This document shows positions 1-64,000 of a stretch of DNA of 64,000 nucleotides, in pieces (the stretch's first letter is position 1; every line of letters begins with the position of its first letter). The position numbers and the translations under genes were made by a program. Source of the stretch: Xanthomonas sp. (lineage in GTDB: Bacteria; Pseudomonadota; Gammaproteobacteria; Xanthomonadales; Xanthomonadaceae); the NCBI RefSeq assembly GCF_017163755.1, contig NZ_JAFIWC010000026.1, positions 1 to 64,000 of the forward strand, given 5' to 3'. A model generated the notes under the pieces. The model made no database searches, had not been told where the DNA came from, and was given only the letters and a program-made list of their open reading frames with translations.

Positions 1-97
1 GGGCGGTCGTGGGGGACGCGCGGCAGCGATGGCCTGGCTTGGGCCTGCAACGGTCGCGGATCGCTCGCCCCTGCGCCGGGCGGAGTTCGTTCACAAA

Positions 98-122
98 GAG
101 GCCATGCGCAGTGCATGGCCTC
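98..122 (-). terminator. Hairpin terminator after the secreted protease gene
   Basis: A 10-bp perfect stem (GAGGCCATGC and its complement) encloses a 5-base loop. Read on the minus strand it lies just past the protease stop codon and is followed by TTTGT, so it resembles a weak intrinsic terminator. Confidence 0.6.
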
Positions 123-157
123 GAGAACGCGCCGCCGCCGCGGCGCATCGGCGCCGG

Positions 158-1549
158 TTACGGGCTCAGGTAGGTCTGGATGCTCGAGTACACGTCGGAG
201 AAGCGCGAGTAGTAGTCCGGATCGCTGGGTGCGGAGCAGTACGAGTAGCCGCCGTACAGGCCGCCGCGCAACTGGTAGGCGCCGGAGCTGTTGACGGTGA
301 ACAGGCCCGAGCCGGAGGACCCGCCCTCGGTGACGCCGCTGGTCCAGACCACGCGGTACAGCGGCGACTTGCCGTCGATCGAGGTGGACAGGCCGGTGAC
401 GCTGCCGAGCGAGTACTTCTTCACGTCGCCGGCCGGGTGGTGGATGCCCTCGATCGCGGTACCGGTGGAGCCGATCGCCGCGCTGTTCCAGCCGGCGTAG
501 AACGCGCCGCTGGGCGGGGCGGTCTTCAGTTCCAGCAGCGAGGTGTCGCGGGTGGTGTTGGCATGGCGCAGGTAGGCGCCGCCGGTGAGCGTGGTGTACG
601 CCGAATTCACCGTCGAGCCGTTGCAGCTGGTCGCGTCGTAGAACCAGTAGGTCTGCAGGGTGTTGGCCACGGTCTGCGTGCTGATGCAGTGCGCGGCGGT
701 CCAGAACAGGTACTTCTTCGGCGAATGGCTGTTGTTGAGCAGGGTGCCGGTGCACAGGTACGAGCCGGCGCTGGTGCTGAACACCATGCGCGCCACCGAC
801 TTGGCCGCCGAGGTGAAGCCGCTGCTGGGGTTCGTCCGGCAGACGATGTCGCGCTCGCACGCATCACTCTCGCCGATCATCGGCCGCATCATTTCCTCGC
901 TGGCCACCGGGTTGATGTCCAGATGCGAGATCTGCGGAATCCTCAGTGCGAAGCCCTGCGGATACTGCCCGGCCGGCAACTCGATCTCCACCAGCAAGGT
1001 CGAACCCGACACCGCGGCCGACCAGCCGGGCTCGGCGCCGGCGAAGTCGGTACCGCGCTGCTCGAACACGCGCCCGTCGTCGCCGGCGAAGCGCAGCACC
1101 GCCTGCGACGGATCGCCCGGCTGCGCGCCGGCGCCGCTGAGCTGGATCGCCGCGCGCAGCGCCGAGGCCCCGGCCGAGGCGATTTCGAAGCTGGTCACCT
1201 GCGCGCCGCTGGGCAGCGGCTGCCAGCTCAGGCGGCGCAGATTGACCGCCGGGCTGGCGATGTCGCGGGAGAAACCGATCTGCAACGGCAGGCCCTGCTT
1301 GACCTGTTCGCCACGCAACCGCTTCATCTTCGCGGCCTGGTCGGCGCTCGGCGCGGCCAGATCGATCAGGCGCGGGGCACTGCGGCCGCCCAGCCGGGCG
1401 CTGCGCAGTTCGGCGGCGCCGAGCGCGGTGGCATCGGGCCTGGCTTCGACGGGCGCCGAGTCCATTTCGGCAGCGGGGGGAATGGCGGCCATCGCACCGG
1501 GGGAGATGCTGGCCAGCAGGGCAAGATACAGCGCGTTCTTGCGGTTCAT
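158..1549 (-). CDS. Secreted trypsin-like serine endopeptidase, lysyl-endopeptidase type
   Basis: This 463-residue protein is an exported S1-family endopeptidase. An N-terminal signal peptide (MNRKNALYLALLASIS) is followed by a propeptide-like region of roughly 200 residues and then the protease domain. The triad is visible as His287 in TAAHC, Asp335 in RDTSLL and Ser412 in GGSSGSG. An Asp at about residue 443, 31 residues after the serine, matches the spacing of the Lys-specificity Asp of Achromobacter protease I (spacing recalled from family knowledge), so cleavage after Lys is a reasonable inference. I chose the ATG at 1549 because an AAGGAA Shine-Dalgarno precedes it and the signal peptide begins there; a longer ORF starts at 1612. 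The gene is probably monocistronic. Confidence 0.88.
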   Translation of the reverse strand: MNRKNALYLALLASISPGAMAAIPPAAEMDSAPVEARPDATALGAAELRSARLGGRSAPRLIDLAAPSADQAAKMKRLRGEQVKQGLPLQIGFSRDIASPAVNLRRLSWQPLPSGAQVTSFEIASAGASALRAAIQLSGAGAQPGDPSQAVLRFAGDDGRVFEQRGTDFAGAEPGWSAAVSGSTLLVEIELPAGQYPQGFALRIPQISHLDINPVASEEMMRPMIGESDACERDIVCRTNPSSGFTSAAKSVARMVFSTSAGSYLCTGTLLNNSHSPKKYLFWTAAHCISTQTVANTLQTYWFYDATSCNGSTVNSAYTTLTGGAYLRHANTTRDTSLLELKTAPPSGAFYAGWNSAAIGSTGTAIEGIHHPAGDVKKYSLGSVTGLSTSIDGKSPLYRVVWTSGVTEGGSSGSGLFTVNSSGAYQLRGGLYGGYSYCSAPSDPDYYSRFSDVYSSIQTYLSP

Positions 1550-2201
1550 GAACGTTCCTTCTGTCTGGGAACAACGGGATCCATCCGGCAAGGGTCCGGA
1601 CGATGCGTGCACCAGCGTCCGTGGCGCAGTCCGAGCCTACGCAAATGCACGTGGGTGAAGTCGTGCGCCAGTTCGCGCTAGACGGTCGAATTCGTGGACA
1701 AGCGCGTGCCGTCGGCGTGCATGCGCGAATACCCGGTGGCGTATCGCATCGCGTGCTGTGGAATGGCCATGAGGCCATGAGGCGATGCGCTGTGCGGCGC
1801 GCCGGTATCGGTAACGCCGCAACGCGGCGCGGCGTCGCGAGGGCCGATCGAGAGGATGCGTGCATGCGCGGAGGCGATGCGACAGCGACGCGCCTGGCCT
1901 ACGATCAACGCCGAGCGCCTGCTCGACCGTTCGAGAGGCGCCTGCGGTCGGCATGCCATGCAGGGCGGCTGCGCGGCGTGCATGGCCGGTGGACGCGACG
2001 CTTGGCCGCACCTGCCGAAGGCCGAAGCGGCCGCCCGGTGGGTGAAGGAAATGACGGATCGGAGGTCGCGGTGCGAGAGGCGAACGCAGACCTTCTTCAG
2101 CCGGTTGCCGGGGCCGTGCGGCACGCGCAGCGGGTATCGTGGAATGCCCCTCCCGCCGAGGCGGGAGGGGCGATACGACATCACTCGGCGGCTTCGCGCG
2201 C
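1550..2201. other. Intergenic region without a convincing gene
   Basis: This 650-base stretch upstream of the protease holds only overlapping Arg/Ala-rich reading frames typical of shadows in GC-rich DNA. It must contain the protease promoter, but I cannot place it. The one clear structure is the hairpin at 2146-2171, listed separately. Confidence 0.5.
2146..2171 (-). terminator. Hairpin downstream of the PQQ-propeller gene
   Basis: A perfect 12-bp inverted repeat (GCCCCTCCCGCC / GGCGGGAGGGGC) with a GA centre lies about 30 bases past the stop of the minus-strand PQQ gene. No T-run follows, so it is a terminator or mRNA 3'-end stabiliser by position only. Confidence 0.5.
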
Positions 2202-3836
2202 TTACCGGGGAACGAACTTGTACAGCTTGTGCACGCCGGTGCCGAAGTTGAAGCGGCTGTAGCCGGCGCCCCAGTACAACGCGCCGTCGACGATCGACGG
2301 CGCACTGGCCACCGAACCGCCGGCGTTGAAGTTCCACAGCGTCGCGCCGGTGTCGGCGTTCAGCGCGACCATCGCGCCGGACATCGAGCCGGCGTAGACC
2401 AGGCCGGGCGAGGACGCCACCGGTCCCTGCCCGCCGGCGCCGACCCCTGGCCTGACGGGGTTGACCCCGGGCACCTTCACCTGCCACAGGACCTTGCCGG
2501 TGCCGGCGTCCAGCGCCGCCCACGAACCGGCGTTCCAGGTTTCGGTATTGCCCGGGGCGAGGGTGTAGCTGGTGTTGCTGCTGTTGTTGATCGCAACGTA
2601 GACCCGCGACCTGGACGGATCGAACGACGAGCCCCACTCGATGCCGCCGGTGGTGCCGCCGGGCCCGACCTGGGTGGACCACACGGTCTTGCCGCTGTCG
2701 GCGTCCAGCGCCCAGTAGATGCCGCTCTTCTGCCCGGCGCCGACCAGCGACTGCGGCCTGCCGTTGCGCATCACGGTGAACAGGTTGGCGCCGCCGCCGC
2801 TGAAGTCGTAGTCCGGGCCCTGCGGGTCCTGGCAGACGCCGGCGGTCGGCGCGATCAGGCACGACAGCGACCACGCGTCGGCGCCCTGCAGGCGGCGCGT
2901 CCACACCGGCTTGCCGGTGCGCATGTCCAGGGCCAGCACCGAGTCGACGTAGTTGTCCGGCGCCATGCATGCCAGCTGCGCGTCCTTGTCGCCGTTGGCG
3001 TTCTTGACGCAGCTGGCCACGTCGAGCGGAACCGAGTAGTTGTTGCCGGTGGTGGCGTAGACGCGCCGCTTCAGCGGGTCGATCGCCAGCGTCCCCCACA
3101 CCGAGGCGCCGGTATAGCCCTCGGGCGCGGTGCGGAAGGTCCACAGCACTTTGCCGGTCTTCAGGTCGAGCGCGGCGACGCTGCCGCGGAACGAGAACCG
3201 GTAGCCCGGCGTCGCGCCGGCCCAGTCGCCGGAGGACACGCCCACGTAGACGCGGTCGCCGTAGACCACCGGCGAGGAGGTGATGCGCGCCTGCGGGTTG
3301 GCCTCGACCAGGGTCTTCCACAGCAGCTTGCCGCTCCTCTTGTCGACCGCGATCACGGTGCCGCTGGCCTGGTCGCCGAGCAGCAGCCGGTCCTTGGCGA
3401 TCGCCGGGCTGTTGCGCGACAGCGAGTTGGCATTGCCGGTGTAGTCGGACAGCTTGACCTGCCACACCGCCGTGCCCAGGTCGGTGTCGATGCGGTACAG
3501 CTGCCCGGCCCAGTCCGGTACGTACAGCGCCGAGCCCTGCACGGTCGGCGTGGCGGATACGTCGCCGCGGGTGGTGAAGGTCCAGGCGGTCCTCAGCTTC
3601 GGCGCGTTGAGCGGCGTGATCCGCCATTCGGCCGGCGCGCTGCGGCTGTTGAGGTAGCCGCCGCCCGCGTTCTCCCAGGCGGTGCGGGTGGCGAACGGTA
3701 TGCCGGCGTCGAAGCCGTAGCCGAAGCGCAGGGCGTCGGCGGACGGTTGCGCCGACGCCAGCGCGCTGAGCGCCAGTGCGGGAAGCAGCGACCACCAGGG
3801 GCGGGAATGTAGCCGATGAGCGTATTGCCTGTTCAT
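2202..3836 (-). CDS. Secreted PQQ-type beta-propeller protein (polyvinyl-alcohol-dehydrogenase-like)
   Basis: The 544-residue product begins with a Sec signal peptide ending near LASAQ and then carries repeated propeller blades with the W-x-F/V plus ALDxxTGKxLW pattern (for example LDLKTGKVLWTF, LDAGTGKVLWQV). This is the PQQ-binding quinoprotein fold. The segment SGIYWALDADSGKTVW and a following GG-rich stretch resemble polyvinyl-alcohol dehydrogenases. No CxxCH heme motif is present, so any electrons would go to a separate acceptor. It probably acts in the periplasm or outside the cell on alcohols, but substrate and PQQ occupancy are not shown by sequence. An AAGGA site precedes the ATG. 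It is divergent from the kinase gene at 4182. Confidence 0.8.
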   Translation of the reverse strand: MNRQYAHRLHSRPWWSLLPALALSALASAQPSADALRFGYGFDAGIPFATRTAWENAGGGYLNSRSAPAEWRITPLNAPKLRTAWTFTTRGDVSATPTVQGSALYVPDWAGQLYRIDTDLGTAVWQVKLSDYTGNANSLSRNSPAIAKDRLLLGDQASGTVIAVDKRSGKLLWKTLVEANPQARITSSPVVYGDRVYVGVSSGDWAGATPGYRFSFRGSVAALDLKTGKVLWTFRTAPEGYTGASVWGTLAIDPLKRRVYATTGNNYSVPLDVASCVKNANGDKDAQLACMAPDNYVDSVLALDMRTGKPVWTRRLQGADAWSLSCLIAPTAGVCQDPQGPDYDFSGGGANLFTVMRNGRPQSLVGAGQKSGIYWALDADSGKTVWSTQVGPGGTTGGIEWGSSFDPSRSRVYVAINNSSNTSYTLAPGNTETWNAGSWAALDAGTGKVLWQVKVPGVNPVRPGVGAGGQGPVASSPGLVYAGSMSGAMVALNADTGATLWNFNAGGSVASAPSIVDGALYWGAGYSRFNFGTGVHKLYKFVPR

Positions 3837-4181
3837 GGGTCGTCCTTCATGGGTGCGGTCCCCCCGGCGTTCCGGTGCCCATGGTAGGGGGCGAATTCCT
3901 TGAATGTCAGGTACTTACAAAAAGGTTAGGGTGCCGGCGGCGGCGCCGCCCCGCGCGCGGCGGCGATGTTTGTGCACCCGGCGGCGGCAAACCCTTAAGC
4001 TGCTGCATTGACGCTGGGGAGACGCTGCGATGCCGGGGCTGTGCCGGGAATGGGGTGGGGCGCCGACGTGGTGCCTGCGCGCTGGCGGCGCGTGCGCCGG
4101 CGCAAGGCAGGGCGGCAGCGAAGGGGCGATCCGGCGCGCGCCGTCGGCGCTGCATTGCGGTGCATGCGCCAGGGCGCTGGC
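3837..4181. other. Divergent intergenic region between propeller and kinase genes
   Basis: About 345 bases separate the divergent start codons. An A/T-rich patch at roughly 3890-3930, unusual here, is a likely promoter zone for one or both genes. I see no clear sigma-70 pair and no gene. A longer kinase ORF could start at 4008, but its N-terminus is Arg-rich and looks non-coding. Confidence 0.45.
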
Positions 4182-5315
4182 ATGAACCTGGCCGATTTCA
4201 TCGAAGCCAACATCGAGCCGCTGTGCCGCGACTGGGTGGCCTTTGCGCGCACGCGTGGCGAGGAAGGCGAGGCGATGAGCGCCTACCAGCTGCGCGACCA
4301 TGCCGCGCAGCTGCTCGCCGAGATCGTCGAGGACATGCGCGCGCCGCTGAGCGCGGCGCAGCAGCGGCTGCGCTCGCTCGATGCCGGGCCGGAGACGTTC
4401 CAGGCCGAAGGCGCCGCCAGCCTGCACGCCAGGCAGCGCGCGCAGCACGGCTTCGGCATGGTGCAGCTGGTGTCCGAATTCCGTGCGCTGCGCGCCAGCG
4501 TGCTGCGCCTGTGGAAGCAGTCCGGGCACACGCCGGGACCGCAGGACCTGCCGGACATGACCCGCTTCAACGAGGCGCTGGACCAGATCCTGGCCGATTC
4601 GCTGCGCGCGTTCATGGAAAGCATGGACCAGACCCGGCACCTGTTCATGGGCGTGTTGGGCCACGACCTGCGCGGGCCGCTGTCGACGATCATGAGCTGC
4701 GCCGAGTTGATGCTCGGCGGTGAGGGGCTGGTGCCGCAGGCGCAGGTGCTGCTGCGCAGCGCCCAGCAGATGAAGGCGATCCTCGACGACCTGATGGAGT
4801 TCACCGGCGAGAACCTGGGCGTGGTCAATTCGGTGCGCCCGGAAGCGGCCGTGCTGGACGTGCTGGTCCGCGAAGTGGTCGGCGAGATGGCCGCGATCTA
4901 TCCCAAGCCCGCGGTGCAGGTGAGCGTGAGCGGCGACATGCATGGCAGCTGGGACGCGATGCGCCTGCGCCGGGTGGTGGCGAACCTGCTGACCAACGCG
5001 ATGAAGTACGGCGACGGCGCTGCGCCGATCACGATCGCGCTGACCGGCACCCAGGCCGAAGAGGTCGGCGTGGCCGTGCACAACATGGGACCGCCGATCG
5101 CCGCGGAGAGGCTGGATTCGCTGTTCGAGCCGCTGACCACCACCGCCTCGCTCGACGGCACGCCGCAGCTCGCCGGGGCGAACCTGGGATTGGGCCTGTA
5201 CATCGTCGACCGGATCGTGCGTGCGCATGGCGGGCGCGTCGAGGTCACCTCGTCGGCGCAGTACGGCACCCGTTTCGTGGCGACGCTGCCGCGGCAGGCG
5301 CAGGCCAGCGACTGA
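4182..5315 (+). CDS. Sensor histidine kinase with RsbR-type N-terminal domain
   Basis: The product has 377 residues and no membrane segment, so it is a cytoplasmic sensor kinase. Residues 1-145 resemble the RsbRD N-terminal sensory domain. The H-box VLGHDLRGPLSTI places the phospho-accepting histidine at residue 161; an N-box (NLLTNAMKYGDG) and a G2 box (GLGLYIVDRIVRAHGG) complete the HATPase domain. There is no receiver domain and no response-regulator gene next to it, so it is an orphan kinase. I chose the ATG at 4182 because the RsbRD homology starts directly (MNLADFIEANIEPL); upstream codons are unlike the family. Confidence 0.85.
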   Translation: MNLADFIEANIEPLCRDWVAFARTRGEEGEAMSAYQLRDHAAQLLAEIVEDMRAPLSAAQQRLRSLDAGPETFQAEGAASLHARQRAQHGFGMVQLVSEFRALRASVLRLWKQSGHTPGPQDLPDMTRFNEALDQILADSLRAFMESMDQTRHLFMGVLGHDLRGPLSTIMSCAELMLGGEGLVPQAQVLLRSAQQMKAILDDLMEFTGENLGVVNSVRPEAAVLDVLVREVVGEMAAIYPKPAVQVSVSGDMHGSWDAMRLRRVVANLLTNAMKYGDGAAPITIALTGTQAEEVGVAVHNMGPPIAAERLDSLFEPLTTTASLDGTPQLAGANLGLGLYIVDRIVRAHGGRVEVTSSAQYGTRFVATLPRQAQASD

Positions 5316-5497
5316 GCGCGGGGCGGTGCGCGCCAGCATGGCGCCGATGTTTTGCGCCGTCCTGCGCCGCCTGCATCGCGGCAGCGGCGGCGAGCGCCGA
5401 CGTGGGCTGCGCCGGCATCGGCCAGCGCGACGGGACTTCGCGCGCTGTCGCGATTTGCATTAGGGTGATGCGCTTTCCGACGCGTGGAGGTGGAATC

Positions 5498-6313
5498 GTG
5501 AAACGGCTATCGGTCGCCGCGGTGTTGTCGCTGTCCCTGGGCATGGCCACTGTCGCGCTAGCGCAGGCGGCCCCACCCGCGGCTGCGCCCGATGATGGCG
5601 CGCTGCAAGGCAAGGTGGACCCGCTGTATACGCGCGCGCCGCAGGCGCTGGAACCCAAGGACGTCGCCTCGCTGCAACAGCGGCTGCTGGACTGGGCGCA
5701 GCTGGCGCGCTACCGCGCCGACAACGCGGCGCTGGCGCCGCCGGCGGCAGGCGAGCGACGCGTGGTGTTCTACGGCGATTCGATCACCGACATGTGGGGC
5801 CGCAGCCAGGGCAGCGCGTTCTTCCCCGGCAAGCCCTACGTCAACCGCGGCATTTCCGGGCAGACCACGGCGCAGATGCTGGTGCGTTTCCGCCAGGACG
5901 TAATCGACCTGCAGCCGGCGGCGGTGGTGATCCTGGCCGGCACCAACGACCTGGCCGGCAATACCGGCCTGTCGACCCAGGCGATGATCGAAGACAACCT
6001 CAGCTCCATGGTGGAACTGGCGCAGGCCCATCGCATCGCCGTGGTGCTGGCGTCGGTGCTGCCGGTCAGCGACTATCCGTGGCGCCCGGGCCTGCAGCCG
6101 GCGGCGAAGATCCGCGCGCTCAATGCGTGGATCGAGCAGTACGCGCGGCAACACGGCCTGGTGTACCTGGACTACCACGGCAAGATGAGCAATGCCGACG
6201 GCGGCCTGGACCAGACGCTGGCCTACGACGGCGTGCACCCCACCGCCGCCGGCTACGCGGTGATGGCGCCGCTGGCGCAGCAGGCGGTGGAGCGGGCGCT
6301 GGCGAAGCGGTGA
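5498..6313 (+). CDS. Secreted SGNH/GDSL-family hydrolase
   Basis: This 271-residue exported esterase/lipase-type protein starts with GTG at 5498, preceded by a strong GGAGGTGG ribosome site and followed at once by a signal peptide (VKRLSVAAVLSLSLG to about ALAQA). All SGNH blocks are present: block I FYGDSIT (nucleophilic Ser), block II NRGISGQTT (Gly), block III LAGTNDLAG (Asn), block V YDGVHPTAAGY (Asp-x-x-His). It most likely cleaves ester or acetyl groups of carbohydrates or lipids in the periplasm, but the substrate cannot be read from sequence. An ORF starting at 5402 is longer but lacks the signal at its N-terminus. Confidence 0.88.
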   Translation: MKRLSVAAVLSLSLGMATVALAQAAPPAAAPDDGALQGKVDPLYTRAPQALEPKDVASLQQRLLDWAQLARYRADNAALAPPAAGERRVVFYGDSITDMWGRSQGSAFFPGKPYVNRGISGQTTAQMLVRFRQDVIDLQPAAVVILAGTNDLAGNTGLSTQAMIEDNLSSMVELAQAHRIAVVLASVLPVSDYPWRPGLQPAAKIRALNAWIEQYARQHGLVYLDYHGKMSNADGGLDQTLAYDGVHPTAAGYAVMAPLAQQAVERALAKR

Positions 6314-6424
6314 CCGCAGGTGGCGCGGCGCGTGTCGGCGCCGCGCGCGATCGCAGGCTGGGCGTCGCATGCGGCCATGCGCGTCCGCGGCGCGCCGTGC
6401 GCGCGCGGCGGCGGCCATCCAGGT

Positions 6425-7138
6425 TCAGAAGCGCTCGCCGGCCGGCAGGTAGCGCCATTCGCCCGGCGCCAGCTTGCCCAGCGGGACGCGGCCGATGCGC
6501 AGCCGGCGCACGCTGACCACGTCCAGCCCGACTTCGCCGCACATGTAGCGCAACTGGCCCGGTTGCACGTTCTTGATCGCGAAGCGCAGCCGGTCCTCGT
6601 TCTGCCAGCTGACCTTGCACGGCGGCAGCGTGCGTTGCTGGTAGACCAGGCCATGGGCCAGCCGGATCATGCCGTACGGGCGCAGCTCGCCGGCGACCTC
6701 GACCACGAACTCCTGCTCGATCGACGCATAGTCCTCGTTGAGCCGGCGCAGCACGCGGCCGTCCTGGCTCAGCACCAGCAGGCCGCTGGCCTGCGCTTCC
6801 AGCGGCATCGGCACGCTCAGGCGCAGGAAATGGCGCTTGAGCACGCGGGTATGGAACGCATCGCCGCTGCTGTGCGTGGCCGGCGTGGCCAGCGCCAGCG
6901 CCGCCGCGGTATCCAGGCCGGCGGGCTTGTGCAGCAGCAACGTGGCCGGTTCCACCGCCCCCAGGTGCGCGCCGGGCAGCAGTTCCACCTGCTGCGTCGC
7001 GGTCACCGGTGTCTGCGGCGTCTCCACGATCTCGCCGTCGACCTGCACCCAGCCGCCCTCGATGTACTGCTGCGCCTCGCTGCGCGAGCACTGGACCAGC
7101 GCGGCGAGGTGCTTGTCGAGACGGACGGGAGCGGACAT
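6425..7138 (-). CDS. RluF/RsuA-like pseudouridine synthase homologue with substituted catalytic Asp
   Basis: The 237-residue protein has an N-terminal S4 RNA-binding domain (VRLDKHLA...VDGEIV) and an RsuA/RluB/E/F-type catalytic domain. The family C-terminal pattern is clear (LPPCKVSW, LRYMCGEVGLDV, IGRVPLGKL). In the catalytic loop, where the family has GRLD-x-x-T/S-x-GL, this protein reads PMPLEAQASGLLVLSQDG: the universally required Asp is Glu (GAA codon at 6797-6799) and the GR before it is MP. It may be an inactive RNA-binding paralogue or may work differently. There are no frameshifts, and the rest of the fold looks maintained. Confidence 0.85.
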   Translation of the reverse strand: MSAPVRLDKHLAALVQCSRSEAQQYIEGGWVQVDGEIVETPQTPVTATQQVELLPGAHLGAVEPATLLLHKPAGLDTAAALALATPATHSSGDAFHTRVLKRHFLRLSVPMPLEAQASGLLVLSQDGRVLRRLNEDYASIEQEFVVEVAGELRPYGMIRLAHGLVYQQRTLPPCKVSWQNEDRLRFAIKNVQPGQLRYMCGEVGLDVVSVRRLRIGRVPLGKLAPGEWRYLPAGERF

Positions 7139-7304
7139 GTGCGGACTCTGCGGCGGGGCGGAGAAGTGTACGTGCTGCGGCCGGCGCGCGGCGACCGTGC
7201 CGCGGCCATGGACCTGCGTGGCATCGCAGGTGTCGGCGGACGGAATGCCGACACCCCTGTCGCCTGCCGTGGTGTGTGCCGGAGGCGGTACGCGGCCGTG
7301 CCGC

Positions 7305-7820
7305 TCAGTCCGCCTGCGTGCCGTCCGCGGCGCCGAGCGACAGATGCGTCAGGTACAGGCGCAGGTCGAATTCCAGCTGGTGGTAGTCCGGCGCCATGTG
7401 CACGCACAACTGGTAGAACGGCTTGTTGTGCTCGCTCTCCTTCAGGTGCGCCAGTTCGTGCGCCACGATCATCTTCAGGAACTCCGCCGGCGCGTCGCGG
7501 AACACGCTGGCGATGCGGATCTCGCGGCTGGCCTTGAGCCGGCTGCCCTGTACCCGCGAAACGGCGGTGTGGGTGCCCAGGGCGTGCTTCACCACCTGCA
7601 GGCGGTTGTCGTAGGCCACCTTGTGCAGCGGTTCGGCCTTGCGCAGGTAGCGCTCCTTCATCGCCAGCGTGTACTCGTACAGCTGGCGGTCGTTGCGCAC
7701 CGCATGGGGCTGGCCATAGCGCTTGCGCAGGAACTCGCCCAGGCGACCCTGCGCGATCAGTTCGCGGACCTGGGCCAGCAGCGGTTCCGGATAGCCGGTC
7801 AGGTATTTCAGCGGTTGCAT
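7305..7820 (-). CDS. YgjP-like metallopeptidase domain protein (M48-related)
   Basis: The 171-residue protein carries the zinc motif HELAHLKESEHNKPFY near residues 120-135 (HExxH plus a downstream His), typical of the YgjP/WLM-like metallopeptidases. The ATG at 7820 gives the sensible N-terminus MQPLKYLTGYPEPL; a longer frame from 7853 is Arg-rich. It lacks a signal peptide and is probably cytosolic. It is read divergently from the DUF2058 gene, about 110 bases away. The physiological substrate of this family is not established. Confidence 0.82.
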   Translation of the reverse strand: MQPLKYLTGYPEPLLAQVRELIAQGRLGEFLRKRYGQPHAVRNDRQLYEYTLAMKERYLRKAEPLHKVAYDNRLQVVKHALGTHTAVSRVQGSRLKASREIRIASVFRDAPAEFLKMIVAHELAHLKESEHNKPFYQLCVHMAPDYHQLEFDLRLYLTHLSLGAADGTQAD

Positions 7821-7929
7821 GCCGCCACGATACCGCGCCGCGGCGCGCGCCACGCGCCGGTGGCGGGAACCGCGGCCGCGCGCCGGGTATCATGCGAGCC
7901 GAACGTCAGCCCCGCTCAGGTTTTCTCCG

Positions 7930-8466
7930 ATGCGCAATCCATTGCAGGAACAGTTGCTCAAGGCCGGCCTGGTCAAGAAGAGCCAGGTGGCGCAGGTCGC
8001 GCGCGAACAGGCCAAGGCCCGCCACGGCAAGGCGCCGCCGTCGCCCAGCGCCGAGCAGTTGGAGACCGAACGGCTGCGGCTGGAACGGGTCGAGCGCGAC
8101 CGCGCGCTGGCCGCCGAACGCAATGCGCAGGCGCGCGCGCAGGAGCAGCGCGCGCAGGTGCGGCAGATCGTGGACAGCCACAAGGTCAAGGCCGAAGGGG
8201 AGATCGACTACCACTTCAGCGACGCCGGCAAGATCAGGCAACTGCAGGTCAACCCGGCGCTGCGCGCGCAGCTGATCGCCGGTGCGCTGGTGATCGCGCG
8301 GCTGGACACGGGCTATGCGCTGGTGCCGCGCGCGGTGGTGGAGAAGATCCAGGCGCGCGACCCGCAGGCGATCGTGTTCGATGCCAGCCACGCGGCGCCA
8401 GGCGCCGACGGCGAAGACGACGCGTACTACAGCCGCTTCAAGGTGCCGGACGACCTGATCTGGTAG
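7930..8466 (+). CDS. DUF2058 family protein (YaiL-like)
   Basis: The 178-residue product matches the DUF2058/YaiL family (MRNPLQEQLLKAGLVKKSQ) throughout: a basic, Lys/Arg/Glu-rich, probably helical first half and a compact C-terminal half with EGEIDYHFSDAGKI. The family is annotated as nucleoprotein or polynucleotide-associated, without a proven function. I chose the ATG at 7930 as the conserved start; the longer frame from 7819 is unlike the family. Its last codons and stop lie in a 15-base tandem duplication (8455-8484). Confidence 0.85.
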   Translation: MRNPLQEQLLKAGLVKKSQVAQVAREQAKARHGKAPPSPSAEQLETERLRLERVERDRALAAERNAQARAQEQRAQVRQIVDSHKVKAEGEIDYHFSDAGKIRQLQVNPALRAQLIAGALVIARLDTGYALVPRAVVEKIQARDPQAIVFDASHAAPGADGEDDAYYSRFKVPDDLIW

Positions 8467-8484
8467 GGACTGATCTGGTAGGGA
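8455..8484 (+). repeat. 15-base perfect tandem duplication over a stop codon
   Basis: The unit CTGATCTGGTAGGGA occurs twice head to tail. The first copy contains the final Leu-Ile-Trp codons and the TAG stop of the DUF2058 gene, and the second copy repeats them after the stop. It looks like a recent replication-slippage event with no effect on the protein. Confidence 0.9.
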
Positions 8485-8677
8485 CGCAGCCTGGGGACTC
8501 CGGCGTTGGCGCATGCCGCCGCAGGGCGCCCCGACGCGGCATGCATCGCGCAGTCCGCCGAACGCATCGCTACGCTCCGTTCAAGTCGCTGAATCCACTG
8601 GCCAATGTGAAGCCGCGCGGCATTGCAATGCCGGTGGACGCCCGCATCATGCAAAAAGGTCAAACGCGGAGACGGTC

Positions 8678-8944
8678 ATGGCGACAGGATGGGCGGGCGA
8701 CGGCGCGGTGCAGGACCAGATCGATGCCACCGTCGACGATGCGATCAAGCGTGCGCGCAGCCAATTGCCGCAGGGGCCGAGCCTGAGCCAGTGCGAGCAG
8801 TGCGATGCGCCGATTCCCGAGGCACGGCGCAAGGCCGTGCCCGGCGTGCGGATGTGCGTGGCCTGCCAGGAGGCGCACGACCGCGAGCAGCAGGAACACA
8901 GCGGCTACAATCGCCGCGGCAGCAAGGACAGCCAACTGCGTTGA
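8678..8944 (+). CDS. DksA/TraR-type C4 zinc-finger protein
   Basis: This 88-residue protein ends in the DksA/TraR-like zinc finger, with Cys-x2-Cys (CEQCDAPIPEARR) and a second Cys-x2-Cys (CVACQ) near residues 40 and 63. It is short like E. coli YbiI and lacks the long coiled coil of full DksA. Such proteins may bind the secondary channel of RNA polymerase, but that is inference. The ATG at 8678 follows a GGAG site at suitable spacing. Confidence 0.85.
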   Translation: MATGWAGDGAVQDQIDATVDDAIKRARSQLPQGPSLSQCEQCDAPIPEARRKAVPGVRMCVACQEAHDREQQEHSGYNRRGSKDSQLR

Positions 8945-8966
8945 GCCGGCTGCGGGCAGGCGCCGC

Positions 8967-9242
8967 TCAGGCGTCGTCGTTGGCGGCGGCCGCCACCGGC
9001 GGCACCGGCCGCGCGTGCAGGGCGATGTTGAGCTGATCCACCACCATCGCCCAGTCGGCGTCGTCCAGGCGTTCCTCGCGCAGCAGTTGCGCCTGCGCGG
9101 GCGTCCAGAACGGCGCCTCTTCCAGCCGCATCACGTCCGGCAGCGGCGAATGGCGGGCGATGAACTGGCGGATGTCGCTTTCTGCGTTGGGCAGACCGAG
9201 TTGGGCGAACAGTTCGGCGAACGGGTGGACGGGGTGTTCCAT
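8967..9242 (-). CDS. DUF2789 family small protein
   Basis: This 91-residue protein matches DUF2789 (HPFAELFAQLGLPNAESDIRQFI...DDADWAMVVDQLNIAL). It is acidic, has no signal or membrane segment, and is likely a small helical cytosolic protein of unknown function. It is convergent with the zinc-finger gene, with only 22 bases between their stops. Confidence 0.82.
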   Translation of the reverse strand: MEHPVHPFAELFAQLGLPNAESDIRQFIARHSPLPDVMRLEEAPFWTPAQAQLLREERLDDADWAMVVDQLNIALHARPVPPVAAAANDDA

Positions 9243-9368
9243 GGGAGCCTCGATCGTGGGAGGGAAGACCGCCGCGGCCGCGGCGGCGGGTCCGGCCGGC
9301 GGCCTACGATACCGGCGCGGCGATCAGTGTCTTATTAGGACGTGCGCATGCCGGCGCCCGCCGGCGAT

Positions 9369-9965
9369 TCAGCCCAACCCGGCCGGCACCGGCTGGTCGC
9401 GCCAGCGTCGCGTGCTGCGCTGGAAGAACAGGCTGTTGGGAATCTGCAGCACGGTCTCGGCGTCGCCGTCGTGGCGTTCGCGCAGCGTGGTGTAGATCAG
9501 GTTGATGTCGATCACCTGGCCCTTCAGCCCGGGCTTGTCGCCGTTCTCCAGCAGTTCGATGTGGTCGTGCAGGCGGAACGGCCGCGTGGTGAAGATCAGC
9601 AACGCGCAGAAGATGTTGGACAGCACGCTCCAGGCGGCGAAGAACGCCACCGCCGCGACCGCGGCGAAGCCGGTGAAGGCGGTCCACAGCACCGTGCCGG
9701 ACACGCCGAGCCGGTCCAGGATCAGCAGCAGCGCGGCGGTGTAGATCGCAAAGCCGGTGCCGCGCCGCGCCAGGATCGCCAGTTCCGACGGGAACGTGTA
9801 GCGCGCGCCGAGGCGCCGGATCAGCAGCCGCAGCAGCGTGCGCAACAGCCAGGCGCCGAGCACGATCAGCGCGATCTCCGTTGCCGGCACGATCAGGTCC
9901 AGCCAGCGGTGGGCCCAGGGCGGCAACAGGGTGTGGATCGGGGAGGCCATCGGCGGGTTCTGCAT
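9369..9965 (-). CDS. MscS-family small mechanosensitive ion channel
   Basis: The roughly 198-residue protein shows two membrane helices (about residues 23-45 and 68-88), the small-residue pore helix (AFTGFAAVAAVAFFAAWSVLSNIF) and the start of the MscS beta domain (RPFRLHDHIEL). It ends soon afterwards, so it is a minimal member lacking the alpha/beta C-terminal domain of E. coli MscS. It would gate on membrane tension during osmotic downshift. The start is uncertain: ATG at 9965 or 9950, neither with a good ribosome site; the frame is open to 10277 but that part is Arg-rich. Confidence 0.82.
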   Translation of the reverse strand: MQNPPMASPIHTLLPPWAHRWLDLIVPATEIALIVLGAWLLRTLLRLLIRRLGARYTFPSELAILARRGTGFAIYTAALLLILDRLGVSGTVLWTAFTGFAAVAAVAFFAAWSVLSNIFCALLIFTTRPFRLHDHIELLENGDKPGLKGQVIDINLIYTTLRERHDGDAETVLQIPNSLFFQRSTRRWRDQPVPAGLG

Positions 9966-10371
9966 GCGGGGGACGGCGATGGTCGCAACCGCTGCCGCGT
10001 CGGGCAAGGGGTGGGCCGGCGTGGACGCACTGCATCCACGCCAGCCGCGCGCGCGGCGCCGGCGCGCGGCGGAAGCGTCGATATGTGGTCGCTTGCCCTG
10101 CCGTCGGTGCCTGGCTGGTCCGCCGGTCAGGACTGTGCACCCTGTCTTCGCGTCTTGTCGTGCTGGCGCCGCGTGCATGGCGCGCAGCGGCAGGCGCGGG
10201 CCAGACCGCGCGATGCGGTGCTGGGGACGCCGGCGCCCCTGCGTGGCACAGCGACGGCGCTGTGCCAGCGTTCGCATAGCGGGACCCCCGTTTCATTGCC
10301 CGGCACGCATTATCTGCGCGCGCCGGGCCTGTCCGAATGCCGACAATCCGCCTGCATCGGACGCAGCCGGC
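9966..10371. other. Intergenic region, no gene seen
   Basis: Roughly 400 bases lie between the MscS start and the stop of the DUF6644 gene. The reading frames here are Arg/Ala-rich extensions of neighbouring frames on both strands. I see no repeat or terminator with a clean stem. Confidence 0.4.
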
Positions 10372-10848
10372 TCAGGCGTAGGCGATCCAGCGCCCGGCCA
10401 CCATCACCGCCGGCCACAGCAGCAGCGACAGCAGCGCGCAGATCCGCCCGCCCAGCGGTGCTGCGCGATCCCAGCCGATCAGCTGACGCTCGAACAGCAA
10501 CCGGAACAGCAGCGCGTTGCCCAGCGCCAGCGCGATCGCCAGCAGCTTCAGCTGCATCAGCCGGTGGCCGAGCAGCGCCTGCGCATCGGCGGCGAACAGC
10601 GCCAGACCGCTGGGCACGGACAGCAGCAGGCCGGCGACCGCGAACGGCGTCAGCGCGCGCGACACCGAGGCGGCCGGGAAACGCTTGCCGTAGCCGAGCA
10701 GGCGCAGGTCGAGCAGCAGGATCGGCCCGAGCAGCAGCACCAGCCCGGCCAGGTGCAGCACGTTGGCCAGCGGATAGGCCCAGCCGCCGCGCATCGTCTG
10801 GCCCAGCGCGGACTGCTCCAGCCACGCGGCGAGGGCGGCGATATCCAT
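10372..10848 (-). CDS. DUF6644-type integral membrane protein
   Basis: The 158-residue protein has four predicted membrane helices with the family-like opening (LEQSALGQTMRGGWAYPLANVLHLAGLVLLLGPILLLDLRLLG). The pattern of a His followed by LLGPILLLDLRLLG is typical of DUF6644. Function is unknown. It lies 13 bases downstream of the DUF6152 gene on the same strand, so the two are probably one transcript. Confidence 0.72.
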   Translation of the reverse strand: MDIAALAAWLEQSALGQTMRGGWAYPLANVLHLAGLVLLLGPILLLDLRLLGYGKRFPAASVSRALTPFAVAGLLLSVPSGLALFAADAQALLGHRLMQLKLLAIALALGNALLFRLLFERQLIGWDRAAPLGGRICALLSLLLWPAVMVAGRWIAYA

Positions 10849-10861
10849 CGCGACGCGCCGA

Positions 10862-11227
10862 TCAGCGCAGCTCGATCACCTTGCCGTCCACGGTCACGCG
10901 CTCGGCGCGCAGCTCGGGCGCGCCGTCGCTGCGCGGATAGCCTTCGATGTCGATGGTCTTGCCCACGGTGAGCTGCTGTTCGCTCAGGCCGCGCGCGCTC
11001 AGGCGCGCGATCGGCGCCAGTACCACGTTCCAGCGCTTGCCTTCGTACATCACTTCGACCTCGGCGTGCGGGTTGCGGTACTGCACCGACTGCAGCTGCG
11101 CGGAGAACCGCAGCGGACGCTGCGCGTCGTACGAGCTCCAGCCGTGGTGGGCGCTGGCGGGAAGGGCCAGCAGCGCGGCGAGCGCGATGGCCGGCAACGC
11201 GATGGAGGGAAACGGGAACCTGCGCAT
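10862..11227 (-). CDS. DUF6152 periplasmic protein
   Basis: The 121-residue product has a signal peptide ending at LPASA, immediately followed by HHGWSSYD, the hallmark start of mature DUF6152 proteins. The rest is beta-rich (YRNPHAEVEV, VGKTIDIEGYPRSDG), consistent with a small OB-like fold. A GGAG site precedes the ATG at 11227. It is the first gene of a two-gene operon with the DUF6644 membrane protein. The N-terminal His-His could bind a metal in the mature protein, but that is inference. Confidence 0.78.
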   Translation of the reverse strand: MRRFPFPSIALPAIALAALLALPASAHHGWSSYDAQRPLRFSAQLQSVQYRNPHAEVEVMYEGKRWNVVLAPIARLSARGLSEQQLTVGKTIDIEGYPRSDGAPELRAERVTVDGKVIELR

Positions 11228-11320
11228 GGATCGACTCCGCTATCCGGGTGACGCTGCGATAGCATCGCGCGCGTTAACGCGGCGGCAAAACCGCCGCGGT
11301 CCGGCGGCCGGTGCGCGCGC

Positions 11321-12118
11321 TCAGGCGGCTTGTTGCAGTTCGTCCCACAACGCGTCGGCGACCGTGGGCAGCGCTTCCAGCGCCGGCCGCGCGAACAGGT
11401 AGCCCTGGTACAGGTCGATGCCCAGCGCGCGCAGCGCGCGGTACTCGGCGGCCGTCTCCACGCCTTCGGCCAGCACCACGCTGCCCAGGCTGCGGCACAT
11501 CGCCACGATGCCGGCGACGATGGTGTGCCGCGCAGGATCGGCGTCGATGCCGCGCAGCAGCGCCATGTCCAGCTTGACCAGGTGCGGCTGGAAGTCGGCC
11601 AGCAGGTTCAGCCCCGAATGGCCGGCGCCGAAGTCGTCGATCGCGGTCTGGAAGCCGCGCCGCGCGTAGTCCTGCAGGATGCGCACGACCTTGGGCAGGT
11701 CGCGGATGCGCTCGGATTCGCTCAACTCGAAGATCAGCCGCTGCGCGGGAAAGCCGTAGCGCTCGGCCGCGGCCAGGGTCAGCCGGATGCAGGTCGCCGG
11801 CTCGTACACCGCGTTGGGAATGAAGTTGATCGCCAGGTGCGTGCGCATGCCCAAGCCGGCGGCGGTGGCGATGGCCTGCACGCGGCAGGTCTGGTCGAAG
11901 CGGTACAGCTGCTCCGGCCGCAACCGGGCGAGCACGCTGGCCGCGCCGGCGCCGTCCTCGCCGCGGACCAGCGCTTCGTAGGCGTAGATCGAACGGTCGC
12001 GCGCATCGACGATCGGCTGGAACGCCATGCGCACCGCGAAGTCGAGCTCGTCGCCGTTATGGCAGTTGACGCATGGCTGGGGATGGCCTATGTCGCCGAA
12101 AAGGGTACGCAACAGCAT
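11321..12118 (-). CDS. EAL-domain cyclic-di-GMP phosphodiesterase with N-terminal CxxC
   Basis: This 265-residue cytosolic protein is nearly a bare EAL domain, which hydrolyses cyclic-di-GMP to pGpG. The catalytic set appears intact: YEALVRG, the Asn in LAINFIPN, the Glu in IFELSES, the Asp pair in AIDDFGAGHSG, Lys in VKLD, Glu in LAEGVET and Gln in YQGYLF. A short N-terminal segment contains CVNCHNG at about residues 16-22, a Cys-x2-Cys that might sense redox state or bind metal. It stands alone, with no GGDEF partner next to it. Confidence 0.88.
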   Translation of the reverse strand: MLLRTLFGDIGHPQPCVNCHNGDELDFAVRMAFQPIVDARDRSIYAYEALVRGEDGAGAASVLARLRPEQLYRFDQTCRVQAIATAAGLGMRTHLAINFIPNAVYEPATCIRLTLAAAERYGFPAQRLIFELSESERIRDLPKVVRILQDYARRGFQTAIDDFGAGHSGLNLLADFQPHLVKLDMALLRGIDADPARHTIVAGIVAMCRSLGSVVLAEGVETAAEYRALRALGIDLYQGYLFARPALEALPTVADALWDELQQAA

Positions 12119-12213
12119 GGCGCTTGCACCGCGGGGGACGTGGCCAGATCTATCGGCCCGCGCGGCGAAGGCTGTAGCGGCGCCGTGAACGGTTCACGGC
12201 GCGCCGGGACGGA

Positions 12214-12411
12214 TCAGCCGGCTTCGGCTTCGTCGACTTTCTTCAGCACGCGGGTGGTGCCGAGCACTTCGACGCGGCCGCCGGCCTTGCGGAACGCGTC
12301 CATGTCCGCTTCGATGCGCTCGCGGCTGAGGCCTTTCTGTGCCTTGTCGCCGCTGCCGCTGCGGGCGGTCTTGGCGGTAGGCGGCGGGGTCTTGCTGGTG
12401 GGACGTGCCAT
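12214..12411 (-). CDS. Small basic hypothetical protein
   Basis: This 65-residue, Lys/Arg-rich protein (MARPTSKTPPPTAKTARSG...) has a disordered N-terminal half and a short helical C-terminal half (LSRERIEADMDAFRKAGGRVEVLGTTRVLKKV). The codon use is normal for the genome, and an AGGAG-like site precedes the ATG at 12411, so I believe it is expressed. It lies just downstream of the YkgJ gene on the same strand and could be co-transcribed. I recognise no characterised family. Confidence 0.65.
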   Translation of the reverse strand: MARPTSKTPPPTAKTARSGSGDKAQKGLSRERIEADMDAFRKAGGRVEVLGTTRVLKKVDEAEAG

Positions 12412-12427
12412 GGTGAATCTCCTGGAG

Positions 12428-12760
12428 TCAGTACATCGTCAGGGGAATGCCGCGCGCCAACTGATCGTTGTGGATGCGGCGGATGTCGCGGCAATACGGG
12501 CCGGCCATCGTGAACTTGCGGCAGATCGCCGGGCGCTGTTCGTAGATCGAGCAGCACATGCGCTTGCTGTCCACCGCCACGCACCAGCCGTCCTCGTCGC
12601 GCGCCATCACGTGCAGGCCGTCGGCGGTGTGGTCGGTGAGGTGCTCGGGCACGCGGTCGTCGGGCATCAGCAGCACGGTCAGGCGGCAGCAGATCGCATC
12701 GCAACGATCGCACGACACCTTCTCGCGCGGCGCGGCGGCAACCACCGGCTGCGCGCTCAT
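12428..12760 (-). CDS. YkgJ-family cysteine-cluster protein
   Basis: The 110-residue protein contains the YkgJ (CxxCxxCC) cluster: CDRCDAICC at residues 17-25, then CCSIYEQRPAICRKF and GPYCRDIR. These Cys residues are thought to bind a metal ion or Fe-S cluster. Its ATG overlaps the TGA of the upstream methyltransferase gene (ATGA), so the two are translationally coupled. The same frame remains open far upstream, but that part is a shadow of the methyltransferase gene. Confidence 0.85.
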   Translation of the reverse strand: MSAQPVVAAAPREKVSCDRCDAICCRLTVLLMPDDRVPEHLTDHTADGLHVMARDEDGWCVAVDSKRMCCSIYEQRPAICRKFTMAGPYCRDIRRIHNDQLARGIPLTMY

Positions 12761-13437
12761 GCGGCCACGCCGTCGAGCACGGCGGTGCGCCGGTAGCGCA
12801 GCATGCGGCCGCGGAACGGCGCCACGTCGTCCGGGCTCAGGCTGATCTCGCGCTGTTCGCTCAGCGTGTATCCCTGCGCCGCCAGCACCTGCGTCATCGC
12901 GCCGCTGTTGCCGCGGCCCGGATCGGTGATCAGCACCTCCGAGGTGGGGGCGGCATGCCGCGCAAGCAAGCTGCCGAGCATCGCCGGATGCTGGCGCTCG
13001 TACAGCACGTCGCTGCCGATGATCACGTCGAACAGGCCGAGCGAAGCATTGGGCTGATCCCAGTTCAGGCGCCGGTACGGCACCGCGTCCATCGCGTTGA
13101 GCGCGGCGTTGTAGGCCAGGAACACTTCGGTCAGCGGATGCCGGTCGCTGGCGACGATGTCGGCGCCACGGCGGCGCAGCACCAGGCTGGCCAGGCCCAG
13201 GCCGCAGCCGATTTCCAGGATGCGCTTGCCGGCGATGTCGTGATGCGCCATGGTCTCGGCCAGCAGGCGCCCGGCCGGCCACACGTTGCCGAACAGGCTC
13301 CACTGCGCCGACGAGATCCCGGCGTGCTCGGCCAGCGCATCGGGATCGGAAAACTGCTGGGTGTCGACCAGCGAACGGATTCGGTAGTCCTGCCCGCCCA
13401 GGCTGAGGGTATGGATATGCGTGGCGTAGCCGGACAC
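12757..13437 (-). CDS. Class I SAM-dependent methyltransferase (METTL21/lysine-methyltransferase-like)
   Basis: The 226-residue protein has the SAM-binding motif I ILEIGCGLGLASLVL near residues 78-92, motif II-like VASDRHPL and motif IV-like DVIIGSDVLYERQHP. The WPAGRLLAE block before motif I resembles methyltransferase family 16 (protein lysine or nicotinamide-type). I chose GTG at 13437 because a GGGAG site lies 6 bases upstream and the preceding frame is non-family. The gene overlaps the YkgJ gene by four bases. Substrate unknown. Confidence 0.8.
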   Translation of the reverse strand: MSGYATHIHTLSLGGQDYRIRSLVDTQQFSDPDALAEHAGISSAQWSLFGNVWPAGRLLAETMAHHDIAGKRILEIGCGLGLASLVLRRRGADIVASDRHPLTEVFLAYNAALNAMDAVPYRRLNWDQPNASLGLFDVIIGSDVLYERQHPAMLGSLLARHAAPTSEVLITDPGRGNSGAMTQVLAAQGYTLSEQREISLSPDDVAPFRGRMLRYRRTAVLDGVAA

Positions 13438-13737
13438 AGGCGCTCCCGGTGGTTCCGGCCCGAAACGGGACGGAGGCTGACGCGAGAAGAGGAGCGAGTC
13501 GGCGACAGGAACGGCCGGGCGAGACGCGCGTAGAAACGTAACCGGGCATGTTACGCCTATCTCCGCGCTGGCGTATGAACGGTGCCTGCGCATGCGCCCG
13601 CCGTCCGGCACTGCGCTTGGCACTCGGCGCGCATTCGCCGCAGCCGGTTGCGCGCGCATCGTGCATGCACCGCCGTCCTGCATGCCCTTGCCGCTACAAC
13701 CGCGGGCGTCGGGCCGCAAAGCCGGCCAGTGCGACGC
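13438..13737. other. Intergenic region upstream of the methyltransferase gene
   Basis: This 300-base stretch between the methyltransferase start and the Hsp70 stop shows no convincing coding sequence. It should contain the methyltransferase-ykgJ promoter; I see no clear -35/-10 pair. Confidence 0.4.
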
Positions 13738-15096
13738 TCAGTGCTGCGCGGCGGCCAGCGCCAGGCCCTGCACCACGCCGAACGACGGATCGCCATGCAC
13801 CCGCCGTGCCTGCGGGAACGCGTCGGCGACCACTTGCTGGATATAGGCGGCGCGCGACATGCCGCCGGTCAGGAACAGCGCCGACGGTTCGCGGCCGATG
13901 TCGGCGCGGACCTGCGCCAGCAGTTCGGCCAGCGCATCGAGGTAGGTGCGCGCGGCCTGGCGCAGTTCGCTGTCGCGCACCTGCACCTGCAATCCGGGTT
14001 CGATGTAGTCCAGGCGCTCCTCGTGCAGCGCGGCGTCGCTGAGCCGGATCTTGCTGCGTTCCACCGCGCGGTACAGGCGCGCGGTGTTGCCGGTGTCCTG
14101 CAGCGCGCGCAGTCGCGCGTCGTACGGCGCCGGCGCGTCGTCGTAGCGGTGCTGGCGGAAGTCGCGCTGCCGCGTGGTGTCCTGCACCATCGCCGCCTCG
14201 ACGTAGTGGTGCGCCGGCACCCGGGTGAGGCCGCGGCCGAACAGCGGCATGTAGCCGGCCAGGCTCAGCGCCAGGTCGACGTCGGTGCCGCCGCGGGCGA
14301 TGCCCCACGCGCGGTGCACCTGCGGCGCGGCGCTGCCGCCGACGCTGGCGTGGGCGATGTCGGTGGTGCCGCCGCCGATGTCCACCACCACCACGTCGTG
14401 GCGTTCGGTACTGCCGGCGTGGTAGTGCATCGCCGCGGCGGCGGGTTCTTCGAGGAATGCGATGTCGTCGAAGCCGGCGGCGATCGCCGCGCTGTGCAGG
14501 ATCTCCAGCGCCTGCGTGTTGCCGGCCTCGCCGATCGAGCTGCGGAACTGCACCGGGCGCCCGAGCAGCGCGTGGCGGATCTGCACGCCCAGCTGCTGCG
14601 AGGCGGTCAGGCGGATGTGTTCGAGGATATGGCTGGCGATGCCGGTGATGGTCTGCCGCGCGCGCGGGTGCAGGTTGTAGCCGAGCATGGACTTCGGACT
14701 CTGCACCAGGCTGCCTTCGCCTTCGACGAAGTACGCGTCCAGCGCCTCGTCGCCGTACACCGCGTTGTGCAGCAGCGCCGCGGAGCTGCGCGGCTCGCGC
14801 ATCTGCGTCTCCATCCACTGCCTGCGTACCACCCGGATCGCGTCGCGGCGCAGTTCCTCTCGGCTGCGCTCGCGGCCGGCGGCGAGCGCGTCGCGGCGGC
14901 CGGCATCGGCCAGCTCTTCGACCTGGCGCTCCAGCGCCGGGGTCAGTTCGAAGTCGGACGGATCGCGCATCACCTCGGGGAAATACACCGTGGTGCGGAA
15001 CTGCTGCTGGTCGCCGAAGCCGACCGGCACCACGCGGCCATCGACGACCGCGGCGGCGGCGGAATTGCTGGTGCCGAAATCGATGCCGAGTCTCAT
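13738..15096 (-). CDS. Hsp70-family protein (YegD-like)
   Basis: The 452-residue protein is an actin-fold ATPase of the Hsp70 superfamily. Phosphate 1 is LGIDFGTSNS at the N-terminus, phosphate 2 is VVVDIGGGTTDIA near residue 200, and the adenosine motif is LFLTGGMSRA near residue 410. It is much shorter than DnaK (about 640) and lacks the substrate-binding domain and lid, like E. coli YegD. It probably acts as a specialised chaperone-like ATPase, but no partner gene is adjacent. A strong hairpin (15180-15209) separates it from slyD. Confidence 0.85.
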   Translation of the reverse strand: MRLGIDFGTSNSAAAAVVDGRVVPVGFGDQQQFRTTVYFPEVMRDPSDFELTPALERQVEELADAGRRDALAAGRERSREELRRDAIRVVRRQWMETQMREPRSSAALLHNAVYGDEALDAYFVEGEGSLVQSPKSMLGYNLHPRARQTITGIASHILEHIRLTASQQLGVQIRHALLGRPVQFRSSIGEAGNTQALEILHSAAIAAGFDDIAFLEEPAAAAMHYHAGSTERHDVVVVDIGGGTTDIAHASVGGSAAPQVHRAWGIARGGTDVDLALSLAGYMPLFGRGLTRVPAHHYVEAAMVQDTTRQRDFRQHRYDDAPAPYDARLRALQDTGNTARLYRAVERSKIRLSDAALHEERLDYIEPGLQVQVRDSELRQAARTYLDALAELLAQVRADIGREPSALFLTGGMSRAAYIQQVVADAFPQARRVHGDPSFGVVQGLALAAAQH

Positions 15097-15179
15097 GTCG
15101 CGGGCGGGCCGTGGCGGGGTCGCGCACTGTGGGGCAAGCCGCGCCGTGGCGCAACTTCGTGCGCCAGCGGCCCGAAACG

Positions 15180-15209
15180 CACGAGGCCCGCGCTGCGGCG
15201 GGCCTCGTG
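15180..15209 (-). terminator. Hairpin between slyD and the Hsp70 gene
   Basis: A perfect 12-bp stem (CACGAGGCCCGC and its complement) with a 6-base loop lies 25 bases past the slyD stop codon and upstream of the Hsp70 gene on the same strand. It probably ends slyD transcription. Confidence 0.65.
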
Positions 15210-15234
15210 GCGATCGCGCATCCGGGCGGTTGCG

Positions 15235-15705
15235 TTACAGCGCCGCGCCGGCGTGGCCCTGGTTCTTCTCCTGCGCGGTGGCTTCGCGCACGCCGGCCAC
15301 TTCCACCGCGAAATGCAGCACCTGGCCGGCCAGCGGATGGTTGCCGTCGATGGTGACCTGCTCCTGGCCGACCTCGGTGACGGTGACCAGCAGCGGTCCC
15401 TGGTCGGTCTGCGCCTGGAACTGCATGCCCGGCGCCAGCGTGTCGGCATCGGGGAAGGAGCTGCGCGGCACCTGCTGCACCAGCTGGTCGTGGCGCGGGC
15501 CGTAGCCCTCGGCCGGGATCACGTCGGCCTGCACGCTTTCGCCGGGGCGCTTGCCGGTCAGCGCCTTCTCCAGGCCCGGCACGATGTTGCCGGCGCCGTG
15601 CAGGTAGCTCAGCGGATTGTCCGGCGCCGATTTGTCGATGATTTCGCCCGCATCGTCGGTCAGGGTGTAGTGGATGGTGGCGACAAGACCATTGGCGATC
15701 TCCAT
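15235..15705 (-). CDS. slyD: FKBP-type peptidyl-prolyl isomerase SlyD
   Basis: The 156-residue cytosolic isomerase has the SlyD layout: an FKBP half (VATIHYTLTDDAGEIID...), LSYLHGAGNIVPGLEKALTGK, then the inserted IF domain (VIPAEGYGPRHDQLVQQVPRSSF) and the return to the FKBP fold (NHPLAGQVLHFAVEV). It speeds proline isomerisation and acts as a holdase chaperone. It lacks the long His/Cys-rich metal-binding tail of E. coli SlyD, ending in GHAGAAL, so a nickel-delivery role is less likely. Confidence 0.92.
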   Translation of the reverse strand: MEIANGLVATIHYTLTDDAGEIIDKSAPDNPLSYLHGAGNIVPGLEKALTGKRPGESVQADVIPAEGYGPRHDQLVQQVPRSSFPDADTLAPGMQFQAQTDQGPLLVTVTEVGQEQVTIDGNHPLAGQVLHFAVEVAGVREATAQEKNQGHAGAAL

Positions 15706-15828
15706 CGGAAACCTCGTTTGAATTAAGGAAGTGGATACGCCGGCAGCGTCACAGCGCGATGAGAGGGTACTGCCCGGCTACCCTAAGAAAATCCGCGCGC
15801 CACCGCAAGCGGCGAGGCTGAACGCGGC

Positions 15829-16791
15829 TCATGGAGCCACCTGCGGCGGCTTGCGCAACACCTCGCGCCGCGCCTGCCAGGCTTCCGGCGTCTGCGGCTT
15901 GACGAACAGCGACAGCAGCTGCGGATACTCGGCGCGCGCGGCGCGCTCGATGCGGCGGATGCACGCTTCGATCTGCGGCGTGCGGCGCTCGTCCTCGAAC
16001 TCGGCGCTGAGCGCGGCGACCACCTGGTTCGGGCCCATCTGCACGCTGAGCACGCCGTTGACCTGGCGCACGTCCGGATCGGCCAGTGCGATGCGCTGCA
16101 GCGCCGCGTCCAGCGCCGGGCTGGCCGATTCGCCGATCAGCAGGCCCTTGGTCTCGCGCGCCAGCAGGAACGCCGAGCAGGCCAGGACCGCGGCGATGCC
16201 GATCGAGGCGACGCCATCGAGTTCGGGCATCCGCAGCCATTGCGCCGCCAGCAGCCCGGCCAGCGCGATCGCCAGGCCGACCAACGCGGCGCTGTCTTCC
16301 AGCAGCACGGTGAACAGGCTCGGGTCCTTGCTGTCGCGGAAGGCCTGGAAATAGCCCTTGCTGCCCTTGCGCTTGCGGAACTCTCGCAGCGACACCCACC
16401 ACGACGCGCCTTCGAACAGCATCGAGATGCCCAGCACGGTGTAGTTCAGGGTATGACTGCTCGCCGGCTCGGGCGCGCGGATGTGGGCGATGCCTTCGTA
16501 CAGCGACACGCCGGCGCCGAGCGCGAACACCAGCAGGGCGACGATGAAGCTCCAGAAGTACAGCTCGCGTCCGTAGCCCAGCGGATGCGCCGCGTCGGGC
16601 GCGCGCGCCGCGCGGCGCAGGCCGTACAACAGCAGCAGTTCGTTGATCGTGTCCACCAGCGAATGCACGCCTTCGCTGAGCATCGCCGAACTGCCGGAAA
16701 CCGCCGCGGCGACGAACTTGGCCACGGCGATGGCGAGGTTGCCGGCGAGCGCGGCATAGATCGCGAGGCGGGAGCCGGACGGCTTGGACAT
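15829..16791 (-). CDS. Cation diffusion facilitator (CDF) family metal transporter
   Basis: The 320-residue protein has the CDF architecture: six membrane helices with SEGVHSLVDTINELLLLYG in helix 2 (the His/Asp pair of the transport site) and EDSAALVGLAIA in helix 5, followed by a cytosolic domain (VNGVLSVQMGPNQVVAALSAEF). It exports divalent cations such as Zn, Fe or Mn in exchange for protons. I chose the ATG at 16791 (MSKPSGSRLAIYAALAGN); the upstream 47 codons are Arg-rich. It is divergent from the yjdM gene. Confidence 0.87.
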   Translation of the reverse strand: MSKPSGSRLAIYAALAGNLAIAVAKFVAAAVSGSSAMLSEGVHSLVDTINELLLLYGLRRAARAPDAAHPLGYGRELYFWSFIVALLVFALGAGVSLYEGIAHIRAPEPASSHTLNYTVLGISMLFEGASWWVSLREFRKRKGSKGYFQAFRDSKDPSLFTVLLEDSAALVGLAIALAGLLAAQWLRMPELDGVASIGIAAVLACSAFLLARETKGLLIGESASPALDAALQRIALADPDVRQVNGVLSVQMGPNQVVAALSAEFEDERRTPQIEACIRRIERAARAEYPQLLSLFVKPQTPEAWQARREVLRKPPQVAP

Positions 16792-16919
16792 GAGGGGCTG
16801 CCTGCGGGCGAGGGGCTTGCGATGCGGGAGCGGGCGACCGCGCCGGCGCAGCGCCGTGGGCGGAAGGGGCACGCGGCTACAATAGCGGCCCGTTCGTCGT
16901 CGCCGTATCAAGGAATCCC

Positions 16920-17261
16920 ATGTCCGCCGCACCCGCCTGCCCGCAATGCACCCTGCGCAACACCTATGTCGACGGCGCGTCGTGGGTGTGCGCCGACTGC
17001 GGCTACGAGTGGCCGGCCGCCGCCGCCGGCGATGCCGGCGCCGCGGTGGTGGTGCGCGACAGCAACGGCAACGCGCTCAGCGCCGGCGACACGGTGGTGG
17101 TGATCAAGGACCTGAAGGTCAAGGGCTCGTCGATCCCGCTGAAGCAGGGCACGGTGATCCGCGGCATCCGCCTGGTCGAGGACGACGCCGACCACATCGA
17201 AGGCCATTCGGACAAGATCAAGGGCCTGGTGCTGAAGACCTGTTTCCTGCGCAAGGCCTGA
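16920..17261 (+). CDS. yjdM: YjdM/PhnA-family zinc-ribbon protein
   Basis: The 113-residue protein has an N-terminal zinc ribbon (CPQCTLRNTYVDGASWVCADCGYEW) and the conserved C-terminal SH3-like domain (GDTVVVIKDLKVKGSSIPLKQGT...GLVLKTCFLRK). The family was once called alkylphosphonate-utilisation protein PhnA, but it is not part of a phn operon here and its role is uncertain. An AAGGAA site lies six bases before the ATG. Confidence 0.92.
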   Translation: MSAAPACPQCTLRNTYVDGASWVCADCGYEWPAAAAGDAGAAVVVRDSNGNALSAGDTVVVIKDLKVKGSSIPLKQGTVIRGIRLVEDDADHIEGHSDKIKGLVLKTCFLRKA

Positions 17262-17313
17262 CGCCGCGGCGCGGCCGCCGGCGCGCCGGCGCCGGGCTCG
17301 ATGATGTCGGCGC

Positions 17314-18117
17314 TCAGCGCGTGTCGTCGTCGCGCGGATAGACCGCCGCCACCTGGCAGGCGTTGCCGCGCGGCAGCCGTCCCATGCGTTGCGGGCCGAT
17401 GTCGCCCGCCGCGTTCGGCCCCATGCTCGCCGCGTTCGCGGCCAAGGCGATCTCGTCGAGCGCGACGACGCGATCGCCCGGATTGCCGCAGATCGCGTTC
17501 AGGCCCATGCCCGACTCGAACTGGATCGACGGCGAGCCGTCCAGTTCGGAGCAGCGCTGCGCCAGCTCCACCCGGTAGTAGCGATGGCCGCCGGAACGGC
17601 GCGGGGCCACTTCCACCACCAGGCCCTGCGCATCCTCGTGCCACGAGCGCAGCTGGCGCGGATTGAAGCAATAGGCGGAGGAACCGCCGAAGCCGCGCCG
17701 GCGCTCGCCCTGCACCTGCACCGCCGCCAGCGTCGCCACGTCGTCGCGGTCGCCGGCGCGCGCCAGCATCGCGTATTCGCGCGCGGCGATCGGCTGCACC
17801 GCCGCCACCGGGCACAGCTGCGCGGAAGTCCGCACGAATTCGCGCGGCTGCCCGCACAGCCAGCCGTCGGCGGCGAGCAGCTGCGCCGTCGCGTCCTGCT
17901 CGATGCCGGGGCAGTCGCTGCCCAGCTGCAGGCGGAAATGGCGCCCCTGGGTGGTGGCGATGGCCAAGGTGCGCGGGTCGGCCTGGTGCAACTCGCCGAC
18001 CTGGCGCGCATCCAGGCAGCCATGGGCCGGCGGCGTGCGCGGCGGAGTGCCCGGTGGCGTCTGGGCGCCGGCATGGGCGGCGAGCAGGAGACAGCACCAC
18101 AACGGGAAACGTCGCAT
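17314..18117 (-). CDS. Secreted DUF6491-like protein with internal duplication
   Basis: The 267-residue product starts with a signal peptide (MRRFPLWCCLLLAAHAGA). Two related halves follow: CLDARQVGELHQADPRTLAI...RLQLGSDCPGI and CFNPRQLRSWHEDAQGLVVEV...RVELAQRCSEL. The shared pattern C-x3-RQ-x-x-x-x-H/W...L-x-x-x-C suggests two tandem DUF6491-like units, each ending in CG-containing loops (LCGQPREFVR, ICGNPGDRVVAL). It is probably periplasmic. I recognise no enzymatic motif. I chose the ATG at 18117 as the start of the signal peptide. Confidence 0.7.
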   Translation of the reverse strand: MRRFPLWCCLLLAAHAGAQTPPGTPPRTPPAHGCLDARQVGELHQADPRTLAIATTQGRHFRLQLGSDCPGIEQDATAQLLAADGWLCGQPREFVRTSAQLCPVAAVQPIAAREYAMLARAGDRDDVATLAAVQVQGERRRGFGGSSAYCFNPRQLRSWHEDAQGLVVEVAPRRSGGHRYYRVELAQRCSELDGSPSIQFESGMGLNAICGNPGDRVVALDEIALAANAASMGPNAAGDIGPQRMGRLPRGNACQVAAVYPRDDDTR

Positions 18118-18530
18118 CAGGCAATCCTTGCGCTGGAGTGGTCCGAGCATGCGACGGATGCGCGCGCCGCGCAACCGGCGCTGCGCGGCTGCCGTTGCGT
18201 GTGCGCGGACGGGCGTCGGCCGTCGACCGTCGCTACCGATAGCAAAGGCGCCAGCGGGTCGATCTCGCAGGAGTCGCGGTTGGCAGGCTGATGCAGCCTG
18301 CAGGAGAGCTCAGTGCCGACGTTGTCCGCGGCGGGATGGCCGGTCGCCACGCCGGCAGCGCGACGGCTTCGGCTCCGCCACCGTGCCGGCGCATAAGCGC
18401 CTCAGCGGCGACGTGTTGCAGCCCGGCAACGCCCGCTATCGCCTCCTGCGCATGGAGCCGATTGCGCGGTCACGGGACCGGGAACACGGTCCCGCGGGCC
18501 GGCGCAGTTCTCGCCGGCCCGCCACGACGC
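18118..18530. other. Intergenic region, no gene seen
   Basis: Just over 400 bases lie between the DUF6491 start and the MFS stop. Open frames here are short or extensions of shadows. I found no clean terminator despite the end of a long operon nearby. Confidence 0.4.
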
Positions 18531-19742
18531 TCAGCTGGCGTCAGCCGCCCAGCCGCGGCGCGGCTGCGCGATCGCCCACGCCAGGAGCAGCAGCGCCAAT
18601 GGCGCCCACGGCAGGTGGGCGGCGCCGTAGCCCTGCAGCAGCGCGCCGCCGAGCAGGCCGCCGCCGGCGATCGCCAGGTTCCAGCCGGTGACCACCAGCG
18701 ACTGCGCCAGGTCGGCGGCGTCGCCGGCGCGGCGCGCGATCGCGGTCTGGAACAGCGTGGCGCAGCCGCCGAACGCCAGGCCCCAGGTCGCCAGCGCCGC
18801 GGCCAGAAGCGCCGGCGCGCGCGGCCACAGCGCCATCGCCAGCGCCGCCAGGGCGAACAGGACGATGCTCGCCAGCAACAGCGGCCGCATCCAGCGGTCG
18901 ATCCACACCCCGACCGCGACGATGCCCAGCAGCGAGGCGACGCCGAACAGCAGCAGGTAGCGGTCCACCGCGGACGCGGCCGTGGACAGCGCCAGCAGCG
19001 GCGCCACGTAGGTGTAGAGCAGGTTGTGCGCGAGCACGAACAGCAGCAGTACCGCCAGTACCTGGGCGATGCCGGGCAGCGCCAGCACGCGGCGCAGCGG
19101 CAGTGCGGCGCTCGCGGCTTGGCCGGCGAAATCGGGCAGGGCGGCGCGTGCCCAGCCGAGCAGGCCCAGGCTCAGCAGCGACATCGCGCCGAAGGTCCAG
19201 CGCCAGCCCAGCTGCTGCCCGAGCAAGGTGCCGGCGGGCACGCCCAGCGCCAGCGCCAGCGGCGTGCCCACCATCGCCACCGCGATCGCGCGGCCCTGCT
19301 GCGCCGGCGCCACCATCCGGCTGGCATAGCCGGCCAGCAGCGCCCACAGCAGCCCGGCGCTGACGCCCGCGACCAGGCGCGCGGCCAGGATCAGCGCATA
19401 GCTGGCGGACAACGCGGTGACCGTATTGGCCACCGCGAAGCCGGCGATGGCGAACAGCAGCAACGGCCGCCGCCGGTGGCGCCGGGTGGCGGCGGTGAGC
19501 GGTATCGCCGCCAGCAGCGAACCGAGCGCGTACACCGTGACCAGCTGGCCGATCCACGCCTCGCCCACGCCCAGCCCGGCCGCCATCGCCGGCAGCAGGC
19601 CGGCCGGCAGCGCCTCGGTGAGGATGGTGACGAAGCCGGCGCAGGCCAGCGCGAGCAGTCCGGCCCAGGGCAGGCGCCGCGCGGCGACCGCGCTGCCCGG
19701 GTCGGGCGCGGCCGCGCACGGCGCGAGGCGTTCGCCGCTCAT
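18531..19742 (-). CDS. MFS efflux transporter (AraJ/SotB-like)
   Basis: The 403-residue protein has 12 predicted membrane helices. Its first helices (ILTEALPAGLLPAMAAGLGVGEAWIGQLVTVYALGSLLAAIPL) match the drug/sugar-efflux (DHA1, AraJ/YdhP/SotB) branch, and the antiporter-motif region GVPAGTLLGQQLGWRWTFG lies in helix 5. It should pump a small molecule out in exchange for protons. Its ATG overlaps the TGA of the upstream serine hydrolase (ATGA), so the two are coupled and probably act on related compounds. Confidence 0.85.
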   Translation of the reverse strand: MSGERLAPCAAAPDPGSAVAARRLPWAGLLALACAGFVTILTEALPAGLLPAMAAGLGVGEAWIGQLVTVYALGSLLAAIPLTAATRRHRRRPLLLFAIAGFAVANTVTALSASYALILAARLVAGVSAGLLWALLAGYASRMVAPAQQGRAIAVAMVGTPLALALGVPAGTLLGQQLGWRWTFGAMSLLSLGLLGWARAALPDFAGQAASAALPLRRVLALPGIAQVLAVLLLFVLAHNLLYTYVAPLLALSTAASAVDRYLLLFGVASLLGIVAVGVWIDRWMRPLLLASIVLFALAALAMALWPRAPALLAAALATWGLAFGGCATLFQTAIARRAGDAADLAQSLVVTGWNLAIAGGGLLGGALLQGYGAAHLPWAPLALLLLAWAIAQPRRGWAADAS

Positions 19743-20947
19743 GCCGGCACGCCGCGCACGCTGGCGTAGACCGCATCGCGCAGTTCGACCACGAACGTAC
19801 CGGACATGCCTTCGTACAAGGTGTTGGTCAGCGCCACCACGCTCAGCTGCCGCGCCGGGTCGACGAACCAGCTGTGCCCGTAGGCGCCACCCCAGCGCCA
19901 GGTGCCGGGCGCTTCCGGGGTCGCGGTCGGTGCCGGGTCGCGCAGCACCGCAAAGCCCAGGCCGTAGCCCCAGCCCGGCCCGTCCGGCGGGCCGAACTCG
20001 CCGGCCTGCGCGCGGCCCATCTCCGCGGCCAGCGCGGCCGGCATCAGCGGCGCGCCGCCGCGGCGCAGCGCCTCGAGCAGGCGCAGCACGTCGCCGGCGC
20101 TGCCGACCATGCCGGCGCCGGCGGAGGCGAAGGCGTTGCGGTCCAGCGCGCGCGAGGGATGGAACACGATGCCGGCGGTGTCGGGAAACGGCGCCACGCT
20201 CTCGCCTTCGCCAAGGCGATGCGGCTGCGGTTCGCCGCCGACGTAGGGCACCGCCAGGCGGGCGGGATCGTCGGCGTGGAAATCGGTGGCGTGCATGCCC
20301 AGCGGCGCGGTCACCAGTTCGCGCACCAGCGCCGGCAGCGGCTGGCCGGCCGCCGCCTCCAGCACCGCGCCGGCGACGTCGATCGACAGCGAATAGCCCC
20401 AGCCGCTGCCGGGCGCGTACTGCAGCGGCACCTGGGCCAGGCGGCGCAGGTTCTGCTCCAGGCTCAGGCCGCTGTCGTCCATGCCGTCGGACACCCCGGC
20501 GCGCGCGTGCGCGCCGTCGGCAGGCTCGAGGAAGCGGTAGCCGAGCCCGGCGCTGTGGCTGAGCAGCTGGCGCAGGCTGATGTCCGGTACCCGGCCGTCG
20601 GCCAACGCGGGACGGAACCACGGCAGCCAGCGCGCGATCGGCGCATCCAGCGCCAGGCGGCCCTGCGCGACCAGCGCCAGCGCCGCCGCCGCGACGATCG
20701 GCTTGCTGACCGAGGCCAGGCGGAACGTGGCGTCCTCGCGCATCGGCCGCTGCGCCTCGCGGTCGGCCCAGCCGGCGGCGCGGCGGTACACGCACGCGCC
20801 ACGGTGGGCGACCAGCACCACCGCGCCGACCAGCCGGTGCTGCCGCAGCGCGGCGTCGATCGCGGCATCGAGCGGGGCGGCCTGCTGCGGCGAAAGCGGC
20901 GCCGCATGGGCCGCGGGCACGGGGGCATCGGTGGGGGAAGTGGGCAT
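19739..20947 (-). CDS. Serine hydrolase of the beta-lactamase (class C / EstB) family
   Basis: The 402-residue protein has the SxxK motif SVSK near residue 80 with the nucleophilic Ser, a Tyr motif in GWGYSLSID near residue 185, and a late WGGAYGHSWFVDP region where class C enzymes carry KTG or HxG. No clear signal peptide is seen (it begins MPTSPTDAPVPAAHAAPLSP), so it is more likely an intracellular esterase or transacylase than a periplasmic beta-lactamase. It is coupled to the MFS gene and divergent from a LysR regulator, which probably controls both. Confidence 0.83.
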   Translation of the reverse strand: MPTSPTDAPVPAAHAAPLSPQQAAPLDAAIDAALRQHRLVGAVVLVAHRGACVYRRAAGWADREAQRPMREDATFRLASVSKPIVAAAALALVAQGRLALDAPIARWLPWFRPALADGRVPDISLRQLLSHSAGLGYRFLEPADGAHARAGVSDGMDDSGLSLEQNLRRLAQVPLQYAPGSGWGYSLSIDVAGAVLEAAAGQPLPALVRELVTAPLGMHATDFHADDPARLAVPYVGGEPQPHRLGEGESVAPFPDTAGIVFHPSRALDRNAFASAGAGMVGSAGDVLRLLEALRRGGAPLMPAALAAEMGRAQAGEFGPPDGPGWGYGLGFAVLRDPAPTATPEAPGTWRWGGAYGHSWFVDPARQLSVVALTNTLYEGMSGTFVVELRDAVYASVRGVPA

Positions 20948-21028
20948 GGACGCAGTTCGCGGAGGAGGGAGTCACAGCGTGGGCGCGTGCCGATTGCGGA
21001 AAAAGACGGGTAAAGTTCCTGGCAACAA

Positions 21029-21042
21029 GGACATCAATGTCC
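21029..21042. promoter_or_regulatory. Candidate LysR operator palindrome
   Basis: The sequence GGACATCAATGTCC is an inverted repeat (GGACAT / ATGTCC) with a two-base centre. It lies 15 bases before the LysR start and in the 109-base divergent gap with the hydrolase-MFS operon, the classic place for a LysR-type autoregulatory site. Confidence 0.4.
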
Positions 21043-21056
21043 GTAATGGCGATGCA

Positions 21057-21956
21057 ATGGACAGTCTGGGCAGCTTGCGGGGTTTCGTACAGGTGGTCGA
21101 AAGCGGCGGTTTCGCCGAGGCCGGGCGCACGCTGGGCCTGTCCGCCTCGGCGATGGCCAAGAGCGTGTCGCGGCTGGAGCAGTCGCTGGGCGTACGCCTG
21201 CTCCACCGCAGCACCCGCAGCCTGACCCTGACCGCGGAGGGCCAGCTGTTCCTGGCGCGTTGCCGGCGCATCCTGGCCGAGGCCGAAGCGGCACGCAGCG
21301 AGCTGAGCAGCCATGCCGCGACGCCGAAGGGACGGTTGCGGATCAGCCTGCCGATGAACAACAACGTGCTGCTGCCGCTGCTGGCCGAGTTCATGCGCGC
21401 CTATCCGCAGGTGCAGCTGGACCTGGATTTCGACGACCGCCTGGTGGACGTGATCGAGGAGGGTTTCGATGCGGTGCTGCGCGTTGCCGAGCCGGACGAT
21501 TCGCGTCTGGCGTCGCGGCGCCTGGGCCGCTTCAGGCGCTGCCTGGTCGCCTCGCCGGACTACCTGCAGCGCCGCGGCACGCCGCAGCGTCCGGCGGAAC
21601 TGGTCTCGCATCATTGCCTGCACTACCGCTTCCGCAGCAGCGGGCGCCTGGAGGCATGGCCGCTGGGCGCGGCCGCCGAGGGCGTGCAGATCCCGGTGTC
21701 GATGGTCTGCAACAACATCGAGACGCGGCTGAGCCTGGCGCTGCGCGGCTGCGGCATCGCCTTCCTGCCCGAGCACTCGGTACGCGCGGAACTGGATGCC
21801 GGCACGTTGTGCACGGTGCTCGACGACTACGTCGATTCCACCGGCACCTTCCATCTGCTGTGGCCGTCGGCCCGGCACATGCTGCCGAAGCTGCGCGTGT
21901 TCATCGACTTCATCGGCCGGCGCCTGCCGCAGGAGCCGGGCATCGATCCCACCTAG
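21057..21956 (+). CDS. LysR-family transcriptional regulator
   Basis: The 299-residue protein has an N-terminal winged helix-turn-helix (LRGFVQVVESGGFAEAGRTLGLSASAMAKSVSRLEQSLGVRLLHRSTRSLTLT) and a C-terminal effector-binding domain (GRLRISLPMNNNVLLPLLAEFMRAYPQVQLDL...). It resembles the DsdC/AaeR-like branch with one co-inducer pocket. It is divergent from the serine hydrolase-MFS operon, so regulation of that operon is the likely role. The effector is unknown. The ATG at 21057 starts the HTH directly; longer frames are not family-like. Confidence 0.9.
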   Translation: MDSLGSLRGFVQVVESGGFAEAGRTLGLSASAMAKSVSRLEQSLGVRLLHRSTRSLTLTAEGQLFLARCRRILAEAEAARSELSSHAATPKGRLRISLPMNNNVLLPLLAEFMRAYPQVQLDLDFDDRLVDVIEEGFDAVLRVAEPDDSRLASRRLGRFRRCLVASPDYLQRRGTPQRPAELVSHHCLHYRFRSSGRLEAWPLGAAAEGVQIPVSMVCNNIETRLSLALRGCGIAFLPEHSVRAELDAGTLCTVLDDYVDSTGTFHLLWPSARHMLPKLRVFIDFIGRRLPQEPGIDPT

Positions 21957-22638
21957 GCGCCGGCACGCGCGGTGGAAGGCCGACATCGGAGCGCATGCCG
22001 GCTTCGCCACGCGGCCGGCGCGAGGCGCTGGCGTCGCGGCGCGTCGGGTGGCCGATATGCGCGTGGCGCGCCGTATCGCCGTCGCGCTGGCTCGACGGCG
22101 CGGCGCGCCGCCGACGGCAAAGTCCGCTTCGGGTCGGCGCATCCGCGCGCTGCTTCCGATGACGAAGATGCCGCGCCGGCACGCGTGGACGTGCCCGCCC
22201 GACCAGACATGCGGTCGCGAGCGGTTCGCCCATACGCGGCGGCGGCCTTCCAACTGGAGCGCTACGCCATGCGGACACGCTTCACCACGGCAGCGGTACC
22301 GCTTCCCCGTTGGCGTGTTCGCCGTAGTACAGCGACGGCAGGAAACGCGCGAGGAAGGCGAACGCGGTGCAGCAGTGCTGCATCAGGCCCAGGCCGATCG
22401 CGTCGCCGGCATCGCGATGCGGATCGTCGCTGGCGCGGCCGAGCACGAAGCGGCTGCGCAGCACGCGCCAAACGGCATGTCGCGGGCAACGTGGAGCATC
22501 GCGCCGTACCGCACCGCGCGTCGTGCGCATGGGCGTGAAGGCTGACGTTTGTCATGCGCAGGCGATGATGCTTTGCCGGTGGCGGCGCGGCCGGCGCGGC
22601 ATAGACTTTCGGCATTCCCCGAACGAACGTGGTGCGAG
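21957..22638. other. Intergenic region with a possible gene remnant
   Basis: Nearly 700 bases separate the LysR gene from the amidohydrolase gene. The only frame with native-looking codons is on the minus strand at 22282-22530 (listed separately). The rest shows no gene or repeat. Confidence 0.4.
22282..22530 (-). pseudogene. Possible short or decayed gene, 82 codons
   Basis: From about codon 24 to its TGA stop the frame has strong third-position G/C, a balanced composition and a plausible protein sequence (DAIGLGLMQHCCTAFAFLARFLPSLYYGEHANGEAVPLPW). The N-terminal third is Arg-rich and lacks a ribosome site. It could be a small real gene or the C-terminal remnant of a larger one. I do not recognise a family. 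Confidence 0.3.
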
Positions 22639-23919
22639 ATGCGAATCCATTGTCTGTTCCTGGCGCTGCTGCTGGCGACGCCGATCCTGCATGCCGGCGA
22701 GCTGGCGATAGTCGGCGCGACGGTGATCGCATCGCCGCAGGCCGAACCGTTGCGCGATGCGATGGTGCTGGTGCGCGATGGTCGCATCGTGCAGGTGGGG
22801 CGCCGCGACCAGGTCGCGCTGGCGGCGGACGTGGAGCGGATCGATGGCCGCGGCGGCACCGTGCTGGCCGGGTTCTGGAACAGCCACGTGCACCTGCTCG
22901 CGCCGCCGCTGCTCGACGCCGCACGCGCGCCCGCCGCTGCGGCGCAGGCGCAGTTGCGCCAGCAGCTGACCCGCTGGGGGTTCACCAGCGTGTTCGAACT
23001 GGCCGGCCTGCCGGACAACACGCTGGCGCTGCGCCGCCGCATCGACGCCGGCGAGCTGCAAGGGCCGCTGCTGCTGACCGTGGACGCGCCGTTCTATCCG
23101 GAACACGGCACCCCGGTCTACGTGCGCGATTTCCTCGCCGCGCAGCGGGTGCCCAGCGCGGAGGTGGCCGATCCGGACAGCGCGCGGCAGCGTGCGCAGG
23201 CGCAACTGCGCGCAGGCGCCGACGGCAGCAAGCTGTTCGCCGGCGCGATCGTCGGCGGTGCCGAGGGCGTGCGGCCGATGCCGGTGCCGATCGCGCAGGC
23301 GGTAGTCGAAGCCACGCATGCCGCCGGCAAGCCGGTGTTCGCCCATCCCACCGACCTGCGCGGCATCGAAATCGCGCTGCAGTCGGGCGTCGACGTGCTG
23401 GCGCATACCACCCCGGCCGCCGGGCCGTGGCCGCAGGGCCTGGCGCAGCGGCTGGCGCGCGAGGACGTGGCATTGGTGCCGACGCTGGCGCTGTTCGAGC
23501 TGGAGCTGGGCCGCGAAGGCGCGCCGCCGGCGCTGATCGAACGCTTCGCCGCCGCGGCCCGGCAACAGGTCGGCGCGCTGCGCGCTGCCGGCGGCACGCT
23601 ACTGTTCGGTACCGACGTCGGCTTCATCGACGAAGCCGATACGCGGCGCGAGATCCGCCTGCTCGGCGCGGCGGGCGTGGACAGCCGCGCGCTGCTGGAG
23701 ATGCTGACCACCGCGCCGGCGCAGCGCTTCGGCTATGCGCAGCGCAAGGGCCGCGTCGCGGCCGGCTACGATGCCGACCTGGTGCTGGTGAACGGCGACC
23801 CGCTGCGCGATCCGCTGGCCTATGCCGATGTCGCCGCGACGATCCGGGGCGGACAGGTGATCCATCGCCAGGACCCCGCGCCGGCCACAGGCCAAGCGCC
23901 GGCGGCTGCGCCGCGCTGA
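22639..23919 (+). CDS. Secreted amidohydrolase-family protein (imidazolonepropionase-like)
   Basis: The 426-residue protein starts with a signal peptide (MRIHCLFLALLLATPILHAG) and has the composite amidohydrolase fold. Metal ligands are visible: HxH in NSHVHL, Lys in GSKLFAG (where a bridging Lys is expected), His in VFAHPTD and LAHTTP, and Asp in LFGTDVGF; the C-terminus returns to the beta-sandwich (AGYDADLVLVNGDPL). The usual DxHxH is N-S-H-V-H here. It may be a periplasmic prolidase-like or cyclic-amide hydrolase; substrate unknown. The ATG at 22639 fits the signal peptide. Confidence 0.82.
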   Translation: MRIHCLFLALLLATPILHAGELAIVGATVIASPQAEPLRDAMVLVRDGRIVQVGRRDQVALAADVERIDGRGGTVLAGFWNSHVHLLAPPLLDAARAPAAAAQAQLRQQLTRWGFTSVFELAGLPDNTLALRRRIDAGELQGPLLLTVDAPFYPEHGTPVYVRDFLAAQRVPSAEVADPDSARQRAQAQLRAGADGSKLFAGAIVGGAEGVRPMPVPIAQAVVEATHAAGKPVFAHPTDLRGIEIALQSGVDVLAHTTPAAGPWPQGLAQRLAREDVALVPTLALFELELGREGAPPALIERFAAAARQQVGALRAAGGTLLFGTDVGFIDEADTRREIRLLGAAGVDSRALLEMLTTAPAQRFGYAQRKGRVAAGYDADLVLVNGDPLRDPLAYADVAATIRGGQVIHRQDPAPATGQAPAAAPR

Positions 23920-24332
23920 CGCGGTGCGGGCGCTGCGCCCTTCGATTTCGTAGGTGCATGTGGCAGCTGCGCGAGGGGAGTGGCAGGTCGCGATGCGCGT
24001 GCGGCGGCGTGCGGCCTCGCGTCGGGTTGCGGCGTTCAGAGGGACGGCGCTGTTCGCGCACGACGAAGCCGCGAACAACCGTCTCCGGGCTCCGACCGTC
24101 CCGGCGAGGGACTGCCCTGAAGAGGTACAGCTAAGACGCTTCTCCACCGATTCGCAGATGAACGCAGCAGCGACTGGTCGCGGCAGGCGGTCCGGCAATG
24201 TCCGTCGCGTCCGAGGCTCCGCCGTGCCCGTACCGCCCGGAGGGCTGCAACGCGGCGTTGCGCACGCGCGGCTTCACCTTCATGCTGCAATGCACAATAA
24301 TAGGCGGCCTCCTCACTTCTCCGGGGCCTGCC
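23920..24332. other. Intergenic region upstream of the second MFS gene
   Basis: About 410 bases follow the amidohydrolase stop. The last part (24285-24305) is unusually A/T-rich with a patch ACAATAATAGG that could be the -10 region for the MFS gene. No gene is convincing; the long frames starting before 24333 are not MFS-like at their N-termini. Confidence 0.4.
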
Positions 24333-25550
24333 ATGCCTACCGCCACTCCTGCGCCGCCGCTGTCGCGGCGCGGCTATGTGCTGATCCTGTTCGCGCTGGC
24401 GATGGGCGGCTTCGCGATCGGCACCAGCGAGTTCTCCACGATGGGGCTGATGCCGTACATCGCCGGCGGGCTGTCGATCAGCGAGCCGCAGGTCGGCCAC
24501 CTGATCAGCGCCTATGCGCTGGGCGTGGTGGTCGGCGCGCCGCTGCTGGCGATCGTCGGCGCGCGCTGGCCGCGGCGCACGCTGCTGCTGGCGCTGATGG
24601 GCTTCTATGCGGTCGGCAACCTGGCCAGCGCGCTGGCGCCGGACTACCACAGCATGCTGATCGTGCGCTTCATCGCCGGCCTGCCGCACGGCGCGTACTT
24701 CGGCGTGGCGACGCTGGTCGCCGCGTCGATCAGCCCGCCGCACCAGCGCGGCGCGGCGGTCAGCCGGGTGCTGCTCGGCCTGAACCTGGCGGTGCTGATC
24801 GGCAACCCGCTGGCCACCTGGATGGGGCAGGTGGCGCAGTGGCGCTATGCGTACGGCCTGGTCGCGCTGATCGCACTGCTGACCGTGGCGCTGGTGTTCC
24901 GGCTGCTGCCGGCCGACCCGCACGAACCGCGGCAGCAGCCGCTGCGCGAGCTGCGCGCGTTCAACCGGCCGCAGGTGTGGCTGGCGCTGGGCATCGGCTC
25001 GATCGGCTTTGCCGGCATGTTCTGCGTCTTCAGCTATCTGGCGCCGACCCTGACCCAGGTCACCGGCGTATCCGAATCCTGGATCCCGTTCGCGATGTGC
25101 GCGTTCGGCCTTGGCGGCCTGCTCGGCAATCTCGCCGGCGGCTGGCTGTTCGATCGCCTGCAGTTCCGCGCGGTGCCGATCGTGCTGGTGTGGTCGATGC
25201 TGGTGCTGCTGGCGTTCCCGCTGGCCGCGCTGTCGCCGTGGACGGTGCTGCCGGCGGTGGTCGCGGTCGGCACCATGGGCGCGCTGGCGCCGGTGCTGCA
25301 GACCCGGTTGATGGACGTGGCCAGCGAGGCGCAGACCCTGGCGGCCGCGTCCAACCACGCCGCGTTCAATTTCGCCAACGCGCTGGGGCCGTGGATGGGC
25401 GGGCTGGCGATCAGCGCCGGGCTGGGCTGGACCTCCACCGGCTATGTCGGCGCGGCCGCCGCGGTGGGCGGACTGCTGGTGTACCTGTGGGCGCGCCGGG
25501 ACGCGCGCCGCGCGCAGCGCCTGGCCACCGCCGGTTGCGGATGCGGTTGA
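24333..25550 (+). CDS. MFS efflux transporter (YdhP/AraJ-like)
   Basis: The 405-residue protein has 12 predicted membrane helices. Its first helices (GTSEFSTMGLMPYIAGGLSISEPQVGHLISAYALGVVVGAPLLAI) closely follow the AraJ/YdhP/arabinose-efflux branch, with GARWPRRTLLLALMGFYAVGN as the motif-A loop and GLPHGAYFGVATLVAASI after helix 4. It likely exports a sugar or drug by proton antiport. I chose the ATG at 24333 (MPTATPAPPLSRRGYVL). The gene is convergent with the TPR gene, with three bases between the stops. Confidence 0.9.
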   Translation: MPTATPAPPLSRRGYVLILFALAMGGFAIGTSEFSTMGLMPYIAGGLSISEPQVGHLISAYALGVVVGAPLLAIVGARWPRRTLLLALMGFYAVGNLASALAPDYHSMLIVRFIAGLPHGAYFGVATLVAASISPPHQRGAAVSRVLLGLNLAVLIGNPLATWMGQVAQWRYAYGLVALIALLTVALVFRLLPADPHEPRQQPLRELRAFNRPQVWLALGIGSIGFAGMFCVFSYLAPTLTQVTGVSESWIPFAMCAFGLGGLLGNLAGGWLFDRLQFRAVPIVLVWSMLVLLAFPLAALSPWTVLPAVVAVGTMGALAPVLQTRLMDVASEAQTLAAASNHAAFNFANALGPWMGGLAISAGLGWTSTGYVGAAAAVGGLLVYLWARRDARRAQRLATAGCGCG

Positions 25551-25553
25551 GGG

Positions 25554-26633
25554 TCAGCGAGACGCCTGCGGCCCGGCGTGCGTCAGCCGCCGCAGCGCGG
25601 CCAGCTTGGCCTGGTAGCGCGGCTGCGTGCCCTCGTCGCTGAGCGTGAGCGCCTGCTGCAGGGCGAAATCGGCGTGGCGGTAGTCGCCGCTGAGGAAATA
25701 CGCGCGCGCCAGCGCGAAGTACAGCGGGTGCGCGCCGTTGTACAGGCGTAGCGCGCGCCGGTAGTGGCCGATCGCGGTGGCGTAGTCGCCGCGCCGTTCG
25801 GCCTCGTCGCCGAGCAGGTAGTCGCGGAACGGATCGGTCTTCTGCACCCGCTGCAGCCGCGCCAGCATCGCCGCGGTGCGCGGCGCATCGCCCAGGCGCC
25901 GGTACAGCGCGATCGCGTTGGACAGCGTGGAGGCATGCGACGGATCGGCGGCCAGCGCCGCCTCGTAGTCCGAGCGCGCCTGGCGCAGGTCGCCGCGGCG
26001 CAGCGCCAGCACGCCGCGGTTGTTCCACGCTCCGGCGAAGCCGGGATCCATCCGCAGCGCCAGCGCCAGGTACTGCTGGGCCGCGTCCATGTCGCCGGCG
26101 GCCATCAGCTCGGCGCCGCGGTTGTTGTAGTAGTGCGCCAGCGCGCGCCGGTCGGAGATGGCGCGCGGGCCGCGCCGGTCCATCAGGATGCTGCTGTCCA
26201 GGTCGATGCTGCCGGTGCGCCCGTCGACGCGGACGCCGACGTTGACGTGGCCGGCGTTGTACAGCGCATCGCCGTCCTGGTACCAGCTCAGCACCCGGCC
26301 CACTTCCTGCACGTGCGCCTGCAGTCCGGCGTCGCGGGCGAGGGCGACGAACAGCAGGGTGAAGGACAGGCAGTTGACCCGGCGCGTGGCGTAGCTTTCG
26401 GCGACGGTGTGGGTCGCCTTCGGGTCGTACTGCAGGGCCAGGCCGTCGTCGTCGAAGGCCAGGTGCACCAGCGCCTTCAGCCGGCCCTCGCGCGATGCCA
26501 CCGGCATCACCCGCTGCTGCACCAGCGCGTGCAGCGCCGGCGGCACCTGGGTGATCTGCTCGGGCGTGGGCGGCGCCGGCGGCGGGGCGATGGCCGCCGC
26601 GGCATACAGGGCGAACGCGGTCCAAGCGGACAT
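25554..26633 (-). CDS. Secreted TPR protein with transglutaminase-like N-terminal domain
   Basis: The 359-residue product begins with a hydrophobic signal-like segment (MSAWTAFALYAAAAIA). Residues 60-170 resemble a transglutaminase/cysteine-protease-like fold: NCLSFTLLFVALARDAG supplies a Cys, YNAGHVNVGV a His and SIDLD an Asp. At least five TPR-like helical pairs follow (LAHYYNNRGAELMAAGDMDAAQQYLALALRM and later). Such proteins often scaffold periplasmic complexes; function unknown. A GAGGTG site precedes the ATG at 26633. The frame is open upstream to 26939, but that part is Arg-rich. Confidence 0.75.
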   Translation of the reverse strand: MSAWTAFALYAAAAIAPPPAPPTPEQITQVPPALHALVQQRVMPVASREGRLKALVHLAFDDDGLALQYDPKATHTVAESYATRRVNCLSFTLLFVALARDAGLQAHVQEVGRVLSWYQDGDALYNAGHVNVGVRVDGRTGSIDLDSSILMDRRGPRAISDRRALAHYYNNRGAELMAAGDMDAAQQYLALALRMDPGFAGAWNNRGVLALRRGDLRQARSDYEAALAADPSHASTLSNAIALYRRLGDAPRTAAMLARLQRVQKTDPFRDYLLGDEAERRGDYATAIGHYRRALRLYNGAHPLYFALARAYFLSGDYRHADFALQQALTLSDEGTQPRYQAKLAALRRLTHAGPQASR

Positions 26634-27202
26634 GGCGCACCTCGACGACCCACCATGGGTCTGCCGCCGACTATAGGCGCTTTTCGGGCACGTCGGCTTG
26701 TGCCGCTCGTTGGGGCGCGGCGCTGTCCGTTGCCTGCACTGCTGTGCCGGGAGGCGCACGCCACGGTGCCGGTGCGCGCGCTGCGCCGAGGTCTTCGCGG
26801 CTCGACGCCGGCCGCGGGCAGGTGCCACCAGGTCGGCCGTCGCCGAACGGGCATGGAGGCGACGCGCATTCATCCACAGCGGGTGTGGACGACGCAGCGG
26901 CAAAGCTGTGGATAAGGCTGCGGCAGGCTGGCGCACCAACGCGGCCGAGGCACTGGCGAATATTTCACCGCCTCCAACGTGCGCGACGTCGCGACGATGG
27001 CGATGAACGGGTGTTCATGCGCGACAGCGTGACGTGAGGACGATCGCGCGCCGGCTCACATGCACTTTATGCCGGCGCGCCCAGGATTGCCCCGGACGCA
27101 ACGAGGCAACACCTCATCATCGGCCGAGCGAAGTCTCCGGGAACACGACCCGCACGTGCCCGTTGCGCGATCTCGCCGGCCACCGCAGCAAAGGAGTCTC
27201 AC
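26634..27202. other. Intergenic region with DnaA-box-like sequences
   Basis: This 570-base region between divergent genes has no convincing gene. Between 26870 and 26915 three 9-mers resemble DnaA boxes (see separate entry). The end carries the strong AAAGGAG ribosome site of the four-helix protein gene. Confidence 0.45.
26870..26915. promoter_or_regulatory. Cluster of three DnaA-box-like 9-mers
   Basis: TGTGGATAA at 26907-26915 is an exact DnaA box (complement of TTATCCACA). TCATCCACA at 26870-26878 has one mismatch and TGTGGACGA at 26884-26892 two. The first two also form an inverted repeat TCCACA-GCGGG-TGTGGA. No dnaA, dnaN or A/T-rich unwinding region is near, so it is not a replication origin, but it could be a DnaA titration or regulatory site. 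Confidence 0.35.
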
Positions 27203-27658
27203 ATGAGCATTCAGAGCAAGACCGAGCACAGCCTCAACGATCTCATCGCCATCTCCCGCGATGGCAAGCAGTTCTACGAAGAAGCCGCGCAGAAGGTCGG
27301 CGACGCCGAGCTGTCGGCGCTGTTCCTGCGCATCGCCGGGGTCAAGTCGGACATCGTCAGCAGCCTCGGCGCGGTGGTGCAGGCGGTCGGCGGCAAGCCG
27401 GAGGAGCACGGCACCATGGTGGGCAGCATGCAGCAGATGTACGGCCGGGTCCGCGCCGCGCTGGGCGACACCAAGTACGGCTTCGTCGCCGAGCTGGAAG
27501 AGTCCGAAGACCGCCTGCTGAAGGCGTTCAACGAGACCATCGCCGATGCCGATACGCCGGTCGCGGCGCGCGACGCGGCCACGCGCCTGCTGCCGGAAGT
27601 GCGCGCCTGCCACGACGTGATGCGCAACCGCAAGCTGGCGATGAAGAACGCGGCCTGA
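27203..27658 (+). CDS. PA2169-family four-helix-bundle protein (DUF2383)
   Basis: The 151-residue protein matches the PA2169/DUF2383 ferritin-like family: four amphipathic helices beginning TEHSLNDLIAISRDGKQFYEEAAQKV and ending LPEVRACHDVMRNRKLAM. Conserved Glu/His positions could bind metal, but the family is not proven to be an iron store. It is often induced in stationary or stress conditions (family knowledge). An AAAGGAG site precedes the ATG, and a strong terminator follows at 27763-27799. Confidence 0.88.
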   Translation: MSIQSKTEHSLNDLIAISRDGKQFYEEAAQKVGDAELSALFLRIAGVKSDIVSSLGAVVQAVGGKPEEHGTMVGSMQQMYGRVRAALGDTKYGFVAELEESEDRLLKAFNETIADADTPVAARDAATRLLPEVRACHDVMRNRKLAMKNAA

Positions 27659-27762
27659 TCGGCCGCCTCGTCCGCGGCTGTCGATTTTCGGATTGTCGCG
27701 GCTGAGGCGAGCCACAGGTCTGGCGCGACAGCGCCCAGACCCGTCAGCAAAGCGGCGGTCAT

Positions 27763-27799
27763 GCAAAGGCCGGCGGGATCGTCTCCCGCCGGCCTTTGC
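27763..27799. terminator. Strong perfect-stem terminator
   Basis: A 16-bp perfect stem (GCAAAGGCCGGCGGGA and its complement) with a 5-base TCGTC loop. The AAA/TTT at the stem base makes it usable in both directions. It should end transcription of the four-helix protein gene and insulate the ThpR gene. Confidence 0.8.
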
Positions 27800-27871
27800 G
27801 TTCGCACGCGCGGCAGCGCCGAGGCACGCCGCGGCTTGCTACCATCGCATCGTCTTTCCCCATCTGCGCCG

Positions 27872-28495
27872 ATGACGCGCCACGTTCCGATGATCAGCCA
27901 CTCCACCGCAGGCGATCAGTTTTCGCTGGGCTTGCCCGAGCCGGCGCCGCGCGAAAGCCTGTTCTTCGCGCTGCTGCCCGATGCCGCCGCGGCCGAGCAC
28001 GCCGCCGCCGTTTGCACGCGCCTGCGCGAGGAACACGGATTGCGCGGCCGGCTGCTGCCGCGCGAGCGGCTGCACGTCACCTTGCATTACCTTGGCGAAT
28101 ACGCCGGCATCCCGCCGGCGCTGCTGGCGCAGGCGCGCGCCGCGGCGCAGGCGCTGCGCGCCGAGCCGTTCGAGTTGCGCTTCGACCAGGTGGGCAGCTT
28201 CAGCGGCAATCCGCGCGCGCGGCCGTTGGTGTTGCGCGGCGATGCGCAGTGCCAGCAGGCACTGCACCGGCTGCGCCAGGCCTTGCTGCAGGCCCTGGGC
28301 CGCCATGGCGTGGCCGCGCGTGCCGAGGCCGCGTACGTGCCGCACCTGACGCTGGCCTACGACGAACGCCTGCTGCCGTTGCAGGCGGCGCCGGAAGTGG
28401 CCTGGACGGTGCGCGAGCTGGTGCTGGTCCGCAGCCTGCAGGGGCAGGGCCGCCATCTGCGCGAAGGCACGTGGCCGCTGCAGGCCGCGCCATGA
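27872..28495 (+). CDS. thpR: RNA 2',3'-cyclic phosphodiesterase (2H family, LigT/ThpR)
   Basis: The 207-residue protein is a 2H phosphoesterase with the two HxTx motifs LHVTLHYLG near residue 70 and PHLTLAYD near residue 160. The family hydrolyses 2',3'-cyclic phosphates on RNA to 2'-phosphates. The start is uncertain: ATG at 27872 or 27890, neither with a strong ribosome site. The stop overlaps the ATG of the HD-domain gene (ATGA), so the pair is coupled. Confidence 0.85.
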   Translation: MTRHVPMISHSTAGDQFSLGLPEPAPRESLFFALLPDAAAAEHAAAVCTRLREEHGLRGRLLPRERLHVTLHYLGEYAGIPPALLAQARAAAQALRAEPFELRFDQVGSFSGNPRARPLVLRGDAQCQQALHRLRQALLQALGRHGVAARAEAAYVPHLTLAYDERLLPLQAAPEVAWTVRELVLVRSLQGQGRHLREGTWPLQAAP

Positions 28496-29100
28496 GCCAA
28501 GTCGCCGGCGCGCCGCTCGCACTGCCGGCCGGGCAGCTGGCGCAGCTGCAGGCGGCCTACGCCACGCCGCCGCGCGCCTACCATCACTTCGGCCATGTGC
28601 AGGCGGTGCTGGCGCACTACGCCGAGGTCGACGCCGCCCTCGGCTGGCGGCAGCCGCGCGAAACCTATCTGGCGGTGCTGTACCACGACGCGGTGTACCA
28701 GCCTGGACGCGGCGACAACGAGGCGCGCTCGGCGCAGCTGGCGCAGGCCGCGATCGCGCAGTGGTGGCCCGATGCCGGCATCGATACGGCGCGGGTGGCG
28801 ACGCTGATCGAACTGACCGCGCGCCACGGCCAGCTCGGCGTGGACGCGGTGGATGCGCAGGCGGCGCTGTTCCTGGATTGCGACATGGCCATCCTCGGCG
28901 CCGAACCGGCCGCGTTCGACGCCTACGACCGCGCCATCGCCGAGGAGTACCGCGGCGTGGTGCCGGCCTGGCTGTACCGGCGCAAGCGCCGCGCGTTCCT
29001 GAAGACGGTGCTGGCGCAGCCGCGCATCTTCCTCAGCGACTGGTTCCATGCGCGCTACGATGCCGCGGCGCGCGCCAACCTGCGCCGCGCGATCCAATGA
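28492..29100 (+). CDS. HD-domain metal-dependent phosphohydrolase-like protein
   Basis: The 202-residue protein has an N-terminal HD-like domain: YHHFGHVQAVLAHY supplies the first His, and VLYHDAVYQPGRGDNEARSA supplies the HD pair. The form HxxH...HD resembles the predicted hydrolases found next to 2H phosphoesterases. It is coupled to thpR by an ATGA overlap, suggesting a joint role in RNA or nucleotide phosphate processing, which is inference. Confidence 0.8.
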   Translation: MSQVAGAPLALPAGQLAQLQAAYATPPRAYHHFGHVQAVLAHYAEVDAALGWRQPRETYLAVLYHDAVYQPGRGDNEARSAQLAQAAIAQWWPDAGIDTARVATLIELTARHGQLGVDAVDAQAALFLDCDMAILGAEPAAFDAYDRAIAEEYRGVVPAWLYRRKRRAFLKTVLAQPRIFLSDWFHARYDAAARANLRRAIQ

Positions 29101-29170
29101 TCCCGAACTGGCCGCGTCGGCGGTGCCGGACCGTGCCGGTACCGCCACCGGCGGCATGACCCGACGAACG

Positions 29171-29359
29171 ATGTCCGATCCCGCCTCCCGTCCCGACGAT
29201 CCGCGCCCGCAGCCGCCGCAGGCGCCTGCGCCCGGGGATTGCTGCAACAGCGGCTGCCCGCTGTGCATCTACGATCTCTACAACGAGGAAGTGGAGCGCT
29301 ATCGCGCGGCGCTGGAGGCGTGGCGGCTGCGCCATCCGGATGCCGACGGCGCGCGTTGA
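29171..29359 (+). CDS. Oxidoreductase-like domain small protein (PF09791 type)
   Basis: The 62-residue product has a Pro-rich N-terminal part and the CCNSGCPLCIYDLYNEEVERYRAALEAWR segment, the Cys-rich motif of the oxidoreductase-like domain family, probably a small metal-binding module. ATG at 29156 or 29171 are both possible; I chose 29171. It follows the HD-domain gene on the same strand after 70 bases and may be co-transcribed. Confidence 0.75.
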   Translation: MSDPASRPDDPRPQPPQAPAPGDCCNSGCPLCIYDLYNEEVERYRAALEAWRLRHPDADGAR

Positions 29360-29489
29360 GCGTCAGCCGCGCCGCACGGCGACGCCGGACATCCGATCCG
29401 TGCATCGGCGGTGAACCGCCGCGGCCGCGCCGCTTCGCGCTTTCCCGGTTCGGGCTTATCTTTACACGCCTTTTCAGGATTGCCGGACG

Positions 29490-30941
29490 ATGCGAACGCG
29501 TGGACGATGGAGCGGGGGATGTGCCTGCGGATGGCTGCTGCTGCCGGCGCTGGCGCTGGCCGCGCCGGCCGCGAGCGATGCCGGCGCGGCCGAGAAACTC
29601 AGCCACGGCCGCTTCGAGCAGGTACCGGTCCTGCTGCCGCAGGGCGACGCCGAGCGGGTGGTGCTGTGGTTCGCCGGCGACAGCGGCGGCGACGCGGCGC
29701 GCCGGCGCCAGGTGGAGGCGCTGCGCCGCGACGGCGCGATGGTCGCGCTGATCGACAGCGCGCACCTGCAGCGCGTGCTCGCCGGCATCGACGGCAGCTG
29801 CGGTTTCTCCGCCGGCGACGTGGAGAATTTCTCGCGCTACGTGCAGGCCTACTATCACGTGCCGACCTACCACCTGCCGCTGCTTGCCGGCGACGGCGAC
29901 GGCGCGGCGCTGGCCTATGCGGTGGCCGCGCAGGCGCCCAGGCAGGTGCTCGCCGGGCTGCTGACCGAGGATTTCTGCCCGCAACAGCGGCTCGACGACC
30001 AGATCTGCGGCGCCGGCCTGGCGCCTGCGGCGCCGCCGCCGGACGCGGCAGCGCCGCCGCGCGCGGCCGCAGGCCCGGGGCTGGGCGGCGCGTTGCGGCC
30101 GGTGCCGCTGCCGATCCCGTGGCTCGCTGCGGCCGCCGCGAACCGGTCCGCGCGCTGCAGCGCGGATGCCGACGCGTTCGTGCGGCAGGTGCCGCAGGCG
30201 CGCGGTTTCCGCCGTGGCGCCGCCGGCGACCCGTTGCCGGGCCTGCGCGCGGCGGCGCGGTCGCTGGGGGCGCAGCCCGGGGTCAGCCTGCCGCCGACGC
30301 CGGCCGACCTGGCCGGGCTGCCGGTGGTCGAAGTGCCGGCCGCCGCCGGCGCCGATGCCCGTGGGCCGGTGTTCGCGATCTTCGTCTCCGGCGATGGCGG
30401 CTGGGCCGGCCTGGACCAGCAGGTGGCCGGCGCGCTGGCCAAGGCCGGGATTCCGGTGGTCGGCGTGGACTCGCTGCGCTACTTCTGGAGCGAACGCACG
30501 CCGCAGGGTTTCGCCGCCGACCTGGACCGCATCTATCGCCACTACAGCGGCCTGTGGCGCCGCGGGCGCGTGGTGCTGATCGGCTTTTCGCAGGGCGCCG
30601 ACGTGCTGCCGGCGGCCTACAACCAGCTGCCGCCGGCGATGCGCGCGCAGGTGCAGATGACCGCGCTGCTGTCGGTGGGCAAGCGCGCCGACTACGAGTT
30701 CCATGTCGCCAACTGGATCAGCGCCGACGACGACGGCCTGCCGATCGCGCCGGAAGTGGCGAAGATGCCCGGCGCGCGGACGCTGTGCCTGTACGGCAAG
30801 GACGACGACGACGCGCTGTGCCCGCAACTGCCGGCCGGCGCCGCGCAGGTGGTCGAACTGCCGGGCGACCACCACTTCGAGGGCGACTACGGGGAGTTGG
30901 CCAGGCAGATATTGCAGCGGATCGGGGCGAAGGGCGATTGA
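29490..30941 (+). CDS. virJ: AcvB/VirJ-family periplasmic lysyl-phosphatidylglycerol hydrolase-like protein
   Basis: The 483-residue exported protein has a signal peptide (CGWLLLPALALAAPA) and two alpha/beta-hydrolase-like halves. The C-terminal one has a GDGGWAGLDQQVA start, the nucleophile elbow IGFSQGADVLP, Asp in YGKDDDDALC and His in PGDHHFEGDY. In Agrobacterium the AcvB homologue hydrolyses lysyl-phosphatidylglycerol (established for that protein). Here it faces mprF, whose product makes that lipid, so the same role is likely. A repeat-rich gap separates the two convergent genes. Confidence 0.85.
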   Translation: MRTRGRWSGGCACGWLLLPALALAAPAASDAGAAEKLSHGRFEQVPVLLPQGDAERVVLWFAGDSGGDAARRRQVEALRRDGAMVALIDSAHLQRVLAGIDGSCGFSAGDVENFSRYVQAYYHVPTYHLPLLAGDGDGAALAYAVAAQAPRQVLAGLLTEDFCPQQRLDDQICGAGLAPAAPPPDAAAPPRAAAGPGLGGALRPVPLPIPWLAAAAANRSARCSADADAFVRQVPQARGFRRGAAGDPLPGLRAAARSLGAQPGVSLPPTPADLAGLPVVEVPAAAGADARGPVFAIFVSGDGGWAGLDQQVAGALAKAGIPVVGVDSLRYFWSERTPQGFAADLDRIYRHYSGLWRRGRVVLIGFSQGADVLPAAYNQLPPAMRAQVQMTALLSVGKRADYEFHVANWISADDDGLPIAPEVAKMPGARTLCLYGKDDDDALCPQLPAGAAQVVELPGDHHFEGDYGELARQILQRIGAKGD

Positions 30942-30943
30942 AG

Positions 30944-31051
30944 GCCGGGACCGGGGACCGGGGACCAGGGACCGGAAGAACCTATGTCGGTAAGGCCCCA
31001 AGCTTTTGCAGTTGCTTTCCGGGCCCCGGGTCCCCGGTCCCCGGTCCCGGC
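30944..31051. repeat. Inverted repeat of GGGACCG units between virJ and mprF
   Basis: The 23-base arm at 30944-30966 is an exact reverse complement of 31029-31051, with about 60 bases between. Each arm is built of repeated GGGACCG units, a variant of the GGGACTC heptad seen elsewhere in the window. It may fold as a bidirectional terminator for the two convergent genes, though no T-run is present. Confidence 0.8.
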
Positions 31052-31052
31052 T

Positions 31053-33617
31053 TCACTCCGGCTTCCTGGGATCCAGCGAAATCAACCGGGTCACGTCCAG
31101 CAGCGCCGCCGGCAGGTGCATGCCGCCGGGCGCGGCCAGGTAGCGGGTGCGCCAGACCGGGGCGAACTTGGACTTGAACCGGCGCAGGCCGCTGAAGCCG
31201 TAGAAGCGCTCGCCGTGGCGCACGATCAGGTTGCCGAAGCGGTTCCAGCGTCCGGCCAGGCGGTGCTGCGCCAGTCCCGACAGCGGCGCCATGCCCAGCG
31301 AGAAGCGCTGGTAGCCCTGGTCGCGGCCCCACAGGAACAGTTCGATGAACAGGAAATCCATCGTGCCCTTCGGCGCGTCGGCGGTGTGCCGCATCAGGTC
31401 CACCGACAGCTCGCGGCCGGCCGGCGCCTGCCACAGATTGGCGAAGGCCACGATCCTGCCCTCGGCCTCGACCACCGCGATCGGGAAGCGGCGCAGGTAG
31501 GCCGGGTCGAAGCTGCCCAGCGAGAAGCCCTTCTCGTCGCCGGATTTTTCTTCCAGCCATTGCTGCGACACGTCGGCCAGCGCCGGCATCAGCGCGTCGA
31601 TCTGCTCGGTCGGCACGATGCGGAAGCTCAGCCCGCCGCGCTTGCCACGGTTCCAGGCCTGGCGCAGGTCGGCGCGCTCGCGGCCCTCCAGGTGGAAGCC
31701 CTCCAGCGACACCAGTGCCTCCTCGCCCAGCTTGACCAGGGTCAGGCCCAGGTCGAGGTAGGTCTGCCAGTACTGTTCGCCGACCTGGTAGAACACCGGG
31801 CGCAGGCCCATGCGGTCGGCTTCCTCGCGGAAGCGCCAGATCAGCGCGCGCGCGGTGTCCGGCGCGCCCACCGGATCGCCCATCGCCACCAGCGAGCCGC
31901 CGTAGCGCTGCATCATCACGAAGCCGTGCCCGCCGTCGTCGCGCAGCAGCGCCTTGTCCCCGGTCAGCACCAGGCAGGCCTGGGTGTCGGCGGCCGCGGC
32001 CAGCACCGGCGCCAGCGCGTCCAGCTCGCCCGCGCTGGCCGGCGCCAGCGGCGAGCGGGTGCTGTGCAGCAACCGCGCCAGCCCGAACACCACCACCGCC
32101 ACGCTGACCAGCAGCACCGCGCGCAGCGCGCGCGGTGCATTGGCCGAGGTGGCGAACTGCCACCACAGCTCGTTCTGGTACTCGACGTGGCTGTAGACGA
32201 AGAACAGCAGCCACACCGTGGCGATCAGCACCAGGCCCAGGTTGCGCAGCCACGGCCACGACCACGCCTCGTCGAGCAGCGCGCCCTGGCGGTAGAACTC
32301 GCGGCGCGCGCCCCACAGGCCGGCCGCCACCACCAGCGAGGACAGCGCCACCAGCGCGTGCCCGCCGCGCAGCCACGCCGGCAGCGGCAGCAGCACGCAG
32401 ATGCCGATCGCCAGCATCCAGGCCGCGTGGCTGCGCCGCTGCAGGCCCTGGCCGATCAGCAGCAGCACCACGCCGCCGAGGCTGGCGAGCAGGTGCGAGG
32501 TTTCCACGATCGACAGCGGCGCCATGCCCAGGCGCCGCTTCGGCGTGGGCAGGGTGCCGTCGATCACCAGCGCCGCGCCGACCGCGAACACCGCCACCGC
32601 GATGATCTGCGGCAGCCACGGACGCAGCGTGCCCCAGGCCACGCGCACGCCGCCTGCGCCGGCCAGCAGCGGCCGGCGCAGGCCCGATGCCGCGGCCATC
32701 AGCGTGGACAGCAGCAGCGGCACCACGTAGTAGGTGACGCGGTAGATCAGCGCCGCCGCCAGCACCGCGGCCGGCGCCACGCCGGGCAGCAGCTTGAGCA
32801 GGCTCCACTCGAACACGCCCAGCCCGGCCGGCACCGTCGACACCAGCCCGGCCACCACCGCGACCAGGTACAGGCCGACGAAGCCGACGAACTCGATGCC
32901 CGATTCGTTCGGCAGCAGCACGTAGAACGCGGCGCTGGCCAGGCCCAGTTCGATCACGCTGAGCGCGGTCACGCCCAGCGCGGTGCGCCGGTCCGGCAGC
33001 CACAGCGCGTGGCCGCGCCAGCGCACGGTGCGTCCTTCGCGACCGGCCAGCGCCAGCATCGCCGCGAAGCCCGCCAGCAGCGCGATGCCCAGGGCCCGCA
33101 CGCCGGGCGCGGCGAGCGGCAGCGCTAATGCCGCCGACGCCGGTTCCAGCGCCAGCGCCAGCGCCAGCAGCAGCCAGGCGCCGAACACGAAGCCCAGCGT
33201 GCTCATCAGCACCACCTGGCCGATCTCGGCCAGGCTCAGCCCGACCCGGCCATAGCCACGCAGGCGCACCGCGCCGCCGGTGAGCGCAGCGAAGCCCAGG
33301 GTCTGGCCCACCGCGTGGGCCAGGAACGCGGTGATGCTGATGCGCGCCGGATGCAGCGTGCGCCCGCTGCGGCGCAGGCCGATCGCATCGAAACCGATCA
33401 GGCAGGCGTAGCTGCTCAAGCCCAGCAGCAGGGTCAGCGCGATCTGGCCGACACCGAGCTGGTTGAACGCATGCCGGATCGCCGAGTAGCCGTGGGTGCT
33501 GAATTCGGTGGCCAGCGCGCGCAGCGCCAGCGCCAGGATCAGCAGGCTGACGAGAACCGGCAGCGCGCGGCGCCAGCCGGGAGCGGACGGGGACGGGGAG
33601 GGTGCGGCGTCGGTCAT
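31053..33617 (-). CDS. mprF: Bifunctional lysylphosphatidylglycerol synthetase/flippase MprF
   Basis: The 854-residue protein has the full MprF layout: about 14 membrane helices (flippase, residues 15-510) and a C-terminal cytosolic GNAT-fold synthetase (FVMMQRYGGSLVAMGDPVGAP..., RKP end). The synthetase transfers Lys from Lys-tRNA to phosphatidylglycerol, and the flippase moves the product to the outer leaflet, lowering surface negative charge and increasing resistance to cationic peptides. The synthetase segment TDKALLRDDGGH..., LRPVFYQVGEQY and WNRFGNLIVRHGERFYGFSGLRRFK looks intact by eye. It is convergent with virJ. Confidence 0.93.
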   Translation of the reverse strand: MTDAAPSPSPSAPGWRRALPVLVSLLILALALRALATEFSTHGYSAIRHAFNQLGVGQIALTLLLGLSSYACLIGFDAIGLRRSGRTLHPARISITAFLAHAVGQTLGFAALTGGAVRLRGYGRVGLSLAEIGQVVLMSTLGFVFGAWLLLALALALEPASAALALPLAAPGVRALGIALLAGFAAMLALAGREGRTVRWRGHALWLPDRRTALGVTALSVIELGLASAAFYVLLPNESGIEFVGFVGLYLVAVVAGLVSTVPAGLGVFEWSLLKLLPGVAPAAVLAAALIYRVTYYVVPLLLSTLMAAASGLRRPLLAGAGGVRVAWGTLRPWLPQIIAVAVFAVGAALVIDGTLPTPKRRLGMAPLSIVETSHLLASLGGVVLLLIGQGLQRRSHAAWMLAIGICVLLPLPAWLRGGHALVALSSLVVAAGLWGARREFYRQGALLDEAWSWPWLRNLGLVLIATVWLLFFVYSHVEYQNELWWQFATSANAPRALRAVLLVSVAVVVFGLARLLHSTRSPLAPASAGELDALAPVLAAAADTQACLVLTGDKALLRDDGGHGFVMMQRYGGSLVAMGDPVGAPDTARALIWRFREEADRMGLRPVFYQVGEQYWQTYLDLGLTLVKLGEEALVSLEGFHLEGRERADLRQAWNRGKRGGLSFRIVPTEQIDALMPALADVSQQWLEEKSGDEKGFSLGSFDPAYLRRFPIAVVEAEGRIVAFANLWQAPAGRELSVDLMRHTADAPKGTMDFLFIELFLWGRDQGYQRFSLGMAPLSGLAQHRLAGRWNRFGNLIVRHGERFYGFSGLRRFKSKFAPVWRTRYLAAPGGMHLPAALLDVTRLISLDPRKPE

Positions 33618-33868
33618 TGCAGGGGAAGCTGGCTGGAGGATCGGAGCGCGCCGACGACGGCGGCTGCGCCGTGCCGGAGGCGCGGTGCGCGCGAGGAGGA
33701 CGCGGCGGCGCAGCGGCCATCGGCGGGGCGGAACAATAGCCGGGTCATCGGGATGGTCGTCGCCTTGGCTGTACCGGCGTCGCCGGCGAAGCGCATCATA
33801 GTGGAATCGGGCGCCGGCGCAGCGTCGGTCGGCGCCGGCCCAACCCCATGGAAGCGGAGGTCCCCCGC

Positions 33869-34579
33869 ATGCTGTCGCCCTCGCTGCGCACCGCTGAAAT
33901 TTCCGCGCCGCACGCCGCCTTGCGCGCAGCGCGCGCCGCCGGCGCCGCCAGTCTGGCGGCCAGCCTGGCGTTCGCCGGCGTGGCGCTGGCGCTGCACTGG
34001 CTGCGCGCCGACCTGGACTGGCAACGCGCCACGCTCAGCCTGTACCTGCACGGTCGCGGCGGACTGTGGCTGCGTTGCGCGTACGTGCTGTTGGCGGCGG
34101 GCATCGTCGCGCTCGCGGCGGGGCTGTACGTGCAGGCCGCCGCGGCGGCACGCAGCGCGGCGCCGCCGCTGTTGTTCGTGGCCGCGGCGGCGGGCCTGTG
34201 CGTGGTGGCGATCGGCGACAGCTACCTGCCGGCGCACGCGCCGTTGCTGGCGCCGCTGGTGCATGCGCTGTCGGCGCAGACCGCGTTCCTGTGCGTCACC
34301 ACCGCGATGCTGCTGCAGAGCGCATGGCTGCGCGCGCAGCCGCGTTGGCGCGGCAGCGCGACGGCGGCGATGGCGTTGGCGGCGCTGTCGTTCATCGCAC
34401 TGTGGGTGCATGTGCTGTGGCGCGCGCCGCCGCGCGGGCTGACCCAGAAAGCGGCGATCGCGCTGATCGTGGCGTGGCTGCTGCTGGTCGCCTACCGGCT
34501 GTGGCGCCCGGCGCCTGCACGCGGTGGGCAATCGCGCGACAATGGCGGCGACTTCCCAAACCAGGACACCGCCTCATGA
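33869..34579 (+). CDS. DUF998-like integral membrane protein
   Basis: The 236-residue protein has about six membrane helices with a DUF998-like arrangement (an early helix ending LHWLRADLDW, then GRGGLWLRCAYVLLAAGIVALAAGLYV and later GDSYLPAHAPLLAPLVHALSAQTAF). Function unknown. I chose the ATG at 33869 because GGAGG lies 8 bases upstream; an ATG at 33848 gives seven more residues. Its TGA overlaps the RidA ATG (ATGA). Confidence 0.72.
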   Translation: MLSPSLRTAEISAPHAALRAARAAGAASLAASLAFAGVALALHWLRADLDWQRATLSLYLHGRGGLWLRCAYVLLAAGIVALAAGLYVQAAAAARSAAPPLLFVAAAAGLCVVAIGDSYLPAHAPLLAPLVHALSAQTAFLCVTTAMLLQSAWLRAQPRWRGSATAAMALAALSFIALWVHVLWRAPPRGLTQKAAIALIVAWLLLVAYRLWRPAPARGGQSRDNGGDFPNQDTAS

Positions 34580-34920
34580 TCCAGCGCTTCGATACCGGTC
34601 CGCGCATGTCGGAAATGACCGTGCACAACGGCGTGGCCTACCTGGCCGGACAGATCGCCGACGACACCAGTGCCGACATCGCCGGGCAGACCCGCCAGGT
34701 GCTCGCCGCGATCGACGAGCTGCTCGGCCGCGCCGCCAGCGACAAGAGCAAGGTGCTGCGCGCGGAGATCTACATGACCGACTTGGCCGAGTTCGCCGAG
34801 ATGAACAAGGTGTGGGAAGAATGGGTATGCCCGGGCAGCACCCCGGCGCGCGCCACCGTGCAGGCCAAGCTGGCCAATCCGGAGTGGAAGATCGAGATCG
34901 TGGTGACTGCGGCGGTGTGA
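34576..34920 (+). CDS. RidA-family enamine/imine deaminase-like protein
   Basis: The 114-residue protein belongs to the RidA/YjgF/UK114 family, which removes reactive enamines and imines formed by PLP enzymes. Recognisable segments are MTVHNGVAYLAGQIADDT, LRAEIYMTDLAEFAEMNKVWEEW and RATVQAKLANPEWKIEIVVTAAV. The Arg-ATV (catalytic Arg of true RidA) is present. It is coupled to the DUF998 gene and is followed at once by the first heptad-hairpin cassette. Confidence 0.9.
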   Translation: MIQRFDTGPRMSEMTVHNGVAYLAGQIADDTSADIAGQTRQVLAAIDELLGRAASDKSKVLRAEIYMTDLAEFAEMNKVWEEWVCPGSTPARATVQAKLANPEWKIEIVVTAAV

Positions 34921-34929
34921 GGAGGAGCC

Positions 34930-35052
34930 GGGACTCGGGACTCGGGACTCGGGATTTTCGCAAGTTCGCCGCATTTGTGCTTTTCTGTAGGAGGGGCTTC
35001 AGCCCCGACGCTCTACCGGTAAGGCGTCGGGGCTGAAGCCCCTCCTACAGAA
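34930..35052. repeat. Heptad array plus REP hairpin cassette, copy 1
   Basis: Three copies of GGGACTC (34930-34950) are followed by an A/T-richer spacer (GATTTTCGCAAGTTCG) and then a 29-base perfect inverted repeat (34983-35011 with 35024-35052) around the 12-base loop TCTACCGGTAAG. The stem is built on TGTAGGAGGGGCTTCAGCC, typical xanthomonad REP. The same unit, with eight heptads and a 34-base stem, recurs at 38442-38604. Confidence 0.92.
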
Positions 35053-35169
35053 GTCGTGATGCGAAGTTGCTGAGGACCGTTTTTCTTGCAGCGGGCGGCG
35101 CCTTCGCCAGCGGTGCGCCGAACGGATGCGCCCGCTTCGCCTGCCGCCGTATGCGCGCGTAGCCCTCGC

Positions 35170-35580
35170 TCAGCGCAGTTCGATGCAGTCCACCGGGCAG
35201 GCCGGGACGCACAGTTCGCAGCCGGTGCACAGCGGCGCCAGCACCGTGTGCATGTGCTTGGCGCCGCCGACGATGGCGTCCACCGGGCAGGCCTGGATGC
35301 ACTTGGTGCAGCCGATGCAGTCCGCTTCGATCACCCACGCCACCTGCGCCGGCTTGTGCGTGCCGCGGCTGCGGTCGTAGGGCAGCGGCGCGGTGCCGAG
35401 CACGCGCGCCAGCGCGCGCGCGCCGGCGTCGCCGCCGGGCGGGCAGCGGTCCACCTGCGCCGCGCCGCGCGCCATCGCCTCGGCGTAGGGACGGCAGCCG
35501 TCGAAGCCGCACTGGCCGCATTGGGTCTGCGGCAACAGGCGATCCAGGCGTTCGAGCAGGGGGTGTTGGACGGAAGTCAT
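35170..35580 (-). CDS. rnfB: Electron transport complex RnfB-like ferredoxin
   Basis: The 136-residue protein starts with a Fe-S cluster segment like RnfB ([19 protein letters not shown]...CPPGG) and continues with two 4Fe-4S ferredoxin motifs ([16 protein letters not shown] and [16 protein letters not shown]). The membrane anchor of full RnfB is absent, so it is the truncated, soluble type frequent in xanthomonads. No other rnf genes are next to it. Fe-S electron carrier role is well supported, the Rnf complex link is not. Confidence 0.83.
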
Positions 35581-35623
35581 GATCGATTCGGCGCACCCGG
35601 TGCGGCGCGCTGCAGGACGAGGG

Positions 35624-36226
35624 TCAGGCGATGCGGCGCCCGGCGTACCAGCGCTCGTGGGCCAGCGCCAGCATCGGCCGGTCCTCGCGGCTGTCGCCGT
35701 AGGCGTAGACGCGCGGGCAGGCGGCCACATCGTAGCGCGCGCGGACCAGCCGCGCCTTGTGCGGGCCGCAGTCGCCATCGGCGTAGCGTCCGGTCAGAAC
35801 GCCGTCGCGGGCCTCCAGGCGGTTGCAGATCAGCGCCAGCCCGTGCTGCTCGCACCAGGGCCGCAGGTACAGGTCCAGCGATCCGGACACCAGCACCACG
35901 CGATGGCCCTGCGCCTGGTGCCAGGCGATGCGCTGCATCATCTCCGGCCGCAGCAGCCCCGGCAGCGCCTGGCGCGCGTAGGCCTCGGCCTGCGCGGCGA
36001 TCTCGTCGGCCGCGCGCCCGGCGAACACCATGCGCGTGGCCCGCCGCCGGATCGCCTGCGCCGACACCAGGCCCAGCCGATAGCCGGCCAGCCACGGCCC
36101 CACCGACCACTTCGCGCGCGCCAACTGCTGCGGCGTGGCGACGCGGCGCAGGAAGCCCGAATAGCTGTCGCCGGTGGTGACGGTGTGGTCGAAGTCGAAC
36201 AGGGCCAGGGAGCCGGGATTGGACAT
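35624..36226 (-). CDS. HAD-IB family hydrolase (phosphoserine-phosphatase-like)
   Basis: The 200-residue protein has the HAD motifs: [13 protein letters not shown] (nucleophile Asp and DxT), II VVLVSGS, III with Lys in GPHKARLV, and [14 protein letters not shown]. This resembles the SerB-like HAD-IB hydrolases found with lysophospholipid acyltransferases. Its ATG at 36226 lies among degenerate heptads (GGGATTC variants) and no Shine-Dalgarno sequence is seen. It is 43 bases upstream of rnfB on the same strand. Confidence 0.85.
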
Positions 36227-36310
36227 TCGGGATTCGGGATCGGCAAGGACGGGGCATGGAGCGCATCGGTAACGGGGATCGCTTCAACGAATCCCCAATC
36301 CCGCTTCTTC
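36227..36310. repeat. Degenerate heptad inverted pair between HAD gene and metG
   Basis: GGGATTCGGGAT at 36229-36240 and CGAATCCCCAATCCCG near 36297-36312 are diverged heptads in opposite orientation, resembling the GGGACTC arrays. They sit between metG and the HAD gene, both on the minus strand. Confidence 0.5.
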
Positions 36311-36324
36311 CCCAATGCCGGCCC

Positions 36325-38391
36325 TCAACGCACCGGCATCCCCGGCTGCGCGCCGCTGTCGGCATCCAGCAGCGCCAGCGCGCCGCCATCGAAGCCGGCC
36401 GACAGGATCATGCCTTCGCTGATGCCGAAGCGCATCTTGCGCGGCGCCAGGTTGGCGATGAACACCACGTTGCGGCCGACCAGCGTCTCCGGCTCGCCGT
36501 AGCTGGCGCGGATGCCGGAGAAGATCTGCCGCTTGCCCAGCTCGCCGGCGTCCAGCTCGAAGCGCAGCAGCTTGTCCGAGCCTTCGACGAACGCGCAGGC
36601 CAGCACCTTGCCGATGCGCAGGTCCAGCTTGGCGAAGTCGTCGATGCCGACGAAGGCGGGACTCGGGACCCGGGACTCGGGACTCGTAACGGCGGCGGCT
36701 GCGGGTTTCGCTGCCGGGGCCTGAACGGCGGGCGCGGCGGCGAGGGTGTCCTTGGAGGCTTCGGTCATGGCGTCGATCAGCTTGGGGTCGATTCGGGTGA
36801 ACAGGGGAGCGTAGGGCTGGATGACGTGCGCCAGCAGCGGCGCGTCCAGGTCCTCCCACGCGGTCAGCGGCGCCGACAGGAAGGCCTCGGCCTCGGCGCT
36901 GGTGCGCGGCAGCACCGGCTTCAGCGCGCCGGCCAGCACTCGGAACAGGTTGAGCCCCTGCGTGCACACCGCCTGCAGCAGCGCGTCGGCGCCGTCCTGC
37001 TTGGCGATCACCCACGGCTTGTGCTCGTCGATGTACTTGTTGGCCTCGTCGGCCAGCGCCATGGTCTGGCGGATCGCGCTGGCCGCGTCGTTGCGCTCGT
37101 AGGCTTCGCGGACCGGCGCCAGCGCGGCGACGAAGCGCGCGTACTGCGCCGGGTCCGGCAGCGCGTCGGCCAGGCGGCCGCCGAAGCGCTTGTCGATGAA
37201 GCCGGCGCAGCGGCTGGCCAGGTTGACGAACTTGCCGACCAGGTCGGCGTTGACCCGCGCGACGAAGTCGCCAAGGTTCAGGTCCAGGTCGTCGACGCCG
37301 CCGGAGGACTTGGCCGCGAAGTAGTAGCGCAGCGCTTCCGGCTCCAGGCCTACGTCCAGGTAGGTACGCGCCATCACGAAGGTGCCGCGCGACTTGGACA
37401 TCTTGGCGCCATCGACCATCAGGTAGCCGTTGACGTGCAGCCGGGTCGGCGCGCGGTGGCCGGTGCCGTGCAGCACCGCCGGCCAGAACAGGCCGTGGAA
37501 GTTGACGATGTCCTTGCCGAGGAAGTGGTGCAGCTCGGTGGCGGTGCCGGCGGCCAAGTGCGACTCGAAGTCCTCGCCGATCTGCGCGCACAGCGCCTTG
37601 AAGCTGGACAGATAGCCGATCGGCGCATCCAGCCACACGTAGAAGTACTTGCCCGGCTGGCCCGGGATCTGGAAGCCGAAGTAGGGCGCGTCGCGCGAGA
37701 TGTCCCACGCGCGCAGGCCGCCTTCGGCGTCCAGCCATTCCTTGAGCTTGGCCTTGACCCCCGGCAGCGCCACGTCGCCGGCTAGCCATTGGCGCAGGAA
37801 GTCGTCGAAATGGCTCACCTCGAAGAAGAAGTGCTCCGAGTCGCGCAGTTCCGGCGTGGCGCCGGAGATCACCGACTTGGGCTCCTTCAGCTCGGTCGGC
37901 GCGTAGGTGGCGCCGCAGACCTCGCAGTTGTCGCCGTACTGGTCGGCGCTGCCGCAGTTGGGGCAGATGCCCTTGATGTAGCGATCGGGCAGGAACATGC
38001 CCTTGGCCGGATCGTAGAACTGCGCCACCGAGCGCCGCGAGATGTGCCCGGCCGCATCGAGCCGTGCGTAGAAGGCCTCGGTGAGTTCACGATTGCCCGG
38101 CGAGTTGGTCGAGTCGTAGTGGTCGAAGGTCACCCCGAACGCGGCGAAGTCGCGCTCGTGGCTGGCCTGGACGTTGGCGATGAAGTTCTCCGGGGTGACC
38201 CCGGCCTTCTCCGCGGCGAGCATGATCGGCGTGCCGTGGGTGTCGTCGGCGCAGACGAACCAGGTCCTGTCGCCGCGCAGCCGCCGCGCGCGCACCCAGA
38301 TGTCGGCCTGGATGTAGCCGACCAGATGGCCCAGGTGCAGCGGGCCATTGGCGTAGGGCAGGGCGGTGGTGACGAGAGCGGTGCGGGTCAT
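36325..38391 (-). CDS. metG: Methionyl-tRNA synthetase with C-terminal tRNA-binding domain
   Basis: The 688-residue enzyme charges initiator and elongator tRNA-Met. It has the class I signature HLGH at residues 19-22, a zinc knuckle (CPNCGSADQYGDNCEVCG) near residue 145, KMSKS near residue 335 and the anticodon-binding helices. At about residues 569-577 a linker (SPESRVPSPA) encoded by heptad repeats joins the catalytic body to the C-terminal Trbp111 domain (DDFAKLDLRIGKVL...). Length fits a dimeric E. coli-type enzyme. Confidence 0.96.
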   Translation of the reverse strand: MTRTALVTTALPYANGPLHLGHLVGYIQADIWVRARRLRGDRTWFVCADDTHGTPIMLAAEKAGVTPENFIANVQASHERDFAAFGVTFDHYDSTNSPGNRELTEAFYARLDAAGHISRRSVAQFYDPAKGMFLPDRYIKGICPNCGSADQYGDNCEVCGATYAPTELKEPKSVISGATPELRDSEHFFFEVSHFDDFLRQWLAGDVALPGVKAKLKEWLDAEGGLRAWDISRDAPYFGFQIPGQPGKYFYVWLDAPIGYLSSFKALCAQIGEDFESHLAAGTATELHHFLGKDIVNFHGLFWPAVLHGTGHRAPTRLHVNGYLMVDGAKMSKSRGTFVMARTYLDVGLEPEALRYYFAAKSSGGVDDLDLNLGDFVARVNADLVGKFVNLASRCAGFIDKRFGGRLADALPDPAQYARFVAALAPVREAYERNDAASAIRQTMALADEANKYIDEHKPWVIAKQDGADALLQAVCTQGLNLFRVLAGALKPVLPRTSAEAEAFLSAPLTAWEDLDAPLLAHVIQPYAPLFTRIDPKLIDAMTEASKDTLAAAPAVQAPAAKPAAAAVTSPESRVPSPAFVGIDDFAKLDLRIGKVLACAFVEGSDKLLRFELDAGELGKRQIFSGIRASYGEPETLVGRNVVFIANLAPRKMRFGISEGMILSAGFDGGALALLDADSGAQPGMPVR
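36658..36685 (+). repeat. Four GGGACTC heptads inside the metG coding sequence
   Basis: Units at 36658, 36665 (GGGACCC variant), 36672 and 36679 lie in frame within metG and encode SPESRVPSP on the minus strand. The same peptide arises from the reverse heptads at nadD. Confidence 0.9.
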
Positions 38392-38441
38392 GGCGAACGG
38401 CGATGCAGGGGGATCGCGATTATCGCATTAGTCGTGAAGCC

Positions 38442-38604
38442 GGGACTCGGGACTCGGGACTCGGGACTCGGGACTCGGGACTCGGGACTCGGGACTCGGG
38501 ATTTTCGCAAGTTCGCTGCATTTGCGCTTTTCTGTAGGAGGGGCTTCAGCCCCGACGCTCTACCGGTAGGGCGTCGGGGCTGAAGCCCCTCCTACAGAAA
38601 AGCG
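38442..38604. repeat. Heptad array plus REP hairpin cassette, copy 2
   Basis: Eight perfect GGGACTC heptads (38442-38497) are followed by GATTTTCGCAAGTTCGCTG and then a 34-base perfect inverted repeat (38525-38558 with 38571-38604) around TCTACCGGTAGG. Order and sequence match copy 1 at 34930 almost base for base apart from array length and a few substitutions, so the array and hairpin move or spread as one unit. Confidence 0.93.
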
Positions 38605-38622
38605 GTTGCGCCGGAGCCGCAT

Positions 38623-38661
38623 AAAAAGGCCGCTTTTTCTGAAAAAAAAGCGGCCCTTTTT
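38623..38661 (-). terminator. Intrinsic terminator of the DUF2147 gene
   Basis: An 11-base GGCCGCTTTTT stem pairs with AAAAAGCGGCC across a CTGA-type loop and is flanked by A-runs and T-runs on both sides, so it can work in either direction. It lies past the DUF2147 stop on the minus strand. Confidence 0.85.
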
Positions 38662-38712
38662 GCATCAAATCGCTTGACATCGATTTACCCCGGGACATCA
38701 TCCTGCCGTCCC

Positions 38713-38775
38713 GAGTCCCGAGTCCCGAGTCCCGAGTCCCGAGTCCCGAGTCCCGAGTCCCGAGTCCCGAGTCCC
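38713..38775 (-). repeat. Nine reverse GAGTCCC heptads
   Basis: Nine perfect head-to-tail GAGTCCC units, the reverse complement of the array at 38442. The two arrays are in opposite orientation about 215 bases apart and could pair over roughly 60 bases as a large stem around the REP hairpin and terminator. Confidence 0.92.
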
Positions 38776-38779
38776 GGCC

Positions 38780-39226
38780 CTACTCCCTCGCCCACGTCTG
38801 CGTGCGGCCCAGCGCCTCGATGCCGACGTAGCCGCGCATCTCCAGCTTCTTGCCGCCGTCGATCAGGGTGACCTTGGCCTTGTAGGTCTTGCCCTTGGCC
38901 GGGTCGAGCACGCTGCCGCCGGACCACTGCTGGCCGTCCGGCTTCAGCCCCCACAGGATGGTCATGCCCTTGATCGGCTTGTTCTTGAGCGCGCCGCTGC
39001 ACTTGTCGCACAACGGATTGGGGCCCTTGTCCGATTGCAGGATCTCGACCACCTTGCCGCTCAGGGTGCCGTTGGCGGCCTGCTCGATCTGCACGATCGA
39101 CTTGGGCTTGCCGGTCTCGTCGTCGATGGTCTGCCAGCGGCCGACCGGCGTGTCGGCCGCCTGGGCGAGGAACGCGGCGGCGGCCAGCGGCAGGGCCAGC
39201 ATCAGGGCTTTGAAGGTAGTGCGCAT
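38780..39226 (-). CDS. DUF2147 periplasmic protein
   Basis: The 148-residue exported protein has a signal peptide ending near FLAQA and the DUF2147 pattern (GRWQTIDDETGKPKSIVQIEQ..., GPNPLCDKCSGALKNKPIKGMTILWGLK..., YKAKVTLIDGGKKLEMRGYVG). Family members sit in the periplasm, and function is not established. Its coding region ends five bases before the reverse heptad array. Confidence 0.88.
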   Translation of the reverse strand: MRTTFKALMLALPLAAAAFLAQAADTPVGRWQTIDDETGKPKSIVQIEQAANGTLSGKVVEILQSDKGPNPLCDKCSGALKNKPIKGMTILWGLKPDGQQWSGGSVLDPAKGKTYKAKVTLIDGGKKLEMRGYVGIEALGRTQTWARE

Positions 39227-39475
39227 GGATTCCCCTCCCAGGGATGTCGAAGGACCACCGGCGCGGTGCCGGCGTGGGGCGACTGTATACCCAAGCGTAT
39301 GGTGCTGGGAATCGCCGCCGGCGCGCGGTTCAGCCGGCGCCGGCGCGGCAACCCCGAACGGCCGCGCCCGCGCGCGCAGGCCACGCCATCGCTCGGCGCG
39401 GCTGCTGCCGGCTTCCTCGCCTTCCGTGTTGCGTGCGGGCGCAGCGCGGGCGACTGCCCGGTGGCGGATGACGCC

Positions 39476-39889
39476 CTAGAGCACCGTCGGCGACGCCGGC
39501 TGCTCGTACAGTTCCAGCGGCAGATCGTCGGGGTCGGCGAAGAAGGTGAAGCGGCGGTCGGTGTATTCGTCCACCCGGATCGGTTCGGTGACCACGCCGT
39601 GCGCCTGCAGGTGGGCCACGGCGGCATCCAGGTCGTCCACGCGCATCGCCAGGTGGCGCAGCCCGCAGGCCTCCGGCCGGCTGGGCCGCGGCGGCGGCGC
39701 GGGGAACGAGAACAGTTCGATCTGCGTGTCGTCGGGCAGGGCCAGGTCCAGCTTCCACGAGTCGCGCGCCTCGCGGTACGCTTCGGCGACCACGCGCAAG
39801 CCGAGGATGCGGCAGTAGAAATCCTTCGACCGCGCGTAATCCGACGCGATGATCGCCACGTGGTGCATGCCGCTCAGGGTCAGGCTCAT
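39476..39889 (-). CDS. VOC-superfamily protein (GloA2/YaeR-like)
   Basis: The 137-residue protein has two beta-alpha-beta-beta-beta modules of the vicinal-oxygen-chelate fold. Metal-ligand-like residues are His in MHHVAIIASD, Glu in QIELFSFP, His in LRHLAMRV and Glu in PLELYEQP. It resembles the SMU1112c/YaeR group of glyoxalase-like proteins. The ATG at 39889 overlaps the TGA of the next gene upstream (ATGA), so the two VOC genes are coupled. Confidence 0.83.
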   Translation of the reverse strand: MSLTLSGMHHVAIIASDYARSKDFYCRILGLRVVAEAYREARDSWKLDLALPDDTQIELFSFPAPPPRPSRPEACGLRHLAMRVDDLDAAVAHLQAHGVVTEPIRVDEYTDRRFTFFADPDDLPLELYEQPASPTVL

Positions 39890-40251
39890 CGGCACACCGC
39901 CTGGCCGAACTGCAGCAAGTGGCCGTCCGCATCGTGGATCGCGAACTCACGCATGCCGTACGCGAAGTCCTCGATGGGGTAGGCGATGCGCGCGCGCTGC
40001 CGCAGCCGCTGCCACCAGGCATCTACGTCGTCGGTATGGAAATACAGCGAACCTGGGAAGCCGGAGACCGCACCGGCGCCCGGTGCCTGCCGTGCGGCCA
40101 GCATCAAGGCCAACGCGCCGTGCCTCAAGGACGTCCAGCCGGTCTGCGCGCTACCGCCTTCGATGCGGAAGTCCAGCGTGCCGGTGTAGAACGCCAGTGC
40201 CGCATCGAGATCGGCGCAGCGCAGCATCGGGGTCAATGCCATCAAGGCCAT
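39886..40251 (-). CDS. VOC-superfamily protein (bleomycin-resistance/glyoxalase type)
   Basis: This 121-residue protein has the VOC fold typical of bleomycin-binding or antibiotic-sequestering dimers (TPMLRCADLDAALAFYTGTLDFRIEGG, SLYFHTDDVDAWWQRL, MREFAIHDADGHLLQFGQ). The start is uncertain: ATG at 40251 gives the usual length, and one at 40287 adds 12 residues. The two adjacent VOC genes may reflect an old duplication. Confidence 0.78.
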   Translation of the reverse strand: MALMALTPMLRCADLDAALAFYTGTLDFRIEGGSAQTGWTSLRHGALALMLAARQAPGAGAVSGFPGSLYFHTDDVDAWWQRLRQRARIAYPIEDFAYGMREFAIHDADGHLLQFGQAVCR

Positions 40252-40412
40252 GCGCCGGTCCGGTACGGAAGGGAGAAGACGAGCCATGTGCAGAGCATAA
40301 CGCAGCACTTCGCGTCGGGCCCGGCGCGCAGGGGCATATCGGGGGCATGCGCGCCGGATATCCGCCACGCCTGACACAATGTCGCGCACACACCGTCGGC
40401 CATGGAGCGAAC

Positions 40413-41375
40413 ATGCCGGACAATCCGCTGGCCGCGTTGCTCGCTGGCGAGCGCTGCATCGTGCTCGACGGTGCGCTGGCGACCGAGCTGCAGGCGCGCG
40501 GCTGCGATCTGGACGATCCGCTGTGGTCGGCGAAGGTGCTGCTGGAGCGGCCCGAACTGATCGGCCAGGTGCACCTGGACTACTTCCGCGCCGGCGCGCA
40601 GTGCGCGATCACCGCCAGCTACCAGGCCACGCCGCCCGGCCTGGCCGCGCGCGGGCTGGATCCGGCGCAGGCGCGGCAGCTGATCGCGCGCAGCGCGCAG
40701 CTGGCGCTGGACGCGCGCCGGGAGTATCGCCAGGCGCATCCTCACGCCGGGCCGCTGCTGGTGGCCGGCTCGGTGGGGCCGTATGGCGCCTACCTGGCCG
40801 ACGGTGCCGAATACCGCGGCGACTATGCGTTGCCGCATGCGCGGATGATGGACTTCCACCGCCCGCGCATCGCCGCGCTGGTGCAGGCCGGCGTCGACCT
40901 GCTGGCCTGCGAGACGCTGCCGTCGGCGCCCGAGATACGCGCGTTGCAGGCGCTGCTGGGCGAGTTTCCCGGCGCATCGGCGTGGTTCTCGTTTACCTTG
41001 CGCGACGCGGCGCACCTGAGCGACGGCACGCCGTTGCGCGAGGTGGCGGCGCTGCTCGACGGCGACCGGCAGGTGGTGGCGATCGGCGTCAACTGCGTCG
41101 CGCCGCCGCTCGCCACGGCGGCGCTGCGGCACCTGTCCACGCTGACCGCCAAGCCGCTGGTGGCGTATCCGAACTCCGGCGAGCGCTTCGACGCGCAGGG
41201 CAAGGCCTGGGTCTGCGGCGCCGCTGCGACCGGCACGCTGGCCGAGCATCTCGATGCCTGGCGCGCCTCCGGCGCGCGCCTGATCGGCGGCTGCTGCCGC
41301 ACCACGCCGGGCGACATCGCGCAGCTGGCGCAGCGGCTGTCGCCGGCGGCGCCGAGCGGACCGCGGCGGGACTGA
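40413..41375 (+). CDS. mmuM: Homocysteine S-methyltransferase
   Basis: The 320-residue enzyme has the homocysteine-methyltransferase barrel: LDGALATELQARG at the N-terminus, ITASYQATPPGLAARG, VGPYGAYLADGAEY and the zinc-thiolate sites GVNC and GGCCRTTP near the C-terminus. It methylates homocysteine with S-methylmethionine (or SAM) to give methionine. The ATG at 40413 follows GGAGCGAAC. Its TGA lies inside a REP half-site at 41368-41381. Confidence 0.93.
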   Translation: MPDNPLAALLAGERCIVLDGALATELQARGCDLDDPLWSAKVLLERPELIGQVHLDYFRAGAQCAITASYQATPPGLAARGLDPAQARQLIARSAQLALDARREYRQAHPHAGPLLVAGSVGPYGAYLADGAEYRGDYALPHARMMDFHRPRIAALVQAGVDLLACETLPSAPEIRALQALLGEFPGASAWFSFTLRDAAHLSDGTPLREVAALLDGDRQVVAIGVNCVAPPLATAALRHLSTLTAKPLVAYPNSGERFDAQGKAWVCGAAATGTLAEHLDAWRASGARLIGGCCRTTPGDIAQLAQRLSPAAPSGPRRD

Positions 41376-41511
41376 AGTCCCTGCGATGGAGCCGGTGGCT
41401 GCTGGCTGGATGCGCGTGGCGTACAGGAGAGCGTCAAGCCGAGGTTGCAGCAGACAGTCAGCCGCGGCGCTTCATCACGGCCTTTGTCGGGACTGAAGTC
41501 CCTCCTACAGG
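41368..41511. repeat. Two degenerate REP half-sites around a 120-base gap
   Basis: CGGGACTGAAGTCCCT occurs at 41367-41382 and again at 41488-41503; each contains a small palindrome GGGACT-GA-AGTCCC. The second continues as CCTACAGGGG, so in reverse it reads TGTAGGAGGGACTTCAGTCC, the REP family of the hairpins at 34983 and 38525. The first copy covers the mmuM stop codon. Confidence 0.7.
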
Positions 41512-41651
41512 GGCATGGCCGGCTGCCCGGCGATGTGCGGCTGCAGGCGGGCGCCGGCCTCGGCTCCTGCCGCCTCGGCGATGCCTCTGCTGGGTGAATC
41601 GCAGCCGCGCACGCGGCCACGCCGCAGCGTGGGGTGGCCGTGCCGGCCCGC

Positions 41652-43526
41652 TCAGCCCTTCTTGGCCGCCACCCAGCGCTCGATCTTCTCCTGCAGCACG
41701 TCCAGCGGCACCGAGCCGTCCTTGAGCACCTCGGCGTGGAATTCGCGGATGTCGAACTTGTCGCCGAGCTGCGCGCGCGCGTAGTCGCGCAGCTGGATGA
41801 TCTTCATCTCGCCGATCTTGTAGGCCAGCGCCTGGCCGGGAATGGCCATGTAGCGCTCGGCCTCGGCCTCGGCGTCGGTGCGGCTGCTGGCGGAGTTCTG
41901 CAGCATGTAGTCGATCACCTGCTCGCGGGTCCAGCCCTTGCTGTGCAGGCCGGTGTCCACCACCAGGCGGATCGCGCGCCACAGCTCGTTCTGCAGGTAG
42001 CCGAAGTAGCTGTACGGGTCCTGATACAGGCCCAGGTCCTTGCCCAGCGATTCGGTGTACAGGCCCCAGCCCTCGATGTACGCGGTCTCGCCGCCGAAGC
42101 GGCGGAACTTGGGCAGGTTGGTCAGTTCCTGCTGCAGGCCGAGCTGGAAATGATGGCCGGGGATCGCCTCGTGCAGGTACAGGTCCTCCGCGTCCCAGGT
42201 CTTGCGGGTCGGCAGGTCGTAGGTGTTGACGTAGAAGATGCCCGGCCGCGAGCCGTCCTCGCTGGGGCGCATGTACGAGCCGCCGGCCGCCGACTGCGCG
42301 CGGTACGGCTCCACCGGGCGGATCTCGAACGCCGCCTTCGGTTTGAGCGTGAACATCTTCGGCACCGCCGCGTCGACCTTCGACTCCAGCCCGCGGTAGT
42401 AGGCCAGCAGTTCGTCCTCGCTCTTGAAGGTGAAGCGCTTGTCGTTCTGCACGAACTTGAAGAATTTCTGCATCGAGCCGCGGAACTTCACCTGCTTCAT
42501 CACCGCCTGGATCTGGCCGTGGATGCGCGCCACCTCATCCAGGCCGATCTGGTGGATCTGCGCCGGGGTCAGCTCGGTGGTGGTGCTCTGGCGCACGTTG
42601 TACGCGTACCACGCCTCGCCGCCGGGCAGCGCGCCGATGCCGGCGGTGCTGCGCGTGGCCGGCAGGTATTCGGTGGCGATGAAGCCGCGCAGGCGCCGGT
42701 ACGCCGGCAGGATCCGGTACTCGATCATGCGCTTGTATTCGGCGGTGATGCGCTGCTTCTCGGCCTCGGGCATGTCCGCCGGCAGGTTGCGGATCGGGCC
42801 CCAGAACAGGCTCTCCTCCGCGCTGGGCTTGATGATCGCGTCCAGCTGCGGCAACACCTTCTCCATCAGCGCGCGCGGCTGCACTACGCCGGCCTTCATG
42901 CCCTCGCGCATGTTGGCGATGGCCTGGTCGAACAGGTCCGGGATGCCGAGCGAGCGGCGCGACCAGTTGTCGTAGTCCTTGACCGTGCGGAACGGCTGCG
43001 CGCCGGTGCCCGAGCCGAGCATCACCATGATGCTGCCGACGTTGTAGAACTGGTTCACCGGCTGCATCCAGCTCGGGTACTGCTCCGCTTCCAGCGCGCT
43101 GCGCGCGTCGCGCACGAAGATCTCGTAGCTCAGCAGGTCCTGCCCGCTGAGCCCGTCCTTGCCGATCGCCTCGGCCTTGCCCAGCCATTGCACGGTGAAA
43201 TCGTGCGACTGCTGGCGGAACGCGGCCGACAGGAAGTTGGGCAGCTGGTCGTTGTAGCGGCTGTCGCCCTGGAAGGTGGCCTGCAGCGGGTTCAGCCGCA
43301 GCGAGGCGTCCCAGTACTCGTCGTAGAGGCGGTTCAACTGCGCCGCCTTGTCCTGCTTCACCGGCGCGGCCACCGCGCGCGGCTTGGGCTTGCTCTTGGC
43401 GCCGGTCTGCGTCGCGACCGGGCGCTTGGCCTTCTTCTTGGCCGCATCGGCCGGCGGCGGCACGGACAGCAACAGCGCCGAGGCGATGGCGAGCGACAAC
43501 AGGCGGGACAAAGGACGGGACAGCAT
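41652..43526 (-). CDS. DUF885 exported metallopeptidase-like protein
   Basis: The 624-residue exported protein has a signal-like N-terminus (LSLAIASALLLSVPPPADAA) and a helical body matching DUF885. The HEAxPGH motif (LHEAIPGHHFQLGLQQE) near residue 450 and a downstream Glu (YIEGWGLYTESLG) form the expected zinc site. DUF885 proteins are predicted periplasmic or outer-membrane zinc peptidases. I chose the ATG at 43526; the extra residues upstream to 43610 do not look like a signal peptide. Confidence 0.88.
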   Translation of the reverse strand: MLSRPLSRLLSLAIASALLLSVPPPADAAKKKAKRPVATQTGAKSKPKPRAVAAPVKQDKAAQLNRLYDEYWDASLRLNPLQATFQGDSRYNDQLPNFLSAAFRQQSHDFTVQWLGKAEAIGKDGLSGQDLLSYEIFVRDARSALEAEQYPSWMQPVNQFYNVGSIMVMLGSGTGAQPFRTVKDYDNWSRRSLGIPDLFDQAIANMREGMKAGVVQPRALMEKVLPQLDAIIKPSAEESLFWGPIRNLPADMPEAEKQRITAEYKRMIEYRILPAYRRLRGFIATEYLPATRSTAGIGALPGGEAWYAYNVRQSTTTELTPAQIHQIGLDEVARIHGQIQAVMKQVKFRGSMQKFFKFVQNDKRFTFKSEDELLAYYRGLESKVDAAVPKMFTLKPKAAFEIRPVEPYRAQSAAGGSYMRPSEDGSRPGIFYVNTYDLPTRKTWDAEDLYLHEAIPGHHFQLGLQQELTNLPKFRRFGGETAYIEGWGLYTESLGKDLGLYQDPYSYFGYLQNELWRAIRLVVDTGLHSKGWTREQVIDYMLQNSASSRTDAEAEAERYMAIPGQALAYKIGEMKIIQLRDYARAQLGDKFDIREFHAEVLKDGSVPLDVLQEKIERWVAAKKG

Positions 43527-43627
43527 CGGCGACTCCAGCACACGTAGACCGGGGAGCTTGCCCGATCCGCCGGCATCCGGCCACCCATGGCGGCGCCGGA
43601 GCGAGCGCAATGTTTATGCAGGCGCTA

Positions 43628-43889
43628 GGGCCTGTTGACGCGATCGGGACAGGCCACGCCGTGCTTGGGCGCGTGCGGGGCAAGGAAGAGGGAGGGAACT
43701 TATGCCGATAAGCGACCGAGCGATGACGCCGCCCCGTGCGCGCCCAAGCGCGGCCCTGCGGGTTGCCATGTCCGGCACCCAGGCGGCCGCGCGCGGCTTG
43801 GACAGGCGCCAGCCTGCCGCGGCGCCACGCACGGCCGCCTGGACGCCGGACATGACAGCGTGGCCTGTCCCGATCGCATTAACAGGCCC
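43628..43889. mobile_element. 260-bp non-coding MITE-like element, copy 1
   Basis: The 262-base unit has terminal inverted repeats of about 32 bases with two mismatches (GGGCCTGTTgAcGCGATCGG against GGGCCTGTTaAtGCGATCGG) and flanking TA on both sides (43626-43627, 43890-43891), consistent with a TA target duplication. No ORF is shared with copy 2. It overlaps the final base of the yhhQ stop codon. A second, inverted copy lies at 47324-47583. No transposase is present, so it is a non-autonomous element mobilised in trans. Confidence 0.85.
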
Positions 43890-44662
43890 TAGTCGGCCGC
43901 CGCTTCCTCGCGCAGCCGCTGCGCGCGCTGCGCGCCCAGGTAGCCGGCGATCCAGCGGCGCATCAGGTACAGCAGCGGGATCAGCAGCACCGCCAGCAGC
44001 ATCTTGCATACGTAGTTGAGCGTGCTCACCGCCAGGAACAGCGGGATCGACCAGTGCTGCGGCCCGAGCACGAAGGCGATGTAGATCACCACGAAGCTGT
44101 CCACCAGCTGCGACACCGCGGTGGAACCGGTGGCGCGCAGCCACACGTGCTTCTCGCCGGTAGCGTTGCGGATGCGGTGGAATACGGTCACGTCGATCAG
44201 CTGCCCGACCAGGAACGCCACCAGCGACCCGGCGATGGTCCACAGCCCCTGGCCGAACACCGCGGCGAACGCGGCCTGGTAGTCGGGCACGCCCTGCGCC
44301 TGCGCCGCGCCCACCCAGAAACCCGCCGGCGCCAGCGCGATCGCGGCGAAGGCGAAGGCGAAGCCGTAGCCGATCAGCGCCACCGCCAGCCAGGAGATGA
44401 AGCGCACGCCGCGTCGGCCGAAGAATTCGTTGATGGTGTCGGTGAGGATGAACACCAGCGGCCACAGCAGGGTGCCGGCGGTGAAGTTCAGCGAGCCGGT
44501 CTGGCCGAACAGGTTCCAGTTCAGCGGCGCGATGCCGAGCGTGTCCTCCAGCGCGAAGATCTTGACCCCGATGAACTCGGCCAGCGCGGCGTTGACGCAG
44601 AAGAACGCCGCCAGGGCGATGAACAGGCGAACGGCGCGGTCGTCGAGCGTGCCGTCGCGCAT
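43889..44662 (-). CDS. yhhQ: Queuosine precursor transporter (YhhQ/VUT family)
   Basis: The 257-residue membrane protein imports the queuosine precursors preQ0/preQ1. About seven helices are visible, including the first (LFIALAAFFCVNAALAEFIGVKIF), FILTDTINEFFGRRGVRFISWLAVALIGY and VGQLIDVTVFHRIRNATGEKHVWLRATGSTAVSQLVDSFVVIYIAF, which is typical of the family. Its TAG stop codon is formed by flanking TA and the first G of the 260-bp element, so the insertion site lies exactly at the gene end. It is four bases downstream of the DUF502 gene on the same strand. Confidence 0.92.
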   Translation of the reverse strand: MRDGTLDDRAVRLFIALAAFFCVNAALAEFIGVKIFALEDTLGIAPLNWNLFGQTGSLNFTAGTLLWPLVFILTDTINEFFGRRGVRFISWLAVALIGYGFAFAFAAIALAPAGFWVGAAQAQGVPDYQAAFAAVFGQGLWTIAGSLVAFLVGQLIDVTVFHRIRNATGEKHVWLRATGSTAVSQLVDSFVVIYIAFVLGPQHWSIPLFLAVSTLNYVCKMLLAVLLIPLLYLMRRWIAGYLGAQRAQRLREEAAAD

Positions 44663-44666
44663 GCCG

Positions 44667-45344
44667 TCAGCGGTCCATGGTGCGGGTGAACGGCACGCTC
44701 TCCGGCGCCACCGCGCCGCCGGAGATGATGAAGCTCATCGCCTGGTCCACGGTCCAGTCGGTCGGGGTCAGCAGCTCCACCGGCACGATCTCCAGGTAGC
44801 CGGAGGTGGGGTTGGGCGTGGTGGGCACGTACACCGCGGCCAGTTCGCGGCCGCTGCCCTGTTCCTTGATCACCCGCGTCACCAGGCCCACCGACTTCAT
44901 GTCGCGATGCGGGAAGTCGATCAGCACCACGCGCTGGGTGCTGCCCGGCTGGGTCTGCAGGATGTCCAGCAGCTTGCGCGCGCTGTCGTAGACCACGCTG
45001 GCCAGCGGGATGCGGCGCATGATCGCCTCGAACCAGCGCAGCAGCCGCTGCCCGACCACGCGCCGGCTGAGCACGCCCACCAGCAGGATCACCGCCAGCG
45101 TGGCGATCAGCGCGATGGTGTTCTGCACCCACAGCGCCTTGATCCAGCCCAGCGCCTGCGGGAACGAGGCGGCGATGCGCCCGGACAGCGGCACCACCCA
45201 CGGGCTGCTGATGCCCGACAGCAGCACGAACACGAACTTGACCACGACCCAGGTCAGCCAGATCGGCAGCAGGGTCAGCAGGCCGGTCAGGAACAGGCGC
45301 TGCAGGGAGGGGCGGGCATGCGGGGTGGGGGTATCTGGCGACAT
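44667..45344 (-). CDS. DUF502 family membrane protein
   Basis: The 225-residue protein matches DUF502: two N-terminal membrane helices (LFLTGLLTLLPIWLTWVVVKFVFVLL and NTIALIATLAVILLVGVLS) followed by a conserved cytosolic domain (RRIPLASVVYDSARKLLDILQTQ, VYVPTTPNPTSGYLEIVPVELLTPTDWTVDQAMSFIISGG). Function unknown. It is the first gene of a likely operon with yhhQ. Confidence 0.9.
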   Translation of the reverse strand: MSPDTPTPHARPSLQRLFLTGLLTLLPIWLTWVVVKFVFVLLSGISSPWVVPLSGRIAASFPQALGWIKALWVQNTIALIATLAVILLVGVLSRRVVGQRLLRWFEAIMRRIPLASVVYDSARKLLDILQTQPGSTQRVVLIDFPHRDMKSVGLVTRVIKEQGSGRELAAVYVPTTPNPTSGYLEIVPVELLTPTDWTVDQAMSFIISGGAVAPESVPFTRTMDR

Positions 45345-45428
45345 CCGCGTAGTGTAGTGGAGCCTCGGCCACGCAGGCGGCATGCGGCTAAGATGGGCCG
45401 ACATCGGTGCAGGGACGGTTGGGGAAAC

Positions 45429-46751
45429 ATGCGCGCAAGGATCGGCAAGTGGCTGGCGTGGAGCGCCGGCGGCGTGGTGGCACTGGTGCTGGCGGCGTAC
45501 CTGGTGTCGCGGCTGTGGCCGGTGCCGCCGGCGCAGCGCGAGGCGCTGGCGTTGCTCCAGCAGCCGCGCGCGCCGCTGCGCGGGCCCAACCTGTTCGCGG
45601 CGCTGTGGGCGTTGCCGTACGCGGTGCCGGCGGCGCAGCAGCCAGCGCTGTTGGAGCAGGACGTGCAGCGCTTTCGCCAGTCCCGCGCCGCGGGCGGGTT
45701 CGGCAGCGCATTGGCGCGGCAGCCGCGCGCGCCGGCGTGGCCGGCGACGCTGCCGCGGTGCAGCTGGCGCGACAGCGACTGCCTGGACAAGGTGCGTGCG
45801 CAGCGCCAGGCCTATGCCGACGCGCTGCAGGCGCAGGCGCCGGTGCTGGCGCGGATAGCGGCGCTGCCCGCCGATGCGCACTACCGCAGTCCGTTCGACG
45901 CGCGCGCCGACACGCCGCTGCCAGAGCTTTCCCTGCTGCGGCTCGGGTCGATGCGCCATGCGCTGGATTTCGCCGACGGCCGTACCGACGCGGCGCTGGC
46001 CGGCGTATGCCACGACGCGCAACTGGGCCGGATCCTGTTGCGCAGCGACGACAGCCTGATCGTGCCGATGGTCGGCGCGGCGATGCTGCGCGGCAATGCG
46101 CGCCTGTTCGCCGGCATGCTGGCCGAACTGCCGGTGCAGCAGCCGCTGCCGGCGCAGTGCGCGGTGGCGTTCGCGCCGCTGGCGGCCGAGGAGATCGGCC
46201 TGTGCGGGGCGATGCGTGGCGAAGCGCGGATGATGTTCGCCGCGTTCGACGAACTCGGCGGCGGCGCGGGACCGCCGATGCGCTGGTACGACGCGGCGTT
46301 GCTGCGCCTGTTCGACGCCGAACGCAGCAAGGCGATGGTGGCGCCGCGCTACGCCTGGTCCTGCGGCGCCACGGCGCGCGACGCGCTGCTGCACGATCGC
46401 CCGGCGGTCGAGGCGCCGGCGCAGGCATCGGCGTCGCGGTCGGTCGGCTGCCTGGCCAATGCGATGGGATGCGTGCTGGCCGCCTCCGCGGCGCCCGACG
46501 TGGCACCGTACCAGCGATCGCTGCAGGACGCGGCCGCCGCCACGCGCCTGGTCGCGGCGCTGCTGTGGCTGCGCGAGCATCCCGATGCGCAACCGTTGCC
46601 GCAGCGCCTGGCCGCGCTGCCGGCGCCGTTGCGCGGGTCCGCCCGCCCGATCCAGGCCGCGACCGAGGGCGGCGTGCAGGTGCAGGCCTACTCCGGGCGC
46701 GAAGGCGACCGCCTGCGCCTGCCGTTGCCGGGCAGCAGGCTGCGACGCTGA
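45429..46751 (+). CDS. Membrane-anchored protein of unknown function
   Basis: The 440-residue product has one N-terminal membrane segment (WLAWSAGGVVALVLAAYLVSRLWPV) and an otherwise soluble, Ala/Leu-rich, helical body. Eight or more Cys residues (PRCSWRDSDCLDK, VCHDAQLG, CAVAFAPL, LCGAMRG, YAWSCGAT, VGCLANAMGC) suggest disulfides, so the body is likely periplasmic. I do not recognise a family. ATG at 45429 follows GGGGAAAC. It is convergent with the DUF4442 gene. Confidence 0.72.
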   Translation: MRARIGKWLAWSAGGVVALVLAAYLVSRLWPVPPAQREALALLQQPRAPLRGPNLFAALWALPYAVPAAQQPALLEQDVQRFRQSRAAGGFGSALARQPRAPAWPATLPRCSWRDSDCLDKVRAQRQAYADALQAQAPVLARIAALPADAHYRSPFDARADTPLPELSLLRLGSMRHALDFADGRTDAALAGVCHDAQLGRILLRSDDSLIVPMVGAAMLRGNARLFAGMLAELPVQQPLPAQCAVAFAPLAAEEIGLCGAMRGEARMMFAAFDELGGGAGPPMRWYDAALLRLFDAERSKAMVAPRYAWSCGATARDALLHDRPAVEAPAQASASRSVGCLANAMGCVLAASAAPDVAPYQRSLQDAAAATRLVAALLWLREHPDAQPLPQRLAALPAPLRGSARPIQAATEGGVQVQAYSGREGDRLRLPLPGSRLRR

Positions 46752-46813
46752 CGCTGATGCCGGCGCGCCGCGGGCAGGCGCGGCGCGCGATCCACCCGCC
46801 GCGTACGCTGCGC

Positions 46814-47263
46814 TCAGCGCGCCGGCTTGCGCTTGACGTACAGCTGCTTGCGCACCCGCGCGACCACCTCGCCCTGCGCGTCGCGGACCTCGTTGTCGAA
46901 CCAGCGCAGGTACTTGTCGCCGCCGGCGGTGGCGTCGCGGATCTCGGCCAGGGTGGCGTCGTCGAGGCGGAACTCGGCGACCACGTGGCTGCGCCCGGGC
47001 TTGACGAACTCGATGCTGCCCGCCTTGTCCCAGACGTAGTAGTCGCGGCCCAGGCTGTGCATCGCCAGCAGCATCCAGAACGGGTCGGTCATCGCGAACA
47101 GGCTGCCGCCGAAGTGGGTGCCGACGTAGTTGCGGTTCCACGGGCGCAGGCGCAGCGCCACCCGCGCGTAGCGGTAGTCCTGGTCCAGTTCGAGCACGTG
47201 GATGCCGGTGAACAGGAACGGCGGCCACAGGTTCAGGCCCAGGCGGAACAGCGATGCTTTCAT
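46814..47263 (-). CDS. DUF4442 hotdog-fold thioesterase-like protein
   Basis: The 149-residue protein has the DUF4442 hotdog pattern (LFRLGLNLWPPFLFTGIHVLELDQDYRYARVALRL, NRNYVGTHFGGSLFAMTDPFWMLLAM). The Thr-His-Phe-Gly-Gly-Ser segment mirrors the acyl-CoA thioesterase active-site helix. It probably hydrolyses an acyl-CoA or acyl-carrier substrate. It ends before the second 260-bp element and is not obviously in an operon. Confidence 0.82.
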   Translation of the reverse strand: MKASLFRLGLNLWPPFLFTGIHVLELDQDYRYARVALRLRPWNRNYVGTHFGGSLFAMTDPFWMLLAMHSLGRDYYVWDKAGSIEFVKPGRSHVVAEFRLDDATLAEIRDATAGGDKYLRWFDNEVRDAQGEVVARVRKQLYVKRKPAR

Positions 47264-47323
47264 GGCAAGAGCGGGACGGGAAGAAGCGCCGAGCTTACCA
47301 TTCGCATGAGTATGGTGGGCTGG

Positions 47324-47583
47324 GGCCTGTTGACGCTATCGGGATGGGCCACGTTGTCATGTCCGCCGTCCAGGGGGTCGTGCGTGGCATCGCGGCAGGC
47401 TGGCCGCCTGTCCAAGCCGCGCGCGGCCGCCTGGGCGGCGGACAGGGCAACCCGAAGGGCCGCGCTTGGGCGCGCATGGGCGGCGCCATCGCTCGGTCGC
47501 TTATCGGCACAAGCGCCCTTCCTCTCCTTGCCCCGCACGCGCCCAAGCACGGCGCGGCCTATCCCGATAGCGTTAACAGGCCC
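47324..47583. mobile_element. 260-bp non-coding MITE-like element, copy 2 (inverted)
   Basis: This 260-base copy is the reverse complement of the one at 43628-43889, with most positions matching by eye. Its right-hand end carries TA (47584-47585), and its left-hand flank reads TG instead of TA, a single change. Its edge also overlaps the last codon of the adjacent gene: the TAG stop of the CHASE2-GGDEF gene. The two copies could support inversion of the 3.4 kb between them. Confidence 0.85.
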
Positions 47584-49217
47584 TAGATGGGGCTGCTGCA
47601 GGCGTAGCCGTCGCGCCCGGCGGTCTTGGCCCGGTACAGCGCCGCGTCGGCCTGGGCGAAGAAATCGCGGTCGCGGGTCTCGGCGCCGACCGTGGTGCTG
47701 TGCACGCCGAGCGTGGCGGTGATCGGCACCGGGCCGTGGGGTCCCGGCATCGTCAGCTGGCGGATGTCCTCGAGCAGCGCCTCGGCGATGCCGCGCGCGC
47801 CGGGCAGCGCGGTGTCGGGCAGGATCATCGCGAATTCGTCGCCGCCGAAGCGCGCGGCGACATCGTGCGGGCGCCGCGCGTGGCGCGCGACCGCCGCGGC
47901 GACCAGGGTGAGCGCACGGTCGCCGCTATGGTGGCCGAGGGTGTCGTTGTAGCGCTTGAAATGGTCGATGTCGACGACGATCAGGGTCAGCGGCTTGCCG
48001 CTGCGCCGCGCCATCGCCAGTTCCTGGCGGAAGGCCAGCTCGAAACTGTGGCGGTTGGCCAGCCCGGTGAGCCCGTCGCGGTGCGCCTGGCGCCGCCAGT
48101 GCGCCACGCGCAGGCCCAGCCAGCCGGCCGACACCAGGGTCACCGCGCCCAGGCACGCCGCCGGCGCGAACCAGCGCCCGCTAGCCAGCGCCCACAGCAG
48201 GCTGCCGGTGGCGATCAGCGCCAGCGTGACCGGCAGCGCCAGCCACGGCCAGCGCCGGTGGCGCACGGGATAGGTCATGCCCAGCGCGGCGAGCAGCGCC
48301 AGCAGCGCCGAGGCGCCGGCCTGCTGGGCGTCCGGCAACGGCGTGATCGCATGCCCGCCGAGCAGCATCGCGGCCACGTTGGCCTGGTACTCGGCGCCGT
48401 TCATCCAGCTTTCGTGCGACATCGGGGTCAGGAAGCGCTGGCCCAGGCCCGCGGCGCCGACGCCGACGATGACCCGGCGCCCGCGCAGCGCCTGCGCCGG
48501 CACCCGGCCCTCCAGCACGTCGACGTAGGACAGCTGCGGGAAGCTGCCGGGCGGCCCGGCATAGCGGACCCCGACATAGTCGTTGCGATACCAGCGGTAG
48601 GGGATCGGGTCCTCGGCCTGTCCGGCCTCCGAGGCCACGCCCGGCCAGGGCGGGGCCAGGCCGGCCAGCGCCACGCCCAGCGCCGGCCAGTGCGCGCTGC
48701 CCAGGCCGGCGCGCAGGTAGATGCCGCGCGACACGCCGTCGGCGTCGATCTCGATGTCGGTATGCGCCAGCCCGGCCGCGGCGCGGGCGATGATCGGCAC
48801 CGGCAGCAGTTCCTGCGGCATGTCGCCGGCGTCGGCGCTGCTGGTGGTCACCGGCAGTACGGTGTTGCCGTTGCGGCGCAGCGCCGCGGCCAGCCGCGCG
48901 TCGTTGTCCGGATCGGCCTGGTCCGGTTCGCTGAACACCAGGTCCAGCGCCACCCGCTTGGCGCCGGCCTCGCTCAGGCGGTCGAGCAGGCGCGCGTGGG
49001 TGCTGCGCGGCCACGGCCATTGCCCGAGCGCCTGCAGGCTGCGGTCGTCGATCGCCACCAGCACCACCGACGAATCGGGCGGATAGGGCCAATGCGCGAC
49101 CAGCGTGTCGTACAGCGCGTTGTCCAGCCGCCACAATCCGTCCGACAGGCTGAACGCCGCGGCCAGCAGCGCCGCCGCGGCGGCTACCAGCCAGCGCAGC
49201 GGCGCGGTCGCCTTCAC
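47583..49217 (-). CDS. CHASE2-GGDEF diguanylate cyclase
   Basis: The 544-residue protein has an N-terminal helix, a periplasmic CHASE2 sensor domain (DGLWRLDNALYDTLVAHWPYPPDSSVVLVAIDDRSLQALGQWPWPRSTHARLLDRL...), three or more membrane helices near residues 320-400, and a GGDEF domain with FGGDEF. An RxxD inhibitory site (RPHD) lies five residues before GGDEF, so product inhibition is likely. It makes cyclic-di-GMP. It starts with GTG that overlaps the TGA of the FecR gene (GTGA), and its TAG stop is formed at the edge of the 260-bp element. Confidence 0.88.
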   Translation of the reverse strand: MKATAPLRWLVAAAAALLAAAFSLSDGLWRLDNALYDTLVAHWPYPPDSSVVLVAIDDRSLQALGQWPWPRSTHARLLDRLSEAGAKRVALDLVFSEPDQADPDNDARLAAALRRNGNTVLPVTTSSADAGDMPQELLPVPIIARAAAGLAHTDIEIDADGVSRGIYLRAGLGSAHWPALGVALAGLAPPWPGVASEAGQAEDPIPYRWYRNDYVGVRYAGPPGSFPQLSYVDVLEGRVPAQALRGRRVIVGVGAAGLGQRFLTPMSHESWMNGAEYQANVAAMLLGGHAITPLPDAQQAGASALLALLAALGMTYPVRHRRWPWLALPVTLALIATGSLLWALASGRWFAPAACLGAVTLVSAGWLGLRVAHWRRQAHRDGLTGLANRHSFELAFRQELAMARRSGKPLTLIVVDIDHFKRYNDTLGHHSGDRALTLVAAAVARHARRPHDVAARFGGDEFAMILPDTALPGARGIAEALLEDIRQLTMPGPHGPVPITATLGVHSTTVGAETRDRDFFAQADAALYRAKTAGRDGYACSSPI

Positions 49218-50902
49218 AGCAGCAGCCACAGCAGCAACGCCCCGGCGCCGCCGCCGAGATAGCAGCCCCGGCACGGCAGCGAGATCGCCTGCGGCGGCGA
49301 GAACGGCGCGGCATAGCCGTCGTCGTCCACCTGCTGCACGCGCACGTACCAGGTGCCGCCGCGCGGACGCGGCAGCGAGATCTGCGGCTCGTCGAGGGTG
49401 CGGTCGAGCAGCAGCGGCGCGTCGAAGTCGGGCTTGCGCGCGATCTGCACCCGGTAGCGCTGGCCGGGGTCGCCGGGTTGCCAGCGCAGCGTCAGCTGGC
49501 CCTTGGCCGCTTGCGGCGGTTGCAGCGCCGGGTCCAGCGGCGCATCGCTGATCCGCAGCTGCAGCGGCTGCCCGAACGGACCCTGCCGCCCTTGCGCATC
49601 GCGCGAGGCCACGCGCCAGAAGTATTCGCCCGGGGGCAGCGGCAGCGGCGCGCGCAGCCGGGTGGCGTCGGTCTGGCGTTCGAACACCAGGTCGCTGAAC
49701 TGGGCATCGCGCGCCAGCTGCAGTACCGAGGCGGCGGCGTCGGCGCTGCGCGCCCATTCGAAGCGCGGATGCGGCGTGCGCAATTGCTGCTGCTGCAACG
49801 GCTGCAGCGTCAGCGGCGGCAGCGGCGTGGCCCACACCTGCAGCGCGCGCTCGGCATCCTCGCCCTCGACCCCGGTGGCGGCGATGCCGCGCACCAGCAA
49901 CAGCAGGTGTCCGGCGGGCAGGTCGTCCAGCGCGATCTGCGCCTGCGTGGTCTGCCGCGCGAAGCGCAGCACCTGGCGCTGCTGCGCGTCCACCGCTTCG
50001 ACCCGGTAGCCGGCCGCGCCCGGCAACGGTTCCCAGGCCAGCAGGTACGGCGCGCTTTCCAGGCGGCTGCGCTGCTCGTCGAGCACCGGCGCCGGCAGCA
50101 GGCGCTCGGGCAGCGGCGCGGCGTCGGCGGCCATGCGCGAGGCCTCGCCGGGATGCAGCAGGCGCTGGCCGCGCGGGTTGCCGACCTGCACCACGCCCTG
50201 CAGCACCTCGGTGGCGGCCAGTTGGCCGTCCTCGTCGCCGGCGGCGGCGCGGAAGCGGGTGCCGCGCACGCTGCTGGTGCCGGCCGGGGTCTGGATGATG
50301 TAGCGCGATGCCGGGCCCTGGGCCGGGACCACCTCGTTGCTGGCGCGGCCCTGTTCAAGCCGCACGCGGGTGTCGACCATGCCGGTGGCGCCGTAGCGGG
50401 CGAGCTGGTCGAAGCGCACGCGGCTGTTCTCGCGGACCTGCATCTGCGAGCCGTCGGCGAACTGCACGGTCACGCTGGCGTCGGCCCCGGTCTGCAACGC
50501 GCTGCCGATCGGCAGCAGCATGCCGTCGTGCACCGGTGCCGCCGCCGCGCCCCCCGTGGCCTGCACGCTGGCCGCGCCGCGCAGCGCGATCACCCGTGCC
50601 GGCGCCGGCTGCACCCGCAGCCAGGCGATCGGGAAGCGCAACGGCTGCCCCGGCGGCAGCGCATAGGGATCGGACACGCCGTTGTGCCGGCCCAGGCGCC
50701 GCCAGTCCAGGTTGGGCTTGAGGTAGCGGTCGCTGAGCTGCCACAGGGTGTCGCCGGGGCGGACGCGGTAGACCCAGTCCTGGGCGGCGGCCAGCGGCGC
50801 GGCCGCCAGGCCCGCGCAGGCCATCAGCAGCAGGGCGAGGAGCCGGTACGCGGACAGGGGAAGGCGACGACGGGACGGGGTGCGGTTCTGGCTGCTCAAC
50901 AT
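49214..50902 (-). CDS. Exported LysM-FecR protein
   Basis: The 562-residue exported protein has a signal peptide (LLMACAGLAAAPLAAAQ), a LysM peptidoglycan-binding motif (YRVRPGDTLWQLSDRYL) near residue 45, a FecR domain (GADASVTVQFADGSQMQVRENSRVRFDQL) and Ig-like or fibronectin-like modules in the second half (YLLAWEPLPGAAGYRVEAVDAQQ, FEWARSADAAASVLQLARDAQFSDL). A short hydrophobic end (YLGGGAGALLLWLLL) may anchor it. It is coupled to the CHASE2-GGDEF gene, a known pairing of a FecR-like periplasmic sensor and a cyclase. Confidence 0.85.
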   Translation of the reverse strand: MLSSQNRTPSRRRLPLSAYRLLALLLMACAGLAAAPLAAAQDWVYRVRPGDTLWQLSDRYLKPNLDWRRLGRHNGVSDPYALPPGQPLRFPIAWLRVQPAPARVIALRGAASVQATGGAAAAPVHDGMLLPIGSALQTGADASVTVQFADGSQMQVRENSRVRFDQLARYGATGMVDTRVRLEQGRASNEVVPAQGPASRYIIQTPAGTSSVRGTRFRAAAGDEDGQLAATEVLQGVVQVGNPRGQRLLHPGEASRMAADAAPLPERLLPAPVLDEQRSRLESAPYLLAWEPLPGAAGYRVEAVDAQQRQVLRFARQTTQAQIALDDLPAGHLLLLVRGIAATGVEGEDAERALQVWATPLPPLTLQPLQQQQLRTPHPRFEWARSADAAASVLQLARDAQFSDLVFERQTDATRLRAPLPLPPGEYFWRVASRDAQGRQGPFGQPLQLRISDAPLDPALQPPQAAKGQLTLRWQPGDPGQRYRVQIARKPDFDAPLLLDRTLDEPQISLPRPRGGTWYVRVQQVDDDGYAAPFSPPQAISLPCRGCYLGGGAGALLLWLLL

Positions 50903-51056
50903 CTGGCCCTGGCAAGGACCAGGTGCGCGACGCCGGGCGCCGGGCCGATGTTTCCCCTGGTCGTGATGTCGCGGAGGGAGCCGGACGACTCGTCCGGGCC
51001 ACGGAGTGGCCGAACCGCGGAATCATGGCCAACCGATCCCATCCGTGACATGAATC

Positions 51057-51920
51057 TCAGAATAACAGGGCCGACATCTTACGCCGGTAGCGCCCGACCA
51101 GGTCCTCGTCCTCGATCACCCGGAACGCGTCGATCAGCGATTTCCGGGGCAGCCCGTCCTCGAAGGCGCGGTCCTGGCGCAGCATGTCCAGGAACTGCTC
51201 CAGCGCCGCCTCGTCGTCGCCGCCGACCAGGCGTTGCACCCCGAGCAGGTAGCGCGCCTTCAGGTCGGCCGGGTCCTGCGCGATGGCCGCCTGCAGCGCC
51301 TCGATCGGCGGCGCCTCCTTCAGCGCGTTGGCGAAGCCCAGCCGCGCCCGCGCGCGCACCGCGCGCTCGTCGGTGGCCAGGTTGGCGGGCAGGGCGTCGA
51401 TCAGCGCCTCGGCCTCGGCGACCGCGCCGGTCTTCACCAGCGCCAGCGCCAGGTCCAGCTTCAGCTCGGCCTTGTCCGGCTCGGCGGCGATCGCCTCGCG
51501 CAGGCGCAGCACCTCGGCGTGCGGGTCCAGCGGCGCGGCCGGCGCGTCGGGCGCCTGCTGTTCCGGCGCCGGCAGCGGCTCGATGCCGTGCTGCTTGAGG
51601 AATTCGCGCAACTGGCCCTCGGGCAGCGCACCGGGGAAGCCGTCGACCAGCTGCCCGTCCTTGACCAGGAACACGGTCGGCACCGAGCGGATCTGGAACG
51701 CGGCGGCGATCTGCTGCTCCTGGTCCACGTCGACCTTGGCCAGTTCGAACGCGCCGTGGTATTCGGCGGCCAGCTTCTCCAGGAGCGGCCCCAGGGTCTT
51801 GCACGGACCGCACCAGGGCGCCCAGAAATCCACCAGCACCGGGGTCTGCAGCGACTTCTGCAGCACCTCGGTCTCGAAGGTCTCGGTCTTGGCGTCGAAA
51901 ACGTGGGGATGGTCGGACAT
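51057..51920 (-). CDS. cnoX: Thioredoxin-TPR protein of the CnoX/YbbN type
   Basis: The 287-residue cytosolic protein has an N-terminal thioredoxin domain with the active site WAPWCGPCK (WCGPC near residue 36), and a C-terminal TPR region (LRLREAIAAEPDKAELKLDLALALVKTGAVAEAEALI...). E. coli CnoX (YbbN) has SxxC and is a chaperedoxin; the CGPC motif here keeps redox activity. The ATG at 51920 starts MSDHPHVF; an in-frame ATG lies 9 bases earlier. Confidence 0.88.
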   Translation of the reverse strand: MSDHPHVFDAKTETFETEVLQKSLQTPVLVDFWAPWCGPCKTLGPLLEKLAAEYHGAFELAKVDVDQEQQIAAAFQIRSVPTVFLVKDGQLVDGFPGALPEGQLREFLKQHGIEPLPAPEQQAPDAPAAPLDPHAEVLRLREAIAAEPDKAELKLDLALALVKTGAVAEAEALIDALPANLATDERAVRARARLGFANALKEAPPIEALQAAIAQDPADLKARYLLGVQRLVGGDDEAALEQFLDMLRQDRAFEDGLPRKSLIDAFRVIEDEDLVGRYRRKMSALLF

Positions 51921-52112
51921 GGGGCTCATCGTGAAGGCGAAGAAGGCCTCTATGGTGCCAAACGCGGACGACTCAAGGGCGTGGCGCCGGCGCGGCCCGC
52001 CGTGCAAGCACCGCCCGGCGCCGGTGCGGCAGGTGCCGGCGACGGGCGCAGCGGCCACAATGGCCGCCTTCCCGCGCGGCACCGGCGCGACAGACGAACC
52101 AAGGAGAGCCGA

Positions 52113-52736
52113 TTGGCCGATCGATACGAACGAGCGCTGCGCTACGCCGGGCCGGGGCTGGCGCTGCTGGCGGTGGCCGCGGTGGCCGGCTTCGGCCTGG
52201 CGCTGCCCGGCTACCTGCCGTGGTCGCACCCGCTGGCGCTGCTCGGCGCGCGCGGCATCGCCCATGCCTGGGCCTTCAATCTGCTGGTCTTCGTGCTGCC
52301 CGGCGCGCTGGCGCTCGGGCTGGCGCTGCGGCTGTTGCGCGGCGCCGGCCGCGGCGCGGCCTGGTCGCTGCGCGTGGGCGGCCAGCTGCTGGTGCTGGCG
52401 GGCCTGGCGTATGCCGGCATGGGACTGCTGCCGCTGGATCCGTCCGATCTGCAGGCGCGCGCGACCCGGCTGCATGCCACGGCCTGGCTGCTGTGGGTGG
52501 TGGCGCTGGTGCCGGCGGCGGCGCTGCTGGGCCGCGGCGCCTGGCGCGTGCCGGGTGCGCGCCGCTGGGCGCAGGCGGCGTGGGCGGTGGCGGTGCTGGC
52601 GGCGTTGGGCGCGTTCGCGCTGGATGCGCTGGTGTCGCCGGCGATCGCGCAGCGGCTGGTGTTCGGCCTGTGGTGGGCGTGGCTGGCATGGCTGGCCTGC
52701 CGGCGTGGGCCGGTTGCCGTCGCGCGCGGCGGCTGA
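52113..52736 (+). CDS. DUF998-like membrane protein
   Basis: The 207-residue product has six membrane helices like the DUF998 group (PGLALLAVAAVAGFGLALPGYLPWSHPLALLGARG...). The start is TTG at 52113, preceded by AAGGAGAGCC; no ATG or GTG is nearby. It resembles the DUF998-like protein at 33869 only in topology. Function unknown. Confidence 0.7.
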   Translation: MADRYERALRYAGPGLALLAVAAVAGFGLALPGYLPWSHPLALLGARGIAHAWAFNLLVFVLPGALALGLALRLLRGAGRGAAWSLRVGGQLLVLAGLAYAGMGLLPLDPSDLQARATRLHATAWLLWVVALVPAAALLGRGAWRVPGARRWAQAAWAVAVLAALGAFALDALVSPAIAQRLVFGLWWAWLAWLACRRGPVAVARGG

Positions 52737-52991
52737 GCGCCGATTCTGCGCAATGGACGGCGCTGCACGCCGCGCCGGCGCCGGTGCCGGCGCGCGACGC
52801 GGCGGCCGCGAAGCGGCATGGCGGCGGCCGCCACAAGCGGCTTTTACCGGCACCTGTCGCAGCGCAGGCGGGTTTCGCCCGGCGCGCATGAGGCGGGGCC
52901 GGGGCCCGCGCCGCGCGCCGCTCGTCGCCAGGATTGGAGCGGCTTGCTGCGCTGCGGTACCCTTTGCCGCTTTGTTGCCGCCTGGCCCTAG

Positions 52992-55643
<2,652 letters not shown>

Positions 55644-55788
55644 AGCCGCGCCGCCTGCGTGCCGCGGGCGGCGGCACGTGCCCGGCCGGGTCCGGCGCCG
55701 CCGCTGCGCGTCTCAACCCCTGTTCACGCGGCATCGGTCAGGCTAGCCGCCTGTTGCCGCGCCCTGCCGGCTCCTCCAGACTGTGTCC

Positions 55789-56367
55789 ATGACCCGACTC
55801 CTGCTCGCCCTCGTCCTCGCGACGTCCCTGACCGCCTGCGGTTTCCACCTGCGCGACAAGCTGACCCTGCCGGCCGGCACGCCCGCGGTGAAGGTGGTCT
55901 CCTCGGCGCCGTACAGCGAGCTGGTCAAGCTGCTCGAACGCGGGCTGCGCGCCTCCGGCGCGCAGATCGCCGAGAAGGACGTCAACACCGGCGTGGCGCG
56001 CCTGGAAGTGCTGTCCGAGCGCTGGGGCGACCTGCCGATCGCGCTCGACGCCGAAGGCCGCGCGCAGGAGTACAGCCTGCGCTACGCGGCGATCTTCGTG
56101 TTCCGCCTGCCCGACGGCAGCGATCTGGTGCCGCAGCAGGTGATCGAGCTGTCGCGCGACTACGTGTCGCCGCCCACCGACGCCACCGGCACCACCACCG
56201 AGCGCGAGATCCTGGCCGATGAACTGCGCCGCGAGATGTCGGCGTCGATCCTGCGCCGCATCGACAGCGTCGCGCGCGCGCAGATCCGCGACGGCAGGAG
56301 CGACTTCAACGGCGGCGGCGTGCCGCCGGCCGAGCCCGCCACGCCGCCGGCCACGCAGCAGCCTTGA
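55789..56367 (+). CDS. lptE: LPS-assembly lipoprotein LptE
   Basis: The 192-residue lipoprotein has a signal peptide and lipobox LTAC; Cys is lipidated. The mature part matches the LptE family (GFHLRDKLTLPAGTPAVKVVSSAPYSELVKLLERGL, LRYAAIFVFRLPDGSDLVPQQVIELSRDY). It plugs the LptD barrel and helps deliver LPS to the outer leaflet. The tail (GGGVPPAEPATPPATQQP) is disordered. ATG at 55789 or 55783. Confidence 0.93.
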   Translation: MTRLLLALVLATSLTACGFHLRDKLTLPAGTPAVKVVSSAPYSELVKLLERGLRASGAQIAEKDVNTGVARLEVLSERWGDLPIALDAEGRAQEYSLRYAAIFVFRLPDGSDLVPQQVIELSRDYVSPPTDATGTTTEREILADELRREMSASILRRIDSVARAQIRDGRSDFNGGGVPPAEPATPPATQQP

Positions 56368-56438
56368 CCGACCGCATCGCGCTCGCGCCGCGTCCGCCCG
56401 CGCTGGGCGGCGCGGCGGCGACGCGCTAGGCTGCCGCC

Positions 56439-57473
56439 ATGGAATTGCGCCCCGAACAGCTCGTCACCCAGGCGGCCTCGCAGCCGCTGCACCCGGTCTA
56501 CCTGATCGCCGGCCCGGAAACCCTGCGCGTGCTCGAGGCCGCCGACGCGGTGCGGGCGCGCGCGCGCGCCGAAGGCATCGGCGAGCGCGAGGTGTTCGAC
56601 GCCGACGGCCGCGACTTCGACTGGAGCCAGCTGTATTCCAGCTTCAACGCGCCGAGCCTGTTCAGTCCGCGCCGCCTGCTCGAACTGCGCCTGCCCAGCG
56701 GCAAGCCGGGCAAGGAGGGCGCCGAGGTGATCGGCGCGTTCTGCGCCGATCCGCCGCCGGACGTGGTGCTGCTGATCACCTGCAACGAATGGAGCAAGGC
56801 GCACCAGGGCAAATGGGCCGACGCGGTCGGGCGGCTGGGGGTGATCGCGGTGGCCTGGGCGATCAAGCCGCACGAACTGGGCGACTGGATCGAGCGCCGC
56901 CTGCGCAGCAAGGGCCTGCGCGCCGACGCCGGCGCGGTGCAGCGCCTGGCCGAGCGCGTGGAGGGCAACCTGCTCGCCGCCGCGCAGGAGATCGACAAGC
57001 TGGCCCTGCTGGCCGACGGCCAGAGCCTGGACGTGGCGGCGATGGAGTCGCTGGTCGCCGACGCGGCGCGCTACGACGTGTTCCGCCTGGCCGAGTGCAC
57101 GCTCGCCGGGCAGGCGCCGGCGGTCGGCCGCATGCTGCTCGGATTGCGCGCCGAAGGCGAGGCCGTCGCGGCGCTGATGCCGATCCTGATCAAGGAACTG
57201 CTGCGCACCGCGGCGCTGGCCAAGGTGCAGGCCGCCGGCGGCAACCTGGCCGCGGAGATGAAGGGGCAGGGCATCTGGGAATCGCGGCAGGCGCCGTTCA
57301 AGCGCGCGCTGCAGCGGCATGCCGAGCCGCGCCGCTGGGAGCGCTTCGTCGCCGAGGCCGGGCGCATCGACCGCATCGCCAAGGGCCGCGCCGACGGCGA
57401 CGCCTGGGTCGCGCTGGAGCGGCTGCTGCTGGCGATCGCCGAGGCGCGCGCAGTGCGGTTGTTGGTGGTATGA
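56439..57473 (+). CDS. holA: DNA polymerase III subunit delta
   Basis: The 344-residue protein has the HolA pattern (PVYLIAGPETLRVLEAADAVRARARAEG, FNAPSLFSPRRLLELRLPSGKPGK, LAERVEGNLLAAAQEIDKLALLADG). It opens the beta clamp during loading. Its stop overlaps the ATG of the nadD reading frame (ATGA). Confidence 0.95.
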   Translation: MELRPEQLVTQAASQPLHPVYLIAGPETLRVLEAADAVRARARAEGIGEREVFDADGRDFDWSQLYSSFNAPSLFSPRRLLELRLPSGKPGKEGAEVIGAFCADPPPDVVLLITCNEWSKAHQGKWADAVGRLGVIAVAWAIKPHELGDWIERRLRSKGLRADAGAVQRLAERVEGNLLAAAQEIDKLALLADGQSLDVAAMESLVADAARYDVFRLAECTLAGQAPAVGRMLLGLRAEGEAVAALMPILIKELLRTAALAKVQAAGGNLAAEMKGQGIWESRQAPFKRALQRHAEPRRWERFVAEAGRIDRIAKGRADGDAWVALERLLLAIAEARAVRLLVV

Positions 57474-58306
57474 CGAACGGGACTCGGGACTCGGGACTCG
57501 GGACTCGGAACAGCGAGATTCCAGCGGGTGCGGGCAGTGGAGGCAGTACCGGTTCCCGACCCGCCGAACAGTCTCTGGAACCCGCGTTGTCGCAGGTATC
57601 GGGATTTTCCGAATCCCGAGTCCCGAGTCCCGAGTCCCGACAACTCCACCTGATCTACGGCGGCACCTTCGATCCGGTCCACAACGGCCACCTGGCGATC
57701 GCGCGTGCGGCGCGCGACGAGCTCGGGGTCCCGGTGCGGCTGATGCCGGCGGCCGATCCGCCGCACCGGGCCGCGCCCGGCGCCAATGCGCGCCAGCGCT
57801 GCCGGATGCTGGCGCTGGCGATCGGCGAGGAGCCGGGCCTGCTGCTCGACGGCCACGAACTGCGCCGCGCGCTGGCGCAGCCGGGCGTGGCCTCGTACAG
57901 CATCGACACCGTGCGCGAACTGCGCGCCGAACTCGGCGCCACGGCGCCGCTGGCATTGCTGGTGGGCTCGGACAGCTTCGTCGGCTTCAGCGGCTGGCGC
58001 GAATGGCGCGCGTTGCTGGACGCCGCGCACGTGGTGATCGCCGATCGCGCCGGCAGCGGCTGGGAGCGGGCCTTGCCGGAGGAACTGGCGGCGGCCGCCG
58101 CCGGCCGCTGGGCGGCGTCGCCGCAGGCGCTGCAGGCGGCGCCGGGCGGCCTGCTGTGGCGCCTGCGGCAGCCGCTGCGCGCCGAATCGGCGAGCCTGGT
58201 GCGCGAGCGCATCGGCAACGGCGGCGACTGGGAAAGCCTGCTGCCGCCCGCCGTGGCGCAGTACATCCGCGCCGCCGGGCTGTACGCGCCCCCCGCCGCC
58301 GGCTAG
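57470..58306 (+). CDS. nadD: Nicotinate-nucleotide adenylyltransferase with repeat-encoded N-terminus
   Basis: The 278-residue enzyme adenylates NaMN to NaAD in NAD biosynthesis. The signature GGTFDPVHNGH starts at residue 64; family members have it near residue 9. Residues 1-58 are encoded by heptad arrays at 57479-57506 and 57611-57638 plus the stretch between. The only ATG before the catalytic motif is at 57470, overlapping the holA stop; a TTG at about 57587 is an alternative that would still leave repeat-derived residues at the N-terminus. The remaining enzyme (SYSIDTVRELRAELG, LVGSDSFVGFSGWREW) looks normal. Confidence 0.9.
   Translation: MTNGTRDSGLGTRNSEIPAGAGSGGSTGSRPAEQSLEPALSQVSGFSESRVPSPESRQLHLIYGGTFDPVHNGHLAIARAARDELGVPVRLMPAADPPHRAAPGANARQRCRMLALAIGEEPGLLLDGHELRRALAQPGVASYSIDTVRELRAELGATAPLALLVGSDSFVGFSGWREWRALLDAAHVVIADRAGSGWERALPEELAAAAAGRWAASPQALQAAPGGLLWRLRQPLRAESASLVRERIGNGGDWESLLPPAVAQYIRAAGLYAPPAAG
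57479..57638. repeat. Inverted heptad pair within the 5' end of nadD
   Basis: Four GGGACTC units (57479-57506) and four reverse units (GAATCCC, then three GAGTCCC; 57611-57638) flank about 105 bases and could form a 28-bp stem. In the nadD frame they encode GTRDSGLGTRNSE and SESRVPSPESR. The GGGATTTTC just before the reverse array also occurs after the arrays at 34950 and 38497. Confidence 0.9.
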
Positions 58307-58333
58307 CTGAATACGCGACGCCGCGCAGTTCCT

Positions 58334-58339
58334 TATAAT
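58334..58339 (+). promoter_or_regulatory. Perfect TATAAT -10 candidate before rsfS
   Basis: TATAAT at 58334-58339 is an exact sigma-70 -10 hexamer in a region otherwise GC-rich, 28 bases before the rsfS start. A -35 match is weak (about TTGACA-poor), so it may be an extended or weak promoter giving rsfS independent expression. Confidence 0.5.
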
Positions 58340-58366
58340 TCGCCCCATTCCAACGAGTCCGCACCT

Positions 58367-58780
58367 TTGTCCAGTCAAGCCCACGTCATCAAGACCCAAC
58401 TGCCCAACCCGCCGCCGCCGTTGCCGGTGCTGCTCGCCCACGTGCGCAACGCGATCGAAGAGCTCAAGGCCAAGGACGTGGTCGAGATCGACGTACGCGG
58501 CAAGTCCAGCGTCACCGACTACATGGTCGTCGTTTCGGGCACCTCGACCCGCCACGTCAAGTCGATCGCCGATGAAGTGATCAAGCACGCCAAGAAGCTG
58601 GACGTGATGCCGCTGGGCGTGGAAGGCGAGCGCGAGGCCGAGTGGGTGCTGGTCGACCTCGGCGACGTGGTGGTGCACGTGATGCTGCCGCGCGTGCGCG
58701 AGTTCTACGCGCTGGAGCGGCTGTGGACGGTCGGCGACCAGCCGCCGCACGACGCGGACGACGACGCGCGCGATGCCTGA
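58367..58780 (+). CDS. rsfS: Ribosome silencing factor RsfS
   Basis: The 137-residue protein matches RsfS/Iojap ([34 protein letters not shown]...[24 protein letters not shown]). It binds L14 of the large ribosomal subunit and blocks subunit joining in starvation. The start is TTG at 58367; I see no in-frame ATG or GTG near the conserved N-terminus. The stop overlaps the start of the next gene by 8 bases. Confidence 0.92.
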
Positions 58781-59939
58781 TCCAACGCACCGGCGCGACG
58801 CTGCGCCGGTGGCGGATGCAATCCCGAACCTGGCGCTGTCGGCCGTGCTGGCATCCGCCGGCAGCGCGCTGCGCAGTGCCGCGGGCGCGCGCTTCGACAC
58901 GCTGGTCGCGCAACTGGAACGCAGCCGCGGCGAACTGGCCGCCTGGCGCGAGGCCTTGCCGCGCTGGCAGCAGCGCTTCCACGAACAGGTGCAGCCGTTG
59001 CTGCAGCGGCGCGACCAGCTGCACGCCGAGCGCGTGCTGGCGCTGGATGCGCTGTGCATGGCGCAGAAGCTGGGCAAGGCCGACCGCGCCGCGCTGTCGG
59101 CGCAGATCTGCCTGCTGGCCGAGCCGTTGATCGAGGACGCCGGCCTGCTCGAACTCAAGCCGCTCCACGACCGCCATGCGGACACGCCGTTCGACCAGCG
59201 CATCGCCGCCTCCGATGCGGCGCTGCGGGCGATGATCGCGGCGCATTTCGGCGTGGACGCCGACGCCTTGCCGTACCTGGCGACACCGCAGGCGCTGTTC
59301 GAGCGCCTGCAGCAGCGCCGCCGGCAGACCCAGGCCGCCGCCGCCGCGCGCAAGGCGAAGCAGGCGCAGCGCGCCGCGTCGGCCGCGCCGGCGCCGGCAT
59401 TCGATCCGCAGATCGCGCTGCGCGAGCTGTACCGCCGGCTGGCCGCGACGCTGCACCCGGACCGCGAGGCCGATCCGCAGCAGCGCGAACGCAAGACCGT
59501 GCTGATGCAACGGCTCAACGCGGCCTATGCCGACGCCGACCTGCTCGGCTTGTTTGAATTGCAGGTGCAGGCCGGCCAACTGGACGCCGCCGCGTTCGCG
59601 ACGATGGCCGATACCCGCATCGAGCGCTACAACCGCATGCTCGGCGAGCAGCTGCAGGCCACGCAGGACGAACTGCGGCGTATCGACGCCGCGTTCAAGG
59701 CCGACTACGCCGTGTTCGGCACGCGCCGGCTCAAGCCGGAACGGCTGCAGGCGGCGATGGCCGAGATCAAGCGCGCGCTGCAGGACGAGATCGACGCGCT
59801 GGCGGAGGATCTGCGCGAGCTGCAGCGCGCGCCGAGCCTGCGGCACTGGCTCAAGCGGCAGGATGCGCCGCCGTCCGAGGCGTCGCGCGAAGCCCTGCTG
59901 TTCCAGGCCATGCTGGACGACGCGCAACGCGACGACTAG
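58773..59939 (+). CDS. J-domain-like protein of unknown function
   Basis: The 388-residue protein is Ala/Gln/Arg-rich and mostly helical. Near residues 215-255 it has a J-like segment ([48 protein letters not shown]) with the His-Pro-Asp loop, as in J-domain co-chaperones. Long coiled-coil-like helices flank it. It overlaps rsfS by 8 bases, so it is in the same operon. No DnaK partner is known; interaction with an Hsp70 is inference. Confidence 0.72.
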
Positions 59940-60086
59940 GCGCGCGCCTTCGATCGCGCGGGGACGCGCACGGATGCCGCGCGGCACCGGCGGGCCTGCA
60001 CTGGCTTCTGCAAACGCCCGTCGGCTGCGGAATCCGAGCCGAAGATGCCCGCCAGCCGCATCGGCTATCCGCCGGAAAATGCGTTG

Positions 60087-60121
60087 GCCGGGTGGATCGG
60101 CAATGCGCCGATCCACCCGGC
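60087..60121. terminator. Perfect hairpin between convergent genes
   Basis: A 15-bp perfect stem (GCCGGGTGGATCGGC and its complement) with an AATGC loop. It lies between the stops of the J-like gene and the convergent PhoX gene and probably ends both transcripts, although no T-run is present. Confidence 0.65.
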
Positions 60122-60215
60122 GACACGACCAGGACAGCGGCGCTTGCGGGCGCCGTCGTCTTTTTTGCAGCGGCCGCGATCGCGCGCGGCCGTCGCAGTC
60201 GTGGCGCTGCGCCGC

Positions 60216-61757
60216 CTACAGCGGCCCGCGCTCCCACGGCCCGGTGATCGCCACGGTGATGCCCGGGGTCTGGATGTTGACGAACAGCGTGCGCGCCAGC
60301 GGATCCCAGCACGCGCCGCAGAACTCGCTGTCGCGGTAGTCGCCCTCGGCGACGGTCTTGCCGGCATTGGCCAGCTCGGTCGAGGTCAGCGCGATGTTGT
60401 TCTTGGCCAGATAGAACGACTCGCCGGCGCGGGTCAGGCCGATCAGGCGCGAGCCGGGGCCGTATGCGTCCGGGCTTTCGCCGCCGTCCTCGCACAGGAC
60501 CACGCCGCCGCGCGCGCTGACGGTGACGTTGTCCGGGTTGTGCGCGGCCAGCTGGTCGCCGCTGACGAACAGCGCCTTGAGCCGCTGGCTCAGCAGGTCC
60601 AGCACCCACACCGCGCCGTTGCCGCGGCCCTTGCGCCCCTGCGCATCGGTGCCGGTGCTGGTGTCGACGATGAACATCTTGCCGTAGCTGTACCAGATGC
60701 CTTCGCCGCGGCTCATCCGCAGCGCGCCTTCGCTCCAGGCCTGCGCGAAGGGCCCGCTCAGCGTCTCGCCGGCGCCGATGTCGGCGAAGCCGCTCGGCGC
60801 GACGATGCTGTCCAGGTCCGGCTCGGGGATGTCGACCCATTCCAGGTCGAAGCTCTGCCCGACCGAGGCCACGGTGAGGTCGGCGTTGCGGCGGCCCTTC
60901 ACCCGCGCGGCCTGCAACCGGCCGCCGTTCTCCAGCGAGCCGTTGCGGCCGCGGCGATCGTTGGGGACGAAACGGTACAGCGCCGACTTGTTGCGGTCGT
61001 CCTCGGTCAGATAGACGATGCCGGTGCGCGGGTCCACCGCGACCGCCTCGTGGCTGAAGCGGCCCAGGCCCTGCAGCGGGCGGCCGCTGGTGCGCTCGCT
61101 GTCCGGGTCCACCTCGAACACGTAGCCGTGCTTGCGGCCGCTGCTGGACACCGCATCGCTCTTGATCTCCTCGCAGCTCAGCCAGGTGCCCCATGGCGTC
61201 GGGCCGCCCGCACAGTTGACCAGGGTGCCGCCCAGGCTCGGTTCCAGGCGGTCCCAGCGGCCGTTGCGGAAGCTCAGCGTGGTGGTGCCGCCGCCGGCGG
61301 CTTGGCCGTCGGCGACGATGCCGGTGTCGTACATCGCCGGCGCTTTGATCGGCGCGGTGGCGCCGCGTTCGTGGTTGCGGATCAGCACGTATTCCAGGCC
61401 GCGACCGCGCCCGCGGCCGCGTTCGTCGTCGCGCCCGCGCGCGCGGCGCACCGCCACCACCGCCATGCCGTCGTGGCGGTCGGGGCAGGGCTGCCCATCG
61501 TCCATGCGGTCGCCGCTCCAGGCGAAGGAGCGGTAGCTGAAGCCGCGCGGCAGCTGCAGCAGCGGCAGGCCGGTGCTGTCGTCGGCGACGGGAGCGAGCG
61601 GGCCGTAGCGGCTGGGCACCGGCGACAGCTGCGCCGCGGCGGTGGCGGCGTGCGCCTGGCGCGACTGCAGCGCGCCTAGGCTGCCGATGGCGCCCATCGC
61701 CATCGCGGCGGCGCTGCTTTTGAGGACGTGTCGGCGGGCGGGATCGAAGGCATGCAT
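60216..61757 (-). CDS. phoX: PhoX-family alkaline phosphatase (DUF839)
   Basis: The 513-residue protein has a Tat signal (RRHVLKSSAAAMAMGA), fitting export of a folded metalloprotein. The body matches PhoX/DUF839 (LLQLPRGFSYRSFAWSG, LIRNHE, GPTPWGTWLSCEE, YLTEDDRNKSALYRFVPN, HNPDNVTVSARGGVVLCEDGG). PhoX is a periplasmic phosphatase with Ca/Fe cofactors expected at those Glu/Asp/Cys residues. It is separated from rlmH by about 150 bases and is divergent from it. No Pho box was recognised. Confidence 0.85.
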   Translation of the reverse strand: MHAFDPARRHVLKSSAAAMAMGAIGSLGALQSRQAHAATAAAQLSPVPSRYGPLAPVADDSTGLPLLQLPRGFSYRSFAWSGDRMDDGQPCPDRHDGMAVVAVRRARGRDDERGRGRGRGLEYVLIRNHERGATAPIKAPAMYDTGIVADGQAAGGGTTTLSFRNGRWDRLEPSLGGTLVNCAGGPTPWGTWLSCEEIKSDAVSSSGRKHGYVFEVDPDSERTSGRPLQGLGRFSHEAVAVDPRTGIVYLTEDDRNKSALYRFVPNDRRGRNGSLENGGRLQAARVKGRRNADLTVASVGQSFDLEWVDIPEPDLDSIVAPSGFADIGAGETLSGPFAQAWSEGALRMSRGEGIWYSYGKMFIVDTSTGTDAQGRKGRGNGAVWVLDLLSQRLKALFVSGDQLAAHNPDNVTVSARGGVVLCEDGGESPDAYGPGSRLIGLTRAGESFYLAKNNIALTSTELANAGKTVAEGDYRDSEFCGACWDPLARTLFVNIQTPGITVAITGPWERGPL

Positions 61758-61909
61758 CGTGCGGCTCCTGCTGGCTGAGGTGCCCCCGACCGTAGGCGGG
61801 CCGTCTAACGCGCGTGTGACACCGGGGTAGACATCTTTCGCCGGACACGCGCGCGCCTGCGGACCGCCGCCGCGATCGCCGCCGCGGCGCGCGCGGCTAT
61901 CATGTGCGC

Positions 61910-62380
61910 ATGAAATGCCGACTCATCGCCACCGGCGAACGCGCGCCCGCGTGGGTGGCGCAGGGTTTTGCCGAGTACCAGAAACGCCTGTCGCATTGGC
62001 TGCCGCTGGAGCTGGTCGAGATCGAGCCGGGCCTGCGCGGCAAGGGCCGCGACGCGCAGCGCGCGATCGACGACGAAGGCCGCCGCGTGCTCGCCGCGCT
62101 GCCGAAGAACGCGCTGGTGGTGGCGCTGGACGTGCCCGGCAGGCAGCACAGTTCCGAGCAGCTCGCGCAGCGCATGGAGCACTGGCGCGGCCAGGGCCGC
62201 GACCTGGCGCTGCTGATCGGCGGCCCCGAAGGCCACAGCGCCGACGTGCTGGCCGCGGCCAGCGAATCCTGGTCGCTGGGCCCGCTGACCTTGCCGCACA
62301 TGCTGGTGCGCCTGGTGGTGGCCGAGCAGCTGTACCGCGCCGCGGCGATGCTGGCCAATCATCCCTACCATCGCGCCTGA
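61910..62380 (+). CDS. rlmH: 23S rRNA pseudouridine-1915 N3-methyltransferase RlmH
   Basis: The 156-residue SPOUT methyltransferase modifies pseudouridine 1915 in helix 69. It has LALLIGGPEGHSADVLAAA and the C-terminal trefoil region LSHWLPLELVEIE...GPLTLPHMLVRLVVAEQLYRAAAMLANHPYHR. Length (E. coli 155) and end match the family. The start at 61910 is chosen over the ATG two codons earlier. In other gammaproteobacteria it follows rsfS directly. Confidence 0.96.
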   Translation: MKCRLIATGERAPAWVAQGFAEYQKRLSHWLPLELVEIEPGLRGKGRDAQRAIDDEGRRVLAALPKNALVVALDVPGRQHSSEQLAQRMEHWRGQGRDLALLIGGPEGHSADVLAAASESWSLGPLTLPHMLVRLVVAEQLYRAAAMLANHPYHRA

Positions 62381-62549
62381 TGGCCTGAGCCGCCATGGCG
62401 CGGCGCAGCCTTCCGGCGGCGGCGCGCCGTTCACAGCTCCGGTGACAGGCCGGTCTGCACGAACGATCGCGGTTTGCATGCGGCATGCATGAAGAAGCGG
62501 TGCGCGTCCTCGCCAACAGGCATGCGCGGCGTTGAATCCGCAGCCTCGG

Positions 62550-62586
62550 CGCCTAAGAAAGAAGCCCGGGCTTGCGCCCGGGCTTC
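62550..62586 (-). terminator. Intrinsic terminator of the TonB-receptor gene
   Basis: An 11-bp perfect stem (GAAGCCCGGGC / GCCCGGGCTTC) with a TTGC loop, followed on the minus strand by TTTCTTAGG. It lies about 25 bases past the receptor stop. Confidence 0.85.
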
Positions 62587-62608
62587 GCGTGCATCTACGC
62601 GCGATCCA

Positions 62609-64000
62609 TCAGTTGAAGGTGTACTTCGCGCCGAGCGTGAAGTAGCGGCCCACCGCGCCGCTGTAGTGCAGCGGGTTGTAGTTGACGCCGCCATAGGTGG
62701 CCGGATCCAGCGGCGCGACCCGGTCGAACACGTTCTGCACCGAGGCGAACACTTCCAGCGAATCGGTTGCCTTCCAGTTGCCGGACAGATCGAACGTGGT
62801 GAACGAGGCGATCTTGCAGCCGCCGGGTGCCGGGCTGCCGTCGGCGTAGAAGTTCAGGCAGTCCTCTTCCGGCGTGCCGCCGTCTTCGGCGAAGTTGTCC
62901 ATGCTGCTGACGTAGTTGACGATGCCACTGAGCGTCCACGGGCCGTAGTCCCAGGTCGCGCCGAAGTTGACGCGGTCCTTCGGCGTGCCGATGCAATTGG
63001 TCACGTCGCAATTGCCGTGCGTGCCGGCGTACTCGTGGGTGGTATCGCCCTCGGTACGCTCGAACTTCTTGATGTGGCTCCACTGCAGGTCGAGCCGCAG
63101 GCTGCCGGCGGTGCCCAGGTCGAACGTCTGCCGGATGTCGGTATCGATGCCTTCCACCTCGGAGGAGTTGGCGTTGACGTATGCGGTATCGATGGACAGG
63201 ATGCTGCCGGTGCCGGGGACGCCGTTGAGCAGATCGGTATCGCGCAACACGTTGCCGTTGGCGATCGCGTCTGCGGTGCTGCCCTGGGCGATCTCGTTGG
63301 TGCGCTTGATGCGCCACGCATCCACGGTGATGGACGTGGTGTCGGTCGGCTGCAGGACGATGCCAAGGGTGTAGCTCTTGGATTCTTCCGGCTTCAGATC
63401 CGGGTTGGGCCTAGTGATGATCGCCACCGGCTGCAGGCCGCAGTCGTCCTGCGTGCCGCCCGGCGCGGGGGTGCCGTTCGGGCAGCGCACGGGATCGAGC
63501 GCGCTGGAGAACGCGGCCAGGCCACCGTCGCCTGCCTCGGCCGGGTTCGGCGCGCGGAAGCCTTCGGCATAAGTGCCGCGCAAGGCCAGCCAGTTCACCG
63601 GGGTCCACTTGAAGCCGGCTTTCGGCTTGGTGGCGCTTTCGCCGCTTTCGTACTTGTCGTAGCGAACCGCGCCGGACAGTTCCAGCGACTCGAGCACCGG
63701 CGCGGACAACTCGGCATAGCCGGCGTAGACGTTCTGGGTACCGTCGTAGGCCGAATAGCCCAGGCCGATGATGTCGCCGACGTCGGTGTACGTCTGCGGG
63801 CTGAGCGTGTTGGACGTACGCCGCCATTCCGCGCCCAGCGCCAGGCCCAGCGGGCCGCCCGCAAGGTCGAGCAACGAACGGTTGGTCTTGAAGTCGAACA
63901 TGTCCAGGCTGCTCTTGGCGCGAGCGCTGATCTGCGGCGAGATCGCGTCGTATACCGACTGCGGGGTTTCTCCGGCGTTTTCGCCGATGCGCCATACGCC
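62609..64000 (-). CDS. TonB-dependent receptor, C-terminal part (5'-truncated by the window)
   Basis: This is the last 463 codons of a TonB-dependent outer-membrane receptor; the start lies beyond the window edge. It shows beta-barrel strands and extracellular loops (SVYDAISPQISARAKSSLDMFDFKTNRSLLDL..., LALRGTYAEGFRAPNPAEAG, DLKPEESKSYTLGIVLQPTDTTSITVDAW, NVFDRVAPLDPATYGGVNYNP) and ends with the aromatic-terminated strand YFTLGAKYTFN. The AEGFRAPN and LKPEESKSYTLG blocks are standard. Ligand unknown; xanthomonads have many such receptors for plant carbohydrates. Confidence 0.93.
   Translation of the reverse strand, partial: GVWRIGENAGETPQSVYDAISPQISARAKSSLDMFDFKTNRSLLDLAGGPLGLALGAEWRRTSNTLSPQTYTDVGDIIGLGYSAYDGTQNVYAGYAELSAPVLESLELSGAVRYDKYESGESATKPKAGFKWTPVNWLALRGTYAEGFRAPNPAEAGDGGLAAFSSALDPVRCPNGTPAPGGTQDDCGLQPVAIITRPNPDLKPEESKSYTLGIVLQPTDTTSITVDAWRIKRTNEIAQGSTADAIANGNVLRDTDLLNGVPGTGSILSIDTAYVNANSSEVEGIDTDIRQTFDLGTAGSLRLDLQWSHIKKFERTEGDTTHEYAGTHGNCDVTNCIGTPKDRVNFGATWDYGPWTLSGIVNYVSSMDNFAEDGGTPEEDCLNFYADGSPAPGGCKIASFTTFDLSGNWKATDSLEVFASVQNVFDRVAPLDPATYGGVNYNPLHYSGAVGRYFTLGAKYTFN

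Follow-up and report, generated by a model that had tools for sequence, protein, structure and literature searches.

The nadD gene of this Xanthomonas genome raises the question of where its protein begins. In the window, meaning here the whole 64,000-nucleotide stretch of contig NZ_JAFIWC010000026.1 (assembly GCF_017163755.1) that was analysed, the gene order is holA, nadD and then rsfS. The nadD open reading frame begins within the stop codon of holA and crosses two inverted arrays of a 7-base repeat, together with the DNA between them, before it arrives at recognizable NadD sequence (Table 1). The reading that we consider highly probable is that NadD throughout the genus is translated from the ATG overlapping the holA stop and through the inverted arrays, or through their decayed remains, which would give the enzyme a disordered tail of approximately 34–59 residues.

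Table 1. Features of the window referred to in the text, in window coordinates.
Feature	Position	Strand	Basis
Non-coding control: array pair between the convergent stop codons of genes 29490-30941 and 31053-33617	30942..31052	.	genome comparison
Heptad array inside metG (gene 36325-38391, minus strand)	36657..36686	+	in the linker before the tRNA-binding domain (C-terminal); reads SPESRVPSP
holA (DNA polymerase III delta), 5' neighbour of nadD	56439..57473	+	NCBIfam TIGR01128, 224.5 bits, cutoff 80
ATGA stop-start overlap: holA TGA 57471-57473, nadD ATG 57470-57472	57470..57473	+	in 20/20 genus genomes
Left heptad array, GGGACTC; GTRDSGL-type peptide	57478..57508	+	TRF: CGGGACT, 4.4 copies, 100% match
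Inter-array linker (100 bases), inside the open frame; in-frame TTG at 57587	57509..57608	+	sequence and frame reading
Right heptad array, inverted (+ strand GAGTCCC); PESRVPS-type peptide in nadD	57609..57640	-	TRF: CCGAGTC, 4.6 copies, 96% match
nadD frame with extension, 278 aa plus stop (stop 58304-58306)	57470..58306	+	open frame; NCBIfam/Pfam
Native NadD body from LHLIYGGTFDP; GGTFDP at 57659-57676	57644..58303	+	best NCBIfam/Pfam matches begin at residues 56 and 62; AlphaFold confidence sets in around residue 60

The product of the extended frame is identified as NadD by the curated NCBIfam equivalog NF000839 (256.3 bits, cutoff 187), with the match beginning at residue 56; its catalytic activity is predicted. 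The GGTFDP motif begins at residue 64 and is preceded by the native residues LHLIY. The first-pass annotation had stated that this motif usually lies near residue 9, which agrees with the GGTFDP-type motif of E. coli NadD (1k4k), and it had correctly read a frame that crosses the period-7 repeats without a stop from a sole upstream ATG overlapping the holA stop codon. Its assignment of residues 1–58 to two inverted GGGACTC arrays and their linker stands as far as the arrays are concerned, which TRF and the positions bear out, but not to the residue, as neither the N-terminal MTN nor the Q before LHLIY is an array unit and LHLIY is native. From the holA stop to GGTFDP, the in-frame ATG, GTG or TTG codons are limited to the overlapping ATG, 63 codons before the GG of the motif, and the TTG within the linker, 24 codons before it.

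The arrays belong to a dispersed GGG-type heptad family of xanthomonads. A search of the window with (GGGACTC)2 allowing up to two mismatches identified 29 matches against 0.48 expected, a density that is not due to chance since 0 of 100 shuffles reach it. In the genome of the window, (GGGACTC)3 with two mismatches allowed gave 302 forward and 295 reverse matches and the control gave 0, and close inverted pairs are present among the array places listed. Rehm et al. 2015 (PMC4692102) described heptads of GGGAATC/GGGANTN type, frequently in inverted pairs, in Xanthomonas campestris and X. citri, and defined them as at least 14 bp of GGGANTN units including at least one GGGAATC. The nadD arrays (4.4 and 4.6 units of GGGACTC, with one GGGATTC-type variant) exceed this length and are likewise part of a dispersed, high-copy set with inverted pairs; GGGAATC itself is absent from the window's nadD and is carried at that place by several relatives. 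The unit at nadD differs by species and may be GGGACTC, GGGACGC, GGGATTS, GGGAATC, GGGACCC or GGGGACC. GGGACGC is commonest in G019 (12 matches, two at nadD itself), whose nadD carries this unit, and GGGGACC is commonest in G004, G000 and G017, being found at nadD in G004 and G017. GGGACTC is commonest in G000, which carries it at nadD, and next in G017, which does not. That the nadD unit tracks the prevalent unit of its genome is suggestive only. The number of array-pattern matches per genome is 6 in G001, 2 in G013 and 239–524 in the other 18 genomes of the genus. G014 also gave 215 forward matches to the reversed control pattern, compared with 0–7 in the other 19 genomes, and may hold a large array of another type.

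Many of the readable array edges begin a few bases behind a stop codon (TGA or TAG, often followed by AGGCC and then GGGA), and at the control spacer many arrays start directly behind stop codons, several as TGAAGGCCGGGA. One array of the window, at approximately 38434, is preceded by a TGAAGCC edge with no gene seen to end there, so the TGA may belong to the element rather than mark stop codons. At 34929–35052 and 38441–38602 a common stretch (GGGATTTTCGCAAGTTCGC...) and a palindrome (TGTAGGAGGGGCTTCAGCCCCGAC...) lie behind the arrays, which gives the impression of a composite element made of an array and a REP-like palindrome. Two of the five array sites in the window are coding, namely nadD and metG.

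Comparison with the nadD arrays of related strains reveals that the extension is special neither to this strain nor to this gene. The family search found NadD in 194 of 198 genomes of the family. The genus sample consists of 20 genomes and includes X. bonasiae FX4, X. sp. F10 and X. sp. GPE 39; outside the genus, 79 of the 185 NadD-matching genomes were parsed, the other 106 being mostly lower-scoring. Junction parsing covers 119 of 121 loci (L179 and L214 left out), and 20 of 80 named loci were parsed, three of which are copies of genus genomes and several others identical to genome (G) rows. Every one of the 20 genus genomes shows a start codon overlapping the holA stop and an open frame, and the ATG-to-GGTFDP distance, which takes ten different values between 117 and 192 nt, is always divisible by three. 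The presence of this arrangement in all 20 genomes, 14 of which comprise one or two contigs, rules out an assembly artefact. The extensions contain 0 stops in the coding frame and 14 and 11 in the other two. The array-poor genomes G001 and G013 have degenerate arrays at nadD and still keep an in-frame extension. In a second genus (g17), the eight genomes drawn are all in frame from a GTGA overlap over distances of 144–261 nt, with 0 stops in the coding frame and 0 and 7 in the others, and their heptad units appear to resemble those of the X. campestris clade. The single genome of a third genus (g2) likewise has an in-frame extension. Across the three genera the start lies 37 to 87 codons before GG; the extended proteins often begin with M or V, one residue and AG, and L-x-L follows behind the arrays.

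Little can be concluded here from an open frame by itself. The tested xanthomonad units are stop-free in all six frames, and chance could supply such units, as half of all heptads are free of stops (8264 of 16384, and 204 of 256 for GGGNNNN). Because stop-free units are this common, the case rests on the length argument and on the linker stops in the other frames. The non-coding array pair between two convergent genes, which is of the same repeat family, serves as the control for length. Heptad units are visible at this spacer in 18 of the 20 genomes, the long spacers having been inspected in part, and its length (54–624 nt, with the stop codon of one flanking gene varying among some genomes) leaves 0, 1 or 2 bases modulo three in 5, 7 and 8 genomes, so that 5 of 20 are in frame. 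The difference between 20 of 20 at nadD and 5 of 20 at the control has a Fisher p of 7.7e-7, a value computed over related genomes that are not independent and in which the independent length changes number fewer than 20.

The same plan recurs at xerC. In G000 (L026, contig C6, ATG at 33656, minus strand; L258–L277 across the genomes) an ATGA overlap is followed by an array, a linker, an inverted array and the protein body, and the product matches the NCBIfam XerC equivalog from residue 39 of the extended frame (364 bits, cutoff 335). The frame from the overlap is kept in 18 of 20 genomes, made up of 13 of 15 and the remaining 5. G010 and G014, the two others, have lost the frame over this distance, and each carries an ATG four codons before the body; G010 has an ATG and a TTG further up as well. 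Judged from these sequences, a kept frame or, failing that, an ATG close to the body is what would be expected if it matters that translation begins at the overlap. Units are also found inside metG in 18 of the 20 genus genomes as judged by eye, the two array-poor genomes being without them, and in valS of G000 (L003 1501–1528, contig C1), where an array between the tRNA-synt_1 and Anticodon_1 domains reads NTRDSGLGTRDSARL in this one genome. Since these units are internal to their genes, they would be translated whichever start codon is chosen. Of 13 array loci from the genome of the window, taken in the order of the contigs, at least two lie within genes by Pfam (valS and xerC, the names confirmed by NCBIfam); 10 covering frames were run through Pfam, so this count is a minimum. 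Taken together, the frame kept in relatives, the control spacer, xerC, the metG and valS units and the open frame of the array-poor genomes make it very probable that the tail is translated, and the initial suggestion of an enzyme that has accepted a repeat-derived, translated N-terminus holds up against the 20 genus frames, the eight of the second genus, the control and the xerC pattern.

The arrays might instead form an untranslated leader, with NadD starting further down at the linker TTG or at a non-standard CTG beside the body. The first-pass annotation had named both codons as alternative starts, and the TTG is indeed in frame; G019 also has a TTG 24 codons before GG, a start codon lies 5–11 codons before GG (in-frame ATG, GTG or TTG) at 76 of the 87 other parsed junctions, and a strong predicted hairpin sits directly behind the overlap ATG. 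Neither codon is conserved, however: several relatives have CTC or TTG where the CTG at 57650 stands. In 18 of the 20 genus genomes a further in-frame ATG, GTG or TTG lies in the extension or in the native L-x-L, so that a shorter product is possible in any single genome, but none of these starts is common to all. G011 and G007 have no in-frame start except the overlap ATG, and six of the eight g17 genomes have only the GTG. The codon before the native L-x-L is never ATG, GTG or TTG in the 29 extended rows; it is ATG in some Pseudoxanthomonas outgroups. A leader would moreover let the frame drift, yet it is kept in 20 of 20 genus genomes and in the eight g17 genomes drawn, and where xerC has lost its frame an ATG is seen beside the body. 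A leader therefore seems improbable, and the overlap codon is the start that we infer to be in use.

A role of the element as DNA or RNA structure in the holA-nadD message, as a hairpin or G-quadruplex with coding incidental, is unlikely, although the predicted fold is considerable. The extension hairpin of the window, which starts 8 nt behind the A of the ATG, has a predicted energy of -107 kcal/mol, the fold z-score against mononucleotide shuffles is -5 or lower in 17 of the 20 genus genomes, and G-quadruplex formation has been reported for related GGGAATC oligonucleotides (PMC4692102). The two arms also remain complementary although their units differ between species: over the 18 array-bearing genus genomes, with kinship ignored, own arms score 26.25 on average and swapped arms 17.14, and none of 10000 shuffles reaches the own-arm value; the own partner arm ranks first of 30 in only 6 of 18 genomes. 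Such covariation is also expected from slippage and template switching, and little or no hairpin is predicted for G013 (z -0.6) and for six of the eight g17 genomes (z between -1.4 and +1.9), and a reduced one for G014 (-2.7) and G001 (-3.8), while the frame stays open in all of them. As the frame outlives the hairpin, the arm matching is read as slippage or template switching rather than selection on RNA, and the hairpin is weakened as a conserved feature. A selected function of the tail as protein, in partner binding, stability or localisation, is equally doubtful. It would account for a tail kept in 29 of 29 genomes of three genera, for the recurring x-A-G opening and the S-G or S-E after the left array, and for pN/pS below 1 in 20 of 20 pairs (0.13–0.92 over non-independent, closely similar pairs whose extensions share more than 85% identity with no more than 12 gap columns). 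The recurring motifs may stem from the array DNA, however, the start-to-GG distance and the sequence are highly variable, and similar sequence is translated in xerC, metG and valS, which suggests tolerance rather than a role specific to NadD. The tail is predicted to be disordered, with AlphaFold (alignment of 32 sequences) giving pLDDT below 50 for residues 1–46 and 48–55. By comparison of the sequences it evolves fast, and length changes among close extension pairs come in threes or are compensated. It is best read as a tolerated passenger.

The preferred reading of a translated tail suggests the following mechanism. Arrays would arise behind stop codons, and at ATGA or GTGA junctions that place corresponds to codon 2 onward of the next gene; the overlap of stop and start, combined with the position of arrays behind the stop, would thus put them inside the downstream gene. 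Lengths that break the frame would be removed or rescued by a new start, and the remaining arrays would persist as disordered tails in an essentially neutral manner. Their survival would follow from units that are stop-free in six frames, from the terminal position of the tail and from selection on frame-preserving lengths. Initiation would probably occur by termination-reinitiation of ribosomes finishing holA; this is proposed because of the very stable hairpin predicted so close behind the ATG, a structure that could hinder initiation at the overlap codon. More tentatively, and with more doubt than belief on our part, the heptad arrays may constitute a standing process that writes N-termini at ATGA and GTGA overlaps, in which copying between the arms alters both halves of the peptide together; nadD and xerC would then be two members of a class spread over the genome.

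The order of events at the junction is compatible with more than one route. Some Pseudoxanthomonas junctions have an ATG directly before CTCCAC, and G061 has an ATGA overlap followed by an array-free start reading MKAGPELHLYYGGTFDP. Loss of a start at the body and insertion behind an existing start would both fit these sites. The G061 site may be an empty site or a deletion product, the latter because the TGAAGGCCGG edge is retained. A tree of 114 rows, from which L076–L078 (copies) and L092 and L093 (short) were excluded, does not separate the deep forks that would distinguish one origin from several. L185 (G138, genus g28), which stands apart in this tree, has a GTGA frame running through GGGAATC-like units and three other starts; it is not counted here and its extension is possibly of independent origin. 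Also not counted is L059 (G080, Pseudoxanthomonas-like), where the spacer has an array pair, the overlap offers an in-frame TTG, and an ATG lies six codons ahead of GG. In other Lysobacteraceae (L060, L080, L086/L187 and L091/L171/L208) the holA-nadD spacer contains inverted repeats of different sequence, and the nadD start may lie further downstream; palindromic elements seem to accumulate at this junction. L046 (G006) and the loci L041, L042, L043, L044, L047 and L049 have near-identical HolA and NadD bodies with quite different extension types, so the extension segment may be exchanged or rewritten.

Palindromic DNA read in frame as peptide is known from housekeeping genes, as in the Rickettsia palindromic elements (RPEs) and the protein-coding palindromes of Wolbachia and Methanocaldococcus (PMC10969869, PMC2996958). 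The xanthomonad arrays resemble RPEs in description and layout: selfish-looking palindromic DNA lies in frame inside unrelated genes (inverted pairs in nadD and xerC, single arrays in metG and valS). They differ in size and constancy. RPEs measure approximately 150 bp and fall into ten families, the peptide being conserved within each (PMC10969869, PMC2996958), whereas here the arms are built of 7-base units, the extension spans 117–192 nt from start to GG in the genus, and unit, copy number and peptide vary by species. PARCEL elements are likewise coding repeats with dyad symmetry that spread in genomes, but they encode 25-residue amphipathic domains associated with membrane proteins rather than short disordered tails (PMC2996958). 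The TAACTGA heptads of marine Beggiatoaceae lie at gene ends, some of them in frames, and have been argued to be tolerated at protein peripheries (PMC4679880); that unit contains stops in forward sense, unlike the stop-free units tested here. The heptads of Rehm et al. 2015 are likewise dispersed, G-rich, found in inverted pairs and near stop codons on the sense strand, with most downstream repeats within 50 bp of a stop codon; the unit of the present arrays, GGGACTC, is different (PMC4692102). Those repeats were treated as mainly intergenic, 7–11% of them overlapping genes in two genomes (PMC4692102). The main text of that paper does not mention nadD, holA or metG, and its examined sections do not describe translation through the pairs or conservation of frame. 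Among the open-licence papers listed, judged by title and abstract opening, none deals with nadD extensions or translated Xanthomonas heptads. Translated palindromic repeats are thus already known, and the difference here is an unstable pair of heptad arrays with a unit-dependent peptide in at least two genes of a genus.

For the genus, these observations mean that repeats of a family described as mainly intergenic are very probably translated as part of core genes genus-wide, with the frame kept despite heavy change in length. The nadD and xerC junctions of these genomes offer natural replicates for the passage from non-coding repeat to protein, for translation coupling past a strong hairpin and for shifts of start codon, as in xerC of G010 and G014. 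Gene callers may choose wrong starts at array-bearing overlap sites.
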